Assembly: GCF_900115365.1 (NCBI RefSeq)
Contig: NZ_FOWD01000035.1
Location: 1 to 41,633 of the forward strand
DNA length: 41,633 nucleotides
Direction of reading: 5' to 3'
Origin: Anaerocolumna aminovalerica
GTDB lineage: Bacteria > Bacillota > Clostridia > Lachnospirales > Lachnospiraceae
The position numbers and the translations under genes were made by a program. The notes under the pieces are model-generated. The model did no database searches and was not told the origin of the DNA. It saw nothing but the letters and a program-made list of their open reading frames with translations. Positions 1-41,633 of the stretch are shown piece after piece (position 1 is the stretch's first letter; each line of letters opens with the position of its first letter).

Positions 1-198
1 CATGCAAATCTAAAATATAAATATGGGAACAGAAAATTTTGGTGTAGAGGATACTATGTTGACTCGGTTGGTAAGAACGCCAAAAAGATTCAAGAATATA
101 TCAGAAATCAATTAATGGATGATCAAGCATATGACCAACTGAGTCTCAAAGAATATATAAACCCGTTTACGGGTGAGCCAGTAATAAAAGGTAAATAA
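1..198 (+). CDS. tnpA: IS200/IS605-type TnpA transposase, C-terminal part
   Basis: The frame is open from the first base and ends in TAA at 196-198, leaving 65 residues of a gene whose 5' part lies outside the window. It begins HANLKYKYGNRKFWCRGYY and continues VDSVGKNAKKIQEYIRNQ, which matches the C-terminal third of the small Y1 (HUH-type) transposases. The Tyr in QEYIRNQ is in the position of the catalytic tyrosine that forms the 5'-phosphotyrosine link with single-stranded DNA. The ending LKEYINPFTGEP is also typical of the clostridial IS200 subgroup. Family assignment is firm from these motifs. Whether the full gene is intact cannot be seen here. Confidence 0.85.
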   Translation, partial: HANLKYKYGNRKFWCRGYYVDSVGKNAKKIQEYIRNQLMDDQAYDQLSLKEYINPFTGEPVIKGK

Positions 199-338
199 TA
201 AAAGCCCTTGTTAGGGCTAAACCAGAGAAAAAGGTGCGGTTAGGGCTTTTATTTTCGAAGGGCCTTTGAGGCCTATGCCGGTAATAGTCCCTTACAGGGA
301 CAGAACAAACCACCAGTTCTCACTGGTGGTCATGATTG
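1..338 (+). mobile_element. IS200-type element, 3' part with right-end hairpins
   Basis: After the tnpA stop the DNA holds a chain of inverted repeats of the kind found in IS200/IS605 right ends: AGCCCT/AGGGCT (203-208/213-218), GGCCT/AGGCC (261-273), GTCCC/GGGAC (287-291/297-301) and a 9-bp stem ACCACCAGT/ACTGGTGGT with a 4-nt loop (309-330). The last hairpin, with the trailing CATGATTG, resembles the subterminal recognition hairpin that TnpA cleaves 3' of. The end near 338 is an estimate; this family makes no target duplication, so the border cannot be set from flanks. The element sits about 110 bp upstream of trpE. Confidence 0.65.
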
Positions 339-413
339 CATAAAAGCCTGGTTTGGCATTAGTTGAAGGCCATCTAATGGAGTAAAATATTGTTCTGCTC
401 AATCAAATAAGAA

Positions 414-446
414 GAAAGGAGTTTTTCATCCCATCCAGATGAAAAA
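414..446 (+). promoter_or_regulatory. trpE ribosome-binding site with intervening hairpin
   Basis: A strong Shine-Dalgarno sequence AAAGGAG (414-420) is followed directly by a perfect 9-bp inverted repeat, TTTTTCATC (422-430) and GATGAAAAA (438-446), with a 7-nt loop. Linear distance from the SD to ATG 459 is too long for normal initiation; folding the hairpin would bring them to about 13 nt. A tiny frame M-K-K-W-stop (439-453) starts in the stem. No T-box motif, TRAP-type repeat or terminator was found between the IS end and trpE. The regulatory role is inferred. Confidence 0.45.
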
Positions 447-458
447 ATGGTGAGAACT

Positions 459-1919
459 ATGATAAGACCAAGTTGTAAAGAAATTGAAACATTTGCAAAA
501 GAATACAGTATTATACCGATCTGCAAAGAAATCCATGCCGACATTGTCACTCCTATTACGCTGCTTCGAAAAATCTCTCAGATCAGTAAGAAGTATTACC
601 TTCTTGAGAGTATTGAAGGCGGTGAGAAATGGGGCAGGTATTCGTTTTTAGGATTTAATCCTGTTTTACATGTTACTTGTAAAAACAATGAGATTATCAT
701 CTTAGACGGGGAAAAGAGAACTCTTTATTATAATGATCCTTTTGATGCCGTCAGAGAACTATTAAAAGAATACAAAGCACCCCAATTAAAGGAAATGCCT
801 CCGTTTACAGGTGGATTTGTAGGATATTTTGCCTATGAGATGATTGGATATTGGGAAAGAAAATTAAAACTAAAAACCAATGATTATTACGATTTTGATC
901 TTATGCTATTTGATAAGGTAATTGCCTATGACCATTTGAAACAAAAAATTATTATTATGGTCAATATGAGGACTGACAATATTAAGGAGAATTACATAAA
1001 GGCAATTGGAGAGATTGAAGGAATCATCCGGCTGGTTCACGATCTGACACCCCTTCCTAAGTTAGTTACCAAAAGCAGGCCGCATTTTACCTGTAATGTA
1101 ACCCAGGAAGAATATTGTGCCATGGTAGAAAAAACAAAAGAGTATATAAGAAACGGAGATTTATTTCAAGGCGTGATTTCAAGAAGATTTGAGACAGAGT
1201 ACGGAGACAGCCTTATTAATGCCTATAGAGTGCTTAGAACTACCAATCCTTCTCCCTATATGGTATTTCTACAGAGAGATGAAACTCAGATTATCAGTAC
1301 GTCTCCGGAGACTTTGGTAAAACTAAAGAATGGCAATCTTTTTACATTTCCCATTGCAGGTTCCAGACCAAGAGGAGAAACACCAAGGGAAGATAAGGAA
1401 TTAGAAGAAGAACTTTTGCAAGATGAAAAAGAACTTTCTGAACACAATATGCTTGTTGACCTTGCAAGAAATGATATAGGAAAGGTTGCTAAAATCTCAA
1501 GTGTACAGGTTGCTGATTATAAAAAGATACAAAAATATTCAAAAATAATGCATATAACATCGGTGGTAGGAGGGAAAATACAAGACGGAAAAGACCCATT
1601 TGATGTTATTGAAGCAATTCTTCCTGCAGGAACTTTATCCGGGGCACCTAAGATAAGGGCATGTGAAATTATAGGAGAAGTTGAAAAAGAGCCCAGAGGA
1701 ATCTATGGAGGTGCAATTGGTTATATTGATTTCTCAGGTAATATGGATACCTGCATTGCCATCCGTATGGCAGTGAAAAAAGATAACAAGGTTTATGTAC
1801 AGGCAGGAGCAGGAATTGTGGCAGACAGTATACCTGAGAAAGAATATGAAGAGAGTGAGAATAAGGCAAAGGCAATTATAGAAGCGATTTTAAGGGCAAG
1901 TGAGGTGGATGAGATATGA
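459..1919 (+). CDS. trpE: Anthranilate synthase component I
   Basis: TrpE converts chorismate plus ammonia (from TrpG glutaminase) to anthranilate, the first committed step of tryptophan synthesis. The chorismate-binding C-terminal half is intact: NGDLFQGVISRRFE, NPSPYMVFL, STSPETLV, PIAGSRPRGE, LVDLARNDIGKV, PAGTLSGAPKIRA, YGGAIGYIDFSGNMD and QAGAGIVADS follow in family order. The N-terminal LLES motif (about residue 50) corresponds to the tryptophan feedback site. Start choice is uncertain: ATG 459 gives MIRPSCKEIE, like relatives, with weak GGTGAG just upstream; in-frame ATG 447 adds four residues but has no SD at normal distance. The stop overlaps the trpG start by 4 nt (ATGA), suggesting translational coupling. 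First gene of trpEGDCFBA. Confidence 0.95.
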   Translation: MIRPSCKEIETFAKEYSIIPICKEIHADIVTPITLLRKISQISKKYYLLESIEGGEKWGRYSFLGFNPVLHVTCKNNEIIILDGEKRTLYYNDPFDAVRELLKEYKAPQLKEMPPFTGGFVGYFAYEMIGYWERKLKLKTNDYYDFDLMLFDKVIAYDHLKQKIIIMVNMRTDNIKENYIKAIGEIEGIIRLVHDLTPLPKLVTKSRPHFTCNVTQEEYCAMVEKTKEYIRNGDLFQGVISRRFETEYGDSLINAYRVLRTTNPSPYMVFLQRDETQIISTSPETLVKLKNGNLFTFPIAGSRPRGETPREDKELEEELLQDEKELSEHNMLVDLARNDIGKVAKISSVQVADYKKIQKYSKIMHITSVVGGKIQDGKDPFDVIEAILPAGTLSGAPKIRACEIIGEVEKEPRGIYGGAIGYIDFSGNMDTCIAIRMAVKKDNKVYVQAGAGIVADSIPEKEYEESENKAKAIIEAILRASEVDEI

Positions 1920-2497
1920 TACTGATTATAGATAATTATGATAGCTTTACTTATAACCTGGTACAGCTTGCAGGTAAGATACAAGACGATATTATAGTAA
2001 TCCGCAATGATGAGATGACTGTTAAGGAGGTTATGAATCAAAAACCAACCCATATTATCATATCCCCGGGCCCTGGGTATCCCAAAGAGGCAGGTATCTG
2101 TGAAGAGGTAATCTATGAGATGAAAGAGACTGTTCCGATTCTGGGAGTATGTCTTGGACATCAGGCAGTCTGTGAGACTTTCGGAGGTGAGATAGGTCCG
2201 GCAAAAGTACTGATCCACGGAAAACAAAGTACCATTCATATTGCTAACGGCAGCCGTATATTTCATGGTCTACCCCCAATGATAGAGGCAGCAAGGTATC
2301 ATTCCCTTATTGTAACAAGAGATACTTTACCTGATGAACTACTGGTAATCGGAGAGGATAAAGACGGTGAAATTATGGCGGTGAAGCATAAGGATTATGA
2401 AATCTATGGTCTGCAATTCCATCCGGAATCCATCTTAACACCACAAGGAGAATTAATCATGAAAAACTTCTTAGAAATCGGAGGTGGAGCAATATGA
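1916..2497 (+). CDS. trpG: Anthranilate synthase component II (glutamine amidotransferase)
   Basis: Class I glutamine amidotransferase of 193 residues that releases ammonia from glutamine for TrpE. The nucleophile is Cys79 in GVCLGHQ, and the His-Glu pair is His169/Glu171 in LQFHPES. The oxyanion region SPGPGYPKEAG (50-60) is present. Length is that of a stand-alone TrpG/PabA, with no fused TrpD as in enteric bacteria. The ATG overlaps the trpE stop and its own stop overlaps the trpD start (both ATGA), so the three genes are probably translationally coupled. Lying between trpE and trpD makes TrpG the best name, though it could also serve aminodeoxychorismate synthase as in Bacillus. Confidence 0.95.
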   Translation: MILIIDNYDSFTYNLVQLAGKIQDDIIVIRNDEMTVKEVMNQKPTHIIISPGPGYPKEAGICEEVIYEMKETVPILGVCLGHQAVCETFGGEIGPAKVLIHGKQSTIHIANGSRIFHGLPPMIEAARYHSLIVTRDTLPDELLVIGEDKDGEIMAVKHKDYEIYGLQFHPESILTPQGELIMKNFLEIGGGAI

Positions 2498-3501
2498 TAC
2501 AACAAGCAATCAACCAGTTGGTAAAGGGAAAAGATCTTACACATAATGAGGCGGAAGCTGTTATGGATGAGATCATGAGGGGAGAAGCAACGAATTCCCA
2601 AATCTCAGCATTTATTACTGCTATGAGAATGAAGGGAGAAACCATTCATGAGATTACGGCTTGTGCACTTAGCATGAGAAAACATGGAACGAAATTAGAG
2701 ACGGAACAGGATGTATTGGAAATTGTAGGTACCGGAGGAGATGAAACATTTACATTTAACATTTCAACGGTATCCTCCTTTATTGTATCTGCTGCTAAGA
2801 TACCGGTTGCAAAACATGGGAACCGGAGTGTATCCAGTAAATGCGGAAGTGCAGATGTGTTAGAAGCTTTGGGTGTTAATATTGACATTCCTGTTGAGAA
2901 AAGTGAACAGATATTGAAAGAAATTGGATTGTGTTTTCTGTTTGCCCCCAGATATCATTCTTCCATGAAATATGCGGCACCAGTAAGGAGAGAACTTGGA
3001 ATCAGAACAATATTCAATATTCTTGGCCCTCTTGTCAGTCCTGCAGATGCCAGTCTTCAACTGTTGGGAGTATACGATGAAAATCTGGTGGAGCCCCTTG
3101 CCCAGGTATTAGCCAATCTTGGCGTAAAGAAAGCAATGGTAGTTCATGGGCATGACGGAATGGATGAAATTACACTTACTTCATCATCTACCGTATGTGA
3201 AGTAAATCAAGGAAGGCTGAACAGTTTCTTTTTAGATCCCCGCCGGTTGGGTTTTGAATATTGTAAGGCAGAAGAACTTGTGGGAGGTAATCCTTCGGAA
3301 AATGCACGGATTGCCAGAGACATACTAAACGGTGAAAAAGGGCCAAAGAGGGATATTGTAGTATTAAATTCAGCTGTATGTCTGTATTTGAACTACAATT
3401 GTATGACTCTTAGGGATTGTATCAGGATGGCGGCAGAGATTATTGACAGCAAAAAGGCGCTAAAGCAATTGGAACAGTTTGTGAAATTATCCAATGGGTA
3501 A
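2494..3501 (+). CDS. trpD: Anthranilate phosphoribosyltransferase
   Basis: TrpD transfers the phosphoribosyl group of PRPP to anthranilate. The 335-residue protein has the PRPP-binding loop GTGGDETFTFNIST, the following KHGNRSVSSKCGSADVLEALG segment (conserved KHGNR and GSAD parts), FAPRYHSSMKYAAPVRRELG and FNILGPLVSPA. The N-terminal helical segment INQLVKGKDLTHNEAEAVMD is typical. It starts at the ATGA overlap with trpG, preceded by GGAGGTGG. A 64-nt spacer separates it from the corrected trpC start. Length and motif order are complete. Confidence 0.95.
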   Translation: MIQQAINQLVKGKDLTHNEAEAVMDEIMRGEATNSQISAFITAMRMKGETIHEITACALSMRKHGTKLETEQDVLEIVGTGGDETFTFNISTVSSFIVSAAKIPVAKHGNRSVSSKCGSADVLEALGVNIDIPVEKSEQILKEIGLCFLFAPRYHSSMKYAAPVRRELGIRTIFNILGPLVSPADASLQLLGVYDENLVEPLAQVLANLGVKKAMVVHGHDGMDEITLTSSSTVCEVNQGRLNSFFLDPRRLGFEYCKAEELVGGNPSENARIARDILNGEKGPKRDIVVLNSAVCLYLNYNCMTLRDCIRMAAEIIDSKKALKQLEQFVKLSNG

Positions 3502-3565
3502 TTCAGTATATTTTGATTCAGACTTGTCTTTAAAAAGACTTGAAATAGAGAAAGGCGGTGACAAT

Positions 3566-4414
3566 ATGATTCTTGATATTCTTGCAGAATCAAGCAGGAA
3601 ACGTGTTAATGAATTAAAGGCAGTGGTATCTTTAGATGAACTGAAAGCTCGTATTTATAACGGAAATAAGGTGAAAAGTTTTCATCAAAGAGAAGAATTT
3701 GCATTAGAGCATGTTTTTAGGGAAAACAGGGCGGTTTCTAAGAAGGGAAAAAATGAGACAGGAGAAAAAGGTTTTTCTCTAATATGTGAAGTGAAAAAAG
3801 CATCTCCATCCAAAGGAGAGATTGCAAAGGATTTCCCATATTTAGAAATAGCAAAAGAATACGAAAAAGGAGGGGCGGCGGCGATTTCCGTTCTGACAGA
3901 GCCGGAATATTTCAAAGGAAACAATGGGCATTTAACTGAGATCAGCAGTTCAGTATCAATTCCGGTATTGCGAAAAGACTTTACCGTAGATGAATATCAG
4001 ATCTATGAAGCAAAACTAATTGGGGCAGATGCAGTACTGTTGATCTGTGCCCTATTGGATAAAGATACTTTAAAGGAATACATAAGCATTTGTAATGAAC
4101 TTGGCCTTTCTACTTTGGTGGAAGTGCATTCGGAAGAAGAAATTAAGATGGCTTTAGAAGCCGGAGCAAGAATCATAGGAGTGAACAATCGAAACCTGCA
4201 GACCTTTCAGGTGGATTTTAACCACTGTATAAATTTAAAGAAGTTGATTCCACCTGACATTATTTTTATTGCCGAGAGCGGTATTCAAAAGGCAGAAGAT
4301 ATTTCAGCTTTAAAAGCAGCCGGGGCAGATGGGGCACTAATCGGTGAAACATTAATGAGAAGTAAAGACAAGAAAGAGATGATGGCTTACTTACAAGGTA
4401 AGAATCACTCTTAA
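3566..4414 (+). CDS. trpC: Indole-3-glycerol phosphate synthase
   Basis: This (beta/alpha)8-barrel enzyme closes the indole ring from carboxyphenylaminodeoxyribulose phosphate. I place the start at ATG 3566 (MILDILAESSRKRVNELK), preceded by AAAGGCGGTG at good distance. The frame is open further upstream to 3494, but those 24 residues resemble nothing in the family. The 282-residue protein carries CEVKKASPSKG (catalytic Lys), VLRKDFTVDEYQIYEA, ADAVLLI, LVEVHSEEE, IIGVNNRNLQTF and IAESGI, the standard strand-end motifs. It is not fused to TrpF; the separate trpF follows after about 74 nt. Confidence 0.95.
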   Translation: MILDILAESSRKRVNELKAVVSLDELKARIYNGNKVKSFHQREEFALEHVFRENRAVSKKGKNETGEKGFSLICEVKKASPSKGEIAKDFPYLEIAKEYEKGGAAAISVLTEPEYFKGNNGHLTEISSSVSIPVLRKDFTVDEYQIYEAKLIGADAVLLICALLDKDTLKEYISICNELGLSTLVEVHSEEEIKMALEAGARIIGVNNRNLQTFQVDFNHCINLKKLIPPDIIFIAESGIQKAEDISALKAAGADGALIGETLMRSKDKKEMMAYLQGKNHS

Positions 4415-4488
4415 GAAAACATACCGGATATTATAAGGAGAGAGTAGAAATAAATGTAGCTTATACAAAGCACCCTGGAGGAATAGTG

Positions 4489-5100
4489 ATGACTAAGGTT
4501 AAAATATGTGGTCTTACAAGGTTAGAGGATATCAAAGCAGTCAATGAAGTTCTTCCTGACTATGTTGGCTTCGTTTTTGCAAATAGTAGAAGAAAGGTAA
4601 GTTTGGAGACTGCAATAGAATTAAAGAAAAACTTGAATTCTTTCATTAAGGCTGTAGGAGTTTTCGTAAATGAGGAACCGGAAAACATTATACGCTTTTG
4701 CAAAGAACAAGTGATTGATGTTATTCAGCTTCATGGAGATGAAAAAGAAGAGTATATCTTAAAATTAAAACAATATCTGGGGAATGACATTATCAAAGCA
4801 GTCAGAGTCAAAGAAGCTGCAGATATTAACAAAGAGGCCCGGTTACCATGCGACTATATCTTATTAGATACTTATCGGGAAGGACAGTATGGTGGAAGTG
4901 GAACTGTTTTTAACTGGAATCTCATCTCTAATGTAAGTAAACCATTTTTCCTTGCAGGAGGAATTTATTCCGGTAATGTTTTACAGGCTGTAAAACAATG
5001 CAATCCCTATTGTATTGATGTAAGCAGCGGAGTAGAAACGGATCATTTTAAAGATCTTGGGAAGATAAGAGATTTAATACAAAAGATAAGAAGAACATAA
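4489..5100 (+). CDS. trpF: Phosphoribosylanthranilate isomerase
   Basis: TrpF carries out the Amadori rearrangement of phosphoribosylanthranilate. The general base Cys lies in VKICGLTR at the N-terminus, and the general acid Asp in YILLDTYREGQYGGSG; LAGGI and IDVSSGVE complete the phosphate-binding loops. About 203 residues is normal for a monofunctional enzyme. GTG 4486 and ATG 4489 are adjacent; the ATG lies 7 nt after GGAGG (4477-4481) and is preferred. The 74-nt gap after trpC holds a second AAGGAG-like sequence but no gene. Confidence 0.94.
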   Translation: MTKVKICGLTRLEDIKAVNEVLPDYVGFVFANSRRKVSLETAIELKKNLNSFIKAVGVFVNEEPENIIRFCKEQVIDVIQLHGDEKEEYILKLKQYLGNDIIKAVRVKEAADINKEARLPCDYILLDTYREGQYGGSGTVFNWNLISNVSKPFFLAGGIYSGNVLQAVKQCNPYCIDVSSGVETDHFKDLGKIRDLIQKIRRT

Positions 5101-5154
5101 TTGACAGAAGCAGCAAGGAAGAAAGTAGAAAGATCATAAAGGAGAGTGAAAGTT

Positions 5155-6339
5155 ATGTCAGAGGGAAGATTTGGTATACATGGAGGACAATATATTCCGG
5201 AAACACTAATGAATGCAGTGATTGAATTAGAGGATGCTTACAATTACTATAGAAAAGATCCGGAATTCTGCAGGGAATTAGAAAGACTTTACCAAAATTA
5301 CGCAGGACGACCTTCCTTATTATACTATGCAGAAAAAATGACCAAAGACCTTGGCGGAGCTAAGATTTATCTAAAGAGAGAAGATTTAAATCATACCGGT
5401 TCCCATAAAATTAATAATGTATTGGGTCAGATGCTTCTTGCAAAGAAGATGGGAAAAACAAGGGTGATTGCGGAGACCGGTGCGGGTCAGCATGGAGTTG
5501 CAACTGCTACAGCAGCGGCACTTATGGGAATGGAATGTGAGATATTTATGGGGAAAGAAGATACGGACCGCCAGGCACTGAATGTATTTCGCATGGAACT
5601 GCTTGGTGCAAAGGTTCACGCTGTAACAGGGGGGACACAGACTCTGAAAGATGCTGTAAATGAAACTTTGAAAGAATGGACTGCCCGTGTGGAGGATACC
5701 CACTATGTACTTGGTTCCGTTATGGGGCCTCATCCTTTTCCGACTATTGTCCGTGATTTTCAAAGTATTATAGGTAAAGAAGTGAAACAGCAGATTATGG
5801 AGTTAGAAGGAAAGCTTCCGGATGTACTGCTTGCCTGTGTGGGGGGTGGAAGCAATGCAATGGGACTGTTCTATGAATTTATACATGACCGGGAAGTCCG
5901 ATTAATTGGCTGTGAGGCAGCAGGACATGGTGTGGATACTGATAAAAATGCAGCTACTATCACCAATGGAAGTGTGGGAATCTTCCACGGCATGAAATCT
6001 TATTTCTGCCAGGATGAATATGGACAGATTGCACCTGTTTACTCTGTTTCAGCAGGACTTGACTATCCTGGAATCGGACCGGAGCATGCATATCTTCATG
6101 ATATGGGAAGAGCATCTTATGTTGCTGTTACAGATCAGGAAGCCATAGCAGCTTTTGAATACCTGTCAAAGATGGAAGGAATTATTCCCGCAATTGAAAG
6201 TTCCCACGCAGTGGCATATGCCAAAAAAATTGCTCCTGCCATGGGAAAAGATAAGATTATGGTAATTAATCTATCAGGCAGAGGAGATAAAGATGTGGCG
6301 GCCATAGCGCGTTTTAAGGGGGTAGAGATTCATGAGTAG
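5155..6339 (+). CDS. trpB: Tryptophan synthase beta chain
   Basis: The PLP-dependent beta subunit joins indole and serine. The N-terminus [19 protein letters not shown] is the classical TrpB1 signature, and the PLP lysine lies in [15 protein letters not shown]. Other motifs are [22 protein letters not shown], the phosphate-binding [10 protein letters not shown] and the C-terminal [12 protein letters not shown] 5155 is chosen because GGAG at 5141-5144 lies 10 nt upstream; GTG 5146 would add MKV with poorer spacing. The 394-residue length is normal. The last codons overlap the trpA start by 8 nt, as expected for subunits that form an alpha2-beta2 complex. Confidence 0.96.
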
Positions 6340-7108
6340 AATCAAAGAAGTATTTACCAAAGGAAAAGCATTTATAACTTTTATAACAGCAGGTGATCCA
6401 TCTTTGGATATTACAGGGCAACTGATTATTGAAATGGCAAAATCAGGTGCAGATCTGATCGAAATAGGGATTCCTTTTTCTGACCCGGTTGCAGAAGGAA
6501 GTGTTATACAGCAGGCAGATGAAAGGGCTCTTAAAGGAGGTACCACCACAGATAAAATCTTTAAAATGGTGGAAGAAGTAAGAAAACAATGTGAGATTCC
6601 CCTGGCCTTTATGACCTATATTAATCCCGTTTTTACTTATGGGGGAGAAAGGTTTTTAAAAAACTGTAAGAATTGCGGTATTGACGCCCTTATAGTTCCA
6701 GATCTTCCCTTTGAAGAAAAGGGGGAGTTAGAACCATATTGTAATAAATATGGGATTGATCTAATCTCTTTTATTGCACCTACCTCCCATGAACGTATCC
6801 GGATGATCGCCAGAGAGGCCAAAGGTTTTGTATATTGTGTTTCCTCTATGGGAGTTACCGGTGTAAGAAATAAAATTACTGCCAATGCCCGCGATATGAT
6901 AAGGTTGGTAAAAGCAGAACAGGATATTCCATGCGCCATAGGATTTGGCATAGCCACACCGGAACAGGCGGGAGAGATAGCTTTGTACTGCGATGGTATC
7001 ATTGTAGGAAGTGCAATTGTTAAGATGGTAGGAGAATATGGGGCAGATTGTGTAAGACCCATCGGTGAATATGTGACAAAGATGAAAAAGGCAATCTGTT
7101 CCTATTAG
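6332..7108 (+). CDS. trpA: Tryptophan synthase alpha chain
   Basis: The alpha subunit splits indole-3-glycerol phosphate and channels indole to TrpB. Catalytic Glu is in [16 protein letters not shown] and catalytic Asp in the DPVAEG part. [47 protein letters not shown] and IIVGSAIV follow in order around the TIM barrel. The 258-residue protein is full length. SD GGGGG precedes the ATG inside the end of trpB. It is the last gene of the operon, with a terminator 43 nt downstream. Confidence 0.96.
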
Positions 7109-7150
7109 AATAAAGAGTACAGTGTTATGAAGTTTTTTGTTTTTGCTTCG

Positions 7151-7245
7151 AACTGCACTATCTGATATTTGAGGAAGAATCATGGAAGTGGATTTATCCA
7201 TAACCCATAGACTTTCGATATGATTCAGATAGTGCAGTTTTTTAT
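7151..7245 (+). terminator. Long-loop terminator after the trp operon
   Basis: A perfect 15-bp inverted repeat, AACTGCACTATCTGA (7151-7165) and TCAGATAGTGCAGTT (7225-7239), is followed by a run of T. The 59-nt loop is much longer than usual and contains a small TGGA/TCCA hairpin plus GAATCAT (7177-7183), which can pair with ATGATTC (7220-7226), overlapping the closing arm. Position and T-run support termination. Confidence 0.75.
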
Positions 7246-7572
7246 ATGTAAAAATGACTAGAAATACCAGGATTTATAGACAATTTTTAATAATATAGCA
7301 ATATAGTTCTATTAATTGGCAAAGCAATATGTTTTATTTTAACCAATACATTATTAAAATATAGGCAAAGGTATATTCATATTGTCGGCTTTTATCCCTA
7401 AGTTGTATCACGGGTCCGGAAAACATATTATTGACGAAAGCTTGAGGCTGATAAATACAACTGATTAAACTATATACCTAATATCTTGAACATATTAATA
7501 TTCAGCTAATTACAAGGTGGTGGTAAATTTAAAACATAAAATAAAGAAGTATCTGGGGAATGGAACGTAATT
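7246..7572. other. AT-rich intergenic stretch upstream of the surface protein
   Basis: About 330 bp between the trp terminator and the structured leader. No coding frame stands out. TTGACG at 7431-7436 with ATACAA about 18 nt downstream is a weak promoter candidate on the plus strand. AAGGTGGTGG at 7515-7523 precedes a 16-codon frame (7520-7570, GTG start) that I do not regard as a gene. Confidence 0.3.
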
Positions 7573-7636
7573 GCGTGGACGTAGAATTCTAAATTCCTAA
7601 ACCAGCCGGTGATATTACCGGATTGGCAAATCACGC
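7573..7636 (+). promoter_or_regulatory. Predicted three-way-junction RNA leader
   Basis: GCGTG (7573-7577) pairs with CACGC (7632-7636). Inside are two hairpins: GAATT/AATTC (7584-7588/7592-7596) and CCA plus CCGGT paired with ACCGG plus TGG (7602-7610/7617-7626). This makes a compact three-way junction ending about 30 nt before the start codon of the surface protein. I could not match it to a known riboswitch class. It may be a chance fold; there is no second copy to test for covariation. Confidence 0.35.
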
Positions 7637-7665
7637 ACAACAATATTATGAAAGGAAGATAATAT

Positions 7666-10600
7666 ATGCATTGTAAAAAAACGAATCCAAAATGGATGAA
7701 ATGCGGATCGCGCCTGATCGCCTCCCTGCTGGTGGCTGCAATGGCATTCTCCCTGGTTGGAGTACAGAAGACCTTGGCCAATGGTTCGGAAAGTGAAATT
7801 GTGGCCGCTTCCCTTAGGGGAAGAGGGTTCATGGCTGCCGAGGATCTGGGACCCATGGCTTCAACTCCCAATGTACCTGCCGCCACCTTTAATACGTATG
7901 GAGGGCGCCTGTATGCCTATGCAGCTGCTGTTGGAGACGTATTCAGCGTGGTGGATGTAGAAACCAACCTTCGGGTGGATTTGGAACAAATGCCTGGTAT
8001 TGGAACGGCCTATACCCATACCGCCGCAACCGATGGAAAAATCTATGTGGCAGGCGATAGGGGGATTTTGTATGTGTACGACCCAGCCACCCAGGATTCC
8101 CAAAAAATCGGTACAGTACTTGAGGGACACCAGGTATGGAGCGCCGCAGGTGACGAGACCGGCAATATCTACTTTGGCACCTATAAGCAGGGTGGCTCTC
8201 ATGTGGTGAAGTACAATGCCTCCACTGGCAAGTTGGAGGATTTGGGAATGGCCGATCCATCCGGAAGCAGCGACTATGTGCGCTCCATGGCCTATAAGGA
8301 CGGAAAGCTGTACTTAGGGCTGGGCCTGGCGGCTAAGGTACATGTAATGGATATAAGGAATCAAAACAAAATTACTGATATTACACCTGGTAATCTGCAT
8401 GAACGAATCAAAAAGGATCCAGGGGATGGGGTGGTACAATATGTTTACAGCATGGGCATCGCAGGCAACACCCTAATGGCCCATGTGGATAACGGCAAAA
8501 AAGATGCGTTACTGTTCTATCATCTGGATAAGCAGCAGTGGGACGATAAAGTGGTGCATATGGACGGCGTAAAAGATGAGGAAGGCTATGACTTTGGGGT
8601 ATGGAACTTTACCCACCTGCCCGTGCATGGGGATTACGCTTATCTGATTCATGACCGCCACCTGATGCAGATCAACCACAAAACACTGGATATTGTGGAG
8701 AAGATCACCAAGTATCCATCGGGGCTACGTGGTGGAACGGTAATGCTTAAGGATGGCAACCCAGTGGTGCTGACCCTTTCCCGTGGCGGTGAAATCGTGT
8801 ATATGGATGTGTCAGCAAAGACTACCACTCGTGAACAGGCATCTGTAATGGGTGCGCCCCTTGGGTTGCACAACCTGGCCGCGGGTAACAACGGTAAGCT
8901 ATATATGACCACCTACCCTGGCGGGCCTATCGGTGCGGAATATGACCCCAGGACTCAGGAAGCCCGTATGTACAACCAGGGTCAGGCGGAGGGCATCGTA
9001 GCAGGAGATGGTGATACCTTATACTTTGGTATTTATCCTGGTGCCGTCATTCAATCCATGAATACCAGTGAGCCGGGCAAGTTTAAAACACTGTTTGAGA
9101 TGAAAACAATCCAGGAGCAGGACCGCCCCTACATCATGCAGTATCAGGACGGTCTTCTGCTGATGGGAACCATTCCGGATTATGGAAAAACAGGTGGTGC
9201 CCTTGGAATCTACAATCCTTCCGACGGTACTCACAAGGTTTACCGTAATGTGGTGGAGAAGCAGAGTATTGTGGGTCTTGCTATGAAGGATGGAATAATT
9301 TATGGCTCAACATCTCAAAGGGGCGGTCTGAATGCTCCAATTGAATCCTTGCCCACAGAACCTCCCAAGGTGTTTGTGTGGGATGTGGCATCAGAAACAA
9401 AAACAGCTGAATTCAGCCTGGATATTCCGGGCCTCAACACCCCAATGATCAGCGGGCTGACCTTTGACAAGGGTGGTAACCTGTGGGGTGCGGCAGATGG
9501 AGTTTTGTTCACCCTTGATACCGAAACCAATAAAGTATCCAAGTATAAGAACATCTACCCTGAAATCTCGGGACGGGGCATGTGGCGGCCTGTACACATT
9601 AAGTTTGGTGAGGACGGCTTGTTATATACCGATCTGGCTGGCAAACTGACCGTAGTGGATCCTGTCAGCGAAAACTGGGATCATGTTACGGTGCCAGCCG
9701 ACGGCAAAGAGGTGGATTTCATCGAGCTGGCCTATGACAAGCAGGGCAGACAGAATGTGTATTTTCTGGATAACGGTGCTACAACGCTGAAGGTGGTACG
9801 GGTGATTGAGGGCGGATGGGTACAGCAGCCTCCCAAAACCGTAGAGATTCCTGTGGAGGTCAAAAACGGCGGTTTTGAGGAGTTCGAGATGTCTATCTCC
9901 AGTTGGTCGGGCAGTGGCGTAAGTCTTTCAGAGGCACAAAAATACGATGGCAGGCACTCCATGCTGGTTGTCAGCGGTTCTGCCATATCCGGAGACATTG
10001 CTGACTTAGAACAGGGCAAAGCCTTTGAAACCAGTGCACAGGTATATGTAGTAAGCGGGCCGGCCATAATGACGGTGCAGTTCTTAGATGTTTCAGGTCA
10101 GTTACTTGAAGAGCAAAGTGCATATACAGTCAGCACAGGTGTATGGGAAAAGGTAACAGTTAGTGGAACAACACCAGATAATGCCGTAAAGGCACGTATA
10201 CTGGTACAGAGTAATGATAGTGCTTATTTTGATGCATTTGAGATGGTTAGTACCACGGTTGTGCCAAATCTGGAGTTGCTGCCTAATGGTGATTTCAGTA
10301 ATGGTTTGAACAATTGGACCAAAAAGAACCAAGCAAATCCCACGTTAGCTGACGTTGTTGTGGATAAGGCTCCCGGCCCTGACGGAGAAATGGGTGCAGG
10401 GGGTGATAGTGCTAAATTTACCGACAAATCGTCGGCTGCCGGTGTTTTTCTAGTAAGCGACAAAATGGATGTTACTGTAGGAATCTCCTATGATTTCCAG
10501 TTTAATCTGTTTATGAACAGCGGAACGGTAAATGGGACGGATGCCTCTGGCAATACAACTGGTCAGCCCAACCGATGTTCGGTATATGTAAGGTATTATG

Positions 10601-13071
10601 ACCAAAATGGGACAATGCTCACTTCTGAACTTAGTAGTGGGAAATCATACACCACAGGGCAAGGTATATGGCAGCAGCTTTCGGAGCGCAGTACAGCACC
10701 GGCTGGTGCAGTGAGTGCCGAGGTATGGATTGGTATATCCCCATTCTACATGGCCGACAGCGTTTACTTTTCCAATCTTTCCTTCAAAGCCGCAACGACA
10801 GGCGAGGATGTGCCGGTATCCCTGAGCATTCCTAATGCATCCCTTGAGGACAATGTTAGCCTGATACCGGGCTGGACATCTTGGGGTGAACCTTGGAGTA
10901 CCTGTTCTTATCAAATCACCCGAGAGCAGAAGTATGAAGGAGAATACAGTCTGAAGCTTGTGGACAATTCACAAGACGAAAACATCTTCCTGCGTTCTGA
11001 CTTTATTACGTTAATGCCGGGCATAAAATCCTATATGGCCAGCGTAGGCATGCTGCTCCCTGATGGGAAGGCCACATTGATGATGCGCTATTATGATGGT
11101 AATGGCAAGCAGGTGGGACAGGATCAGGATGGTGTTAATATCATCCATGTTACGGTCACAAGCAGTGAATGGCAGGAGGTGAAGGCCACTGTACCGGTAC
11201 CGGAGGGTGCGGTTAGCGCACAGATCTGGCTGGGCATGAGTAAATTCTTTACATCAAGTGGGGTGTATTATGATGATGTTAAGCTGGCCGGCTTGGTGGA
11301 AAAATATGCCCTGACTGTAAGGGGTGGCAGCGGAAGCGGTGAGTATAAGCAGGGAGAAGCGGTAACGATTATCGCTGATCCAGCCCCAGCCGGCATGTTG
11401 TTTGACCGTTGGATCATAGTATCTGGTAGCGGGCAGCTGGAAAACGCCACTAACCCCAAAACCACCTTTGTTATTGGCGATAAATCTACTCTGATTAAGG
11501 CTACATATGCCCTTATCACGGATCCGGGCAATCCCGGCGGTGAGGGAGGCGGTACAGGCAGCAACGGGGGCTACACGCCTTCTGACCCAAAGGCTTCCAT
11601 CGATAAAAAGCCGGATCAACCCACCATAGCGTCCAAAAACTTAACTGTTAAAGTGAATAAAGACGGCATGGCATCCGTCACCATTACCGAAGGGCAGGTA
11701 AAGGAACTGATCCACACAGCAATAAAAGACGCCAAAAGAAGTGGAAAAACAGCAGATGGCATCGGCATTGCATTTCATATCAGGTTCGGAACAGATGGAA
11801 AAAGTGCCAGCCTGAAGCTGGATGAAAAAGCGCTTCTCCTTCTAGAAAGCAACGGTGTGGTGCGCTTTGACATAAATACACCACTGGTAAACTTCTCCTT
11901 TGATGGTGCAGCTATTAAGCAGATAAACGGGCAAACGTCGGGAGTGGTTACCATTGGCCTGTCACCGGTGGGTAAGCTCTCTAAAGAAGCAAAAGCACTG
12001 ATTGGCAAACGGCCTGTTTACGACCTGACCGTAAGCTATCAGAAAGATGGCAAGACCAGGTATATCAAAAACTTCGGAAAGGGCATGGTTACGTTGGGCA
12101 TGGCTTACAAAGCAACTTCCAAAGGAAAGACTGGTAACCTGTTCGGTGTTTTTGTAGACCAAAATGGAAAACCACAACTGCTAACCAGATCCAGCTATAC
12201 AAATGGCATGCTTATTTTCAGCAGAAACAGCCTTTCCGTTTACGGTGTGGGCTATAAGACACCTGCTCCGGCTTTCACCGATACCAAAACCCATTGGGCA
12301 AAGGATCATATTGATTTTGTAGCCGGCAGAGGGCTTATCAGCGGTACAAGTAAAACCACCTTTGATCCCAATACCGCCATTACCCGTGGAACATTCCTAA
12401 TGGCACTAGGCAAGCTTTCCGGTGTTGACGTAAGCAACTATAAAATTAGCAGCTTCACCGACGTAAAGAACAGTGACCCCGCCATGCCTTACATTGAATG
12501 GGCTGTCAAAAACAAGATCCTGGAGGGTATTAGCAACAGCAAGTTTGGACCTGATCAGTTGATTACCCGGGAGGAGATGGCCGTAATAATGGCAGGTTAT
12601 GCCAAAGCTGCCGAATATAAGCTGCCAGTTTCTATTGCTCCAGTCACATTCTCGGATAATACGAAAATTGCAGCTAACGCAAAGGATGGGGTGAGATCCA
12701 TCCAGCAGGCTGGGATCATGCAGGACAAAGGCAGCAACATTTTTGACCCACAGAGCAGCGTCACCAGAGCCGAGGCCAGTGCTATCTTACGACGCTTCGT
12801 GGAACTTGTTATAGACGAAGGTACGGCACGGGGCTGGAGTCAGAATGATGCCGGGCTAAGATGCTATTTTGATTCCAATGGTGACATGAAAACCGGTTGG
12901 CACAATGAAAAGGGTGAAAAATACTACTTTGATGTGAACGGTGTTATGGCGGCTGGAAAATGGGTACAAATCAACAGTAAGTGGTATTACTTTTATGCTG
13001 ACGGAAAAATGGCAGCTGACACCACTGTTGAAGGCTATTCATTAAAAGAGGACGGCACAAGAAAAGAATGA
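7666..13071 (+). CDS. Giant secreted surface protein: beta-propeller, CBM-like modules, SLH and cell-wall-binding repeats
   Basis: 1801 residues. A signal peptide (1-38, basic start, hydrophobic core, cleavage near KTLA) is followed by a roughly 680-residue region of repeated strands such as GKIYVAGDRGILYVYDP and GNIYFGTY, read as beta-propeller. Three carbohydrate-binding-like jelly-roll modules follow (about 734-862, 868-1040, 1054-1207; each opens with N-G-x-F/N-x-S-x-E and ends with a Y-F/D-D-V-type strand). Next come an InlB-like repeat (1214-1281), a Gly-rich linker, an undefined domain (1315-1530), three SLH domains (1537-1585, 1597-1647, 1662-1712) and choline-binding-type repeats (1723-1801, YYFDVNGVMAAGKW and WYYFYADGKMA). 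SLH domains bind pyruvylated wall polymers. The substrate is unknown; polysaccharide binding is inferred. SD GAAAGGAAG precedes ATG 7666. G+C is clearly higher than in neighbours. Confidence 0.9.
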   Translation: MHCKKTNPKWMKCGSRLIASLLVAAMAFSLVGVQKTLANGSESEIVAASLRGRGFMAAEDLGPMASTPNVPAATFNTYGGRLYAYAAAVGDVFSVVDVETNLRVDLEQMPGIGTAYTHTAATDGKIYVAGDRGILYVYDPATQDSQKIGTVLEGHQVWSAAGDETGNIYFGTYKQGGSHVVKYNASTGKLEDLGMADPSGSSDYVRSMAYKDGKLYLGLGLAAKVHVMDIRNQNKITDITPGNLHERIKKDPGDGVVQYVYSMGIAGNTLMAHVDNGKKDALLFYHLDKQQWDDKVVHMDGVKDEEGYDFGVWNFTHLPVHGDYAYLIHDRHLMQINHKTLDIVEKITKYPSGLRGGTVMLKDGNPVVLTLSRGGEIVYMDVSAKTTTREQASVMGAPLGLHNLAAGNNGKLYMTTYPGGPIGAEYDPRTQEARMYNQGQAEGIVAGDGDTLYFGIYPGAVIQSMNTSEPGKFKTLFEMKTIQEQDRPYIMQYQDGLLLMGTIPDYGKTGGALGIYNPSDGTHKVYRNVVEKQSIVGLAMKDGIIYGSTSQRGGLNAPIESLPTEPPKVFVWDVASETKTAEFSLDIPGLNTPMISGLTFDKGGNLWGAADGVLFTLDTETNKVSKYKNIYPEISGRGMWRPVHIKFGEDGLLYTDLAGKLTVVDPVSENWDHVTVPADGKEVDFIELAYDKQGRQNVYFLDNGATTLKVVRVIEGGWVQQPPKTVEIPVEVKNGGFEEFEMSISSWSGSGVSLSEAQKYDGRHSMLVVSGSAISGDIADLEQGKAFETSAQVYVVSGPAIMTVQFLDVSGQLLEEQSAYTVSTGVWEKVTVSGTTPDNAVKARILVQSNDSAYFDAFEMVSTTVVPNLELLPNGDFSNGLNNWTKKNQANPTLADVVVDKAPGPDGEMGAGGDSAKFTDKSSAAGVFLVSDKMDVTVGISYDFQFNLFMNSGTVNGTDASGNTTGQPNRCSVYVRYYDQNGTMLTSELSSGKSYTTGQGIWQQLSERSTAPAGAVSAEVWIGISPFYMADSVYFSNLSFKAATTGEDVPVSLSIPNASLEDNVSLIPGWTSWGEPWSTCSYQITREQKYEGEYSLKLVDNSQDENIFLRSDFITLMPGIKSYMASVGMLLPDGKATLMMRYYDGNGKQVGQDQDGVNIIHVTVTSSEWQEVKATVPVPEGAVSAQIWLGMSKFFTSSGVYYDDVKLAGLVEKYALTVRGGSGSGEYKQGEAVTIIADPAPAGMLFDRWIIVSGSGQLENATNPKTTFVIGDKSTLIKATYALITDPGNPGGEGGGTGSNGGYTPSDPKASIDKKPDQPTIASKNLTVKVNKDGMASVTITEGQVKELIHTAIKDAKRSGKTADGIGIAFHIRFGTDGKSASLKLDEKALLLLESNGVVRFDINTPLVNFSFDGAAIKQINGQTSGVVTIGLSPVGKLSKEAKALIGKRPVYDLTVSYQKDGKTRYIKNFGKGMVTLGMAYKATSKGKTGNLFGVFVDQNGKPQLLTRSSYTNGMLIFSRNSLSVYGVGYKTPAPAFTDTKTHWAKDHIDFVAGRGLISGTSKTTFDPNTAITRGTFLMALGKLSGVDVSNYKISSFTDVKNSDPAMPYIEWAVKNKILEGISNSKFGPDQLITREEMAVIMAGYAKAAEYKLPVSIAPVTFSDNTKIAANAKDGVRSIQQAGIMQDKGSNIFDPQSSVTRAEASAILRRFVELVIDEGTARGWSQNDAGLRCYFDSNGDMKTGWHNEKGEKYYFDVNGVMAAGKWVQINSKWYYFYADGKMAADTTVEGYSLKEDGTRKE

Positions 13072-13110
13072 CCTTGTATTCAAATAAAAAGTAAAATCTA
13101 AAGAACTATG

Positions 13111-13145
13111 AAAGCGGACGGTTTATACTGTCCGCTTTTTTTAGA
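13111..13145 (+). terminator. Intrinsic terminator after the surface protein gene
   Basis: AAAGCGGAC (13111-13119) pairs with GTCCGCTTT (13130-13138), followed by a continuous T-run. It lies 40 nt past the stop codon. A textbook rho-independent terminator. Confidence 0.9.
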
Positions 13146-13222
13146 CGATTCAAATACTATAATTTTAAATAAGCTGGTGAAGCATATTCATAAGTTTGTC
13201 TTAACCTGCCTGTAAAAACCAC

Positions 13223-13251
13223 TTGACAGAAAATTAATTATTGCATATTAT
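13223..13251 (+). promoter_or_regulatory. Vegetative promoter of the valS T-box transcript
   Basis: TTGACA (13223-13228), a 17-nt spacer and TATTAT (13246-13251) give a near-consensus sigma-A promoter. Transcription would start near 13258, about 45-60 nt before the recognisable T-box stem I. Confidence 0.85.
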
Positions 13252-13299
13252 AATAAGTAATGAGCCAAATTATAATATAAACATATTATTAAATGTATT

Positions 13300-13619
13300 G
13301 ATGGAGAGGATTAGATAAGTATTTCTTAGCAGAGAGGATAACTCCCAGGCTGAAAAGTTATCTTAATGAGAACTTATTGAAGGTAGCTCCTGAACAGTAT
13401 TTCTGAACAAAAACCATGTACAGTTTAGTAGGAAATAACGGTAAGCCCCGTTACAGGCTAAGAGGTTTGGTATAGACCAGACTTCAAGAGAGGTGATAAA
13501 AATTGTAACTTATTAAGAAAAAAGTATTTTCCTAATGCTTTTTTATATAAGCTATAAATTATCACGAATAAAGGTGGTACCACGGTCCTTCGTCCTTTAA
13601 AGACGAGGGCTTTTTTTGT
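13300..13619 (+). promoter_or_regulatory. T-box leader (valine-type) controlling valS
   Basis: The T-box sequence AAGGTGGTACCACGG (13571-13585) is a close variant of the family consensus. Its TGGT would pair with the 3' end of uncharged tRNA. It is followed by a terminator, CCTTCGTC/GACGAGGG plus a T-run (about 13588-13617), which the antiterminator would replace. Stem I features are visible at 13320-13400 (AGAGAGGATAACTCCC, GGCTGAAAAG, GAAGGTAGCTCCTGAAC). In the last of these, GTA at 13383-13385 is the likely valine specifier codon, consistent with valS downstream. T-boxes sense tRNA aminoacylation; specifier assignment is inferred from context, and stem pairing was only partly traced. Confidence 0.88.
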
Positions 13620-13636
13620 GTCAAAATAAGAATTAT

Positions 13637-13665
13637 GGTGCTAAAGCACCGGAATCGAGGTTATT
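13637..13665 (+). promoter_or_regulatory. Start-codon leader hairpin motif, copy A (valS)
   Basis: GGTGC-TAAA-GCACC (13637-13650) forms a 5-bp hairpin with a tetraloop, followed by the 15-nt tract GGAATCGAGGTTATT and the valS ATG. The SD is the GAGG of the tract. The same hairpin-plus-tract, at identical distance from the start codon, precedes spoVAD and rarA in this window. The third base pair is T-A here and C-G in the other two, a compensatory change supporting RNA pairing. Confidence 0.65.
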
Positions 13666-16329
13666 ATGAAAAAAGAATTGGCTAAGACCTATGATCCTAA
13701 GGACATAGAAGACAGATTGTATAAAAAATGGCTGGATAAAAAGTATTTTCATGCCAAGGTGGATAAGACCAAAAAACCATTTACCATTGTGATTCCGCCG
13801 CCAAATATTACAGGACAATTACACATGGGACACGCATTGGATAACGCCATGCAGGATATTATTATTCGTTTTAAGAGAATGCAGGGATATAATGCGCTAT
13901 GGCAGCCGGGTACGGACCATGCCAGTATTGCTACGGAAGTTAAGATTATTGAACAACTGAAAAAAGAAGGTATTGATAAGGAAGACTTGGGAAGAGAAGG
14001 ATTTCTTAAGAGAGCATGGCAATGGAAGGATGAATACGGCGGAAGGATTATCGGTCAGTTAAAGAAGCTGGGCTCCTCCTGTGATTGGGACAGAGAAAGA
14101 TTTACCATGGATGAAGGCTGTTCCAGGGCGGTTCAGGAAGTATTTATCCGTCTTTATGAAAAAGGCTATATTTATAAAGGTTCCAGAATCATAAACTGGT
14201 GTCCGGTTTGCCAGACAAGTATATCCGATGCGGAAGTAGAACATGAAGAACAGTCAGGACATTTCTGGCATATTAAATATCCGGTTGTGGGATCGGGGGA
14301 TTTTGTAGAAATCGCTACTACAAGACCGGAAACCATGCTTGGTGATACAGCGGTAGCCGTTCATCCGGAGGATGACAGATACAAACACTTAATAGGCAAG
14401 AAAGTATTACTTCCAATTGTAAATAAAGAAATACCGGTTGTTGGGGATGCCTATGTTGACAAAGAATTTGGTACCGGTGTGGTTAAGATAACACCTGCCC
14501 ATGACCCAAATGACTTTGAAGTTGGTAAGAGACATAACCTGCCTGAAATCAATATTATGAACGATGATGCTACCATTAACACCAATGGAGGAAAATTCCA
14601 GGGACTTGACCGTTATGAGGCTAGAAAGAGAATCGTTAAAGAATTAGATGAATTAGGATTGCTGGTAAAGATTGAGGACCATGTTCATAATGTAGGTACT
14701 CATGACAGATGTAATACAACAGTAGAGCCGTTAATCAAACAGCAATGGTTCGTTAAGATGGATGAGTTGATCAAACCTGCTGTTGAGGCGGTTAAGACCG
14801 GAGAAATTCAATTTGTACCGGAACGTTTTGATAAAATCTATTTTAACTGGACCGATAATATCAGAGACTGGTGTATATCCAGACAATTATGGTGGGGACA
14901 TAGAATTCCTGCTTATTACTGTGATAAATGCGGAGAAGTGGTAGTTTCCAAAGATGCTCCTGAAGTATGTCCAAAATGCGGTCACACTCATTTAACACAA
15001 GATGAAGATACGCTGGATACCTGGTTTAGTTCCGCTTTATGGCCATTCTCAACTTTAGGTTGGCCGGAAGAAACAGAAGATTACAAGTACTTTTACCCAA
15101 CCAATGTATTAGTAACCGGTTATGATATTATCTTCTTCTGGGTTATCCGCATGGTATTCTCAGGATTTGAATATACCGGGAAAGCGCCTTTTAATAAAGT
15201 ATTAATCCATGGACTGGTAAGAGATGCTCAGGGACGTAAGATGAGCAAATCCCTTGGAAATGGCATTGATCCATTAGAAATCATTGATCAATACGGTGCA
15301 GATGCTTTAAGATTAACCTTGATAACCGGTAATGCTCCCGGCAATGATATGCGCTTCTATATGGAAAGAGTAGAAGCCAGCAGAAACTTTGCCAATAAAG
15401 TATGGAATGCCTCCAGATTCATTATGATGAATCTGGAGAAAGCTAGGACCAGTGATAATATTGATCCTAAGGCATTAACGGATGCTGATAAATGGATTCT
15501 TTCTAAGGCAAATTCTTTAGTGAGAGAAGTTACAGATAACATGGAAAACTTTGAACTGGGTGTTGCGGTTCAGAAAATTTATGATTTTATCTGGGAAGAA
15601 TTCTGCGACTGGTATATTGAGATGGTTAAACCAAGGCTTTATAGTGATACGGATGAAACAAAAGCAGGTGCTATATGGACTTTAAAACAGGTTCTCACTA
15701 CCTCTTTAAAATTATTACATCCATATATGCCATTTGTAACAGAAGAAATTTACTGTACCTTAAAAGAAATGGAAGATTCTAATCCAGATGATGGCTCCAT
15801 CATGATATCGGAATGGCCGGTATATGATAAAGAAATGAATTATTCAAAAGAAGAGGAAGCAGTTGAAACTATAAAAGCTGCAGTAAAAGGAATTCGTAAT
15901 GTTCGTACTGAAATGAATGTTCCACCAAGCAGAAAGGCTAATGTGTACGTTGTTTCAGAAAAGGATAACCTTCGCAGCATCTTTGAAGGCAGTAAAGTAT
16001 TCTTTGCAACCTTAGGATATGCGGCAGAAGTTTTCATCCAAAAGGATAAGGCTGGAATATCCGATGATGCAGTAACGGCAGTTATTCCGGAAGCTACTAT
16101 TTATATGCCATTTGCTGATTTGGTAGATACCGAAAAAGAAATCGAACGTCTGGAGAAAGAAAAAGCCAGATTAGAAGGGGAATTAAAGCGTGTTAATGGT
16201 ATGCTAAGCAATGAAAAATTCGTAAGCAAGGCTCCGGAAGCTAAAATAGCGGAAGAAAAGGAAAAATTAGAGAAGTATACTAACATGATGAACCAGGTAA
16301 CGGAAAGACTTGCCTATTTTAGGAAATAA
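13666..16329 (+). CDS. valS: Valine--tRNA ligase
   Basis: Class Ia aminoacyl-tRNA synthetase charging tRNA-Val. HIGH-type signature HMGH (53-56, in [17 protein letters not shown]) and KMSKS (525-529, [10 protein letters not shown]) are present. The editing (CP1) domain includes [18 protein letters not shown] and [19 protein letters not shown], which hydrolyses mis-charged threonine. A zinc-type pair CxxC (Cys419/422 and Cys435/438) sits in the catalytic insert. The C-terminal 65 residues form the valyl-tRNA synthetase coiled coil ([20 protein letters not shown]). At 887 residues it is full length. The specificity-defining NWC and [15 protein letters not shown] elements separate ValRS from IleRS and LeuRS. 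Regulated by the upstream T-box. Confidence 0.97.
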
Positions 16330-16378
16330 ATCTGTCGAAGGGAATCGAACAGTTTTTCTTGCATAATAGGATGGTACT

Positions 16379-16421
16379 ATTATAATAGAGGTAGGAATAC
16401 TCTGCCTCTATTATAATTTTA
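16379..16421 (+). terminator. Intrinsic terminator after valS
   Basis: A 13-bp perfect stem ATTATAATAGAGG (16379-16391)/CCTCTATTATAAT (16405-16417) with a 13-nt loop runs into TTTT. It lies 50 nt past the valS stop. Confidence 0.85.
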
Positions 16422-16655
16422 TAAAAATAAACTGAATCTGGCAATATTGTCTTGATTTTTGACACTATTATAGTTATTATTAAATAAATAATGTTATTTA
16501 TATATATGGGTAAAACCATTATAAGATAGGACGAGCTTTCCTCGTTCATTATTTAAAAGGTTAGAAAATTAAGAAAGAAAGGAAATGCTATATACCACTT
16601 CTTTCATAGGTGGAAAGAAAATGTAGGTGTGTAGAAAGAGCAATGGGTGTAAAAA
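16422..16655. other. AT-rich upstream region of the 46-residue gene
   Basis: TTGACA at 16459-16464, followed 16 nt later by TAAATA, is a possible promoter for the downstream genes. Two weak hairpins, ACGAG/CTCGT (16532-16547) and CCAC/GTGG (about 16598-16615), lie in the presumed leader. No gene is visible. Confidence 0.3.
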
Positions 16656-16796
16656 ATGATTAATTTTGATGAAGAAATCGCTAAATTTCAACCAAGTCTG
16701 GAAGTGGAACAGGCAGAAGATGTAATCCAAAATAACGATTTAGCTGATATTACTGATTTAATAAAAAGTATGATTAAAGAACTAAAAGATAAATAA
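16656..16796 (+). CDS. Small conserved acidic protein, function unknown
   Basis: A 46-residue frame starting MINFDEEIAKFQPSLEVEQ and ending LIKSMIKELKDK. A stop codon at 16650 fixes the upstream limit, so ATG 16656 is the first possible start. The SD is weak (AGAAAG/GGGTG-like bases 10-20 nt upstream). The protein is acidic and predicted helical, with no Cys and no membrane segment. I recall short proteins with the same MxxFxEExxKFxPSLE opening in Lachnospiraceae, but I know no function. It sits 130 nt before the TPR protein gene, separated by a terminator-like hairpin. Confidence 0.6.
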   Translation: MINFDEEIAKFQPSLEVEQAEDVIQNNDLADITDLIKSMIKELKDK

Positions 16797-16839
16797 GCTA
16801 TGTAAGCTTAAAGATTTTGGCAACAAGAAAATGCCCTAG

Positions 16840-16868
16840 AAGAATTATAAGGCATAATTCTTGTTTTT
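16840..16868 (+). terminator. Terminator or attenuator between the small gene and the TPR gene
   Basis: AAGAATTAT (16840-16848) and ATAATTCTT (16854-16862) form a 9-bp stem with a 5-nt loop, followed by GTTTTT. CAAGAA at 16824-16829 can pair with the same right arm as an alternative fold. Confidence 0.6.
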
Positions 16869-16926
16869 ATATGGAGTCCTTAGAAATGAACTTTTACAAG
16901 AATAAACGGTTAGGTGGAGATAAAAA

Positions 16927-18339
16927 ATGATTTGTCCGGAATGTGGAAGTATAGTTGCATCAAAAAGAAACCGTTGTGAAAGATGCGGTACCGACTTGAC
17001 AACCTTTAAAAAAGTAACCATGCTATCCAACATGTATTATAATGAAGGATTGGAAAAAGCAAAAGTGCGGGATTTATCTGGCGCTATTTTGATATTGAAA
17101 AAAAGTCTTGAATTGAACAAAAGAAATACCAATGCCAGAAATTTATTGGGATTGGTATATTACGAAGTTGGTGAAACAGTTTCCGCACTGAGTGAATGGG
17201 TAATTAGTAAACACTTTCAGGCAGAGAATAACGATGCAGATGAATACATGGAATCCTTACAATCCAATCCAACTAAGTTAGAAACTTTAAATCAGACTAT
17301 AAAGAAATATAATTCAGCTTTACAGTCAGCGAAGCAGGGCAGTGATGACCTTGCTATTATCCAACTAAAGAAAGTAACCAGCTTAAATCCTCATTTTGTT
17401 AAGGCATTACAGTTATTAGCCTTACTTTATATAAAGAATGGGGAGAAAGATAAAGCCTTAAAAGCTTTATTAAAAGCGAGTAAAATAGATGTGTCCAATA
17501 CAACAACTTTAAGATATTTGCATGAATTGGATGAAAACTCCGATATGTTACAAGACAATATAAAGAATGGGAAAAAGGAAAGCAGAAAAGTAGTTCCGGT
17601 TCATGAACAAACAGTTTTTCCTACCACTACCTATAAAGAAGATAAACCTAATATTTGGGCGTTTGTAAATCTGATTATTGGTGTTGCCATCGGTATAGGT
17701 GTATTATTCTTTCTCATTGTACCTACAGTTAAAAAGAATGCTTTAGAAGAAGCCAAAAAGATTGAAATAGAGTATAGTGAATCTTTAAGCAAGCAGACCC
17801 AGAGCTTATCCTCATTAGAAAAAGAAAATAAAAACTTGCAAAATGAAGTAGCAAATCTGAAGAAACAATTAAGTGAGTTTGAAACCAATGAGGTAGATGG
17901 TGCTATATATGATAACTTATTTGCCGGAATTTCTACGTATTTAGCAGAATTAGCAAAAGGAAATCCAAATGCTATGGATTATGTGGCTATTGCAGATGGT
18001 ATAGGAAAAGTAAATCCGGATCAACTTGATATACCTGTGGCAAAAGAAATTTATAACCAAATTAAGGAGGCTTCCTTTATGAAGGCTTCTGACGTCTTAT
18101 ATAATGATGGCCATGGCCAGTATTCTGCTAGAAAATACGATGAAGCTTTACAATTATTAGAGAAGTCTTTTGAATATAATCCAGACAATGTAAATGCAAT
18201 CTATTTCATTGGAAGATCCTATCACCAAAAGGGAGATTTAGACAAGGCAGCTACTTATTATACCATGTTAACAGAGAATTTTCCTGACAGCAGCCGTGCA
18301 CGTGAAGCTAATACCAAGTTGAGAGAAATTGGAAGGTAA
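16927..18339 (+). CDS. Zinc-ribbon, TPR and single-pass membrane protein
   Basis: 470 residues. The N-terminus has a zinc ribbon with Cys3, Cys6, Cys17 and Cys20 (MICPECGS and CERCGTD). Residues about 33-200 are tetratricopeptide repeats, for example LSGAILILKKSLELNKRNTN and ALQLLALLYIKNGEKDKALK. A membrane segment follows (about 244-270, WAFVNLIIGVAIGIGVLFFL), then a coiled coil (about 275-320, SLSSLEKENKNLQNEVANLKK) and a C-terminal pair of TPRs (about 390-470, NAIYFIGRSYHQKGDLDKAA). The topology suggests a cytoplasmic zinc/TPR part and an extracytoplasmic coiled-coil/TPR part acting as a scaffold. Partners are unknown. GGTGGAG precedes ATG 16927. It lies just upstream of spoIIA but a terminator separates them. 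Confidence 0.88.
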   Translation: MICPECGSIVASKRNRCERCGTDLTTFKKVTMLSNMYYNEGLEKAKVRDLSGAILILKKSLELNKRNTNARNLLGLVYYEVGETVSALSEWVISKHFQAENNDADEYMESLQSNPTKLETLNQTIKKYNSALQSAKQGSDDLAIIQLKKVTSLNPHFVKALQLLALLYIKNGEKDKALKALLKASKIDVSNTTTLRYLHELDENSDMLQDNIKNGKKESRKVVPVHEQTVFPTTTYKEDKPNIWAFVNLIIGVAIGIGVLFFLIVPTVKKNALEEAKKIEIEYSESLSKQTQSLSSLEKENKNLQNEVANLKKQLSEFETNEVDGAIYDNLFAGISTYLAELAKGNPNAMDYVAIADGIGKVNPDQLDIPVAKEIYNQIKEASFMKASDVLYNDGHGQYSARKYDEALQLLEKSFEYNPDNVNAIYFIGRSYHQKGDLDKAATYYTMLTENFPDSSRAREANTKLREIGR

Positions 18340-18378
18340 TACAATACGATACAAATGAAAAAATGATTTTGAGAGAAA

Positions 18379-18417
18379 AGACAATTCTAATGTGTTCATT
18401 AGAGGCGTCTTTTTTTA
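18379..18417 (+). terminator. Intrinsic terminator upstream of spoIIAA
   Basis: AGAC plus TTCTAATG pair with CATTAGAG plus GTCT across a small internal loop (18379-18410), followed by seven T. It ends the TPR-protein transcript. Only 40 nt separate it from spoIIAA, which would need its own promoter; I see no clear sigma-H match in that gap. Confidence 0.75.
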
Positions 18418-18457
18418 TAGATAAGTAATGTAAAATTACGCACAAAGAAGGGAAAAT

Positions 18458-18856
18458 ATGGAGAAGAAAGAAAAAAAACCGAAAAATACGTCGATTTATC
18501 AATTACGGGAGGGGGTGAAAGCGGACTTCGAAATAGTCAATAAATGTTTGATAATTAAATTAATGGAAGAACTGGATCATCATAACGCACTTACTATTCG
18601 TGAGCAGTCCGATAAACTTATATCCGGAAAGAACATTAAGGATATTGTATTTGACTTTACCGGATCTGATTTCATGGATAGTTCCGGAATCGGAGTTATT
18701 ATGGGCCGCTACAAAAAGATTATATTTACCGGGGGAAAAGTAGCTGTCACTGGAGTGAATCAAAGCGTAGATAGAATCTTTCGCCTTTCTGGATTGTATA
18801 AAATAATTCACAAATTCAATACCATAGAAGATGCTGTCAAGGAATTTAACAAATAA
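18458..18856 (+). CDS. spoIIAA: Anti-sigma-F factor antagonist SpoIIAA
   Basis: STAS-domain protein that, when dephosphorylated by SpoIIE, displaces sigma-F from SpoIIAB in the forespore. ELDHHNAL (38-45) and FMDSSGIGVIMGRYK (72-86) are the hallmark motifs. The second Ser of DSSG, Ser76 here, corresponds to the residue phosphorylated by SpoIIAB. At 132 residues it is about 15 longer than the Bacillus protein because of a lysine-rich N-terminal tail (MEKKEKKPKNTSIYQLREG). ATG 18458 has AGAAGGGA upstream. An internal start at the GTG of REGVKADFEI, with GGGAGGGGGTG-like bases, would give the standard length and cannot be excluded. The 3' end merges into a tandem repeat. Confidence 0.95.
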   Translation: MEKKEKKPKNTSIYQLREGVKADFEIVNKCLIIKLMEELDHHNALTIREQSDKLISGKNIKDIVFDFTGSDFMDSSGIGVIMGRYKKIIFTGGKVAVTGVNQSVDRIFRLSGLYKIIHKFNTIEDAVKEFNK

Positions 18857-19045
18857 AATTCCTGAATTAACAAACAAATTTCTTTGTTCAGCAGGTGAAT
18901 TCTGAATCTATTAAGTAAATCCTGAATTTAGCGGGTTAATTTCCGATTGAGCAAGTTAATTTCCGATTTAACAAGTAAATATCCGAATTTAATAAATAAA
19001 TTACTGGATTTAGTCAATAAAGTCTTGAATTTAACTATAGAAAAT
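18841..19045 (+). repeat. Degenerate tandem repeat of about 20 bp, ten units
   Basis: Units of 19-22 bp follow head to tail. Unit starts: 18841, 18861, 18882, 18902, 18921, 18943, 18963, 18983, 19004 and 19024. The approximate consensus is CCGAATTTAACAAGTAAATT. The first unit is the end of spoIIAA itself, encoding E-F-N-K-stop, so the array looks like serial duplication of the gene's 3' end. Unit 2 (18882) is the most diverged. Units are contiguous with no unique spacers, so this is not a CRISPR array. It fills nearly all the space between spoIIAA and spoIIAB. Confidence 0.8.
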
Positions 19046-19133
19046 CGTGACTATGTATGGTTACTGATTAGATAAGAAAATAAACCAATAAAAAATTATG
19101 CTTAGCATAAAGGGTTTTAACAGGAGGATATGT

Positions 19134-19556
19134 ATGGATTATACAAACGAAATGTTATTGGAAGTAGAAAGCCAGTCAAGAAATGAAGGCTTTGCAAGAA
19201 TGGTAGTTGCTGGTTTTGTAGCACAGCTGGATCCTACCATAGAAGAAATTGCAGATATTAAAACAGCTGTCTCCGAGGCGGTTACCAATGCAATTATACA
19301 TGGTTATAACAATGGGAAAGGTAAGATTAAAGTATATTGCAAAATATGCAATCATGAAGTTTATATTGAAGTACAGGATTCTGGTGTTGGTATTGAAGAT
19401 ATTGAAAAAGCCATGGAACCCTTATATACCACAAGACCTGAATTAGAAAGGTCTGGTATGGGTTTTGCTTTTATGGAAGCATTTATGGACGATTTAGAAG
19501 TAATTTCAAAAGCAGGGGAAGGAACTATAGTAAAAATGAAAAAAATAATTCATTAA
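19134..19556 (+). CDS. spoIIAB: Anti-sigma F factor SpoIIAB
   Basis: GHKL-fold protein kinase that binds sigma-F and phosphorylates SpoIIAA. The N-box SEAVTNAIIHGYNN carries Glu48 and Asn52, the G1 box is DSGVGIED (82-89), and PLYTTRPELERSGMGFAFME (97-116) is the ATP lid and G2 region typical of SpoIIAB. The 140-residue protein starts at ATG 19134, five nt after AGGAGG (19123-19128). The frame is open upstream to 19098 but those codons lack an SD and homology. In Bacillus the gene directly follows spoIIAA; here about 280 nt, mostly tandem repeat, intervene. Confidence 0.96.
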   Translation: MDYTNEMLLEVESQSRNEGFARMVVAGFVAQLDPTIEEIADIKTAVSEAVTNAIIHGYNNGKGKIKVYCKICNHEVYIEVQDSGVGIEDIEKAMEPLYTTRPELERSGMGFAFMEAFMDDLEVISKAGEGTIVKMKKIIH

Positions 19557-19601
19557 ATAGTTTACTAGATGTAAAAAATTCCTTTAGAAGGGAGTGAAAC
19601 A

Positions 19602-20315
19602 GTGGATACCATTGAGCTAATTCGTAGATCCCAACAGGGTGATAAAGAGGCAAGAGATAAAGTAATTATGGATAATGTAGGTTTGGTATGGAGCATCGTC
19701 CGAAGATTTATGTGTAGGGGTCACGAACCGGAGGATTTATTTCAGATTGGAAGTATAGGCTTAATTAAAGCAATTGATAAATTTGACCTATCCTATGATG
19801 TAAAGTTTTCCACATATGCAGTACCCATGATAATGGGAGAAATCAAGCGATTTTTAAGAGATGATGGTGTTATAAAAGTAAGCCGCTCCTTAAAAGAAAC
19901 TGCAGGTAAGATAAGAGTTGCCAGAGAAAAATTAAATAATATGTATGGAAGAGAACCAACTATAGATGAAATCGGGCAGGAAATGAATCTGGCAAAAGAA
20001 GAAGTAGTAATGGCTTTAGAATCGGGAGCCGAAGTAGAATCTTTATATAAAACCATCTATCAGGGAGATGGAAACGCTATTTACTTAATTGATAAATTAG
20101 AACAAGCCAATGATGAAAATGAAATAATGATTGACAAGCTTGCTTTGAAAGAAACCATTGAATCTTTGGATGAAAAAGATCAGGAATTGATCAGGCTTCG
20201 ATATTTTATGGATAGAACACAAACGGATATAGCAAAAGAATTAGGAATTTCTCAAGTGCAGGTATCAAGATTAGAAAAGAAAATTTTATTAAAAATGCGT
20301 GAAAGAATGATGTAG
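19602..20315 (+). CDS. sigF: RNA polymerase sigma-F factor
   Basis: Forespore-specific sigma factor of the sigma-70 family, 237 residues. Region 2 is RGHEPEDLFQIGSIGLIKAIDKFD followed by FSTYAVPMIMGEIKRFLRDDG. Region 3 includes REPTIDEIGQEMN, and region 4 ends QTDIAKELGISQVQVSRLEKKIL, the -35 recognition helix-turn-helix. GTG at 19602 is the start, with GAAGGGAGTG 10-15 nt upstream. The position after spoIIAA-spoIIAB identifies it as SigF rather than SigG. Its activity is held by SpoIIAB until septation. Confidence 0.96.
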   Translation: MDTIELIRRSQQGDKEARDKVIMDNVGLVWSIVRRFMCRGHEPEDLFQIGSIGLIKAIDKFDLSYDVKFSTYAVPMIMGEIKRFLRDDGVIKVSRSLKETAGKIRVAREKLNNMYGREPTIDEIGQEMNLAKEEVVMALESGAEVESLYKTIYQGDGNAIYLIDKLEQANDENEIMIDKLALKETIESLDEKDQELIRLRYFMDRTQTDIAKELGISQVQVSRLEKKILLKMRERMM

Positions 20316-20367
20316 ATATTTCCAGTATAGAAAAATCAACGAAACATATAATAAAATCAAGTAAATC

Positions 20368-20396
20368 AAAAGCATCAGTAATTACTGATGCTTTTT
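20368..20396 (+). terminator. Terminator after sigF
   Basis: AAAAGCATCAGTA (20368-20380) and TACTGATGCTTTT (about 20383-20395) form a 13-bp stem followed by T-rich sequence. It separates spoIIA-sigF from the spoVA genes, which would then need their own, probably forespore, promoter. Confidence 0.8.
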
Positions 20397-20456
20397 CCTT
20401 TCCTAATACAATCTTCATTATTATAGAAAATACGAAAACGAAAAGAGGGTGATTAA

Positions 20457-20630
20457 ATGGTCTATTTAAAAAAAGCATTGGTACTACTTACATTATTAGC
20501 TGTATTATTTGTTATTATTGTCTTTATCATACTGCCAAAAAAGAATAAAAATGTGGAATATAAAGGTACCTTGGTAAACGGTTATATCCAGATTGACAGA
20601 CGGCCGGATAAAGAAGAAAGTATTGTTTAA
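20457..20630 (+). CDS. Small single-pass membrane protein between sigF and spoVAA
   Basis: A 57-residue frame beginning MVYLKKALVLLTLLAVLFVI. Residues about 7-27 form one hydrophobic helix, followed by a basic stretch (PKKNKN) and a polar tail ending DRRPDKEESIV. AAGAGGGTG lies about 8 nt upstream of the ATG. It is downstream of the sigF terminator and 62 nt before spoVAA, so it could be the first gene of the spoVA transcript. I do not recognise a family. The context suggests forespore expression, an inference only. Confidence 0.6.
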   Translation: MVYLKKALVLLTLLAVLFVIIVFIILPKKNKNVEYKGTLVNGYIQIDRRPDKEESIV

Positions 20631-20692
20631 GAAGTAGGTATTCTACAGTAGTTTGTTTTGTATAAACATTTTATCAGTGTTGGAGGCTGTTT

Positions 20693-21319
20693 ATGAGTAA
20701 CGAGTATTTGTATATTAAAGTGGATAAAAACAGTATGGCAAAAAATAAAGTGGTATATCTTGAAGATATTGCGAAACTTTACAGTACAGATACAGATAAG
20801 ATAAATATATTAAAAAAGCAGGTAGTCCTGACAATAAAGGATAACAAGCCAATTAAGTGTGTATTTTCTATATTGAAGATAATTGAAATTATTCATTCCA
20901 TTTACCCTGATGTACAGGTTATTAATCTTGGGGAAAGTGATTTTATCATACAGTATCAGCCTAAGAAAGAGAGACAAATACTTAAGTACTTGAAAATTGT
21001 AATGGTCTCCCTTATTATCTTTTTTGGTTCCGCTTTTGCCATTATGACTTTTAATGAAGATGCCAGTGTAGAAGAAGTTTTTAAAAAAATATATGAATTA
21101 ATTATGGGCAGTGAAAAAGAGGGAGGAACCATACTGGAAATAAGTTATTCTATTGGAATTCCAATAGGTATCATCGTATTTTACAATCATTTTTCTAAAG
21201 TTAAATTAAGCAATGATCCAACTCCTTTAAAAGTTCAGATGCGTGTTTATGAAGAGGAACTGGATAAAACACTTATTGCCAATGCCAGCAGGGAGGATAA
21301 AATCATTGATGTTGATTAA
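20693..21319 (+). CDS. spoVAA: Stage V sporulation protein AA
   Basis: 208 residues. The N-terminal half is soluble (YLYIKVDKNS through IIQYQPKKER) and matches the SpoVAA domain with its short beta-rich fold. Two membrane segments follow: KYLKIVMVSLIIFFGSAFAI (about 99-120) and ISYSIGIPIGIIVFYNHF (about 151-168). SpoVA proteins form the inner-membrane channel that imports dipicolinic acid into the forespore and releases it at germination. SpoVAA is an accessory member, found with spoVAB. TGGAGG lies 9 nt before ATG 20693. A CATTTTA tract at 20667-20673 could be a sigma-F/G -10 element but no convincing -35 was found. Confidence 0.92.
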   Translation: MSNEYLYIKVDKNSMAKNKVVYLEDIAKLYSTDTDKINILKKQVVLTIKDNKPIKCVFSILKIIEIIHSIYPDVQVINLGESDFIIQYQPKKERQILKYLKIVMVSLIIFFGSAFAIMTFNEDASVEEVFKKIYELIMGSEKEGGTILEISYSIGIPIGIIVFYNHFSKVKLSNDPTPLKVQMRVYEEELDKTLIANASREDKIIDVD

Positions 21320-21725
21320 AATAATAGTATTAATTATAATTGGTACCGCTTCCGGAATAATTGTAGCCGGCGGAATATTTGCATTTATTACCACAATCGG
21401 AGTAATTGACCGATTGGCAACTCACTCAGATTCAGCAAATAAAATACATTTATATGAAGACATTGTTGTTCTGGGTGCTACCTTTGGCAATATTGTAATG
21501 ATATTCCAACTTGCCATTCCTTTTGGAATAGTGGGGCTTATAATGTTTGGATTATTTTCTGGCTGCTATGTAGGATGTACAGCAGTTGCTTTAGCAGAAG
21601 TTACAAAAGTGTTTCCGGTATTTACTAAAAGAATTCAATTAAGAGCAGGAACTTCTTTTCTTCTATTATGCATGGCCATAGGGAAGGCAGTAGGAAGTTT
21701 ATATCAGATGTTTTTTAAAGCGTAA
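21309..21725 (+). CDS. spoVAB: Stage V sporulation protein AB
   Basis: A very hydrophobic 138-residue protein with about four membrane helices (IIVLIIIGTASGIIVAGGIF; IVVLGATFGNIVMIFQLAIP; FGIVGLIMFGLFSGCYVGCT; a C-terminal helix). FGLFSGCYVGCTAVALAEV is characteristic of SpoVAB. The start is ATG 21309, which overlaps the end of spoVAA and opens MLIKIIVLI. The frame extends upstream into spoVAA (to 21243) but that part is polar and out of character. The GGGAGG motif about 13 nt upstream is a weak SD, so translational coupling to spoVAA is likely. Works with SpoVAA. Confidence 0.9.
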   Translation: MLIKIIVLIIIGTASGIIVAGGIFAFITTIGVIDRLATHSDSANKIHLYEDIVVLGATFGNIVMIFQLAIPFGIVGLIMFGLFSGCYVGCTAVALAEVTKVFPVFTKRIQLRAGTSFLLLCMAIGKAVGSLYQMFFKA

Positions 21726-21754
21726 TTTTAATAATTAAAAGGAGTTGATACAGA

Positions 21755-22270
21755 ATGAATGATAAAAATGTCAAAGCAGGGGATGTAAGTGCTCAGGATG
21801 TCATAATTGAGCATGATCAGGATACAAAAGGACAAAAATATAATGAGTATGTGAAGAAAATGACTCCAAAGCATAGTTGGTTTCTTAACATGCTAAAAGC
21901 ATTCTTAATTGGAGGAATCATTTGCACCATAGGACAAGGGTTTAATAACCTGTATAAGCACTGGGGAGCAACGGAAGATTTGGCTGCCTCCTATACTACA
22001 TTATCCTTAGTATTCTTAGCTGTTTTGCTTACTGGATTAAACATATATCCTAAGTTAGCTAAATTCGGTGGTGCCGGAACCGTTGTACCAATTACAGGCT
22101 TTGCCAATTCTGTAGCGGCTCCTGCAGTAGAATTTAAGAAAGAAGGCCATGTTTTTGGTATTGGATGCAAAATCTTTACCATAGCGGGACCAGTTATTTT
22201 ATATGGTATTTTCTCTTCTTGGATTCTAGGTATTATTTATTACATTTTAATGGAGTTTGGGGTAGTGTGA
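21755..22270 (+). CDS. spoVAC: Stage V sporulation protein AC
   Basis: 171 residues. A polar N-terminal tail of about 40 residues leads to YVKKMTPKHSWFLNMLKAFLIGGIICTIGQG, the conserved SpoVAC opening. Then come helices with GLNIYPKLAKFGGAGTVVPITGFANSVAAPAVEFKKEGHVFG, whose GGAGTVVPITGFANS loop is shared with SpoVAE. SpoVAC is the mechanosensitive channel-like core of the dipicolinate transporter. AAGGAG lies 9 nt before ATG 21755. The next gene, spoVAD, is unusually far away (154 nt) because a structured leader intervenes. Confidence 0.95.
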   Translation: MNDKNVKAGDVSAQDVIIEHDQDTKGQKYNEYVKKMTPKHSWFLNMLKAFLIGGIICTIGQGFNNLYKHWGATEDLAASYTTLSLVFLAVLLTGLNIYPKLAKFGGAGTVVPITGFANSVAAPAVEFKKEGHVFGIGCKIFTIAGPVILYGIFSSWILGIIYYILMEFGVV

Positions 22271-22351
22271 AGGAAATATCTTCACATTTGGAAGAAACTC
22301 CAAAATGGATTTGTTGAAATTTGATTTTGAACTTCTTCGTACATTATTCGA

Positions 22352-22424
22352 AAGCAATTTTTGCCTGTAGCAATAAGTTGCTGTCGTCATTAAAAGGCGC
22401 TGAAGCGCTGGAATCGAGGTTAGA
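22352..22424 (+). promoter_or_regulatory. Start-codon leader hairpin motif, copy B (spoVAD)
   Basis: Bases 22376-22424 match the leader of rarA at 43 of 49 positions with no gap, though the genes are unrelated. The core hairpin is GGCGC-TGAA-GCGCT (22396-22409), followed by the 15-nt tract GGAATCGAGGTTAGA and the ATG at 22425. Upstream, AGCAA/TTGCT (22369-22382) can form a second small hairpin. Similarity to copy C continues more weakly to about 22352 (CAATTT, then GCCTG versus GCTGC). Confidence 0.7.
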
Positions 22425-23489
22425 ATGTCTGAACAAAATATGACCAATAACAAAATAGCTGGAAAGCAAAGTATACTTTTCGAAAATCCTCCTTTAATTC
22501 TATCCGGTTCTTCTATTGCGGGAAAAAAGGAAGGTGAAGGTCCTTTGGGAAGTTTCTTTGATGAAATTGAAGAAGATCCTATGGCAGGTGGTAAGACCTG
22601 GGAAGATGCAGAGAGCAGATTAATGAAACGGGCAGCAGAAAAAGCTATTGAAAAAGCAGGTTTAACGAATCAGGATATTCGTTTTTTAATAGGCGGAGAT
22701 TTATTGGGACAACTAATTGCCACATCCTTTGGAATTGTCAGCCTTGAAATACCTATGTTCGGAGTATATGGGGCATGTTCTACTATGGGTGAATCTATGG
22801 CCCTTGGAGCAATTTTAGTAGATGGAGGCTATGCAGATAAAGTAATAGCAATTACCTCCAGTCATTTTGCAGGTGCAGAAAAACAATTTCGCTTTCCTTT
22901 GGGTTATGGCAATCAAAGACCCCTTTCGGCAACCTGGACGGTAACAGGAAGCGGAGCAGTAGTAATTGGGAAAAATGAATCAAAAGATAAAAATAAACAT
23001 AAGAAAAAAGAAAAAAATGTAGTTATTAAAGGTATAACAGTAGGTAAAATTGTAGATTATGGTCTGAAAGATTCTATGAATATGGGAGCGTGTATGGCAC
23101 CTGCGGCATATACTACTATATCACAAAATCTAAAGGATATAAATCAACTGCCGCTCTACTATGATAAAATCATTACAGGTGATCTTGGAAGTGTGGGTAA
23201 AGATATTTTAATTGACTTATTAAAAGAGGATGGTTTTGATATTAGCAGTAATTTTATGGACTGCGGAATGGAAATTTTTGATCAAGATTCTCAGGATACC
23301 CATGCAGGCGGAAGCGGATGCGGATGCAGTGCTATTACACTAACAGGATACATTTTGGATAAAATGAGACGGGGAGAATGGAATAGGGTATTATTTGTAC
23401 CCACCGGTTCTTTACAGTCTACTGTAAGCTTTAACGAAGGCAATTCCATCCCGGGAATCGCTCACGGTATTATACTTGAGACTTGCTAA
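22425..23489 (+). CDS. spoVAD: Stage V sporulation protein AD
   Basis: 354-residue thiolase-fold protein that binds dipicolinic acid on the outer face of the forespore inner membrane. SLEIPMFGVYGACSTMGESM (the equivalent of the thiolase nucleophile region), ITSSHFAGAEKQFRFPLGYG, TGSGAVVIG and DTHAGGSGCGCSAIT are SpoVAD hallmarks. There is no membrane segment, as expected. A lysine-rich insert (KDKNKHKKKEKN, about residues 186-199) extends one loop. The start at ATG 22425 is fixed by GAGG 8 nt upstream, part of a conserved leader. It follows spoVAC after an unusual 154-nt gap, so it may be translated or transcribed at its own level. Confidence 0.96.
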   Translation: MSEQNMTNNKIAGKQSILFENPPLILSGSSIAGKKEGEGPLGSFFDEIEEDPMAGGKTWEDAESRLMKRAAEKAIEKAGLTNQDIRFLIGGDLLGQLIATSFGIVSLEIPMFGVYGACSTMGESMALGAILVDGGYADKVIAITSSHFAGAEKQFRFPLGYGNQRPLSATWTVTGSGAVVIGKNESKDKNKHKKKEKNVVIKGITVGKIVDYGLKDSMNMGACMAPAAYTTISQNLKDINQLPLYYDKIITGDLGSVGKDILIDLLKEDGFDISSNFMDCGMEIFDQDSQDTHAGGSGCGCSAITLTGYILDKMRRGEWNRVLFVPTGSLQSTVSFNEGNSIPGIAHGIILETC

Positions 23490-23510
23490 GCAAGTAGATA
23501 GGAGTAGATT

Positions 23511-23867
23511 ATGGACTATTTAATAGCATTTTTAGTAGGCGGAGGAATCTGTGCAGTAGTACAAATTTTTATGGATAACACCAAACTTATGCCCGGAAGA
23601 ATTATGGTTATTCTGGTATGCCTTGGAGCAATTCTAGGTGCAATTGGAGTTTATGAACCTTTTGCAAAATGGGCTGGTGCAGGTGCAACGGTTCCACTTG
23701 TTGGTTTTGGTAATGCGCTGTTTAAGGGAATTAAAGAGGGTATTATGAAAGAAGGATTCATTGGTGTATTTAAGGGTGGATTTACAGCATCTGCAGTAGG
23801 AATTTCGGCGGCATTAATCTTTGCATATTTAGCTTCTCTTATATTTAATCCAAAGATGAAAAGTTAA
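23511..23867 (+). CDS. spoVAE: Stage V sporulation protein AE
   Basis: 118-residue membrane protein with about three to four helices. AFLVGGGICAVVQIFMDNTKLMPGRIMV, then KWAGAGATVPLVGFGNALFKGI and FTASAVGISAALIFAYLASLIF are typical of SpoVAE (the SpoVAEB type). The GAGATVPLVGFGN loop parallels SpoVAC, and the two probably contact each other in the channel. ATAGGAG lies about 9 nt before ATG 23511, and only 21 nt separate it from spoVAD. No spoVAF or gerA-like gene follows; the next gene is on the other strand. Confidence 0.95.
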   Translation: MDYLIAFLVGGGICAVVQIFMDNTKLMPGRIMVILVCLGAILGAIGVYEPFAKWAGAGATVPLVGFGNALFKGIKEGIMKEGFIGVFKGGFTASAVGISAALIFAYLASLIFNPKMKS

Positions 23868-23880
23868 ATTCAGATATTTC

Positions 23881-24000
23881 AAGCAGTATGGTATACCTTA
23901 ATATTAAGAGAATCCAATTAACTTGTTAATCATATTACTAGATGTGTTTGAAAGCGTATGGTTTTTTAATTACTATAGAAAGGTATACTGTCTGCTTTTA
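23881..24000 (+). terminator. Long-span inverted repeat after spoVAE
   Basis: AAGCAGTATGGTATACCTT (23881-23899) and AAGGTATACTGTCTGCTT (23980-23997) are imperfect inverted repeats about 80 nt apart, followed by TTTAAT. The arrangement resembles the long-loop terminator after trpA. Termination is inferred from position; the core paired part is GTATACCTT/AAGGTATAC. Confidence 0.45.
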
Positions 24001-24016
24001 ATATAGATTAGCAAAA

Positions 24017-24041
24017 CAGAAGGGGCAAATTGCCCCTTCTG
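24017..24041 (-). terminator. Terminator of the penicillin-binding protein gene
   Basis: CAGAAGGGGCAA/TTGCCCCTTCTG is a perfect 12-bp palindrome. Read on the minus strand it is followed by TTTTGCT, and it lies 10 nt past the stop codon of the minus-strand gene. Confidence 0.8.
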
Positions 24042-24050
24042 GTAAATAAT

Positions 24051-26726
24051 CTAATAATTATAGTTAAATATATCTGGAAATTCAGATTCTGTGTTATCTT
24101 CTTCCGTTTCGTCTTCTCCTTCTTCTTCTCCCGGATTAGAAGGCAGATTCGGATCTGGAGTAACAGGCGGATAAGGTGGTATTATAGAGTTTCCGGCTGT
24201 GTGTACATCACAAGTTTCTGTAGGTAAAATATTTGGAGTATCATGGGTTGCATGAGTTTCTTCTTTAACTAAATAAACTTGTTCTTTTGTAGAAGACGGA
24301 GGACAAAACTCTGTTGCAATTTTTCCTGAGTCTTTACATATGGAAGCCTTTACGTGCATATCACATTTTTCAGTGGGAACAGTTCCTTTTGCAAAGTATT
24401 CTGTTTTTACTGTAGAGCCTCCGATATAATGATCACATAATCCTTCTACGGCCAATTTTCCGCTCTTTGTACATATTTTAGCAGTAACTATAGAATCCGG
24501 TATAGTAAATGGAACATTTTTAAGTTCTTTTTGAATGTGAATTTGTTCCATTACATCACGCCATATACGTTTGTGATAGCTTTTATCAACTTGAGAGCGG
24601 TTATTATCGAATCCGGACCATATGGTAGCGGTATAGTATGGTGTGTATCCGGAGAACCATAAGTCGTTATCATCAGAGGTTGTACCGGTCTTACCTGCAA
24701 TAGGCATTTGAATCTTAGGGAATCTAACTGCTGTACCGGTACCTATTTTAACTACGTCTTCCATTGCATTTGTTAAAAGGAAAGATGTAGATTCTTTCAT
24801 AACCTGGCGAGTGATAGGTTTTTTCTCTAATAATACCTTACCGTCATGGTCTAAAATCTTAGTATAAAAAGTGGGTTCTGTATAAATACCGCTATTGGCT
24901 ATGGAAGCCATAGCACCTGTTAACTCAAGGTTTGATACACCGTCTGTTATACCTCCAAGAGCGGTGGATAAGTTAATATCGGAATAAGGTCTTCCATTAC
25001 TATCAGTTCTGCTATCTACCAAGGTAGTAAATCCAAGTTTTTGCAAATAATCAAAACCAACTTGTGGTGTTACCTGATTTAAAGTCTTAACCGTAACAAC
25101 ATTCATGGAACGGTATATTGCTCTTCTTAATGTAGTCAGACCTTCATAAACATTTTTATTCCAGTTTGAAACATACTTTGAAGTGCCGGGATATTGGAAG
25201 GGGGCATCGTCAATAACACTTGTTAATGTCATCCCTGCTGAATCCAAAGCAGGAAGATAAGTTGATAGGATTTTGAATACGGAACCCGGCTGCCTTACGG
25301 TGTTAGTAGCACGGTTAAGAGTTCTGTTTCCTGTTTTTGTACCACGTCCGCCAATAAGTCCCACTACCTGACCGGTGGATTGATCAATAATAACCATGGA
25401 GGATTGAGGTTGTAATATCAAACTGGTATTTTCACCCAATATTATATCGTCTTCCTTTAACTTAGCTTCTTTAAATTCCTTAATCAGCTTCAATGCATCT
25501 TCTTTATCAGAAAAATAAGAAAAGTTTTTGCTGGTAGATCCTGCAAATTCTTTTAAATCACTATTGTGATAATGTATGGTTTCCCCCTTGGATGTTTCAA
25601 TGGATAAAGCATAGTTTAATTCCCAATAGGAAGTAGAACCTACTTTAGGAAAATAATCCGGATTGGAATATACATTATCTAATACTTTTTGTACATCGGA
25701 ATCCAGAGTAGTGTATATGCTTAAACCTCCGCTGTATAAAGCTTTACTTGCTTGAGTATAAGTATATCCTTTTTCTGTTTGTAAATCTTCAAGAGCTTGT
25801 TCAATTAATTCATCTACAAAATAACTGTAGTAAGACTCATCTGCCTTTTCTTCGTTAACAGATTGAATTCTGGAATAAACGTCATCTTCCATAGCTTTGT
25901 TGTATTCTTCCTCAGTACAATGACCAAGGCGAAGCATGCTATTTAAAACTTCAGCTCGACGTTTTGCATTATTTTCTTTGTGATTAATTGGATTCATATA
26001 CGTAGGTGACTGTGCAATTGAAGCGATTACAGCAGCTTCTGATAAATTCAATTGTCCTACATCTTTATTAAAGTAACGTCTGGAGGCTGTCTGCACACCA
26101 TAACTTCCTGCACCAAGATTGATGTTGTTCAGGTAATATTCTAATATAAGGTCTTTATCTAATTTATCTTCCAGCTGTATAGCTAAATACTGTTCCTGAA
26201 TCTTTCTTATAAAACGATCGGTAAAATTATCCTCTGCGCCTCCGTCAAAGACCTGATTCTTAATAAGCTGCTGGGTTATAGTACTGGCACCTTCGTCAAA
26301 ATTTCCGTTACTTAAACCTGAGAAAAAGGCACGAAAGATACCTTTTACGTCCACACCATCGTGGCTATAGAATCTTTCATCTTCAATACTGATAAAAGCA
26401 TTGCGAACTACTTCAGGAATTTCATCTATTTTTACATATACACGATTGGATTCTGCACCAGCTAAAGATTGAATAAGATTACCGTCTTTATCATATATAT
26501 TGGTTGTAAAGCCATTCGGTTCAACGTTTATCTGATCAATGTCCGGAGCACTGTCAGCCAATCCCTTTAATATACCAAAGCCAGCAAAGGATCCTACTAT
26601 AGCCAAAAATACAATACCAACTAATAACATTCTAAAAAGAGAAACTCCAGCTTTGGAAGCAACTTTTCTAGAAGTAGATTTTATCTGTTGTTGTTTTTTT
26701 ATTGTTCCTTTTCTACTAAAGTCCAT
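24051..26726 (-). CDS. Class A penicillin-binding protein (glycosyltransferase plus transpeptidase)
   Basis: 891-residue bifunctional peptidoglycan synthase of the PBP1A/PonA type. A cytoplasmic basic tail, one membrane helix (about 31-52) and a GT51 domain come first, with catalytic Glu115 in SIEDERFYSHDGVD and GASTITQQLIKN (146-157). The transpeptidase has SxxK at Ser482-Lys485 (RQPGSVFK), SxN at 540-542 (SMN) and KTG(T) at 679-682. The C-terminal region contains spaced Cys pairs (KICTKSGKLAVEGLC, ASICKDSGKIATEFC) and an acidic Pro/Glu tail ending near PDIFNYNY. AAAGGAGG lies 9 nt before the ATG. It polymerises and cross-links glycan strands outside the membrane. Confidence 0.96.
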   Translation of the reverse strand: MDFSRKGTIKKQQQIKSTSRKVASKAGVSLFRMLLVGIVFLAIVGSFAGFGILKGLADSAPDIDQINVEPNGFTTNIYDKDGNLIQSLAGAESNRVYVKIDEIPEVVRNAFISIEDERFYSHDGVDVKGIFRAFFSGLSNGNFDEGASTITQQLIKNQVFDGGAEDNFTDRFIRKIQEQYLAIQLEDKLDKDLILEYYLNNINLGAGSYGVQTASRRYFNKDVGQLNLSEAAVIASIAQSPTYMNPINHKENNAKRRAEVLNSMLRLGHCTEEEYNKAMEDDVYSRIQSVNEEKADESYYSYFVDELIEQALEDLQTEKGYTYTQASKALYSGGLSIYTTLDSDVQKVLDNVYSNPDYFPKVGSTSYWELNYALSIETSKGETIHYHNSDLKEFAGSTSKNFSYFSDKEDALKLIKEFKEAKLKEDDIILGENTSLILQPQSSMVIIDQSTGQVVGLIGGRGTKTGNRTLNRATNTVRQPGSVFKILSTYLPALDSAGMTLTSVIDDAPFQYPGTSKYVSNWNKNVYEGLTTLRRAIYRSMNVVTVKTLNQVTPQVGFDYLQKLGFTTLVDSRTDSNGRPYSDINLSTALGGITDGVSNLELTGAMASIANSGIYTEPTFYTKILDHDGKVLLEKKPITRQVMKESTSFLLTNAMEDVVKIGTGTAVRFPKIQMPIAGKTGTTSDDNDLWFSGYTPYYTATIWSGFDNNRSQVDKSYHKRIWRDVMEQIHIQKELKNVPFTIPDSIVTAKICTKSGKLAVEGLCDHYIGGSTVKTEYFAKGTVPTEKCDMHVKASICKDSGKIATEFCPPSSTKEQVYLVKEETHATHDTPNILPTETCDVHTAGNSIIPPYPPVTPDPNLPSNPGEEEGEDETEEDNTESEFPDIFNYNY

Positions 26727-26748
26727 AAAAAACCTCCTTTATCCTGCC

Positions 26749-26757
26749 ATTATATCA
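26749..26757 (-). promoter_or_regulatory. Extended -10 promoter of the PBP gene
   Basis: On the minus strand TGA-TATAAT (26757-26749) is a consensus extended -10 element 23 nt before the PBP start codon. The -35 region is AT-rich (TTTATT-like) and not conserved, as is common with extended -10 promoters. Confidence 0.6.
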
Positions 26758-26834
26758 AATATATAATATAAAATAAAGATAAATTTGTAGATCAGATGAA
26801 TCTTAAAACTTTTTTAAAAGTTTCCTAATATATT

Positions 26835-26884
26835 AAATGATTAAGGTATTACAAAGAGTGTTGACTTTGTGACCTTAATCATTT
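26835..26884. terminator. Stem-loop downstream of the YigZ gene
   Basis: AAATGATTAAGGT (26835-26847) pairs with ACCTTAATCATTT (26872-26884), with an inner ACAAAG/CTTTGT stem. The stem is long and perfect but neither side has a good T-run. It lies 36 nt past the stop of the minus-strand YigZ gene, so it may end that transcript or protect its 3' end. Confidence 0.55.
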
Positions 26885-26919
26885 GATAACCTATACAATT
26901 AGTATTCCCTAATTATGTA

Positions 26920-27576
26920 TTATAATATCAATACCGAATGATTCATAATTGCATAGGAAACATTACCCGAGTTTATGATAACGGCTTTACCATTGGTTGC
27001 TTCAACCACTTTTTTCTCAAATTGCTCATAAAGTTCTATAGGTACTAAATTGGTCATAACAACAATATCTGTATACTCCGTATCCAATGTTGTAATTTCC
27101 ATTTGAGAAGTAATATATTGGAGTTTTCCAATGCCATTATAATCGGTAGTTATCTGAAGCTTGATACCGTTTAACTTCTCCAGAATAACACTGTTATTTA
27201 AACCTTCTTTTGCAGCACCCTGATAAGCCCTTACTAAACCCCCGGTACCTAATAAGGTTCCACCAAAATATCTGGTTACAACTAAGGCAGCATTATGTAT
27301 GCCTTCTCCCAGTAATACATCAAGCATAGGCCGGCCGGCGGTTCTGACCGGTTCTCCATCGTCGCTGCAGCGTTGAATTTCATTGTTATCCCCAATTACA
27401 TAGGCAAAACAGTTATGATTGGCATCGTAATATTTTTTCTTTGTCTGTTCTATAAATGTAATGGCTTCTTCTTCTGTATTTACCGGTACAACGGTGGCGA
27501 TAAATCTGGATTTTTTCTCTATGATTTCTCCGGTTCCGCCTTGGTAAACAATTCGAAAGGAATCTATTATAATCAT
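26920..27576 (-). CDS. yigZ: YigZ/YvyE family protein (IMPACT family)
   Basis: 218 residues. The N-terminal UPF0029/IMPACT domain has EIIEKKSRFIATVVPV, KYYDANHNCFAYVIG, RCSDDGEPVRTAGRPML and VTRYFGGTLLGTGGLVRAYQGAAKEGL, the full signature of the family. A C-terminal DUF1949 domain (about 140-205) follows. IMPACT relatives influence translation control in eukaryotes; the bacterial role is unsettled. AGGAG directly abuts the ATG at 27574-27576, leaving no spacer, so ATT or ATA codons just downstream are conceivable real starts. It follows the DUF4250 gene on the same strand by 50 nt, probably one transcript. Confidence 0.94.
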   Translation of the reverse strand: MIIIDSFRIVYQGGTGEIIEKKSRFIATVVPVNTEEEAITFIEQTKKKYYDANHNCFAYVIGDNNEIQRCSDDGEPVRTAGRPMLDVLLGEGIHNAALVVTRYFGGTLLGTGGLVRAYQGAAKEGLNNSVILEKLNGIKLQITTDYNGIGKLQYITSQMEITTLDTEYTDIVVMTNLVPIELYEQFEKKVVEATNGKAVIINSGNVSYAIMNHSVLIL

Positions 27577-27626
27577 CTCCTAATAAAATAATATTATTTT
27601 TCTAAACTAATAGAGACAGCCTAATT

Positions 27627-27803
27627 CTAAATAAATTTATTCTGAACGGGATCGTATTCATACTGAATCCCCTTTAAAGTTTCTTTCAAGCTTGTCTCAT
27701 CTATGTTAAGGCTTTTACACAGATCATCAAGGTTTTTATAGTGATCTCTTAAATAGGTGTTTATAAAACTTAATAATATTACAGGGTCTTGTGGAATTGT
27801 CAT
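27627..27803 (-). CDS. DUF4250 family small protein
   Basis: 58 residues: MTIPQDPVILLSFINTYLRD, then HYKNLDDLCKSLNIDE and a YEYDPVQNKF ending. This matches the DUF4250 family (MxLPxDPxxLLSxxNTxLRD opening, a short helical domain resembling a winged helix-turn-helix). GGAGG lies 7 nt upstream of the ATG (minus strand). A promoter is visible 30-60 nt upstream and yigZ lies 50 nt downstream. Function is unknown; DNA binding is only suggested by the helical pattern. Confidence 0.85.
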   Translation of the reverse strand: MTIPQDPVILLSFINTYLRDHYKNLDDLCKSLNIDETSLKETLKGIQYEYDPVQNKFI

Positions 27804-27833
27804 GTAATACCTCCAAAATGTATATTCATTGTT

Positions 27834-27861
27834 ATTTTAACATAAATAATCAGTAATTCAA
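27834..27861 (-). promoter_or_regulatory. Promoter of the DUF4250-yigZ transcript
   Basis: Minus strand: TTGAAT (27861-27856), a 16-nt spacer and TAAAAT (27839-27834) preceded by TG one base upstream (extended -10). It lies about 30 nt before the DUF4250 start and diverges from the rarA promoter. Confidence 0.55.
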
Positions 27862-27897
27862 GCAGAGGTAAGTAATCATTGGTTCAAATCCTATACA

Positions 27898-27926
27898 TTG
27901 ACGAAGATTATTTTATAGAATACAAT
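27898..27926 (+). promoter_or_regulatory. Promoter of rarA
   Basis: TTGACG (27898-27903), a 17-nt spacer and TACAAT (27921-27926) form a good sigma-A promoter. Transcription would start near 27933, giving a leader of about 100 nt that contains the conserved hairpin motif. Confidence 0.75.
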
Positions 27927-27961
27927 AAGTAAATAAGATAGAAAGAATAGTATACCCAACC

Positions 27962-28032
27962 GGCAATTTGGGCTGCCCCACAAAGTTGCTGTCGTTATTA
28001 AAAGGCGCTAAAGCGCTAGAATAGAGGTTATT
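27962..28032 (+). promoter_or_regulatory. Start-codon leader hairpin motif, copy C (rarA)
   Basis: Bases 27984-28032 are the counterpart of the spoVAD leader: same length, 43 of 49 identical, ending at the ATG. The hairpin is GGCGC-TAAA-GCGCT (28004-28017), then the tract AGAATAGAGGTTATT. Upstream, GCAA (27963-27966) can pair with TTGC (27986-27989). The leader lies inside the transcript from the promoter at 27898-27926, so it would be part of the mRNA. Confidence 0.7.
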
Positions 28033-29361
28033 ATGGATTTATTTGAATATATGAGAAGTAATACTATGGAGAAAGAATCCCCATTGGCTTCCAGATTACG
28101 CCCCACTACATTGGAAGAAGTAGTAGGGCAAAGCCATATTATTGGTAAGGACAAGTTGCTATATAGAGCAATCAAGGCGGATAAAATTAGCTCTATTATC
28201 TTTTATGGCCCTCCGGGTACAGGAAAAACTACCTTAGCACGGGTTATTGCCAATACCACCAGTGCTGTTTTTACTCAGATTAATGCTACTTCTGCCGGTA
28301 AAAAAGATATGGAGGAAGAAATTACCAAGGCAAAAAGCAATATGGGAATGTACGGTAAGAAAACAATCCTGTTTATTGATGAAATTCATCGTTTTAATAA
28401 AGGGCAGCAGGATTATTTATTGCCTTTTGTGGAAGATGGAACCATTATATTAATTGGAGCCACAACAGAGAACCCATACTTTGAAGTAAACAGCGCACTT
28501 ATTTCCCGCTCCATTATATTTGAATTAAAATCTTTAGAGCAGGAAGATATAAAAAAGCTTATTCTTAGAGCCTTAACGGACAAAGAAAAAGGAATGGGAG
28601 CATATAATGCTGTTATTGATGAGGAGGCATTGGACTTCCTTTCCCATATAGCAAATGGAGATGCCAGATCTGCATTAAATGCCATCGAATTAGGGGTTTT
28701 AACTACAGAACGCTCTGATGACGGGAGGATTCATATAACACTTGATGTTGCAAGTGAGTGCATTCAAAAGAGAGTAATCCGTTATGATAAAACCGGAGAC
28801 AATCATTATGATACCATATCGGCATTTATTAAAAGCATGAGAGGTTCCGATCCTGACGCAGCAATTTATTATCTGGCCCGAATGTTATATGCAGGAGAAA
28901 GTATTACATTTATAGCAAGAAGAATTATGATATGTGCAGCAGAAGACGTCTCTAATGCTGATCCTAATGCACTGGTGGTTGCCACAGCGGCAGCACAGGC
29001 AGTGGAACGGATTGGTATGCCGGAGGCTAAGATTATATTAGCTCAGGCTGTTTCGTATGTAGCTTGTGCTCCAAAAAGCAATTCAGCATGTTCAGCAATT
29101 GAAGTGGCACTGGAAGCGGTGAAAAATGAAAAAACCGCATCCATACCTTCTTATCTCATGGATGCTCATTATGGCGGAGCAAAAGAATTAGGACATGGAT
29201 TGGGTTATAAATATGCCCATAACTATAAAAATCATTACGTAAAACAGCAGTATTTGCCGGATGAATTAAAGGATAGAGTCTTTTACCAACCCTCCGGGCA
29301 GGGATATGAGAAAAAAATCATAGAACATCTAAAACGGATAAGGGAAGAGGCTGAGGAATAA
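28033..29361 (+). CDS. rarA: Replication-associated recombination protein A (RarA/MgsA)
   Basis: AAA+ ATPase of 442 residues related to clamp loaders and Mgs1/WRNIP1, acting at stalled replication forks. Walker A is GPPGTGKTT (59-67), Walker B LFIDEIHR (Asp116/Glu117), sensor 1 GATTENP and arginine finger SALISR. The C-terminal tetramerisation region contains DPDAAIYYLARMLYAGE, RRIMICAAEDV and PKSNSACSAIEVALEAV. ATG 28033 follows the conserved leader with GAGG 8 nt upstream. Alone on its transcript, after a divergent promoter region. Confidence 0.96.
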   Translation: MDLFEYMRSNTMEKESPLASRLRPTTLEEVVGQSHIIGKDKLLYRAIKADKISSIIFYGPPGTGKTTLARVIANTTSAVFTQINATSAGKKDMEEEITKAKSNMGMYGKKTILFIDEIHRFNKGQQDYLLPFVEDGTIILIGATTENPYFEVNSALISRSIIFELKSLEQEDIKKLILRALTDKEKGMGAYNAVIDEEALDFLSHIANGDARSALNAIELGVLTTERSDDGRIHITLDVASECIQKRVIRYDKTGDNHYDTISAFIKSMRGSDPDAAIYYLARMLYAGESITFIARRIMICAAEDVSNADPNALVVATAAAQAVERIGMPEAKIILAQAVSYVACAPKSNSACSAIEVALEAVKNEKTASIPSYLMDAHYGGAKELGHGLGYKYAHNYKNHYVKQQYLPDELKDRVFYQPSGQGYEKKIIEHLKRIREEAEE

Positions 29362-29372
29362 AACTTGTATTC

Positions 29373-29396
29373 ATAATAAAGATTGTATTATTTTTT
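29373..29396 (+). terminator. Weak terminator after rarA
   Basis: ATAATA (29373-29378) and TATTAT (29386-29391) form a short stem running into six T. The stem is weak (all A-T), but it is the only candidate before the next gene. Confidence 0.4.
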
Positions 29397-29462
29397 AAGT
29401 TGTAATAGGGATTTAACTATTAAAAATATATATAATGTAGAAAATGAAAGCGGGAAATATAA

Positions 29463-30194
29463 ATGAAAAAAGTATTAATAATGGGTTTATGTATATGTGC
29501 CTTTTTAGTTGGCTGTAGTAAAACAAATGAATTGAAAGAAAAGGATATTAGTGTAGCCAAAGAAATAAATCAACAAGCAGAATCTAAATCAGATTCATCT
29601 ATAACAAATGAAGATTCCTCAGGAATTATAAATGATAAGGATGAAAGCCCGGATGAGGAAACTAAAATGAATCATCCGGAAGAAAATAATAATGAAAAAG
29701 GTGAGGATGGGACTGATAGTAAGGAAGATGAAACAAAAGAAATCATATCTGTAGGAAATAGTGTGAATGAAGAGTATTATAAAGAAATGGACAATATGAC
29801 CGAAGATGAATTCATTACTAAGGTACAGGAAAGAAATATATATCAGGAAAATTGTTCTTTTTATAATGAAATAATAAGCTATAGGGAAAGAGTACTGCTT
29901 ACTACTGATATTTCAGTGGTAATTCATCCATTATTTGAAACAGACAAACAGTATTATAACAAAGAAGATTTTAAGGATTGCAGTAAAAATGTTCTACTGG
30001 TGGCAAGAAATGAGATATATGCCAGGTATGGAAGAATCTTTGAAAATGAGGATTTAAATAATTATTTTAGAGCACAGTTATGGTATGAACCAAGATTTAC
30101 AGCAGAAGAATTTGATACTTCTATATTAAATGATTATGAAATCAAGAATATTCAGACCATTCATGAAGCAGAGAAAGATATGGGATATAGATAA
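29463..30194 (+). CDS. YARHG-domain lipoprotein
   Basis: 243 residues. A lipoprotein signal peptide ends in LVGC with lipid-modified Cys18. A long polar, Glu/Asp/Lys-rich low-complexity stretch (about 20-105) follows, and the C-terminus has a YARHG domain (about 178-235): ARNEIYARYGRIF, NYFRAQLWYEPR and the FDTSILNDYEIKNI tail. YARHG domains are extracellular and thought to act in wall or ligand binding; no enzyme activity is known. The upstream region has TATAAT at 29431-29436 but no clear -35. The SD is weak (GCGGGAAA). The protein would sit on the outer face of the membrane. Confidence 0.88.
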   Translation: MKKVLIMGLCICAFLVGCSKTNELKEKDISVAKEINQQAESKSDSSITNEDSSGIINDKDESPDEETKMNHPEENNNEKGEDGTDSKEDETKEIISVGNSVNEEYYKEMDNMTEDEFITKVQERNIYQENCSFYNEIISYRERVLLTTDISVVIHPLFETDKQYYNKEDFKDCSKNVLLVARNEIYARYGRIFENEDLNNYFRAQLWYEPRFTAEEFDTSILNDYEIKNIQTIHEAEKDMGYR

Positions 30195-30264
30195 GAAGAA
30201 AGTGATATATAAAATACATTTTTTATAAAATAGAGAAATGTTATATAAATGGAAGTGACTTATT

Positions 30265-30396
30265 AACTGTCATTCTAAGCCGCAGATCTAATTATGATAG
30301 CGACTTTCTTATTGTATGTAATTCAGTATAGCTAAATTACATACGGCAAGAATTTTCGTTTTCATATGGGGTTTTATAAGGCTTAGCATGACAGTT
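30265..30396. repeat. Foldback element of 132 nt after the YARHG gene
   Basis: Terminal arms AACTGTCATTCTAAGCC (30265-30281) and GGCTTAGCATGACAGTT (30380-30396) match at 16 of 17 positions. A perfect inner hairpin GTATGTAAT/ATTACATAC (30314-30322/30336-30344) is centred on the same point, and the sequence between is partly complementary. It could be a miniature inverted-repeat element or a long terminator; the T-rich flank TTATTGTTTTG follows on the plus strand. Confidence 0.6.
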
Positions 30397-30718
30397 TATT
30401 GTTTTGTAACAGTCTTTTAAATATTAATTGAAATTAAGAAACTGCCTTGACTTACCTTATTTTATTTAATTTTTTGCAAAAAAAAACGGTTACATCAACG
30501 TTCATTCATCGTTGATCTACCATTCACTAAAACAAATTGGAAATTACCCCCAATAACAATTCTTATTTTTAGGCACACTTCATTATGCATCATAACATAC
30601 TTTGAAAAAAAAGTCTAGTATTTATTTTAAATTTCCAGTACTATGTAACAGTAACCCAGAGAAAAAATAAAATAAAGAACTTAAACCATTAGTTCGCTAA
30701 CGACCTTAAGGAGGTATC
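30397..30718. other. AT-rich intergenic region upstream of helD
   Basis: No gene is visible. A perfect ATCAACG/CGTTGAT hairpin (30494-30500/30510-30516) is a possible operator. TTGACT near 30448 followed by T-rich sequence is a weak promoter candidate. ATGTAACAGTAACC (30643-30656) recurs exactly just after helD (32988-33001). CCTTAAGGAGG at 30704-30714 includes the helD SD and could partly mask it. Confidence 0.35.
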
Positions 30719-32953
30719 ATGGAAGAAAGAATGGACAACAATTGTTTTGAAGAAAAACATGAAGAGCTAAGAAGTGAGTGGAAAAAAGAAGAAGACCATT
30801 TGGAACAATGTGTAGCTGTTATACAGAATAACATTAACGACTATACGGAAAAGTTAAAGATGATCCGGGATGAAACCAAGGAATTGTATGATAATTACCG
30901 CTCCAATAACCCGGAACTCCATAATGATTTAGTAATCGGACTTAGTATGCAATCAGACATGGAAAGAGCATTAAACAAAAACCTGTCAGCTATAGAAAAA
31001 CCTTACTTTGGAAGAATTGATTACGTAGAACATGAAGAGAATGAAATACAGGATTCTGATAAGAAAAACCCTGATGACAAAATATATTCTCTCTATATAG
31101 GTAAAAATGGAATCAGCAAAAGCAGTACCGATATAGTGATTGTTGACTGGAGAGCGCCTGTTTCAAGTGTTTATTATGACAGTGAAACGGGAGAAAGTTC
31201 CTATCTGTCACCATATGGAGATCCGATATTTATATCACTAAATTTAAAAAGAACATTTGAAATAGGAGATAGTAAACTAATTGACTACTACGATACGGAT
31301 GTTATTGCAAATGATGAATTCCTGACAAAATACCTAAGTAAGAATAAGGAAGTGGTATTAGGAGAAATCATAGCAACCATACAAAAGGAACAAAATGAGA
31401 TTATCCGAGACACCCCATGGCATAATGTAATTGTTCAAGGAGTGGCAGGAAGCGGAAAAACCACAGTAGCCATGCATCGTATATCTTACATCCTTTATAA
31501 TTACAAAGAAAAGTTTCGTTCCGACGAATTCTATATAATCGGCAGTAATAAAATGCTGTTAAATTATATTACCGGGGTTCTGCCTAACCTTGATGTATAT
31601 AATATTAATCAAATGACCATGGTAGAATTCTTGAACATACTTTTAAACAAAGATTTTGATATAAAGAAAAATAAATACGTATTAAAGGATAATTTCTCAA
31701 AGCAATCCCAGATTAAAAAGACAGGGAATGAGATTGCATTAAATAAATTTAAAGGCTCTCTATCCTTTGTCAAAGCATTAGAAACTTATATAAATGATTA
31801 TGAAATAAAGAGTTTGAAGCCGGATTCCATTGTATATCACAACAAAGAAGTTTATTCACAATCTGAAATTCTAGGTTTTCTGGATATATTTAAAGATAAG
31901 CCTTTGCAAGAAAAAATTGATTTGCTGAATAAGAGGTTAAGCAGTAAAATACGGCTGGTAAATGAAAAAGAGCAGCAAGAGAAAGAAACTATCAGTATTG
32001 AACTCAAAAAGTTTAAAGATTATTTTGGAAAGAAGAGCATGAAAATCAATCTGATTGAAATTTATAAAAACTTTTTACAGGACTTAATATTAAATCAACA
32101 GAATTATATAAATTTGAATTATGATATACCGGAAGAACAAGTGATCCGGCTGCTTATTGATAACTTTGATAATAAAATTATTGATCTATATGACTTAGCC
32201 ATGCTCGCATACATTAAAAAAAGGTTGAAATTAACCATTGATTTTGAGCAGGTCAGCCATATTATAGTGGATGAGGCTCAAGACTTTGGTGTATCGGTAT
32301 TTTACGTAATGAAACAATTATTTCATGATTGTACTTATACAATTATGGGAGACATAACCCAGAATATATATTATGATACCGGTATGAATGACTGGGAAAC
32401 CCTGAAAGAAGAAGTATTCTATCCGGATAAGGATAAATTTTATGTTTTGGCTAAAAGTTACCGTAATACGGTGGAGATTTCTAATTTTGCAAGTAAAGTT
32501 TTAAAACAATGTACCTTTAAAACTTATGATATAGAACCGGTTATAAGACATGGAAAAGAGGTATCCATTACGAAAAGTGCCAATCAGCAAGAGATGGTAT
32601 CAAAAGTAATAGATATTATCAGCACAAATCATAAAGACGGTTATACAACCATTGCAATTATCTGCCGTACTATGGAAGAAACAAGAATGGTACATGAGAA
32701 TTTAAAAAAGTATATAGAAGTAGAAGGACTTACGGAGAACATGGAAGATATGAATTTTACCAATGGAATTATGGTACTTCCTATTCATATGACAAAAGGT
32801 CTGGAATTTGATTCTGTTATCTTATGGAACCCAGATTGTAATAGCTATGAGGCTACCGATGCAGATGCAAAGCTCTTATATGTGGCAATTACAAGAGCAC
32901 TTCATGAGCTCCATATAGTTTATAAAGGAGAATTAGCCAAACTATTAAGCTAG
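30719..32953 (+). CDS. helD: HelD-like RNA polymerase recycling helicase (UvrD/Rep superfamily 1)
   Basis: 744 residues, close to Bacillus HelD. The N-terminal coiled arm (EKHEELRSEWKKEEDHLEQC, MIRDETKELYDNYRSN) is the part that in HelD enters the RNA polymerase channel. GRIDY, VIVDWRAPVSSVYYD and LLGEIIATIQKEQNEIIRD-like motifs are characteristic. Walker A is GVAGSGKTT (241-249), Walker B IIVDEAQDFG (Asp518/Glu519), then QNIYYDTG, SYRNTVEI and the terminal KGLEFDSVI and YVAITRALHELHI. It uses ATP to free stalled RNA polymerase from DNA. AAGGAGG lies 5 nt before ATG 30719. Monocistronic, with its stop facing the minus-strand folT. Confidence 0.92.
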   Translation: MEERMDNNCFEEKHEELRSEWKKEEDHLEQCVAVIQNNINDYTEKLKMIRDETKELYDNYRSNNPELHNDLVIGLSMQSDMERALNKNLSAIEKPYFGRIDYVEHEENEIQDSDKKNPDDKIYSLYIGKNGISKSSTDIVIVDWRAPVSSVYYDSETGESSYLSPYGDPIFISLNLKRTFEIGDSKLIDYYDTDVIANDEFLTKYLSKNKEVVLGEIIATIQKEQNEIIRDTPWHNVIVQGVAGSGKTTVAMHRISYILYNYKEKFRSDEFYIIGSNKMLLNYITGVLPNLDVYNINQMTMVEFLNILLNKDFDIKKNKYVLKDNFSKQSQIKKTGNEIALNKFKGSLSFVKALETYINDYEIKSLKPDSIVYHNKEVYSQSEILGFLDIFKDKPLQEKIDLLNKRLSSKIRLVNEKEQQEKETISIELKKFKDYFGKKSMKINLIEIYKNFLQDLILNQQNYINLNYDIPEEQVIRLLIDNFDNKIIDLYDLAMLAYIKKRLKLTIDFEQVSHIIVDEAQDFGVSVFYVMKQLFHDCTYTIMGDITQNIYYDTGMNDWETLKEEVFYPDKDKFYVLAKSYRNTVEISNFASKVLKQCTFKTYDIEPVIRHGKEVSITKSANQQEMVSKVIDIISTNHKDGYTTIAIICRTMEETRMVHENLKKYIEVEGLTENMEDMNFTNGIMVLPIHMTKGLEFDSVILWNPDCNSYEATDADAKLLYVAITRALHELHIVYKGELAKLLS

Positions 32954-33009
32954 ATTATTCAAATGTTTTGCAGAGATATGCCTGACAATGTAACAGTAAC
33001 CTGAATGTT

Positions 33010-33061
33010 TTCGGTGGCGGTGGTTTTGGGTTGAATTAAACACAGAACGATCGCCACCGAA
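33010..33061. terminator. Convergent stem-loop between helD and folT
   Basis: TTCGGTGGCG (33010-33019) and CGCCACCGAA (33052-33061) form a 10-bp G+C-rich stem with a 32-nt loop, flanked by TTT on both sides (GTTTTCGG and CCGAATTT). It lies between convergent genes and may end both transcripts. Confidence 0.6.
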
Positions 33062-33098
33062 TTTACCGCTATAGTCTGCTCCCTATTCCTCTTTCCGA

Positions 33099-33989
33099 TC
33101 AGGATGGCTTACCTGTCAGTTCATTTAAACTACGCTGTCTTTTAAAAACACCCAATAGTATGGATACAAAATATGCCTTAATTGTGTTTCCAAGAATCTC
33201 TTCTATTACACGAGGTATCCATACTATTGTAAATGGAAGCAGCTTCCATGCAGTTAAGATTGTTTCACGCAATACAATGGTATTAAGTGTAGTTACAATC
33301 AGACCCGAACCAACCATAGTGATAAGAAGCTGAGGAATTTGTCCTTTTCCTGTGTCACGAAGGAACTTCTTTGATATAAAGAGGTCTGCGATCAGTAAAA
33401 GAATACCAAGAGCAGCGCTTCCAATGACTCCTGTCGTTACGAAAGAGATGTATGTACTTAGATTCCCTGATGGGTCCTTCGTATTGATTGTCCTGGTGAT
33501 AAGTGCCTTGCTGACAAAATGCATACTATCTGTATTTATGTTTTCTTTCTGTACATTTTCATAAAAATTTTTATTAATGCCATCGGCAGACAGAAATGCA
33601 ATGTTGCAGATTCCTACTACCAATAGGAACGCTGAGCATACTGCAATGGCAATTCTTAATTTCTTACTGTCTTTGTTTCTCAGAAAAGCCCATAATGTAC
33701 CCCTGATAAAACCGCCGGCAGCTACCACCAATGTCATAAGGGGAATATATGTCCCCATTGGCTTCAAAAGGTAGCCTAAAAGGTCAGTAAGTCCGTAGGT
33801 CGCGGCTCCATACACTGGTCCAAATAAAATGGCTGGCATTATGGAGAAAATACCAGAGATATCGATACTCATTCCATTTTGTCCAAATATGGGTATGTAA
33901 AAAGAAAATAATGTTTTCATAACTAATGAAATACTAAGAAATACCGCAGATATTGTAATGCGGCGCACATAAAAAGATGATTTTTTCAA
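33099..33989 (-). CDS. folT: Folate-type ECF transporter S component
   Basis: 296-residue membrane protein. The N-terminal half has the S-component pattern: RRITISAVFLSISLVMKTLF, then GMSIDISGIFSIMPAILFGPVYGAATYGLTDLLGYLL and PMGTYIPLMTLVVAAGGFIRGTLW. The GPVYGAATYGLTDLLGYL stretch is typical of the folate family. A polar insert of about 50 residues (128-180) breaks the usual helix order, and the C-terminal half adds several helices, so it is longer than a classical FolT. It would bind folate and pair with the shared EcfA/EcfT module, not encoded here. The start is TTG 33989 with GAGAGGAGAAG upstream. The THF riboswitch in its leader is the main support for folate. Confidence 0.8.
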   Translation of the reverse strand: MKKSSFYVRRITISAVFLSISLVMKTLFSFYIPIFGQNGMSIDISGIFSIMPAILFGPVYGAATYGLTDLLGYLLKPMGTYIPLMTLVVAAGGFIRGTLWAFLRNKDSKKLRIAIAVCSAFLLVVGICNIAFLSADGINKNFYENVQKENINTDSMHFVSKALITRTINTKDPSGNLSTYISFVTTGVIGSAALGILLLIADLFISKKFLRDTGKGQIPQLLITMVGSGLIVTTLNTIVLRETILTAWKLLPFTIVWIPRVIEEILGNTIKAYFVSILLGVFKRQRSLNELTGKPS

Positions 33990-34013
33990 TTTAACTTCTC
34001 CTCTCTCTTTTCA

Positions 34014-34089
34014 AAGCGGATATTCCCACTTGCCGATAGGCAAGTTTTGCCGACAGGCAAGTTTTGCCCACAGGCAAGTTTATCCGCTT
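34014..34089 (-). repeat. Three tandem 17-nt hairpins inside a closing stem
   Basis: AAGCGGATA (34014-34022) and TATCCGCTT (34081-34089) form a 9-bp closing stem. Inside are three copies of TTGCC-NNN-AGGCAAG-type units at 34030-34044, 34047-34061 and 34064-34078, exactly 17 nt apart; each can fold into its own TTGCC/GGCAA hairpin. The array is in the folT leader just before the SD. Differences between units are limited to the loop. Confidence 0.75.
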
Positions 34090-34111
34090 ACGCTACCAGC
34101 TCTACCACATT

Positions 34112-34156
34112 GCCACTACGTGGCATTTCAGCAGGAGCCCTAACTCCTGCTGAAAC
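34112..34156. other. Two adjacent hairpins in the folT leader
   Basis: GCCAC/GTGGC (about 34113-34125) and a 12-bp stem TTTCAGCAGGAG/CTCCTGCTGAAA with a 6-nt loop (34127-34156) lie between the riboswitch and the triple-hairpin array. The larger one has no T-run on either side, so it is probably not a terminator. Confidence 0.5.
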
Positions 34157-34232
34157 AGGCAAATCCTTACCTGATGAGGTTAAATAATTGTGGAAAGTTT
34201 GACGCTAAATTGATGTTCTATGTTATAACCAT

Positions 34233-34418
34233 AAAAAACACCTCCTGTTATGCAGCACAGCTACATAACAAGAGGTATTATAATAATACCGCTTCTCCTT
34301 ATGTAGCAGCGGGATGCGAACCTTGTACCGTAAGCCTTAAAGGCTTTTCGTTCCTCTGACAACTCCCCGTTCAGAAGACACTGCAAATCTTTGATTTACG
34401 CACAAAATCCTACTCTGC
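34233..34418 (-). promoter_or_regulatory. THF riboswitch with terminator, upstream of folT
   Basis: Read on the minus strand, the aptamer runs from GCAGAGTAGGATTTTGTGCG (34418-34399) through GAACGGGGAGTTGTC and GGAACGAAAAGCC to CGGTACAAGGTTCGCATCCC and GCTGC (ending 34306). These are the conserved blocks of the tetrahydrofolate riboswitch, and GCAG/CTGC closes P1. Downstream, 34275-34241 forms a 16-bp terminator stem ending in TGTTTTTT. An alternative antiterminator pairs CTACATAA (34306-34299) with TTATGTAG (34268-34261) around a GGTATTA/TAATACC hairpin. The two folds share 34261-34268 and exclude each other. High folate would be expected to reduce folT transcription. Confidence 0.82.
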
Positions 34419-34568
34419 TCATGATTCAAAATTGTTCCGAAATATCTTTGTGAATACGGAATGTAATAAAAATGCCCACCAATCCAAGCATCATGCCCAG
34501 ACGGTCGGCTTTGAAAGTGCTGTACTCCCGGTGGTTAATTCCACTTCCGCCAGTGATTCAGCACTTTA

Positions 34569-34597
34569 ATATTATCATAGCCTTTATTGGTTGTCAA
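34569..34597 (-). promoter_or_regulatory. Promoter of the THF riboswitch-folT transcript
   Basis: Minus strand: TTGACA (34597-34592), a 17-nt spacer and TAATAT (34574-34569). It overlaps the 3' end of the upstream small membrane-protein gene. Transcription would start near 34562, within an inverted repeat AAAGTGCTG/CAGCACTTT (34514-34522/34559-34567), about 140 nt before the aptamer. Confidence 0.8.
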
Positions 34598-34847
34598 TTC
34601 CACCTTGGTCATCCTTTTTATTTATTTGTTTACTATCAATCTGTTCCTTGTTATTCTTTTTAATCAGTCGATAAATTAACATATAAGCATATACCATAAT
34701 CGGAACAACAATGGCGCAAAAAATACTTGCCTTAAATAGTGCTGCAGAATCCCGGGAAGCAGTAAATGCGCCTATTACAAGGAGAACAGGTATACATAAT
34801 AACAATAAAACTCCAACTAAAGCAAAAACTCTTTTAGTGTTTTTCAA
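34584..34847 (-). CDS. Small two-helix membrane protein
   Basis: 87 residues starting MKNTKRVFALVGVLLLLCIP. Membrane helices at about 8-28 and 40-60 are separated by the short polar turn SRDSAALFK, and a charged tail rich in Lys, Asp and Gln (KKNNKEQIDSKQINKKDDQG) follows. The start is TTG 34847 with AAGGGGA about 8 nt upstream. Similar short MKNTKRxFAL proteins occur in Lachnospiraceae, but no function is known to me. The folT promoter lies in its last codons, so the two genes are independent or only partly co-transcribed. Confidence 0.75.
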   Translation of the reverse strand: MKNTKRVFALVGVLLLLCIPVLLVIGAFTASRDSAALFKASIFCAIVVPIMVYAYMLIYRLIKKNNKEQIDSKQINKKDDQGGIDNQ

Positions 34848-35025
34848 AATAAATCCCCTTTTCCAAAATAAAATTTAAAAATAGTAGTATTTTAATTATT
34901 AATTGAGATTGTAGCATATTTTTTGATACCAGACAAGAAACTTATAAAAGGATTAAATAAAGTATCTATTAAAAACTTTCCAAAAAATTCATAAATTTAT
35001 AATGGTTTTCATAATGCTAAAGTAG

Positions 35026-35031
35026 TATAAT
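35026..35031 (+). promoter_or_regulatory. Possible -10 element for the ABC transporter operon
   Basis: TATAAT at 35026-35031, 45 nt before the ATPase start. The matching -35 (TGGTTT, 17 nt upstream) is poor, so this is tentative. Confidence 0.4.
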
Positions 35032-35076
35032 ACCTAACAATAGCTATATTGAAATCTTTTAGAACAGGAGAGCTGT

Positions 35077-35781
35077 ATGTCTTCATTTATAGAACTAAAA
35101 AATGTAAAAAAGTACTACCGAATGGGAGAAGTTATTATTAAAGCGGTGGATGGAATTGATTTTGAAATTAATAAAGGTGAATTTGTTGTAATTGTAGGGC
35201 CTAGTGGGGCAGGAAAAACTACAGTTTTAAATATATTAGGGGGGATGGACTCCTGTAGTGAAGGAAGTATTATGGTAGATGGGGTGGATATTAGTGAGTT
35301 TAATAAAAAGGAACTTACTAATTACCGAAGAGACGATGTAGGTTTTGTATTTCAATTTTATAACCTGATCCAGAATCTTACGGCAGTAGAGAATGTAGAA
35401 CTGGCATCTCAAATATGTAAAAATCCTTTAGAGGCTGATGTTGTTTTATGTGAGGTGGGGCTTGGGGAAAGGCTGTTGAATTTTCCGGCACAACTATCCG
35501 GTGGTGAGCAGCAGAGGGTATCCATAGCCAGAGCATTAGCTAAGAATCCTAAGCTGTTGCTATGCGATGAACCAACGGGAGCTCTTGATTATAATACTGG
35601 TAAAGCCATACTGAAGTTATTACAGGATACTTGCAGAGAGAATGGAATGACGGTGATTGTCATCACCCATAATTCAGCCATAACCCCAATGGCAGACAGA
35701 GTGATTAAGATTAAAAACGGGAAAGTAAGTGGTATGACAGTGAATGAAAACCCTATATCCGTAGAAACAATAGAGTGGTAA
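35077..35781 (+). CDS. ABC transporter ATP-binding protein (MacB/LolD type)
   Basis: 234-residue ATPase. Walker [10 protein letters not shown] (41-49), Q-loop VFQFYNL, signature [15 protein letters not shown] (140-154), Walker [13 protein letters not shown] (Asp164/Glu165) and switch His in [10 protein letters not shown]. The [19 protein letters not shown] opening and DEPTGALD are typical of the subfamily paired with FtsX-type permeases, which use ATP to drive extracytoplasmic shape changes rather than classical import. ACAGGAGAG precedes ATG 35077. The permease gene begins 26 nt downstream, so the two form one transporter. Confidence 0.94.
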
Positions 35782-35806
35782 GACATCTAGAGTAATGGAG
35801 TGAATC

Positions 35807-38800
35807 ATGGAAAATAATAAGAAAAAGCGAAAAGCAATCAGGCAGGATTTTATAAAAGAAATAAAAAATAGTTTAAACCGGTTTCTATCCATTATGTTTA
35901 TTGTTGCACTGGGTGTGGCATTTTTTTCAGGAATTCGTGCTTCACAGCCGGATATGAAAATATCAGCTGACAGTTTTTATGACAGCAGTAATTTAATGGA
36001 TATTCGTGTTTTAAGTACGTTAGGTCTTACTGATGAAGATGTAAGAGAAATCAGTACGGTGGATGGAGTTGAAGCTGTGGAGCCTTCTTACTCAGTGGAT
36101 GTTTTATTAGACTCCGAAGAAATAGAAATGGTTCTTAAAGTCATGTCCGAAACCGATCATATAAATCAGATTCGTGTATTGGAAGGCCGGCTTCCTCAGT
36201 TAACCACAGAGTGCCTGGTGGACGAACGATTTTTGGGAACTACCGGTTTTAATATAGGAGATTCCATTCATTTTGCATCTGGTACGGAAGATGACTTATC
36301 AGAGAGCCTTAAAGAAAATACGTTTACTATAGTGGGTGTGGGATCAAGTTCCAAATATTTATCTTTTAACAGAGGCAGCAGTTCCATTGGAAATGGAAAA
36401 GTAAATAGTTTTGTTGTAGTACCAAAAGACACCTTTACCATGGAGGCATATACAGAAATCTTTATTACTGCCAAGGAAGCCAAAGGACTTATTAGTTATA
36501 CCCCGGAATACGATAAAACAGTGGAAGGGGTAGCGGATAATATTGAAAAGATAGCGGACAGGAGAAAAGAGGCCCGTTATCAGGAAGTCTTAGAGGAACC
36601 CAAGAAGGATCTGGCAGATGCAAAAGAAGAATTAGCAAAGAGTGAAAGGGAAGTTAATGAAAAATTGGCAGATGCCGAAAAGAAAATAGAAGATGCCAAA
36701 ATAGAGATTGCAGATGGTGAAGAGGAGATAAAAAAAGCTTGGGAGGAACTAAAGTCCGGCAAAAATGAGATAGAAACTAATAAAAATAATTTAACTGATA
36801 AAGAAAAGGAATTAAAACAAGGCCAAAATGAGCTAAATAGGGCGGAATCCGATTTTAACAAAGGTAAAAAGCTTTTTGACGAAAAGAAAGCAGAATATGA
36901 AGAAGGTGTTAAAACTCTAAATACTGCATATGAATCATGGAACACTTCCATGAAAACATGGAAGGAAAAAAAAGAGGAACTGGATAAATCCCAAAGAATG
37001 GTAGATAAAGCGAAAGCAGAATTAGCAGCACAAAAAGAACAGCTAGAACCTTATAAAGACTTATATCCTGATAAATGGCAGGAGGTTTTAGCAGGGGAAA
37101 GTGCACTAAAAGAAAAGCAGAATGAGTTGAATGGCGGAAAAAAACAGCTGGAGGATGGTAAGTCTGAATTAGATGCAGGGAAAGAGGAACTGGACAAACA
37201 GCAAAAAACATTAAAGGAAGCAGGTAAAGTATTAAGCAAGGAAGAACAAAAACTATTAGCCGGAGAAAAGACCCTTGCAGAAAACCGTAGAAAGATTACA
37301 GAAGGACTAAATCAGATAGAAGCCGGATGGAAAGAATTACGCAATGGGGAAAAGGAAATAAGAAAATCAGAGTCTTTGCTTTTAGAAAAAGAGGCGGAAT
37401 TACAGGATGGCAAATCAACACTGGAAGATAAGATAAAAGAGTATGAGGAAGGAAAAGAAACAGCAGCACGGGAAATAGAAGATGCAAAGAAAGAAATTGC
37501 AGATGGAGAAGAAAAATTAAGTAAAATTGAATTTCCAAAGTGGTTTGTATTAGACCGGAACAGTATCCAGACCTATGTTGAATATGGGCAGGATTCTGAG
37601 AGAATAGGTAATATAGGAAAAGTATTCCCGGCTATCTTCTTCCTAGTGGCGGCTTTAGTTAGTTTAACTACCATGACCCGTATGGTAGAAGAGCAAAGAA
37701 CCCAGATTGGTACTTATAAAGCTTTGGGTTACAAGAATGCAGCTATTGCCGGCAAGTATATTCTGTATGCTTTTTTGGCCAGTATCTTAGGGAGTCTTCT
37801 TGGGGTGTTAATTGGAGAACAATTACTTCCTAAAGTAATCATAAAGGCTTATGGAATCCTTTATCAAAATATACCGGAAGTCATAACTCCATATAATATG
37901 TATTTTGGTATGTTATCTACTATAATTGCGGTACTGTGTACAACTATGGCTGCTTATCTTGCCTGTTATAAAGAATTAATGGAAACACCGGCTCAGTTAA
38001 TGAGGCCGGCAGCCCCTAAAGCAGGAAAACGCGTTATCTTAGAGAGGATTCCATGGATTTGGAAAAAACTTAACTTTACAACCAAGTCCACCATTCGAAA
38101 TCTATTAAGATATAAAAAGCGTTTCTTTATGACCGTATTTGGAATAGGTGGTTGTATGGCATTACTTTTAGTGGGATTTGGATTAAAAGATTCCATATCT
38201 GCTATGTCCGATATTCAGTACGTGGACCTGTGGCATCAGGATTCCATCATAACCTTAAAAGAGAAAGAGTTGGATAGTGATTCTGATAAAGGTAAGAACA
38301 TTTATGAATTCCTTCAGAATGATTCTAATGTTGAAGATTTTATAAAAACAAGTGAGAAGACGGTGGATGCAGGATATCAAAACAAGGAAAAAAGTGTAAC
38401 GCTGATTGTGCCTGAGGATAAGGAGCATATAAAAAGCTTTATAGAGTTTAGAGATCGAAAAACCTATGAAAACTATGATTTAGAAGAGGATGGCGCGATT
38501 ATCACCGAGAAGCTGGCATCTCTACTGGAGGTAAAGGTGGGAGACACCATAGATATTAAAGATGGAGAGGTTAGCAGCATACAGGTTAAGGTATCCCATA
38601 TTGTTGAAAACTATATGCTCAATTATATATTTATGTCACCAGCTGTCTATAGGAAATTGCATGTAGCCAATCCGGAATATAATAGTATATATCTTAAATC
38701 CTTGAATAAAGATGCTGCATATGAAGAAAATTTTGCTTCTCAGGTGCTTAATTTTTCCCAGGTATCTTCCATAATGTTTACCAGTTACCTTCAAGAGCAG

Positions 38801-39223
38801 ATTCATGATATGCTGAAAAGTTTAAATATTGTGGTATATGTGCTGATTATTTCCGCGGGACTATTAGCCTTTATTGTTTTATACAATCTCAATAATATTA
38901 ACATAAATGAGAGGAAACGTGAACTGGCCACACTAAAAGTTCTGGGATTTCAAGATATGGAGGTAGCAACTTACGTATACCGGGAAAATGTTATTTTAAC
39001 AGCAGTTGGAGTCCTTGTAGGTATATTTTTGGGTATTATTCTTCACCGCTTTGTTATATTAACCGCAGAGATTGATACCATTATGTTTGGACGGCAAATG
39101 AAAGGAATCAGCTATGTATTCAGCGGTTTATTAACCTTTGGATTTTCTGGGTTCGTCAACTACTTTATGTTTTATAAGTTGAGAAAGATTGATATGGTGG
39201 AATCTTTGAAAAGTGTGGAATAA
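35807..39223 (+). CDS. FtsX-type ABC permease with long extracytoplasmic coiled coil
   Basis: 1138 residues. Membrane helix 1 is at about 22-42 (LNRFLSIMFIVALGVAFFSGI), followed by a MacB periplasmic-core-like domain (43-245). A roughly 340-residue coiled coil (about 250-590) comes next, with repeated E-L-x-x-G spacing (KELKQGQNELNR, LEDGKSELDAGKEELDKQQK). The first FtsX domain with three helices is at 605-730 (VFPAIFFLVAALVSLTTMTRM). A second half has a helix at about 774-795, an extracytoplasmic part, and the last FtsX domain at about 1005-1130. Such permeases are common in Lachnospiraceae; substrate or target is unknown. The coiled coil may span the wall and act on an outside partner. SD GGAGTG precedes ATG 35807. 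Confidence 0.92.
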   Translation: MENNKKKRKAIRQDFIKEIKNSLNRFLSIMFIVALGVAFFSGIRASQPDMKISADSFYDSSNLMDIRVLSTLGLTDEDVREISTVDGVEAVEPSYSVDVLLDSEEIEMVLKVMSETDHINQIRVLEGRLPQLTTECLVDERFLGTTGFNIGDSIHFASGTEDDLSESLKENTFTIVGVGSSSKYLSFNRGSSSIGNGKVNSFVVVPKDTFTMEAYTEIFITAKEAKGLISYTPEYDKTVEGVADNIEKIADRRKEARYQEVLEEPKKDLADAKEELAKSEREVNEKLADAEKKIEDAKIEIADGEEEIKKAWEELKSGKNEIETNKNNLTDKEKELKQGQNELNRAESDFNKGKKLFDEKKAEYEEGVKTLNTAYESWNTSMKTWKEKKEELDKSQRMVDKAKAELAAQKEQLEPYKDLYPDKWQEVLAGESALKEKQNELNGGKKQLEDGKSELDAGKEELDKQQKTLKEAGKVLSKEEQKLLAGEKTLAENRRKITEGLNQIEAGWKELRNGEKEIRKSESLLLEKEAELQDGKSTLEDKIKEYEEGKETAAREIEDAKKEIADGEEKLSKIEFPKWFVLDRNSIQTYVEYGQDSERIGNIGKVFPAIFFLVAALVSLTTMTRMVEEQRTQIGTYKALGYKNAAIAGKYILYAFLASILGSLLGVLIGEQLLPKVIIKAYGILYQNIPEVITPYNMYFGMLSTIIAVLCTTMAAYLACYKELMETPAQLMRPAAPKAGKRVILERIPWIWKKLNFTTKSTIRNLLRYKKRFFMTVFGIGGCMALLLVGFGLKDSISAMSDIQYVDLWHQDSIITLKEKELDSDSDKGKNIYEFLQNDSNVEDFIKTSEKTVDAGYQNKEKSVTLIVPEDKEHIKSFIEFRDRKTYENYDLEEDGAIITEKLASLLEVKVGDTIDIKDGEVSSIQVKVSHIVENYMLNYIFMSPAVYRKLHVANPEYNSIYLKSLNKDAAYEENFASQVLNFSQVSSIMFTSYLQEQIHDMLKSLNIVVYVLIISAGLLAFIVLYNLNNININERKRELATLKVLGFQDMEVATYVYRENVILTAVGVLVGIFLGIILHRFVILTAEIDTIMFGRQMKGISYVFSGLLTFGFSGFVNYFMFYKLRKIDMVESLKSVE

Positions 39224-39241
39224 ATAATTATGTAATAGGAC

Positions 39242-39516
39242 GCTTTGCCCAATATTGGCTATTGATATCTTAGAGAGCAGGGGATAATGTATGTTTTATG
39301 TTCCATAGGAAAATTCGATGGTTCTAATACTATAGTAATCGCTTAAGGCATCATTGAAAATGGATAACTCGGTGGCGTTGCCACTTCAGACATCTCCATT
39401 TTCAATGATTGGCGCGACTTCTATAGTATAAGAACCATAACGAATTTACCAAAGTCACATAAAACATACATCATCCCCCTACTCTCTAAGATCAATTTAG
39501 ATTTAGAGGGCAAAGC
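39242..39516. repeat. 275-nt foldback (MITE-like) element
   Basis: A near-palindrome centred at 39378. The centre is GTGGC-GTT-GCCAC (39372-39384) and the ends are GCTTTGCCC (39242-39250)/GGGCAAAGC (39508-39516). Long exact blocks pair across the centre, for example ATGTATGTTTTATGT with ACATAAAACATACAT and ATCATTGAAAATGGA with its complement near 39392-39410. The arms differ by scattered substitutions and small indels. It contains no plausible gene. It fills most of the 394-nt gap between the permease and the protease; no clear target duplication flanks it. Confidence 0.8.
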
Positions 39517-39617
39517 TGTGTAATGTATTTTGTCAGATGATTTAATTTATAAGGATATAAAGTTTTAATTTATTTAAATATTGTTTATGACATTTTTAAT
39601 TATAGGGAGAGTTACAG

Positions 39618-41381
39618 ATGAAAAAGATAAAAAAGTTTATTGTTACGATCTTTTTGGCAACATCCTTTTTGGCAGTTCCTGTTAAGCTGCCACTTATGAA
39701 TTATGAACTTGTGGAAGCTGCAGTGGTCAAATTAAATCAATCAAAGATTACCTTGTATGCAGGAAGAACTTATACTTTGAAAGTGAACGGAACAAAGGAT
39801 AAGGTAAAGTGGACTTCGGCGGATAAGAAGGTAGCAACGGTTTCCGATACAGGTAGGGTAACGGGAGTAAAGAAGGGAAGTACAACTATAACGGCTGCTC
39901 TTGGTTCTAAGACTTATACCTGCAAAGTAACCGTAGAGAATCCGGATATAAGTAATAAAAAGCTAGAGATGGAAATAGCAGATACCCAATTACTTTCTAT
40001 CAAAGGTTCTTCCGGAAAAGTAAGCTGGAACAGTTCCGATTCCTCTGTTATTACCATTAACAGTGAGGGGCTGGTGATGGCAAAAAAACTAGGTAAGGCC
40101 ACCATTACAGGAAAAAGTGGAGGAAAAACGTACCAATGCCATATTACCGTAACAGATAAAAGGCTTCATGCCAGTGCTACGGATATTACAATATATGAGG
40201 CGGTTCAGTTAGCCCTGTCTTCTGATGATCCGTCAGGTGAAAAATTAACCATTAAAGTAGAGAATCCAAAGATTTTGAATTACAAATTAGGACAGTGGTA
40301 TGAGGGAAATATTCCTTTAACCATTATCCCAAAAGGGAAGGGTACAACAGCTATAACTATTACTTCCAACAAAACAAATGAAATATTAAAGATTCGTGTT
40401 ACGGTAAAAGATATTATAAAAGATGATAAAAATGAATTATCTGCAAAAGAAATCTATGCAAGATGTGTTTCATCCACAGTTCAGATAAATACCAACCGTG
40501 GGTTGGGAACGGGTTTTTTTATCGATCATGGAACTATTATAACGAATTACCATGTGATTAAAGATACAAGTTCTATTAGTATACATATGCGTAATGGCGA
40601 AAACTTTGATGTTACATATATTTTAGGATACAGTGAAGAATTGGATATAGCAATCCTTCGTATACCTGCCACAAATGATATATTAAAGCATAATCAGCAC
40701 GGAATAACAGTGGGAGAGAGGGTTTATACTATCGGCAGCTCTCTTGGACTTACAGATACCTTTTCCGATGGCATAGTAACTAATAATTTACGCAAATTAG
40801 AGGGAATCACTTATATACAAACCAATGCAGCCATGTCAAAGGGAAATAGCGGAGGGCCTTTACTGAATGCATATGGAGAAGTTATTGGAATTAATACCAT
40901 GTATTTGGTAGATGGACAAAATTTAAATTTTGCTATTTACCTGCCGCAGATTTATCAAGTTAGTACAGCTAATCCAATGACAGTAGAGGAATTTTATGAG
41001 CAAACTTCCGGTTCCATCTTGCTATATGAGGATTCTACTATAAGCGGCAGTAAAGAAAGTTGTCAAACCATAGAATCCGGAGTGATGGTTTTAGGAACAA
41101 TAGCTCCAAATGAAATTGACTATTACCGGATTAATTTATCTGCTCCGTCCCAGTTGCAATTTGCCGGAGTTCACTCCTCAGAAAACATGGAAGATGTATA
41201 CTTTACAATTATGGATGAGAATGGAAAAGTGGTGGAGGTTGCATCTGGCAAACAGGTAAATGACACCCAAATGTCTGTTATTGAAAGTGTGCTTACCGCT
41301 GGTACTTATTACATTACCATCTTTCCAAAGAAAGAAGCGTTAACTGGTCCGGTTAAATATTACTTTATGATGAATCATTAA
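39618..41381 (+). CDS. Secreted serine protease with bacterial Ig-like domains
   Basis: 587 residues. A signal peptide (about 1-34) precedes Ig-like (BIG2) domains at about 36-110 and 111-185, for example VKLNQSKITLYAGRTYTLKV with VKWTSADKKVATVSDTGRVT, and a weaker third at 186-270. The trypsin-like DegP/HtrA-type domain (about 285-450) has the full triad: His312 in NYHVI, Asp343 in LDIAIL and Ser411 in KGNSGGPLL. No PDZ domain follows; instead there is a beta-rich C-terminal part (about 480-587, IAPNEIDYYRINLSAPSQL and GTYYITIFP) resembling pre-peptidase C-terminal domains. Likely an extracellular or wall-associated protease; target unknown. AGGGAGAG precedes ATG 39618. Confidence 0.93.
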   Translation: MKKIKKFIVTIFLATSFLAVPVKLPLMNYELVEAAVVKLNQSKITLYAGRTYTLKVNGTKDKVKWTSADKKVATVSDTGRVTGVKKGSTTITAALGSKTYTCKVTVENPDISNKKLEMEIADTQLLSIKGSSGKVSWNSSDSSVITINSEGLVMAKKLGKATITGKSGGKTYQCHITVTDKRLHASATDITIYEAVQLALSSDDPSGEKLTIKVENPKILNYKLGQWYEGNIPLTIIPKGKGTTAITITSNKTNEILKIRVTVKDIIKDDKNELSAKEIYARCVSSTVQINTNRGLGTGFFIDHGTIITNYHVIKDTSSISIHMRNGENFDVTYILGYSEELDIAILRIPATNDILKHNQHGITVGERVYTIGSSLGLTDTFSDGIVTNNLRKLEGITYIQTNAAMSKGNSGGPLLNAYGEVIGINTMYLVDGQNLNFAIYLPQIYQVSTANPMTVEEFYEQTSGSILLYEDSTISGSKESCQTIESGVMVLGTIAPNEIDYYRINLSAPSQLQFAGVHSSENMEDVYFTIMDENGKVVEVASGKQVNDTQMSVIESVLTAGTYYITIFPKKEALTGPVKYYFMMNH

Positions 41382-41463
41382 AATTGTCTTATGCTGCATG
41401 TACAATAAAATAAGATAGGAAAGATGGATTTTACAAAAGGCACCTTCCTATGAAATAGATTAC

Positions 41464-41528
41464 AGGTATAACAAGAAGGTAAGGTGATTCCTATTCCATA
41501 AGAATCACCTTACCTTCTTGTTATACCT
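41464..41528. terminator. Perfect 27-bp stem-loop after the protease gene
   Basis: Bases 41464-41490 and 41502-41528 are exact inverted repeats with an 11-nt loop. No T-run follows on the plus strand (TAATATAAAAG), so it may act as an mRNA-end barrier or a bidirectional terminator. An extra pair ATAGGAA/TTCCTAT (41415-41421/41445-41451) lies just before it. Confidence 0.6.
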
Positions 41529-41633
41529 TAATATAAAAGGGCTCTTTGTCAAGTTTTGGGGTGGGATTCTCTGAATCCTGCTCCATTACTGTATTTAGAA
41601 CCATTTTTATGTTTGTGTCTATAATTCCTGTTT
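41521..41633 (-). CDS. Possible C-terminus of a minus-strand gene, partial
   Basis: On the minus strand one frame is open from the window edge to a TAA at 41523-41521. It gives about 36 residues beginning TGIIDTNIKMVLNTVMEQ and ending DKEPFYIKV. The composition is protein-like, and the stop falls within the arm of the 27-bp stem-loop. No family is recognised, and such a short open frame could be chance. Confidence 0.35.
   Translation of the reverse strand, partial: TGIIDTNIKMVLNTVMEQDSENPTPKLDKEPFYIKV

Follow-up and report, generated by a model that had tools for sequence, protein, structure and literature searches.

A short interspersed repeat ending in a Shine-Dalgarno sequence, probably mobile, precedes unrelated genes of Anaerocolumna aminovalerica

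The window, the whole 41,633-nt stretch of DNA analysed here, contains three genes, valS, spoVAD and rarA, that each begin directly after a copy of a common leader, with ATG at 13666, 22425 and 28033, respectively. The preliminary description centred on the spoVAD and rarA leaders and counted three copies; the third is confirmed before valS (13637-13668) and is shorter, retaining hairpin C and the Shine-Dalgarno (SD) sequence alone. As that description stated, the two main downstream genes are unrelated, encoding SpoVAD (PF07451) and RarA/MgsA (PF12002). The features are as follows:

13289-13600, + strand: T-box leader (RF00230; Rfam match), upstream of the valS remnant and separate from the repeat
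13637-13650, + strand: hairpin C of the valS remnant (GGTGC TAAA GCACC), a compensatory change relative to GGCGC/GCGCC
13657-13660, + strand: SD sequence GAGG of the valS remnant (from sequence)
22336-22419, + strand: covariance-model match, spoVAD copy (55.4 bits)
22354-22381, + strand: hairpin B of the spoVAD copy, GCAATTTTTGC ... GCAATAAGTTGC (from sequence)
22396-22409, + strand: hairpin C of the spoVAD copy, GGCGC TGAA GCGCT (sequence; stem C covariation)
22416-22419, + strand: SD sequence GAGG of the spoVAD copy, 5 nt before the start codon (from sequence)
22425-23489, + strand: spoVAD coding sequence (open reading frame; PF07451)
27898-27926, + strand: sigma-A-like rarA promoter (TTGACG, 17 nt, TACAAT; by eye), upstream of the repeat
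27936-28027, + strand: whole repeat copy before rarA, hairpin A decayed (covariance model, 64.7 bits)
27962-27990, + strand: hairpin B of the rarA copy (from sequence)
28004-28017, + strand: hairpin C of the rarA copy, GGCGC TAAA GCGCT (sequence; covariation)
28024-28027, + strand: SD sequence GAGG of the rarA copy (from sequence)
28033-29361, + strand: rarA coding sequence (open reading frame; PF12002)

The 49 nt before spoVAD (22376-22424) and rarA (27984-28032) align without gaps and are identical at 43 positions, as first reported; a simple model of the window's composition predicts about 6e-10 such pairs by chance. The similarity indeed continues upstream, with 56 of 69 positions matching over 22359-22427 and 27967-28035, and the 5-bp hairpin is present in both leaders (22396-22400/22405-22409 and 28004-28008/28013-28017), each time containing a single G-U pair. 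The 15-nt tract between hairpin and ATG, previously called fixed, is similar in the two leaders and contains GAGG, but is not identical and hence not fixed. The good promoter proposed before rarA (TTGACG at 27898, a 17-nt spacer and TACAAT at 27921) is plausible by eye. In agreement with the earlier statement that no named motif fits, no Rfam family (Rfam 15) was found for the leaders or for the elements in five further loci.

The leader shared by spoVAD and rarA is the better-preserved 3′ portion of an element of approximately 95 nt that also contains hairpins B and A, of which hairpin B is recognisable and hairpin A decayed at both genes. The full repeat consists, in order, of TA, hairpin A (GGTTGAAAAAAC..GTTTTTTCAACC), hairpin B (GGCAATTTGTGC..GCACAAAGTTGCT), a linker TCGTTATTAAAA, hairpin C (GGCGC TAAA GCGCC) and the end AGAATCGAGGTTA. 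A search of the window's genome with a covariance model built without the start codon gave 114 matches, remnants included; at this length and copy number, the short, non-coding, multi-copy character of miniature inverted-repeat transposable elements (MITEs) is present. An open reading frame begins 4-12 nt downstream in 97 of the 114 matches (94 ATG, 2 TTG and 1 GTG), and in 88 of these the start lies exactly 5 nt past GAGG; the other 17 lead into another unit (5), into an ATG whose frame is short or cut (7), or into neither (5). The pattern of hairpin C followed by the SD sequence, with one mismatch allowed, occurs 127 times, versus once for the reversed pattern. Units also occur in tandem arrays, with several in a row at locus L039. 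The outcome named beforehand as refuting, copies lying chiefly away from start codons and lacking covariation, did not occur.

Among 45 complete copies (65 minus the 20 that follow a unit), the left flank contains an SD-like 4-mer in 28, whereas two control segments taken upstream have one in 3 and 4, and the flank ends in TA in 35; removal of 11 further copies lying behind a decayed unit or a member of another family leaves 34, with an SD-like 4-mer in 20 (3 and 3 in controls) and TA in 27. TA is the target of RUP repeats and of IS630-type elements, a precedent for insertion at random TA sites followed by selection that retains only copies leaving a working SD sequence before a gene, copies landing in coding DNA being expected to disappear. 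However, such a process predicts many copies in neutral intergenic DNA and 3′ flanks, yet just 5 of the 114 matches have neither a start codon nor a following unit, and neither the 5-nt spacing of 88 of the 97 starts nor the single orientation relative to the gene would be expected, making this explanation quite unlikely. RUP ends are noted in PMC3049150 to resemble IS630-Spn1.

Hairpins A, B and C all show compensatory changes, and the observed covariation score (0.136, versus 0.101 in shuffled alignments) was reached by none of 500 shuffles; pairs changed on both sides number 13 versus 7.3 shuffled, counts biased in favour of the structure in that A and B were named from the same sequences. 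A control slid by -3 yields 14 such pairs, yet a score of just 0.065. The four pairs proposed by RNAalifold on alignment A2, which leaves out L033, L035, L037 and incomplete copies, all belong to hairpin C, while hairpin A is heavily gapped in the MAFFT alignment. L032, a duplicate of L003, was dropped before counting, as was L029 from alignment A1. The compensatory changes indicate that structure is maintained; a sequence that is purely parasitic would have no need of this once inserted. They favour a cis-regulatory RNA in which binding of a protein, a metabolite or a small RNA to the hairpins gates the adjoining SD sequence, and which spread because many genes profit; the persistence of hairpin C and the SD sequence beyond A and B in old copies, and the location of almost every copy within a translation initiation region, also favour it. 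Conversely, no common pathway was found among the 31 downstream proteins scanned (30 of the 70 listed, plus ValS), the repeat is not shared in 13 of 22 ortholog pairs, and the exposure of the SD sequence predicted by folding does not differ from that in shuffled leaders (Wilcoxon p 0.48 and 0.72). Nor is a conserved pseudoknot supported: pairing of loop B with the 3′ arm of hairpin C was matched by 78 of 500 shuffles (A2) and was dropped. By eye such a pseudoknot looks plausible, most so in L035 and L037, which together with L033 lie outside the A2 test set. A cis-regulatory RNA is regarded as rather unlikely.

A sister Anaerocolumna provides orthologs in which the site is free of the repeat, and in the best cases these empty sites are exact. 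At glyS, the empty sequence AAAGTA/AGATG (the slash marks the insertion point) corresponds to AAAGTA, the repeat ending in GAGGTTA, and AGATG in the filled site; as the glyS target does not contain GAGG, the SD sequence of filled glyS arrived with the element. Further empty sites are GATTA/ACATG at an EF-G-like gene, GGGAGGTTA/TTATG at mreC and GGAGGGAATTA/CAATG at a D-lyxose isomerase gene, and inexact ones were found at an ogg-like gene, L068, L075, L076 and the nested L017. With orthologs taken by best DNA match alone and L209 (a 47-nt match) left out, presence differs in 13 of the 22 pairs, one partner being free of the repeat. Of the 13 orthologs free of the repeat, 7 have TA at -4/-3, versus 2 of 24 repeat-free genes of the window (Fisher p 0.004), and the count is 7 of 9 if alignable flanks alone are considered; against this, 6 of the 13 do not have it. 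In other genomes of the genus, the orthologs that could be read for glyS (10), mreC (13), rarA (12) and spoVAD (12) are not preceded by any match, polarity evidence that favours insertion. Most filled sites are bounded on either side by TA, which may be a 2-bp target-site duplication or else belong to the element. A long target-site duplication comprising the full resident SD sequence was rejected, the resident AAAGTA of glyS differing from the element end GAGGTTA. In a few copies the left and right flanks covary (in L010, GAGGATA on both sides), which an element-borne end does not explain.

The empty sites contradict duplication of whole leaders together with their genes, as in gene-family expansion with no movement. 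The presence of several units in a row, as at L039, would agree with such duplication, however in most of the 30 loci intercompared the likeness does not reach beyond the repeat and its immediate flanks, and apart from transporters and regulators the proteins scanned downstream are unrelated to one another, so that this origin is extremely improbable. L015 and L020 share a longer stretch than the other loci.

The leader probably represents one copy of a short, non-coding interspersed repeat, mobile now or in the recent past in this Lachnospiraceae lineage. The preliminary description offered two readings, of which a mobile repeat supplying ribosome-binding sites is backed by the copy number, the empty ortholog sites, the tandem arrays and the turnover among sister species, while the cis-acting RNA is the weaker. 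The repeat would enter in a single orientation, as a rule at a TA that lies two bases ahead of the start codon and just downstream of the resident SD sequence, which would be displaced approximately 95 nt upstream as the GAGG of the element, five bases from ATG, takes its place; this borrowed SD sequence would then presumably be the one serving translation. With a right end (GAGGTTA) that looks like the target, an existing copy could receive further units behind it, forming tandem arrays, and ageing copies would shed A and B until hairpin C and the SD sequence remain, as before valS. A putative trans-acting enzyme may drive the movement, reading the hairpin at the 5′ end together with a TA-terminated SD-like sequence. 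A search of the Y1 family in this genome revealed no transposase or recombinase whose ends match, and a multi-copy IS200 was rejected as mobiliser, the left ends of the IS200 copies read differing from those of the repeat. By eye, the 5′ end GGTTGAAAA and the reverse complement of the 3′ end, TAACCTCGATTC, do not form terminal inverted repeats. Phage and plasmid records searched with a 101-nt consensus and viral contigs searched with the exact pattern gave no match. The sense orientation and a site fixed relative to the start codon would also suit an RNA route, in which the repeat is joined into the initiation region of an mRNA and copied back to DNA by a reverse transcriptase; however, the leftmost short units in L062 and L074 resemble internal A/B deletions and not 5′ truncations, and by eye the 3′ junction shows neither a poly(A) stretch nor any other retro-hallmark, leaving this route very improbable.

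Relatives carry divergent versions of the repeat as well as a second SD-ended family. It is possible, as a tentative reading, that these form a superfamily of mobile elements across several Lachnospiraceae genera, with a 5′ hairpin starting GNNTGAA and a 3′ end of SD sequence then TA as proposed common traits, and that one trans-acting machine homes to the interval between SD sequence and start codon, gene starts being repeatedly colonised and their ribosome-binding sites replaced. If so, the SD sequence would be both target and cargo of a mobile element, for which we know of no earlier case; no description of SD-targeted repeats was found in the open-licence papers searched. Should the proposed mobility be right, the ribosome-binding sites of housekeeping genes such as mreC, glyS, valS, rarA and dinB would be exchangeable, repeat-delivered parts, and the interval between resident SD sequence and start would let an element enter an essential gene without halting translation. 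The evolution of bacterial leaders would thereby become testable, filled and empty orthologs serving as natural before-and-after pairs for the effects of SD replacement and hairpin arrays on expression, and a question for enzymology would be what recognises the SD-TA-NN-ATG site on DNA or RNA. For C. phytofermentans, transcription starts have been charted in a Capp-Switch map (PMC5171806).

Among known systems, REP/PATE-type repeats are moved by Y1 transposases (IS200/IS605, RAYT). The present repeat is like them in having hairpins near both ends, no inverted repeats, an orientation that is constant with respect to a short target, and tandem units, but the Y1 transposases found here are of the IS200 type with ends dissimilar to the repeat, and to our knowledge no REP/PATE-type member targets SD sequences. 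Correia elements and other TA-target MITEs are similar in having TA at both ends, in size and in copy number, however they are not known to keep to a single orientation or to start codons, and the present repeat differs from them in lacking terminal inverted repeats. TD-1 and TD-2 of Treponema denticola are repeated RNA motifs that can overlap, at their 3′ end, the SD sequence of unrelated genes, a likeness of description and not of demonstrated homology; TD-2 gave one below-threshold match (E 0.88), antisense to a related element. In the main text of PMC2864571, a term search found no mention of TD-1 or TD-2. The BOX, RUP and SPRITE repeats of Streptococcus pneumoniae, as presented in the relevant part of PMC3049150, are small, structured, non-coding, modular, clustered and mutually inserting, and are considered parasitic by the authors. 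The present repeat shares their small size, structure, non-coding and modular nature and insertion into one another, and one BOX forms a composite with two T-boxes (PMC3049150), as the valS copy here likewise lies behind a T-box. In the same part of that paper, the pneumococcal repeats are not tied to the interval between SD sequence and start, and BOX-encoded reading frames are without good SD candidates (PMC3049150), whereas the present repeat sits at start codons and itself ends in an SD sequence.

The likeness between the spoVAD leader (22376-22424) and the rarA leader (27984-28032) is as claimed in the preliminary description, with 43 of 49 positions identical and about 6e-10 such pairs expected by chance in the window; extended, the similarity reaches 56 of 69, and a third, shorter copy precedes valS. 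An Rfam scan of the window placed no family at the spoVAD and rarA leaders, with T-box, THF and ZTP matches elsewhere. The shared-leader finding is real. Used as a BLAST query against the 4.62-Mb source assembly, the 71-nt rarA leader gave 42 matches (E <= 10; 40 candidates scored), and 30 loci that were read revealed a longer unit of about 95 nt (family 1) consisting of hairpin A, hairpin B, a linker, hairpin C and AGAATCGAGGTTA, followed by two bases and ATG. An HMM ending at the Shine-Dalgarno (SD) GAGG, so that the start codon lies outside the model, matched 102 times across 78 loci, a few of these matches being other repeat families or antisense hairpins. A covariance model built on 59 complete copies from two genomes found at least 114 matches in the window's genome (E <= 0.01; 150 of 4100 first-look candidates scored), the copies used in building matching by construction. 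The DNA after all 114 was read: an open frame begins 4-12 nt downstream in 97, in 88 of them with the start exactly 5 nt past GAGG, and the other 17 are followed by another unit (five), by an ATG with a frame that is short or runs off the fetched stretch (seven), or by neither (five). A search for hairpin C plus SD that left out the ATG and tolerated one mismatch gave 127 occurrences of the pattern and one of its reversed control.

The genes downstream are varied. Thirty of 70 listed proteins (25 from the window's genome, five from the sister Anaerocolumna genome G014) and ValS were scanned, including RarA, FeoA, MreC, GlyS-like, AsnRS-like, DinB, SpoVAD, HolA, fumarase, LacI and GntR regulators, transporters, GalK, Hsp33, LeuB-like, YqeY and others (short names being readings of Pfam domains), and no pathway was prominent among them.

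Orthologous leaders were compared between the window's genome and G014, orthologs being picked by best DNA match: 12 of 24 gene starts were found in G014, and 18 G014 starts gave 13 matches in the other direction, 12 of which were used. These 24 comparisons represent 22 distinct pairs; in nine both partners carry the repeat, and in 13 one of them lacks it. The empty glyS leader reads GAAAGGAATGAAAGTA/AGATGG (slash at the insertion point), and the filled leader is identical except that GTTTG...GAATCGAGGTTA is inserted there; the target holds no GAGG, therefore the SD at the filled site arrived with the element. Empty leaders were likewise read for an EF-G-like gene (AGGTGATTA/ACATG), mreC (GGGAGGTTA/TTATG) and a D-lyxose isomerase gene (GGAGGGAATTA/CAATG); those of an ogg-like gene and loci L017 (nested), L068, L075 and L076 are less exact, and in four further pairs the flanks align too poorly to place the site. 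TA occupies -4/-3 in 7 of 13 repeat-free orthologs (7 of 9 with usable flanks) versus 2 of 24 repeat-free window genes (7/13 vs 2/24, Fisher p 0.004). In the other genus genomes no repeat match precedes glyS (10 orthologs), mreC (13), spoVAD (12) or rarA (12 readable orthologs; the row for relative G006 is without a start), so that gain in the window's lineage is the simpler history at these four genes. By eye, several of these orthologs in the other genus genomes bear other structured leaders; L097, L294 and L310 (spoVAD, glyS and mreC leaders in relatives) carry interleaved complementary arms, GAAAG..GCCAC..CTTTC..GTGGC, which resemble H-type pseudoknots preceding a hairpin and start codon.

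The left flanks of the copies were also counted. The 65 complete copies include 20 flagged as lying behind another unit, which were set aside; among the remaining 45, 28 have an SD-like 4-mer within the last 12 nt of the flank (controls 3 and 4), and TA ends the flank in 35. With 11 more copies removed (preceded by another family or a decayed unit), the counts are 20 of 34, versus 3 and 3, and 27 of 34. Tandem units usually join as GAGGTTA/GGTTG, and array length varies among orthologs: two units stand at L041 and three at its ortholog L186, each array with one partial unit, and valS has a C-only remnant in the window's genome versus two nearly complete units in G014.

The comparisons show that the repeat inserts beside the start codon in one orientation and brings its own SD, that it grows in tandem and decays to hairpin C plus SD, and that it turns over. 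An enzyme acting in trans may read the 5' hairpin and the SD-TA target and move the repeat. The 3' end of an IS200-type Y1 transposase lies at window 1-200, and many contig ends of the assembly hold fragments of the same family; in a search limited to the Y1 family, the genome's IS200 element was not the obvious source of movement.

Between the two readings first offered, a mobile repeat supplying ribosome-binding sites is the better and a cis-acting RNA element the less good. For the latter, 89.3% of cells in the 59 copies pair in the named structure, 13 pairs changed on both sides versus 7.3 in shuffles, and the covariation score of 0.136 was reached by 0 of 500 shuffles, in a test weakened by the structure having been named from the same sequences. 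One of the slid controls (-3) gave 14 both-side-changed pairs, yet 38.8% of cells paired and the score was 0.065 versus 0.136. Covariation is clearest at pair 3 of hairpin C (C-G 39, U-A 12); across the 114 matches, pairs 1, 3 and 4 of this hairpin exceed every shuffle and pairs 2 and 5 do not. A pseudoknot within the repeat was unsupported on testing, and in folding the SD was no better exposed than in shuffled leaders. Weak-scoring copies have mostly lost A and B and kept hairpin C and the SD, with all five hairpin C pairs intact in 28 of 46. This conservation in old copies suggests that hairpin C is useful, perhaps for mRNA stability or for holding upstream structure off the SD.

Among 15 genus genomes, the 101-nt consensus matched in 10 (E <= 0.001), with dozens of matches only in G014 (60) and the window's genome (47). 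Under strict filters and with 14 candidates scored per genome, the covariance model matched in 7 of 299 family genomes, the window's included (E <= 1e-4). Nineteen loci read in the six others have diverged letters and similar hairpin order, hairpin C being absent in some; 18 are followed within 9 nt by the start codon of a frame of at least 45 codons, and in the nineteenth the ATG leads into a short frame. G186, of another genus, has a divergent version in three almost identical copies (L115, L120, L124), a sign of recent movement. In the named collection, the hairpin C-SD pattern was found in 35 stretches, 27 of them from an uncultured Anaerocolumna MAG and the other 8 from records of Lachnoclostridium phytofermentans.

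A second SD-ended family (L268-L287), composed of GTGTGAATTATTG..CATAATTCACAC, CATCTGCAAGCAGATG and a terminal AATGGGAGCTA, has matches in 12 of the 15 genus genomes and is at times nested with family 1. Its 24 copies with a 3' end are followed by an ATG at 4 nt opening at least 60 codons (6), a short-frame ATG (2), another unit (13) or neither (3). The spoVAE leader (window 23480-23511) ends ACTTGCTAAGCAAGTAGATAGGAGTAGATTATG and by eye resembles a remnant of a third such family, other examples of which were seen by eye in L061 (upstream) and at L206. The gene that follows spoVAD in G014 has a family-1 copy (L077). Elsewhere in the window, ZMP/ZTP and THF riboswitches stand in tandem (34305-34567, minus strand) before an ECF transporter S component (gene 33102-33989), followed by short repeated hairpins of the ACTTGCC..GGCAA type near the start codon.

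The family-1 repeat is of a known kind, the small interspersed repeat; we have not seen its target and cargo described before.
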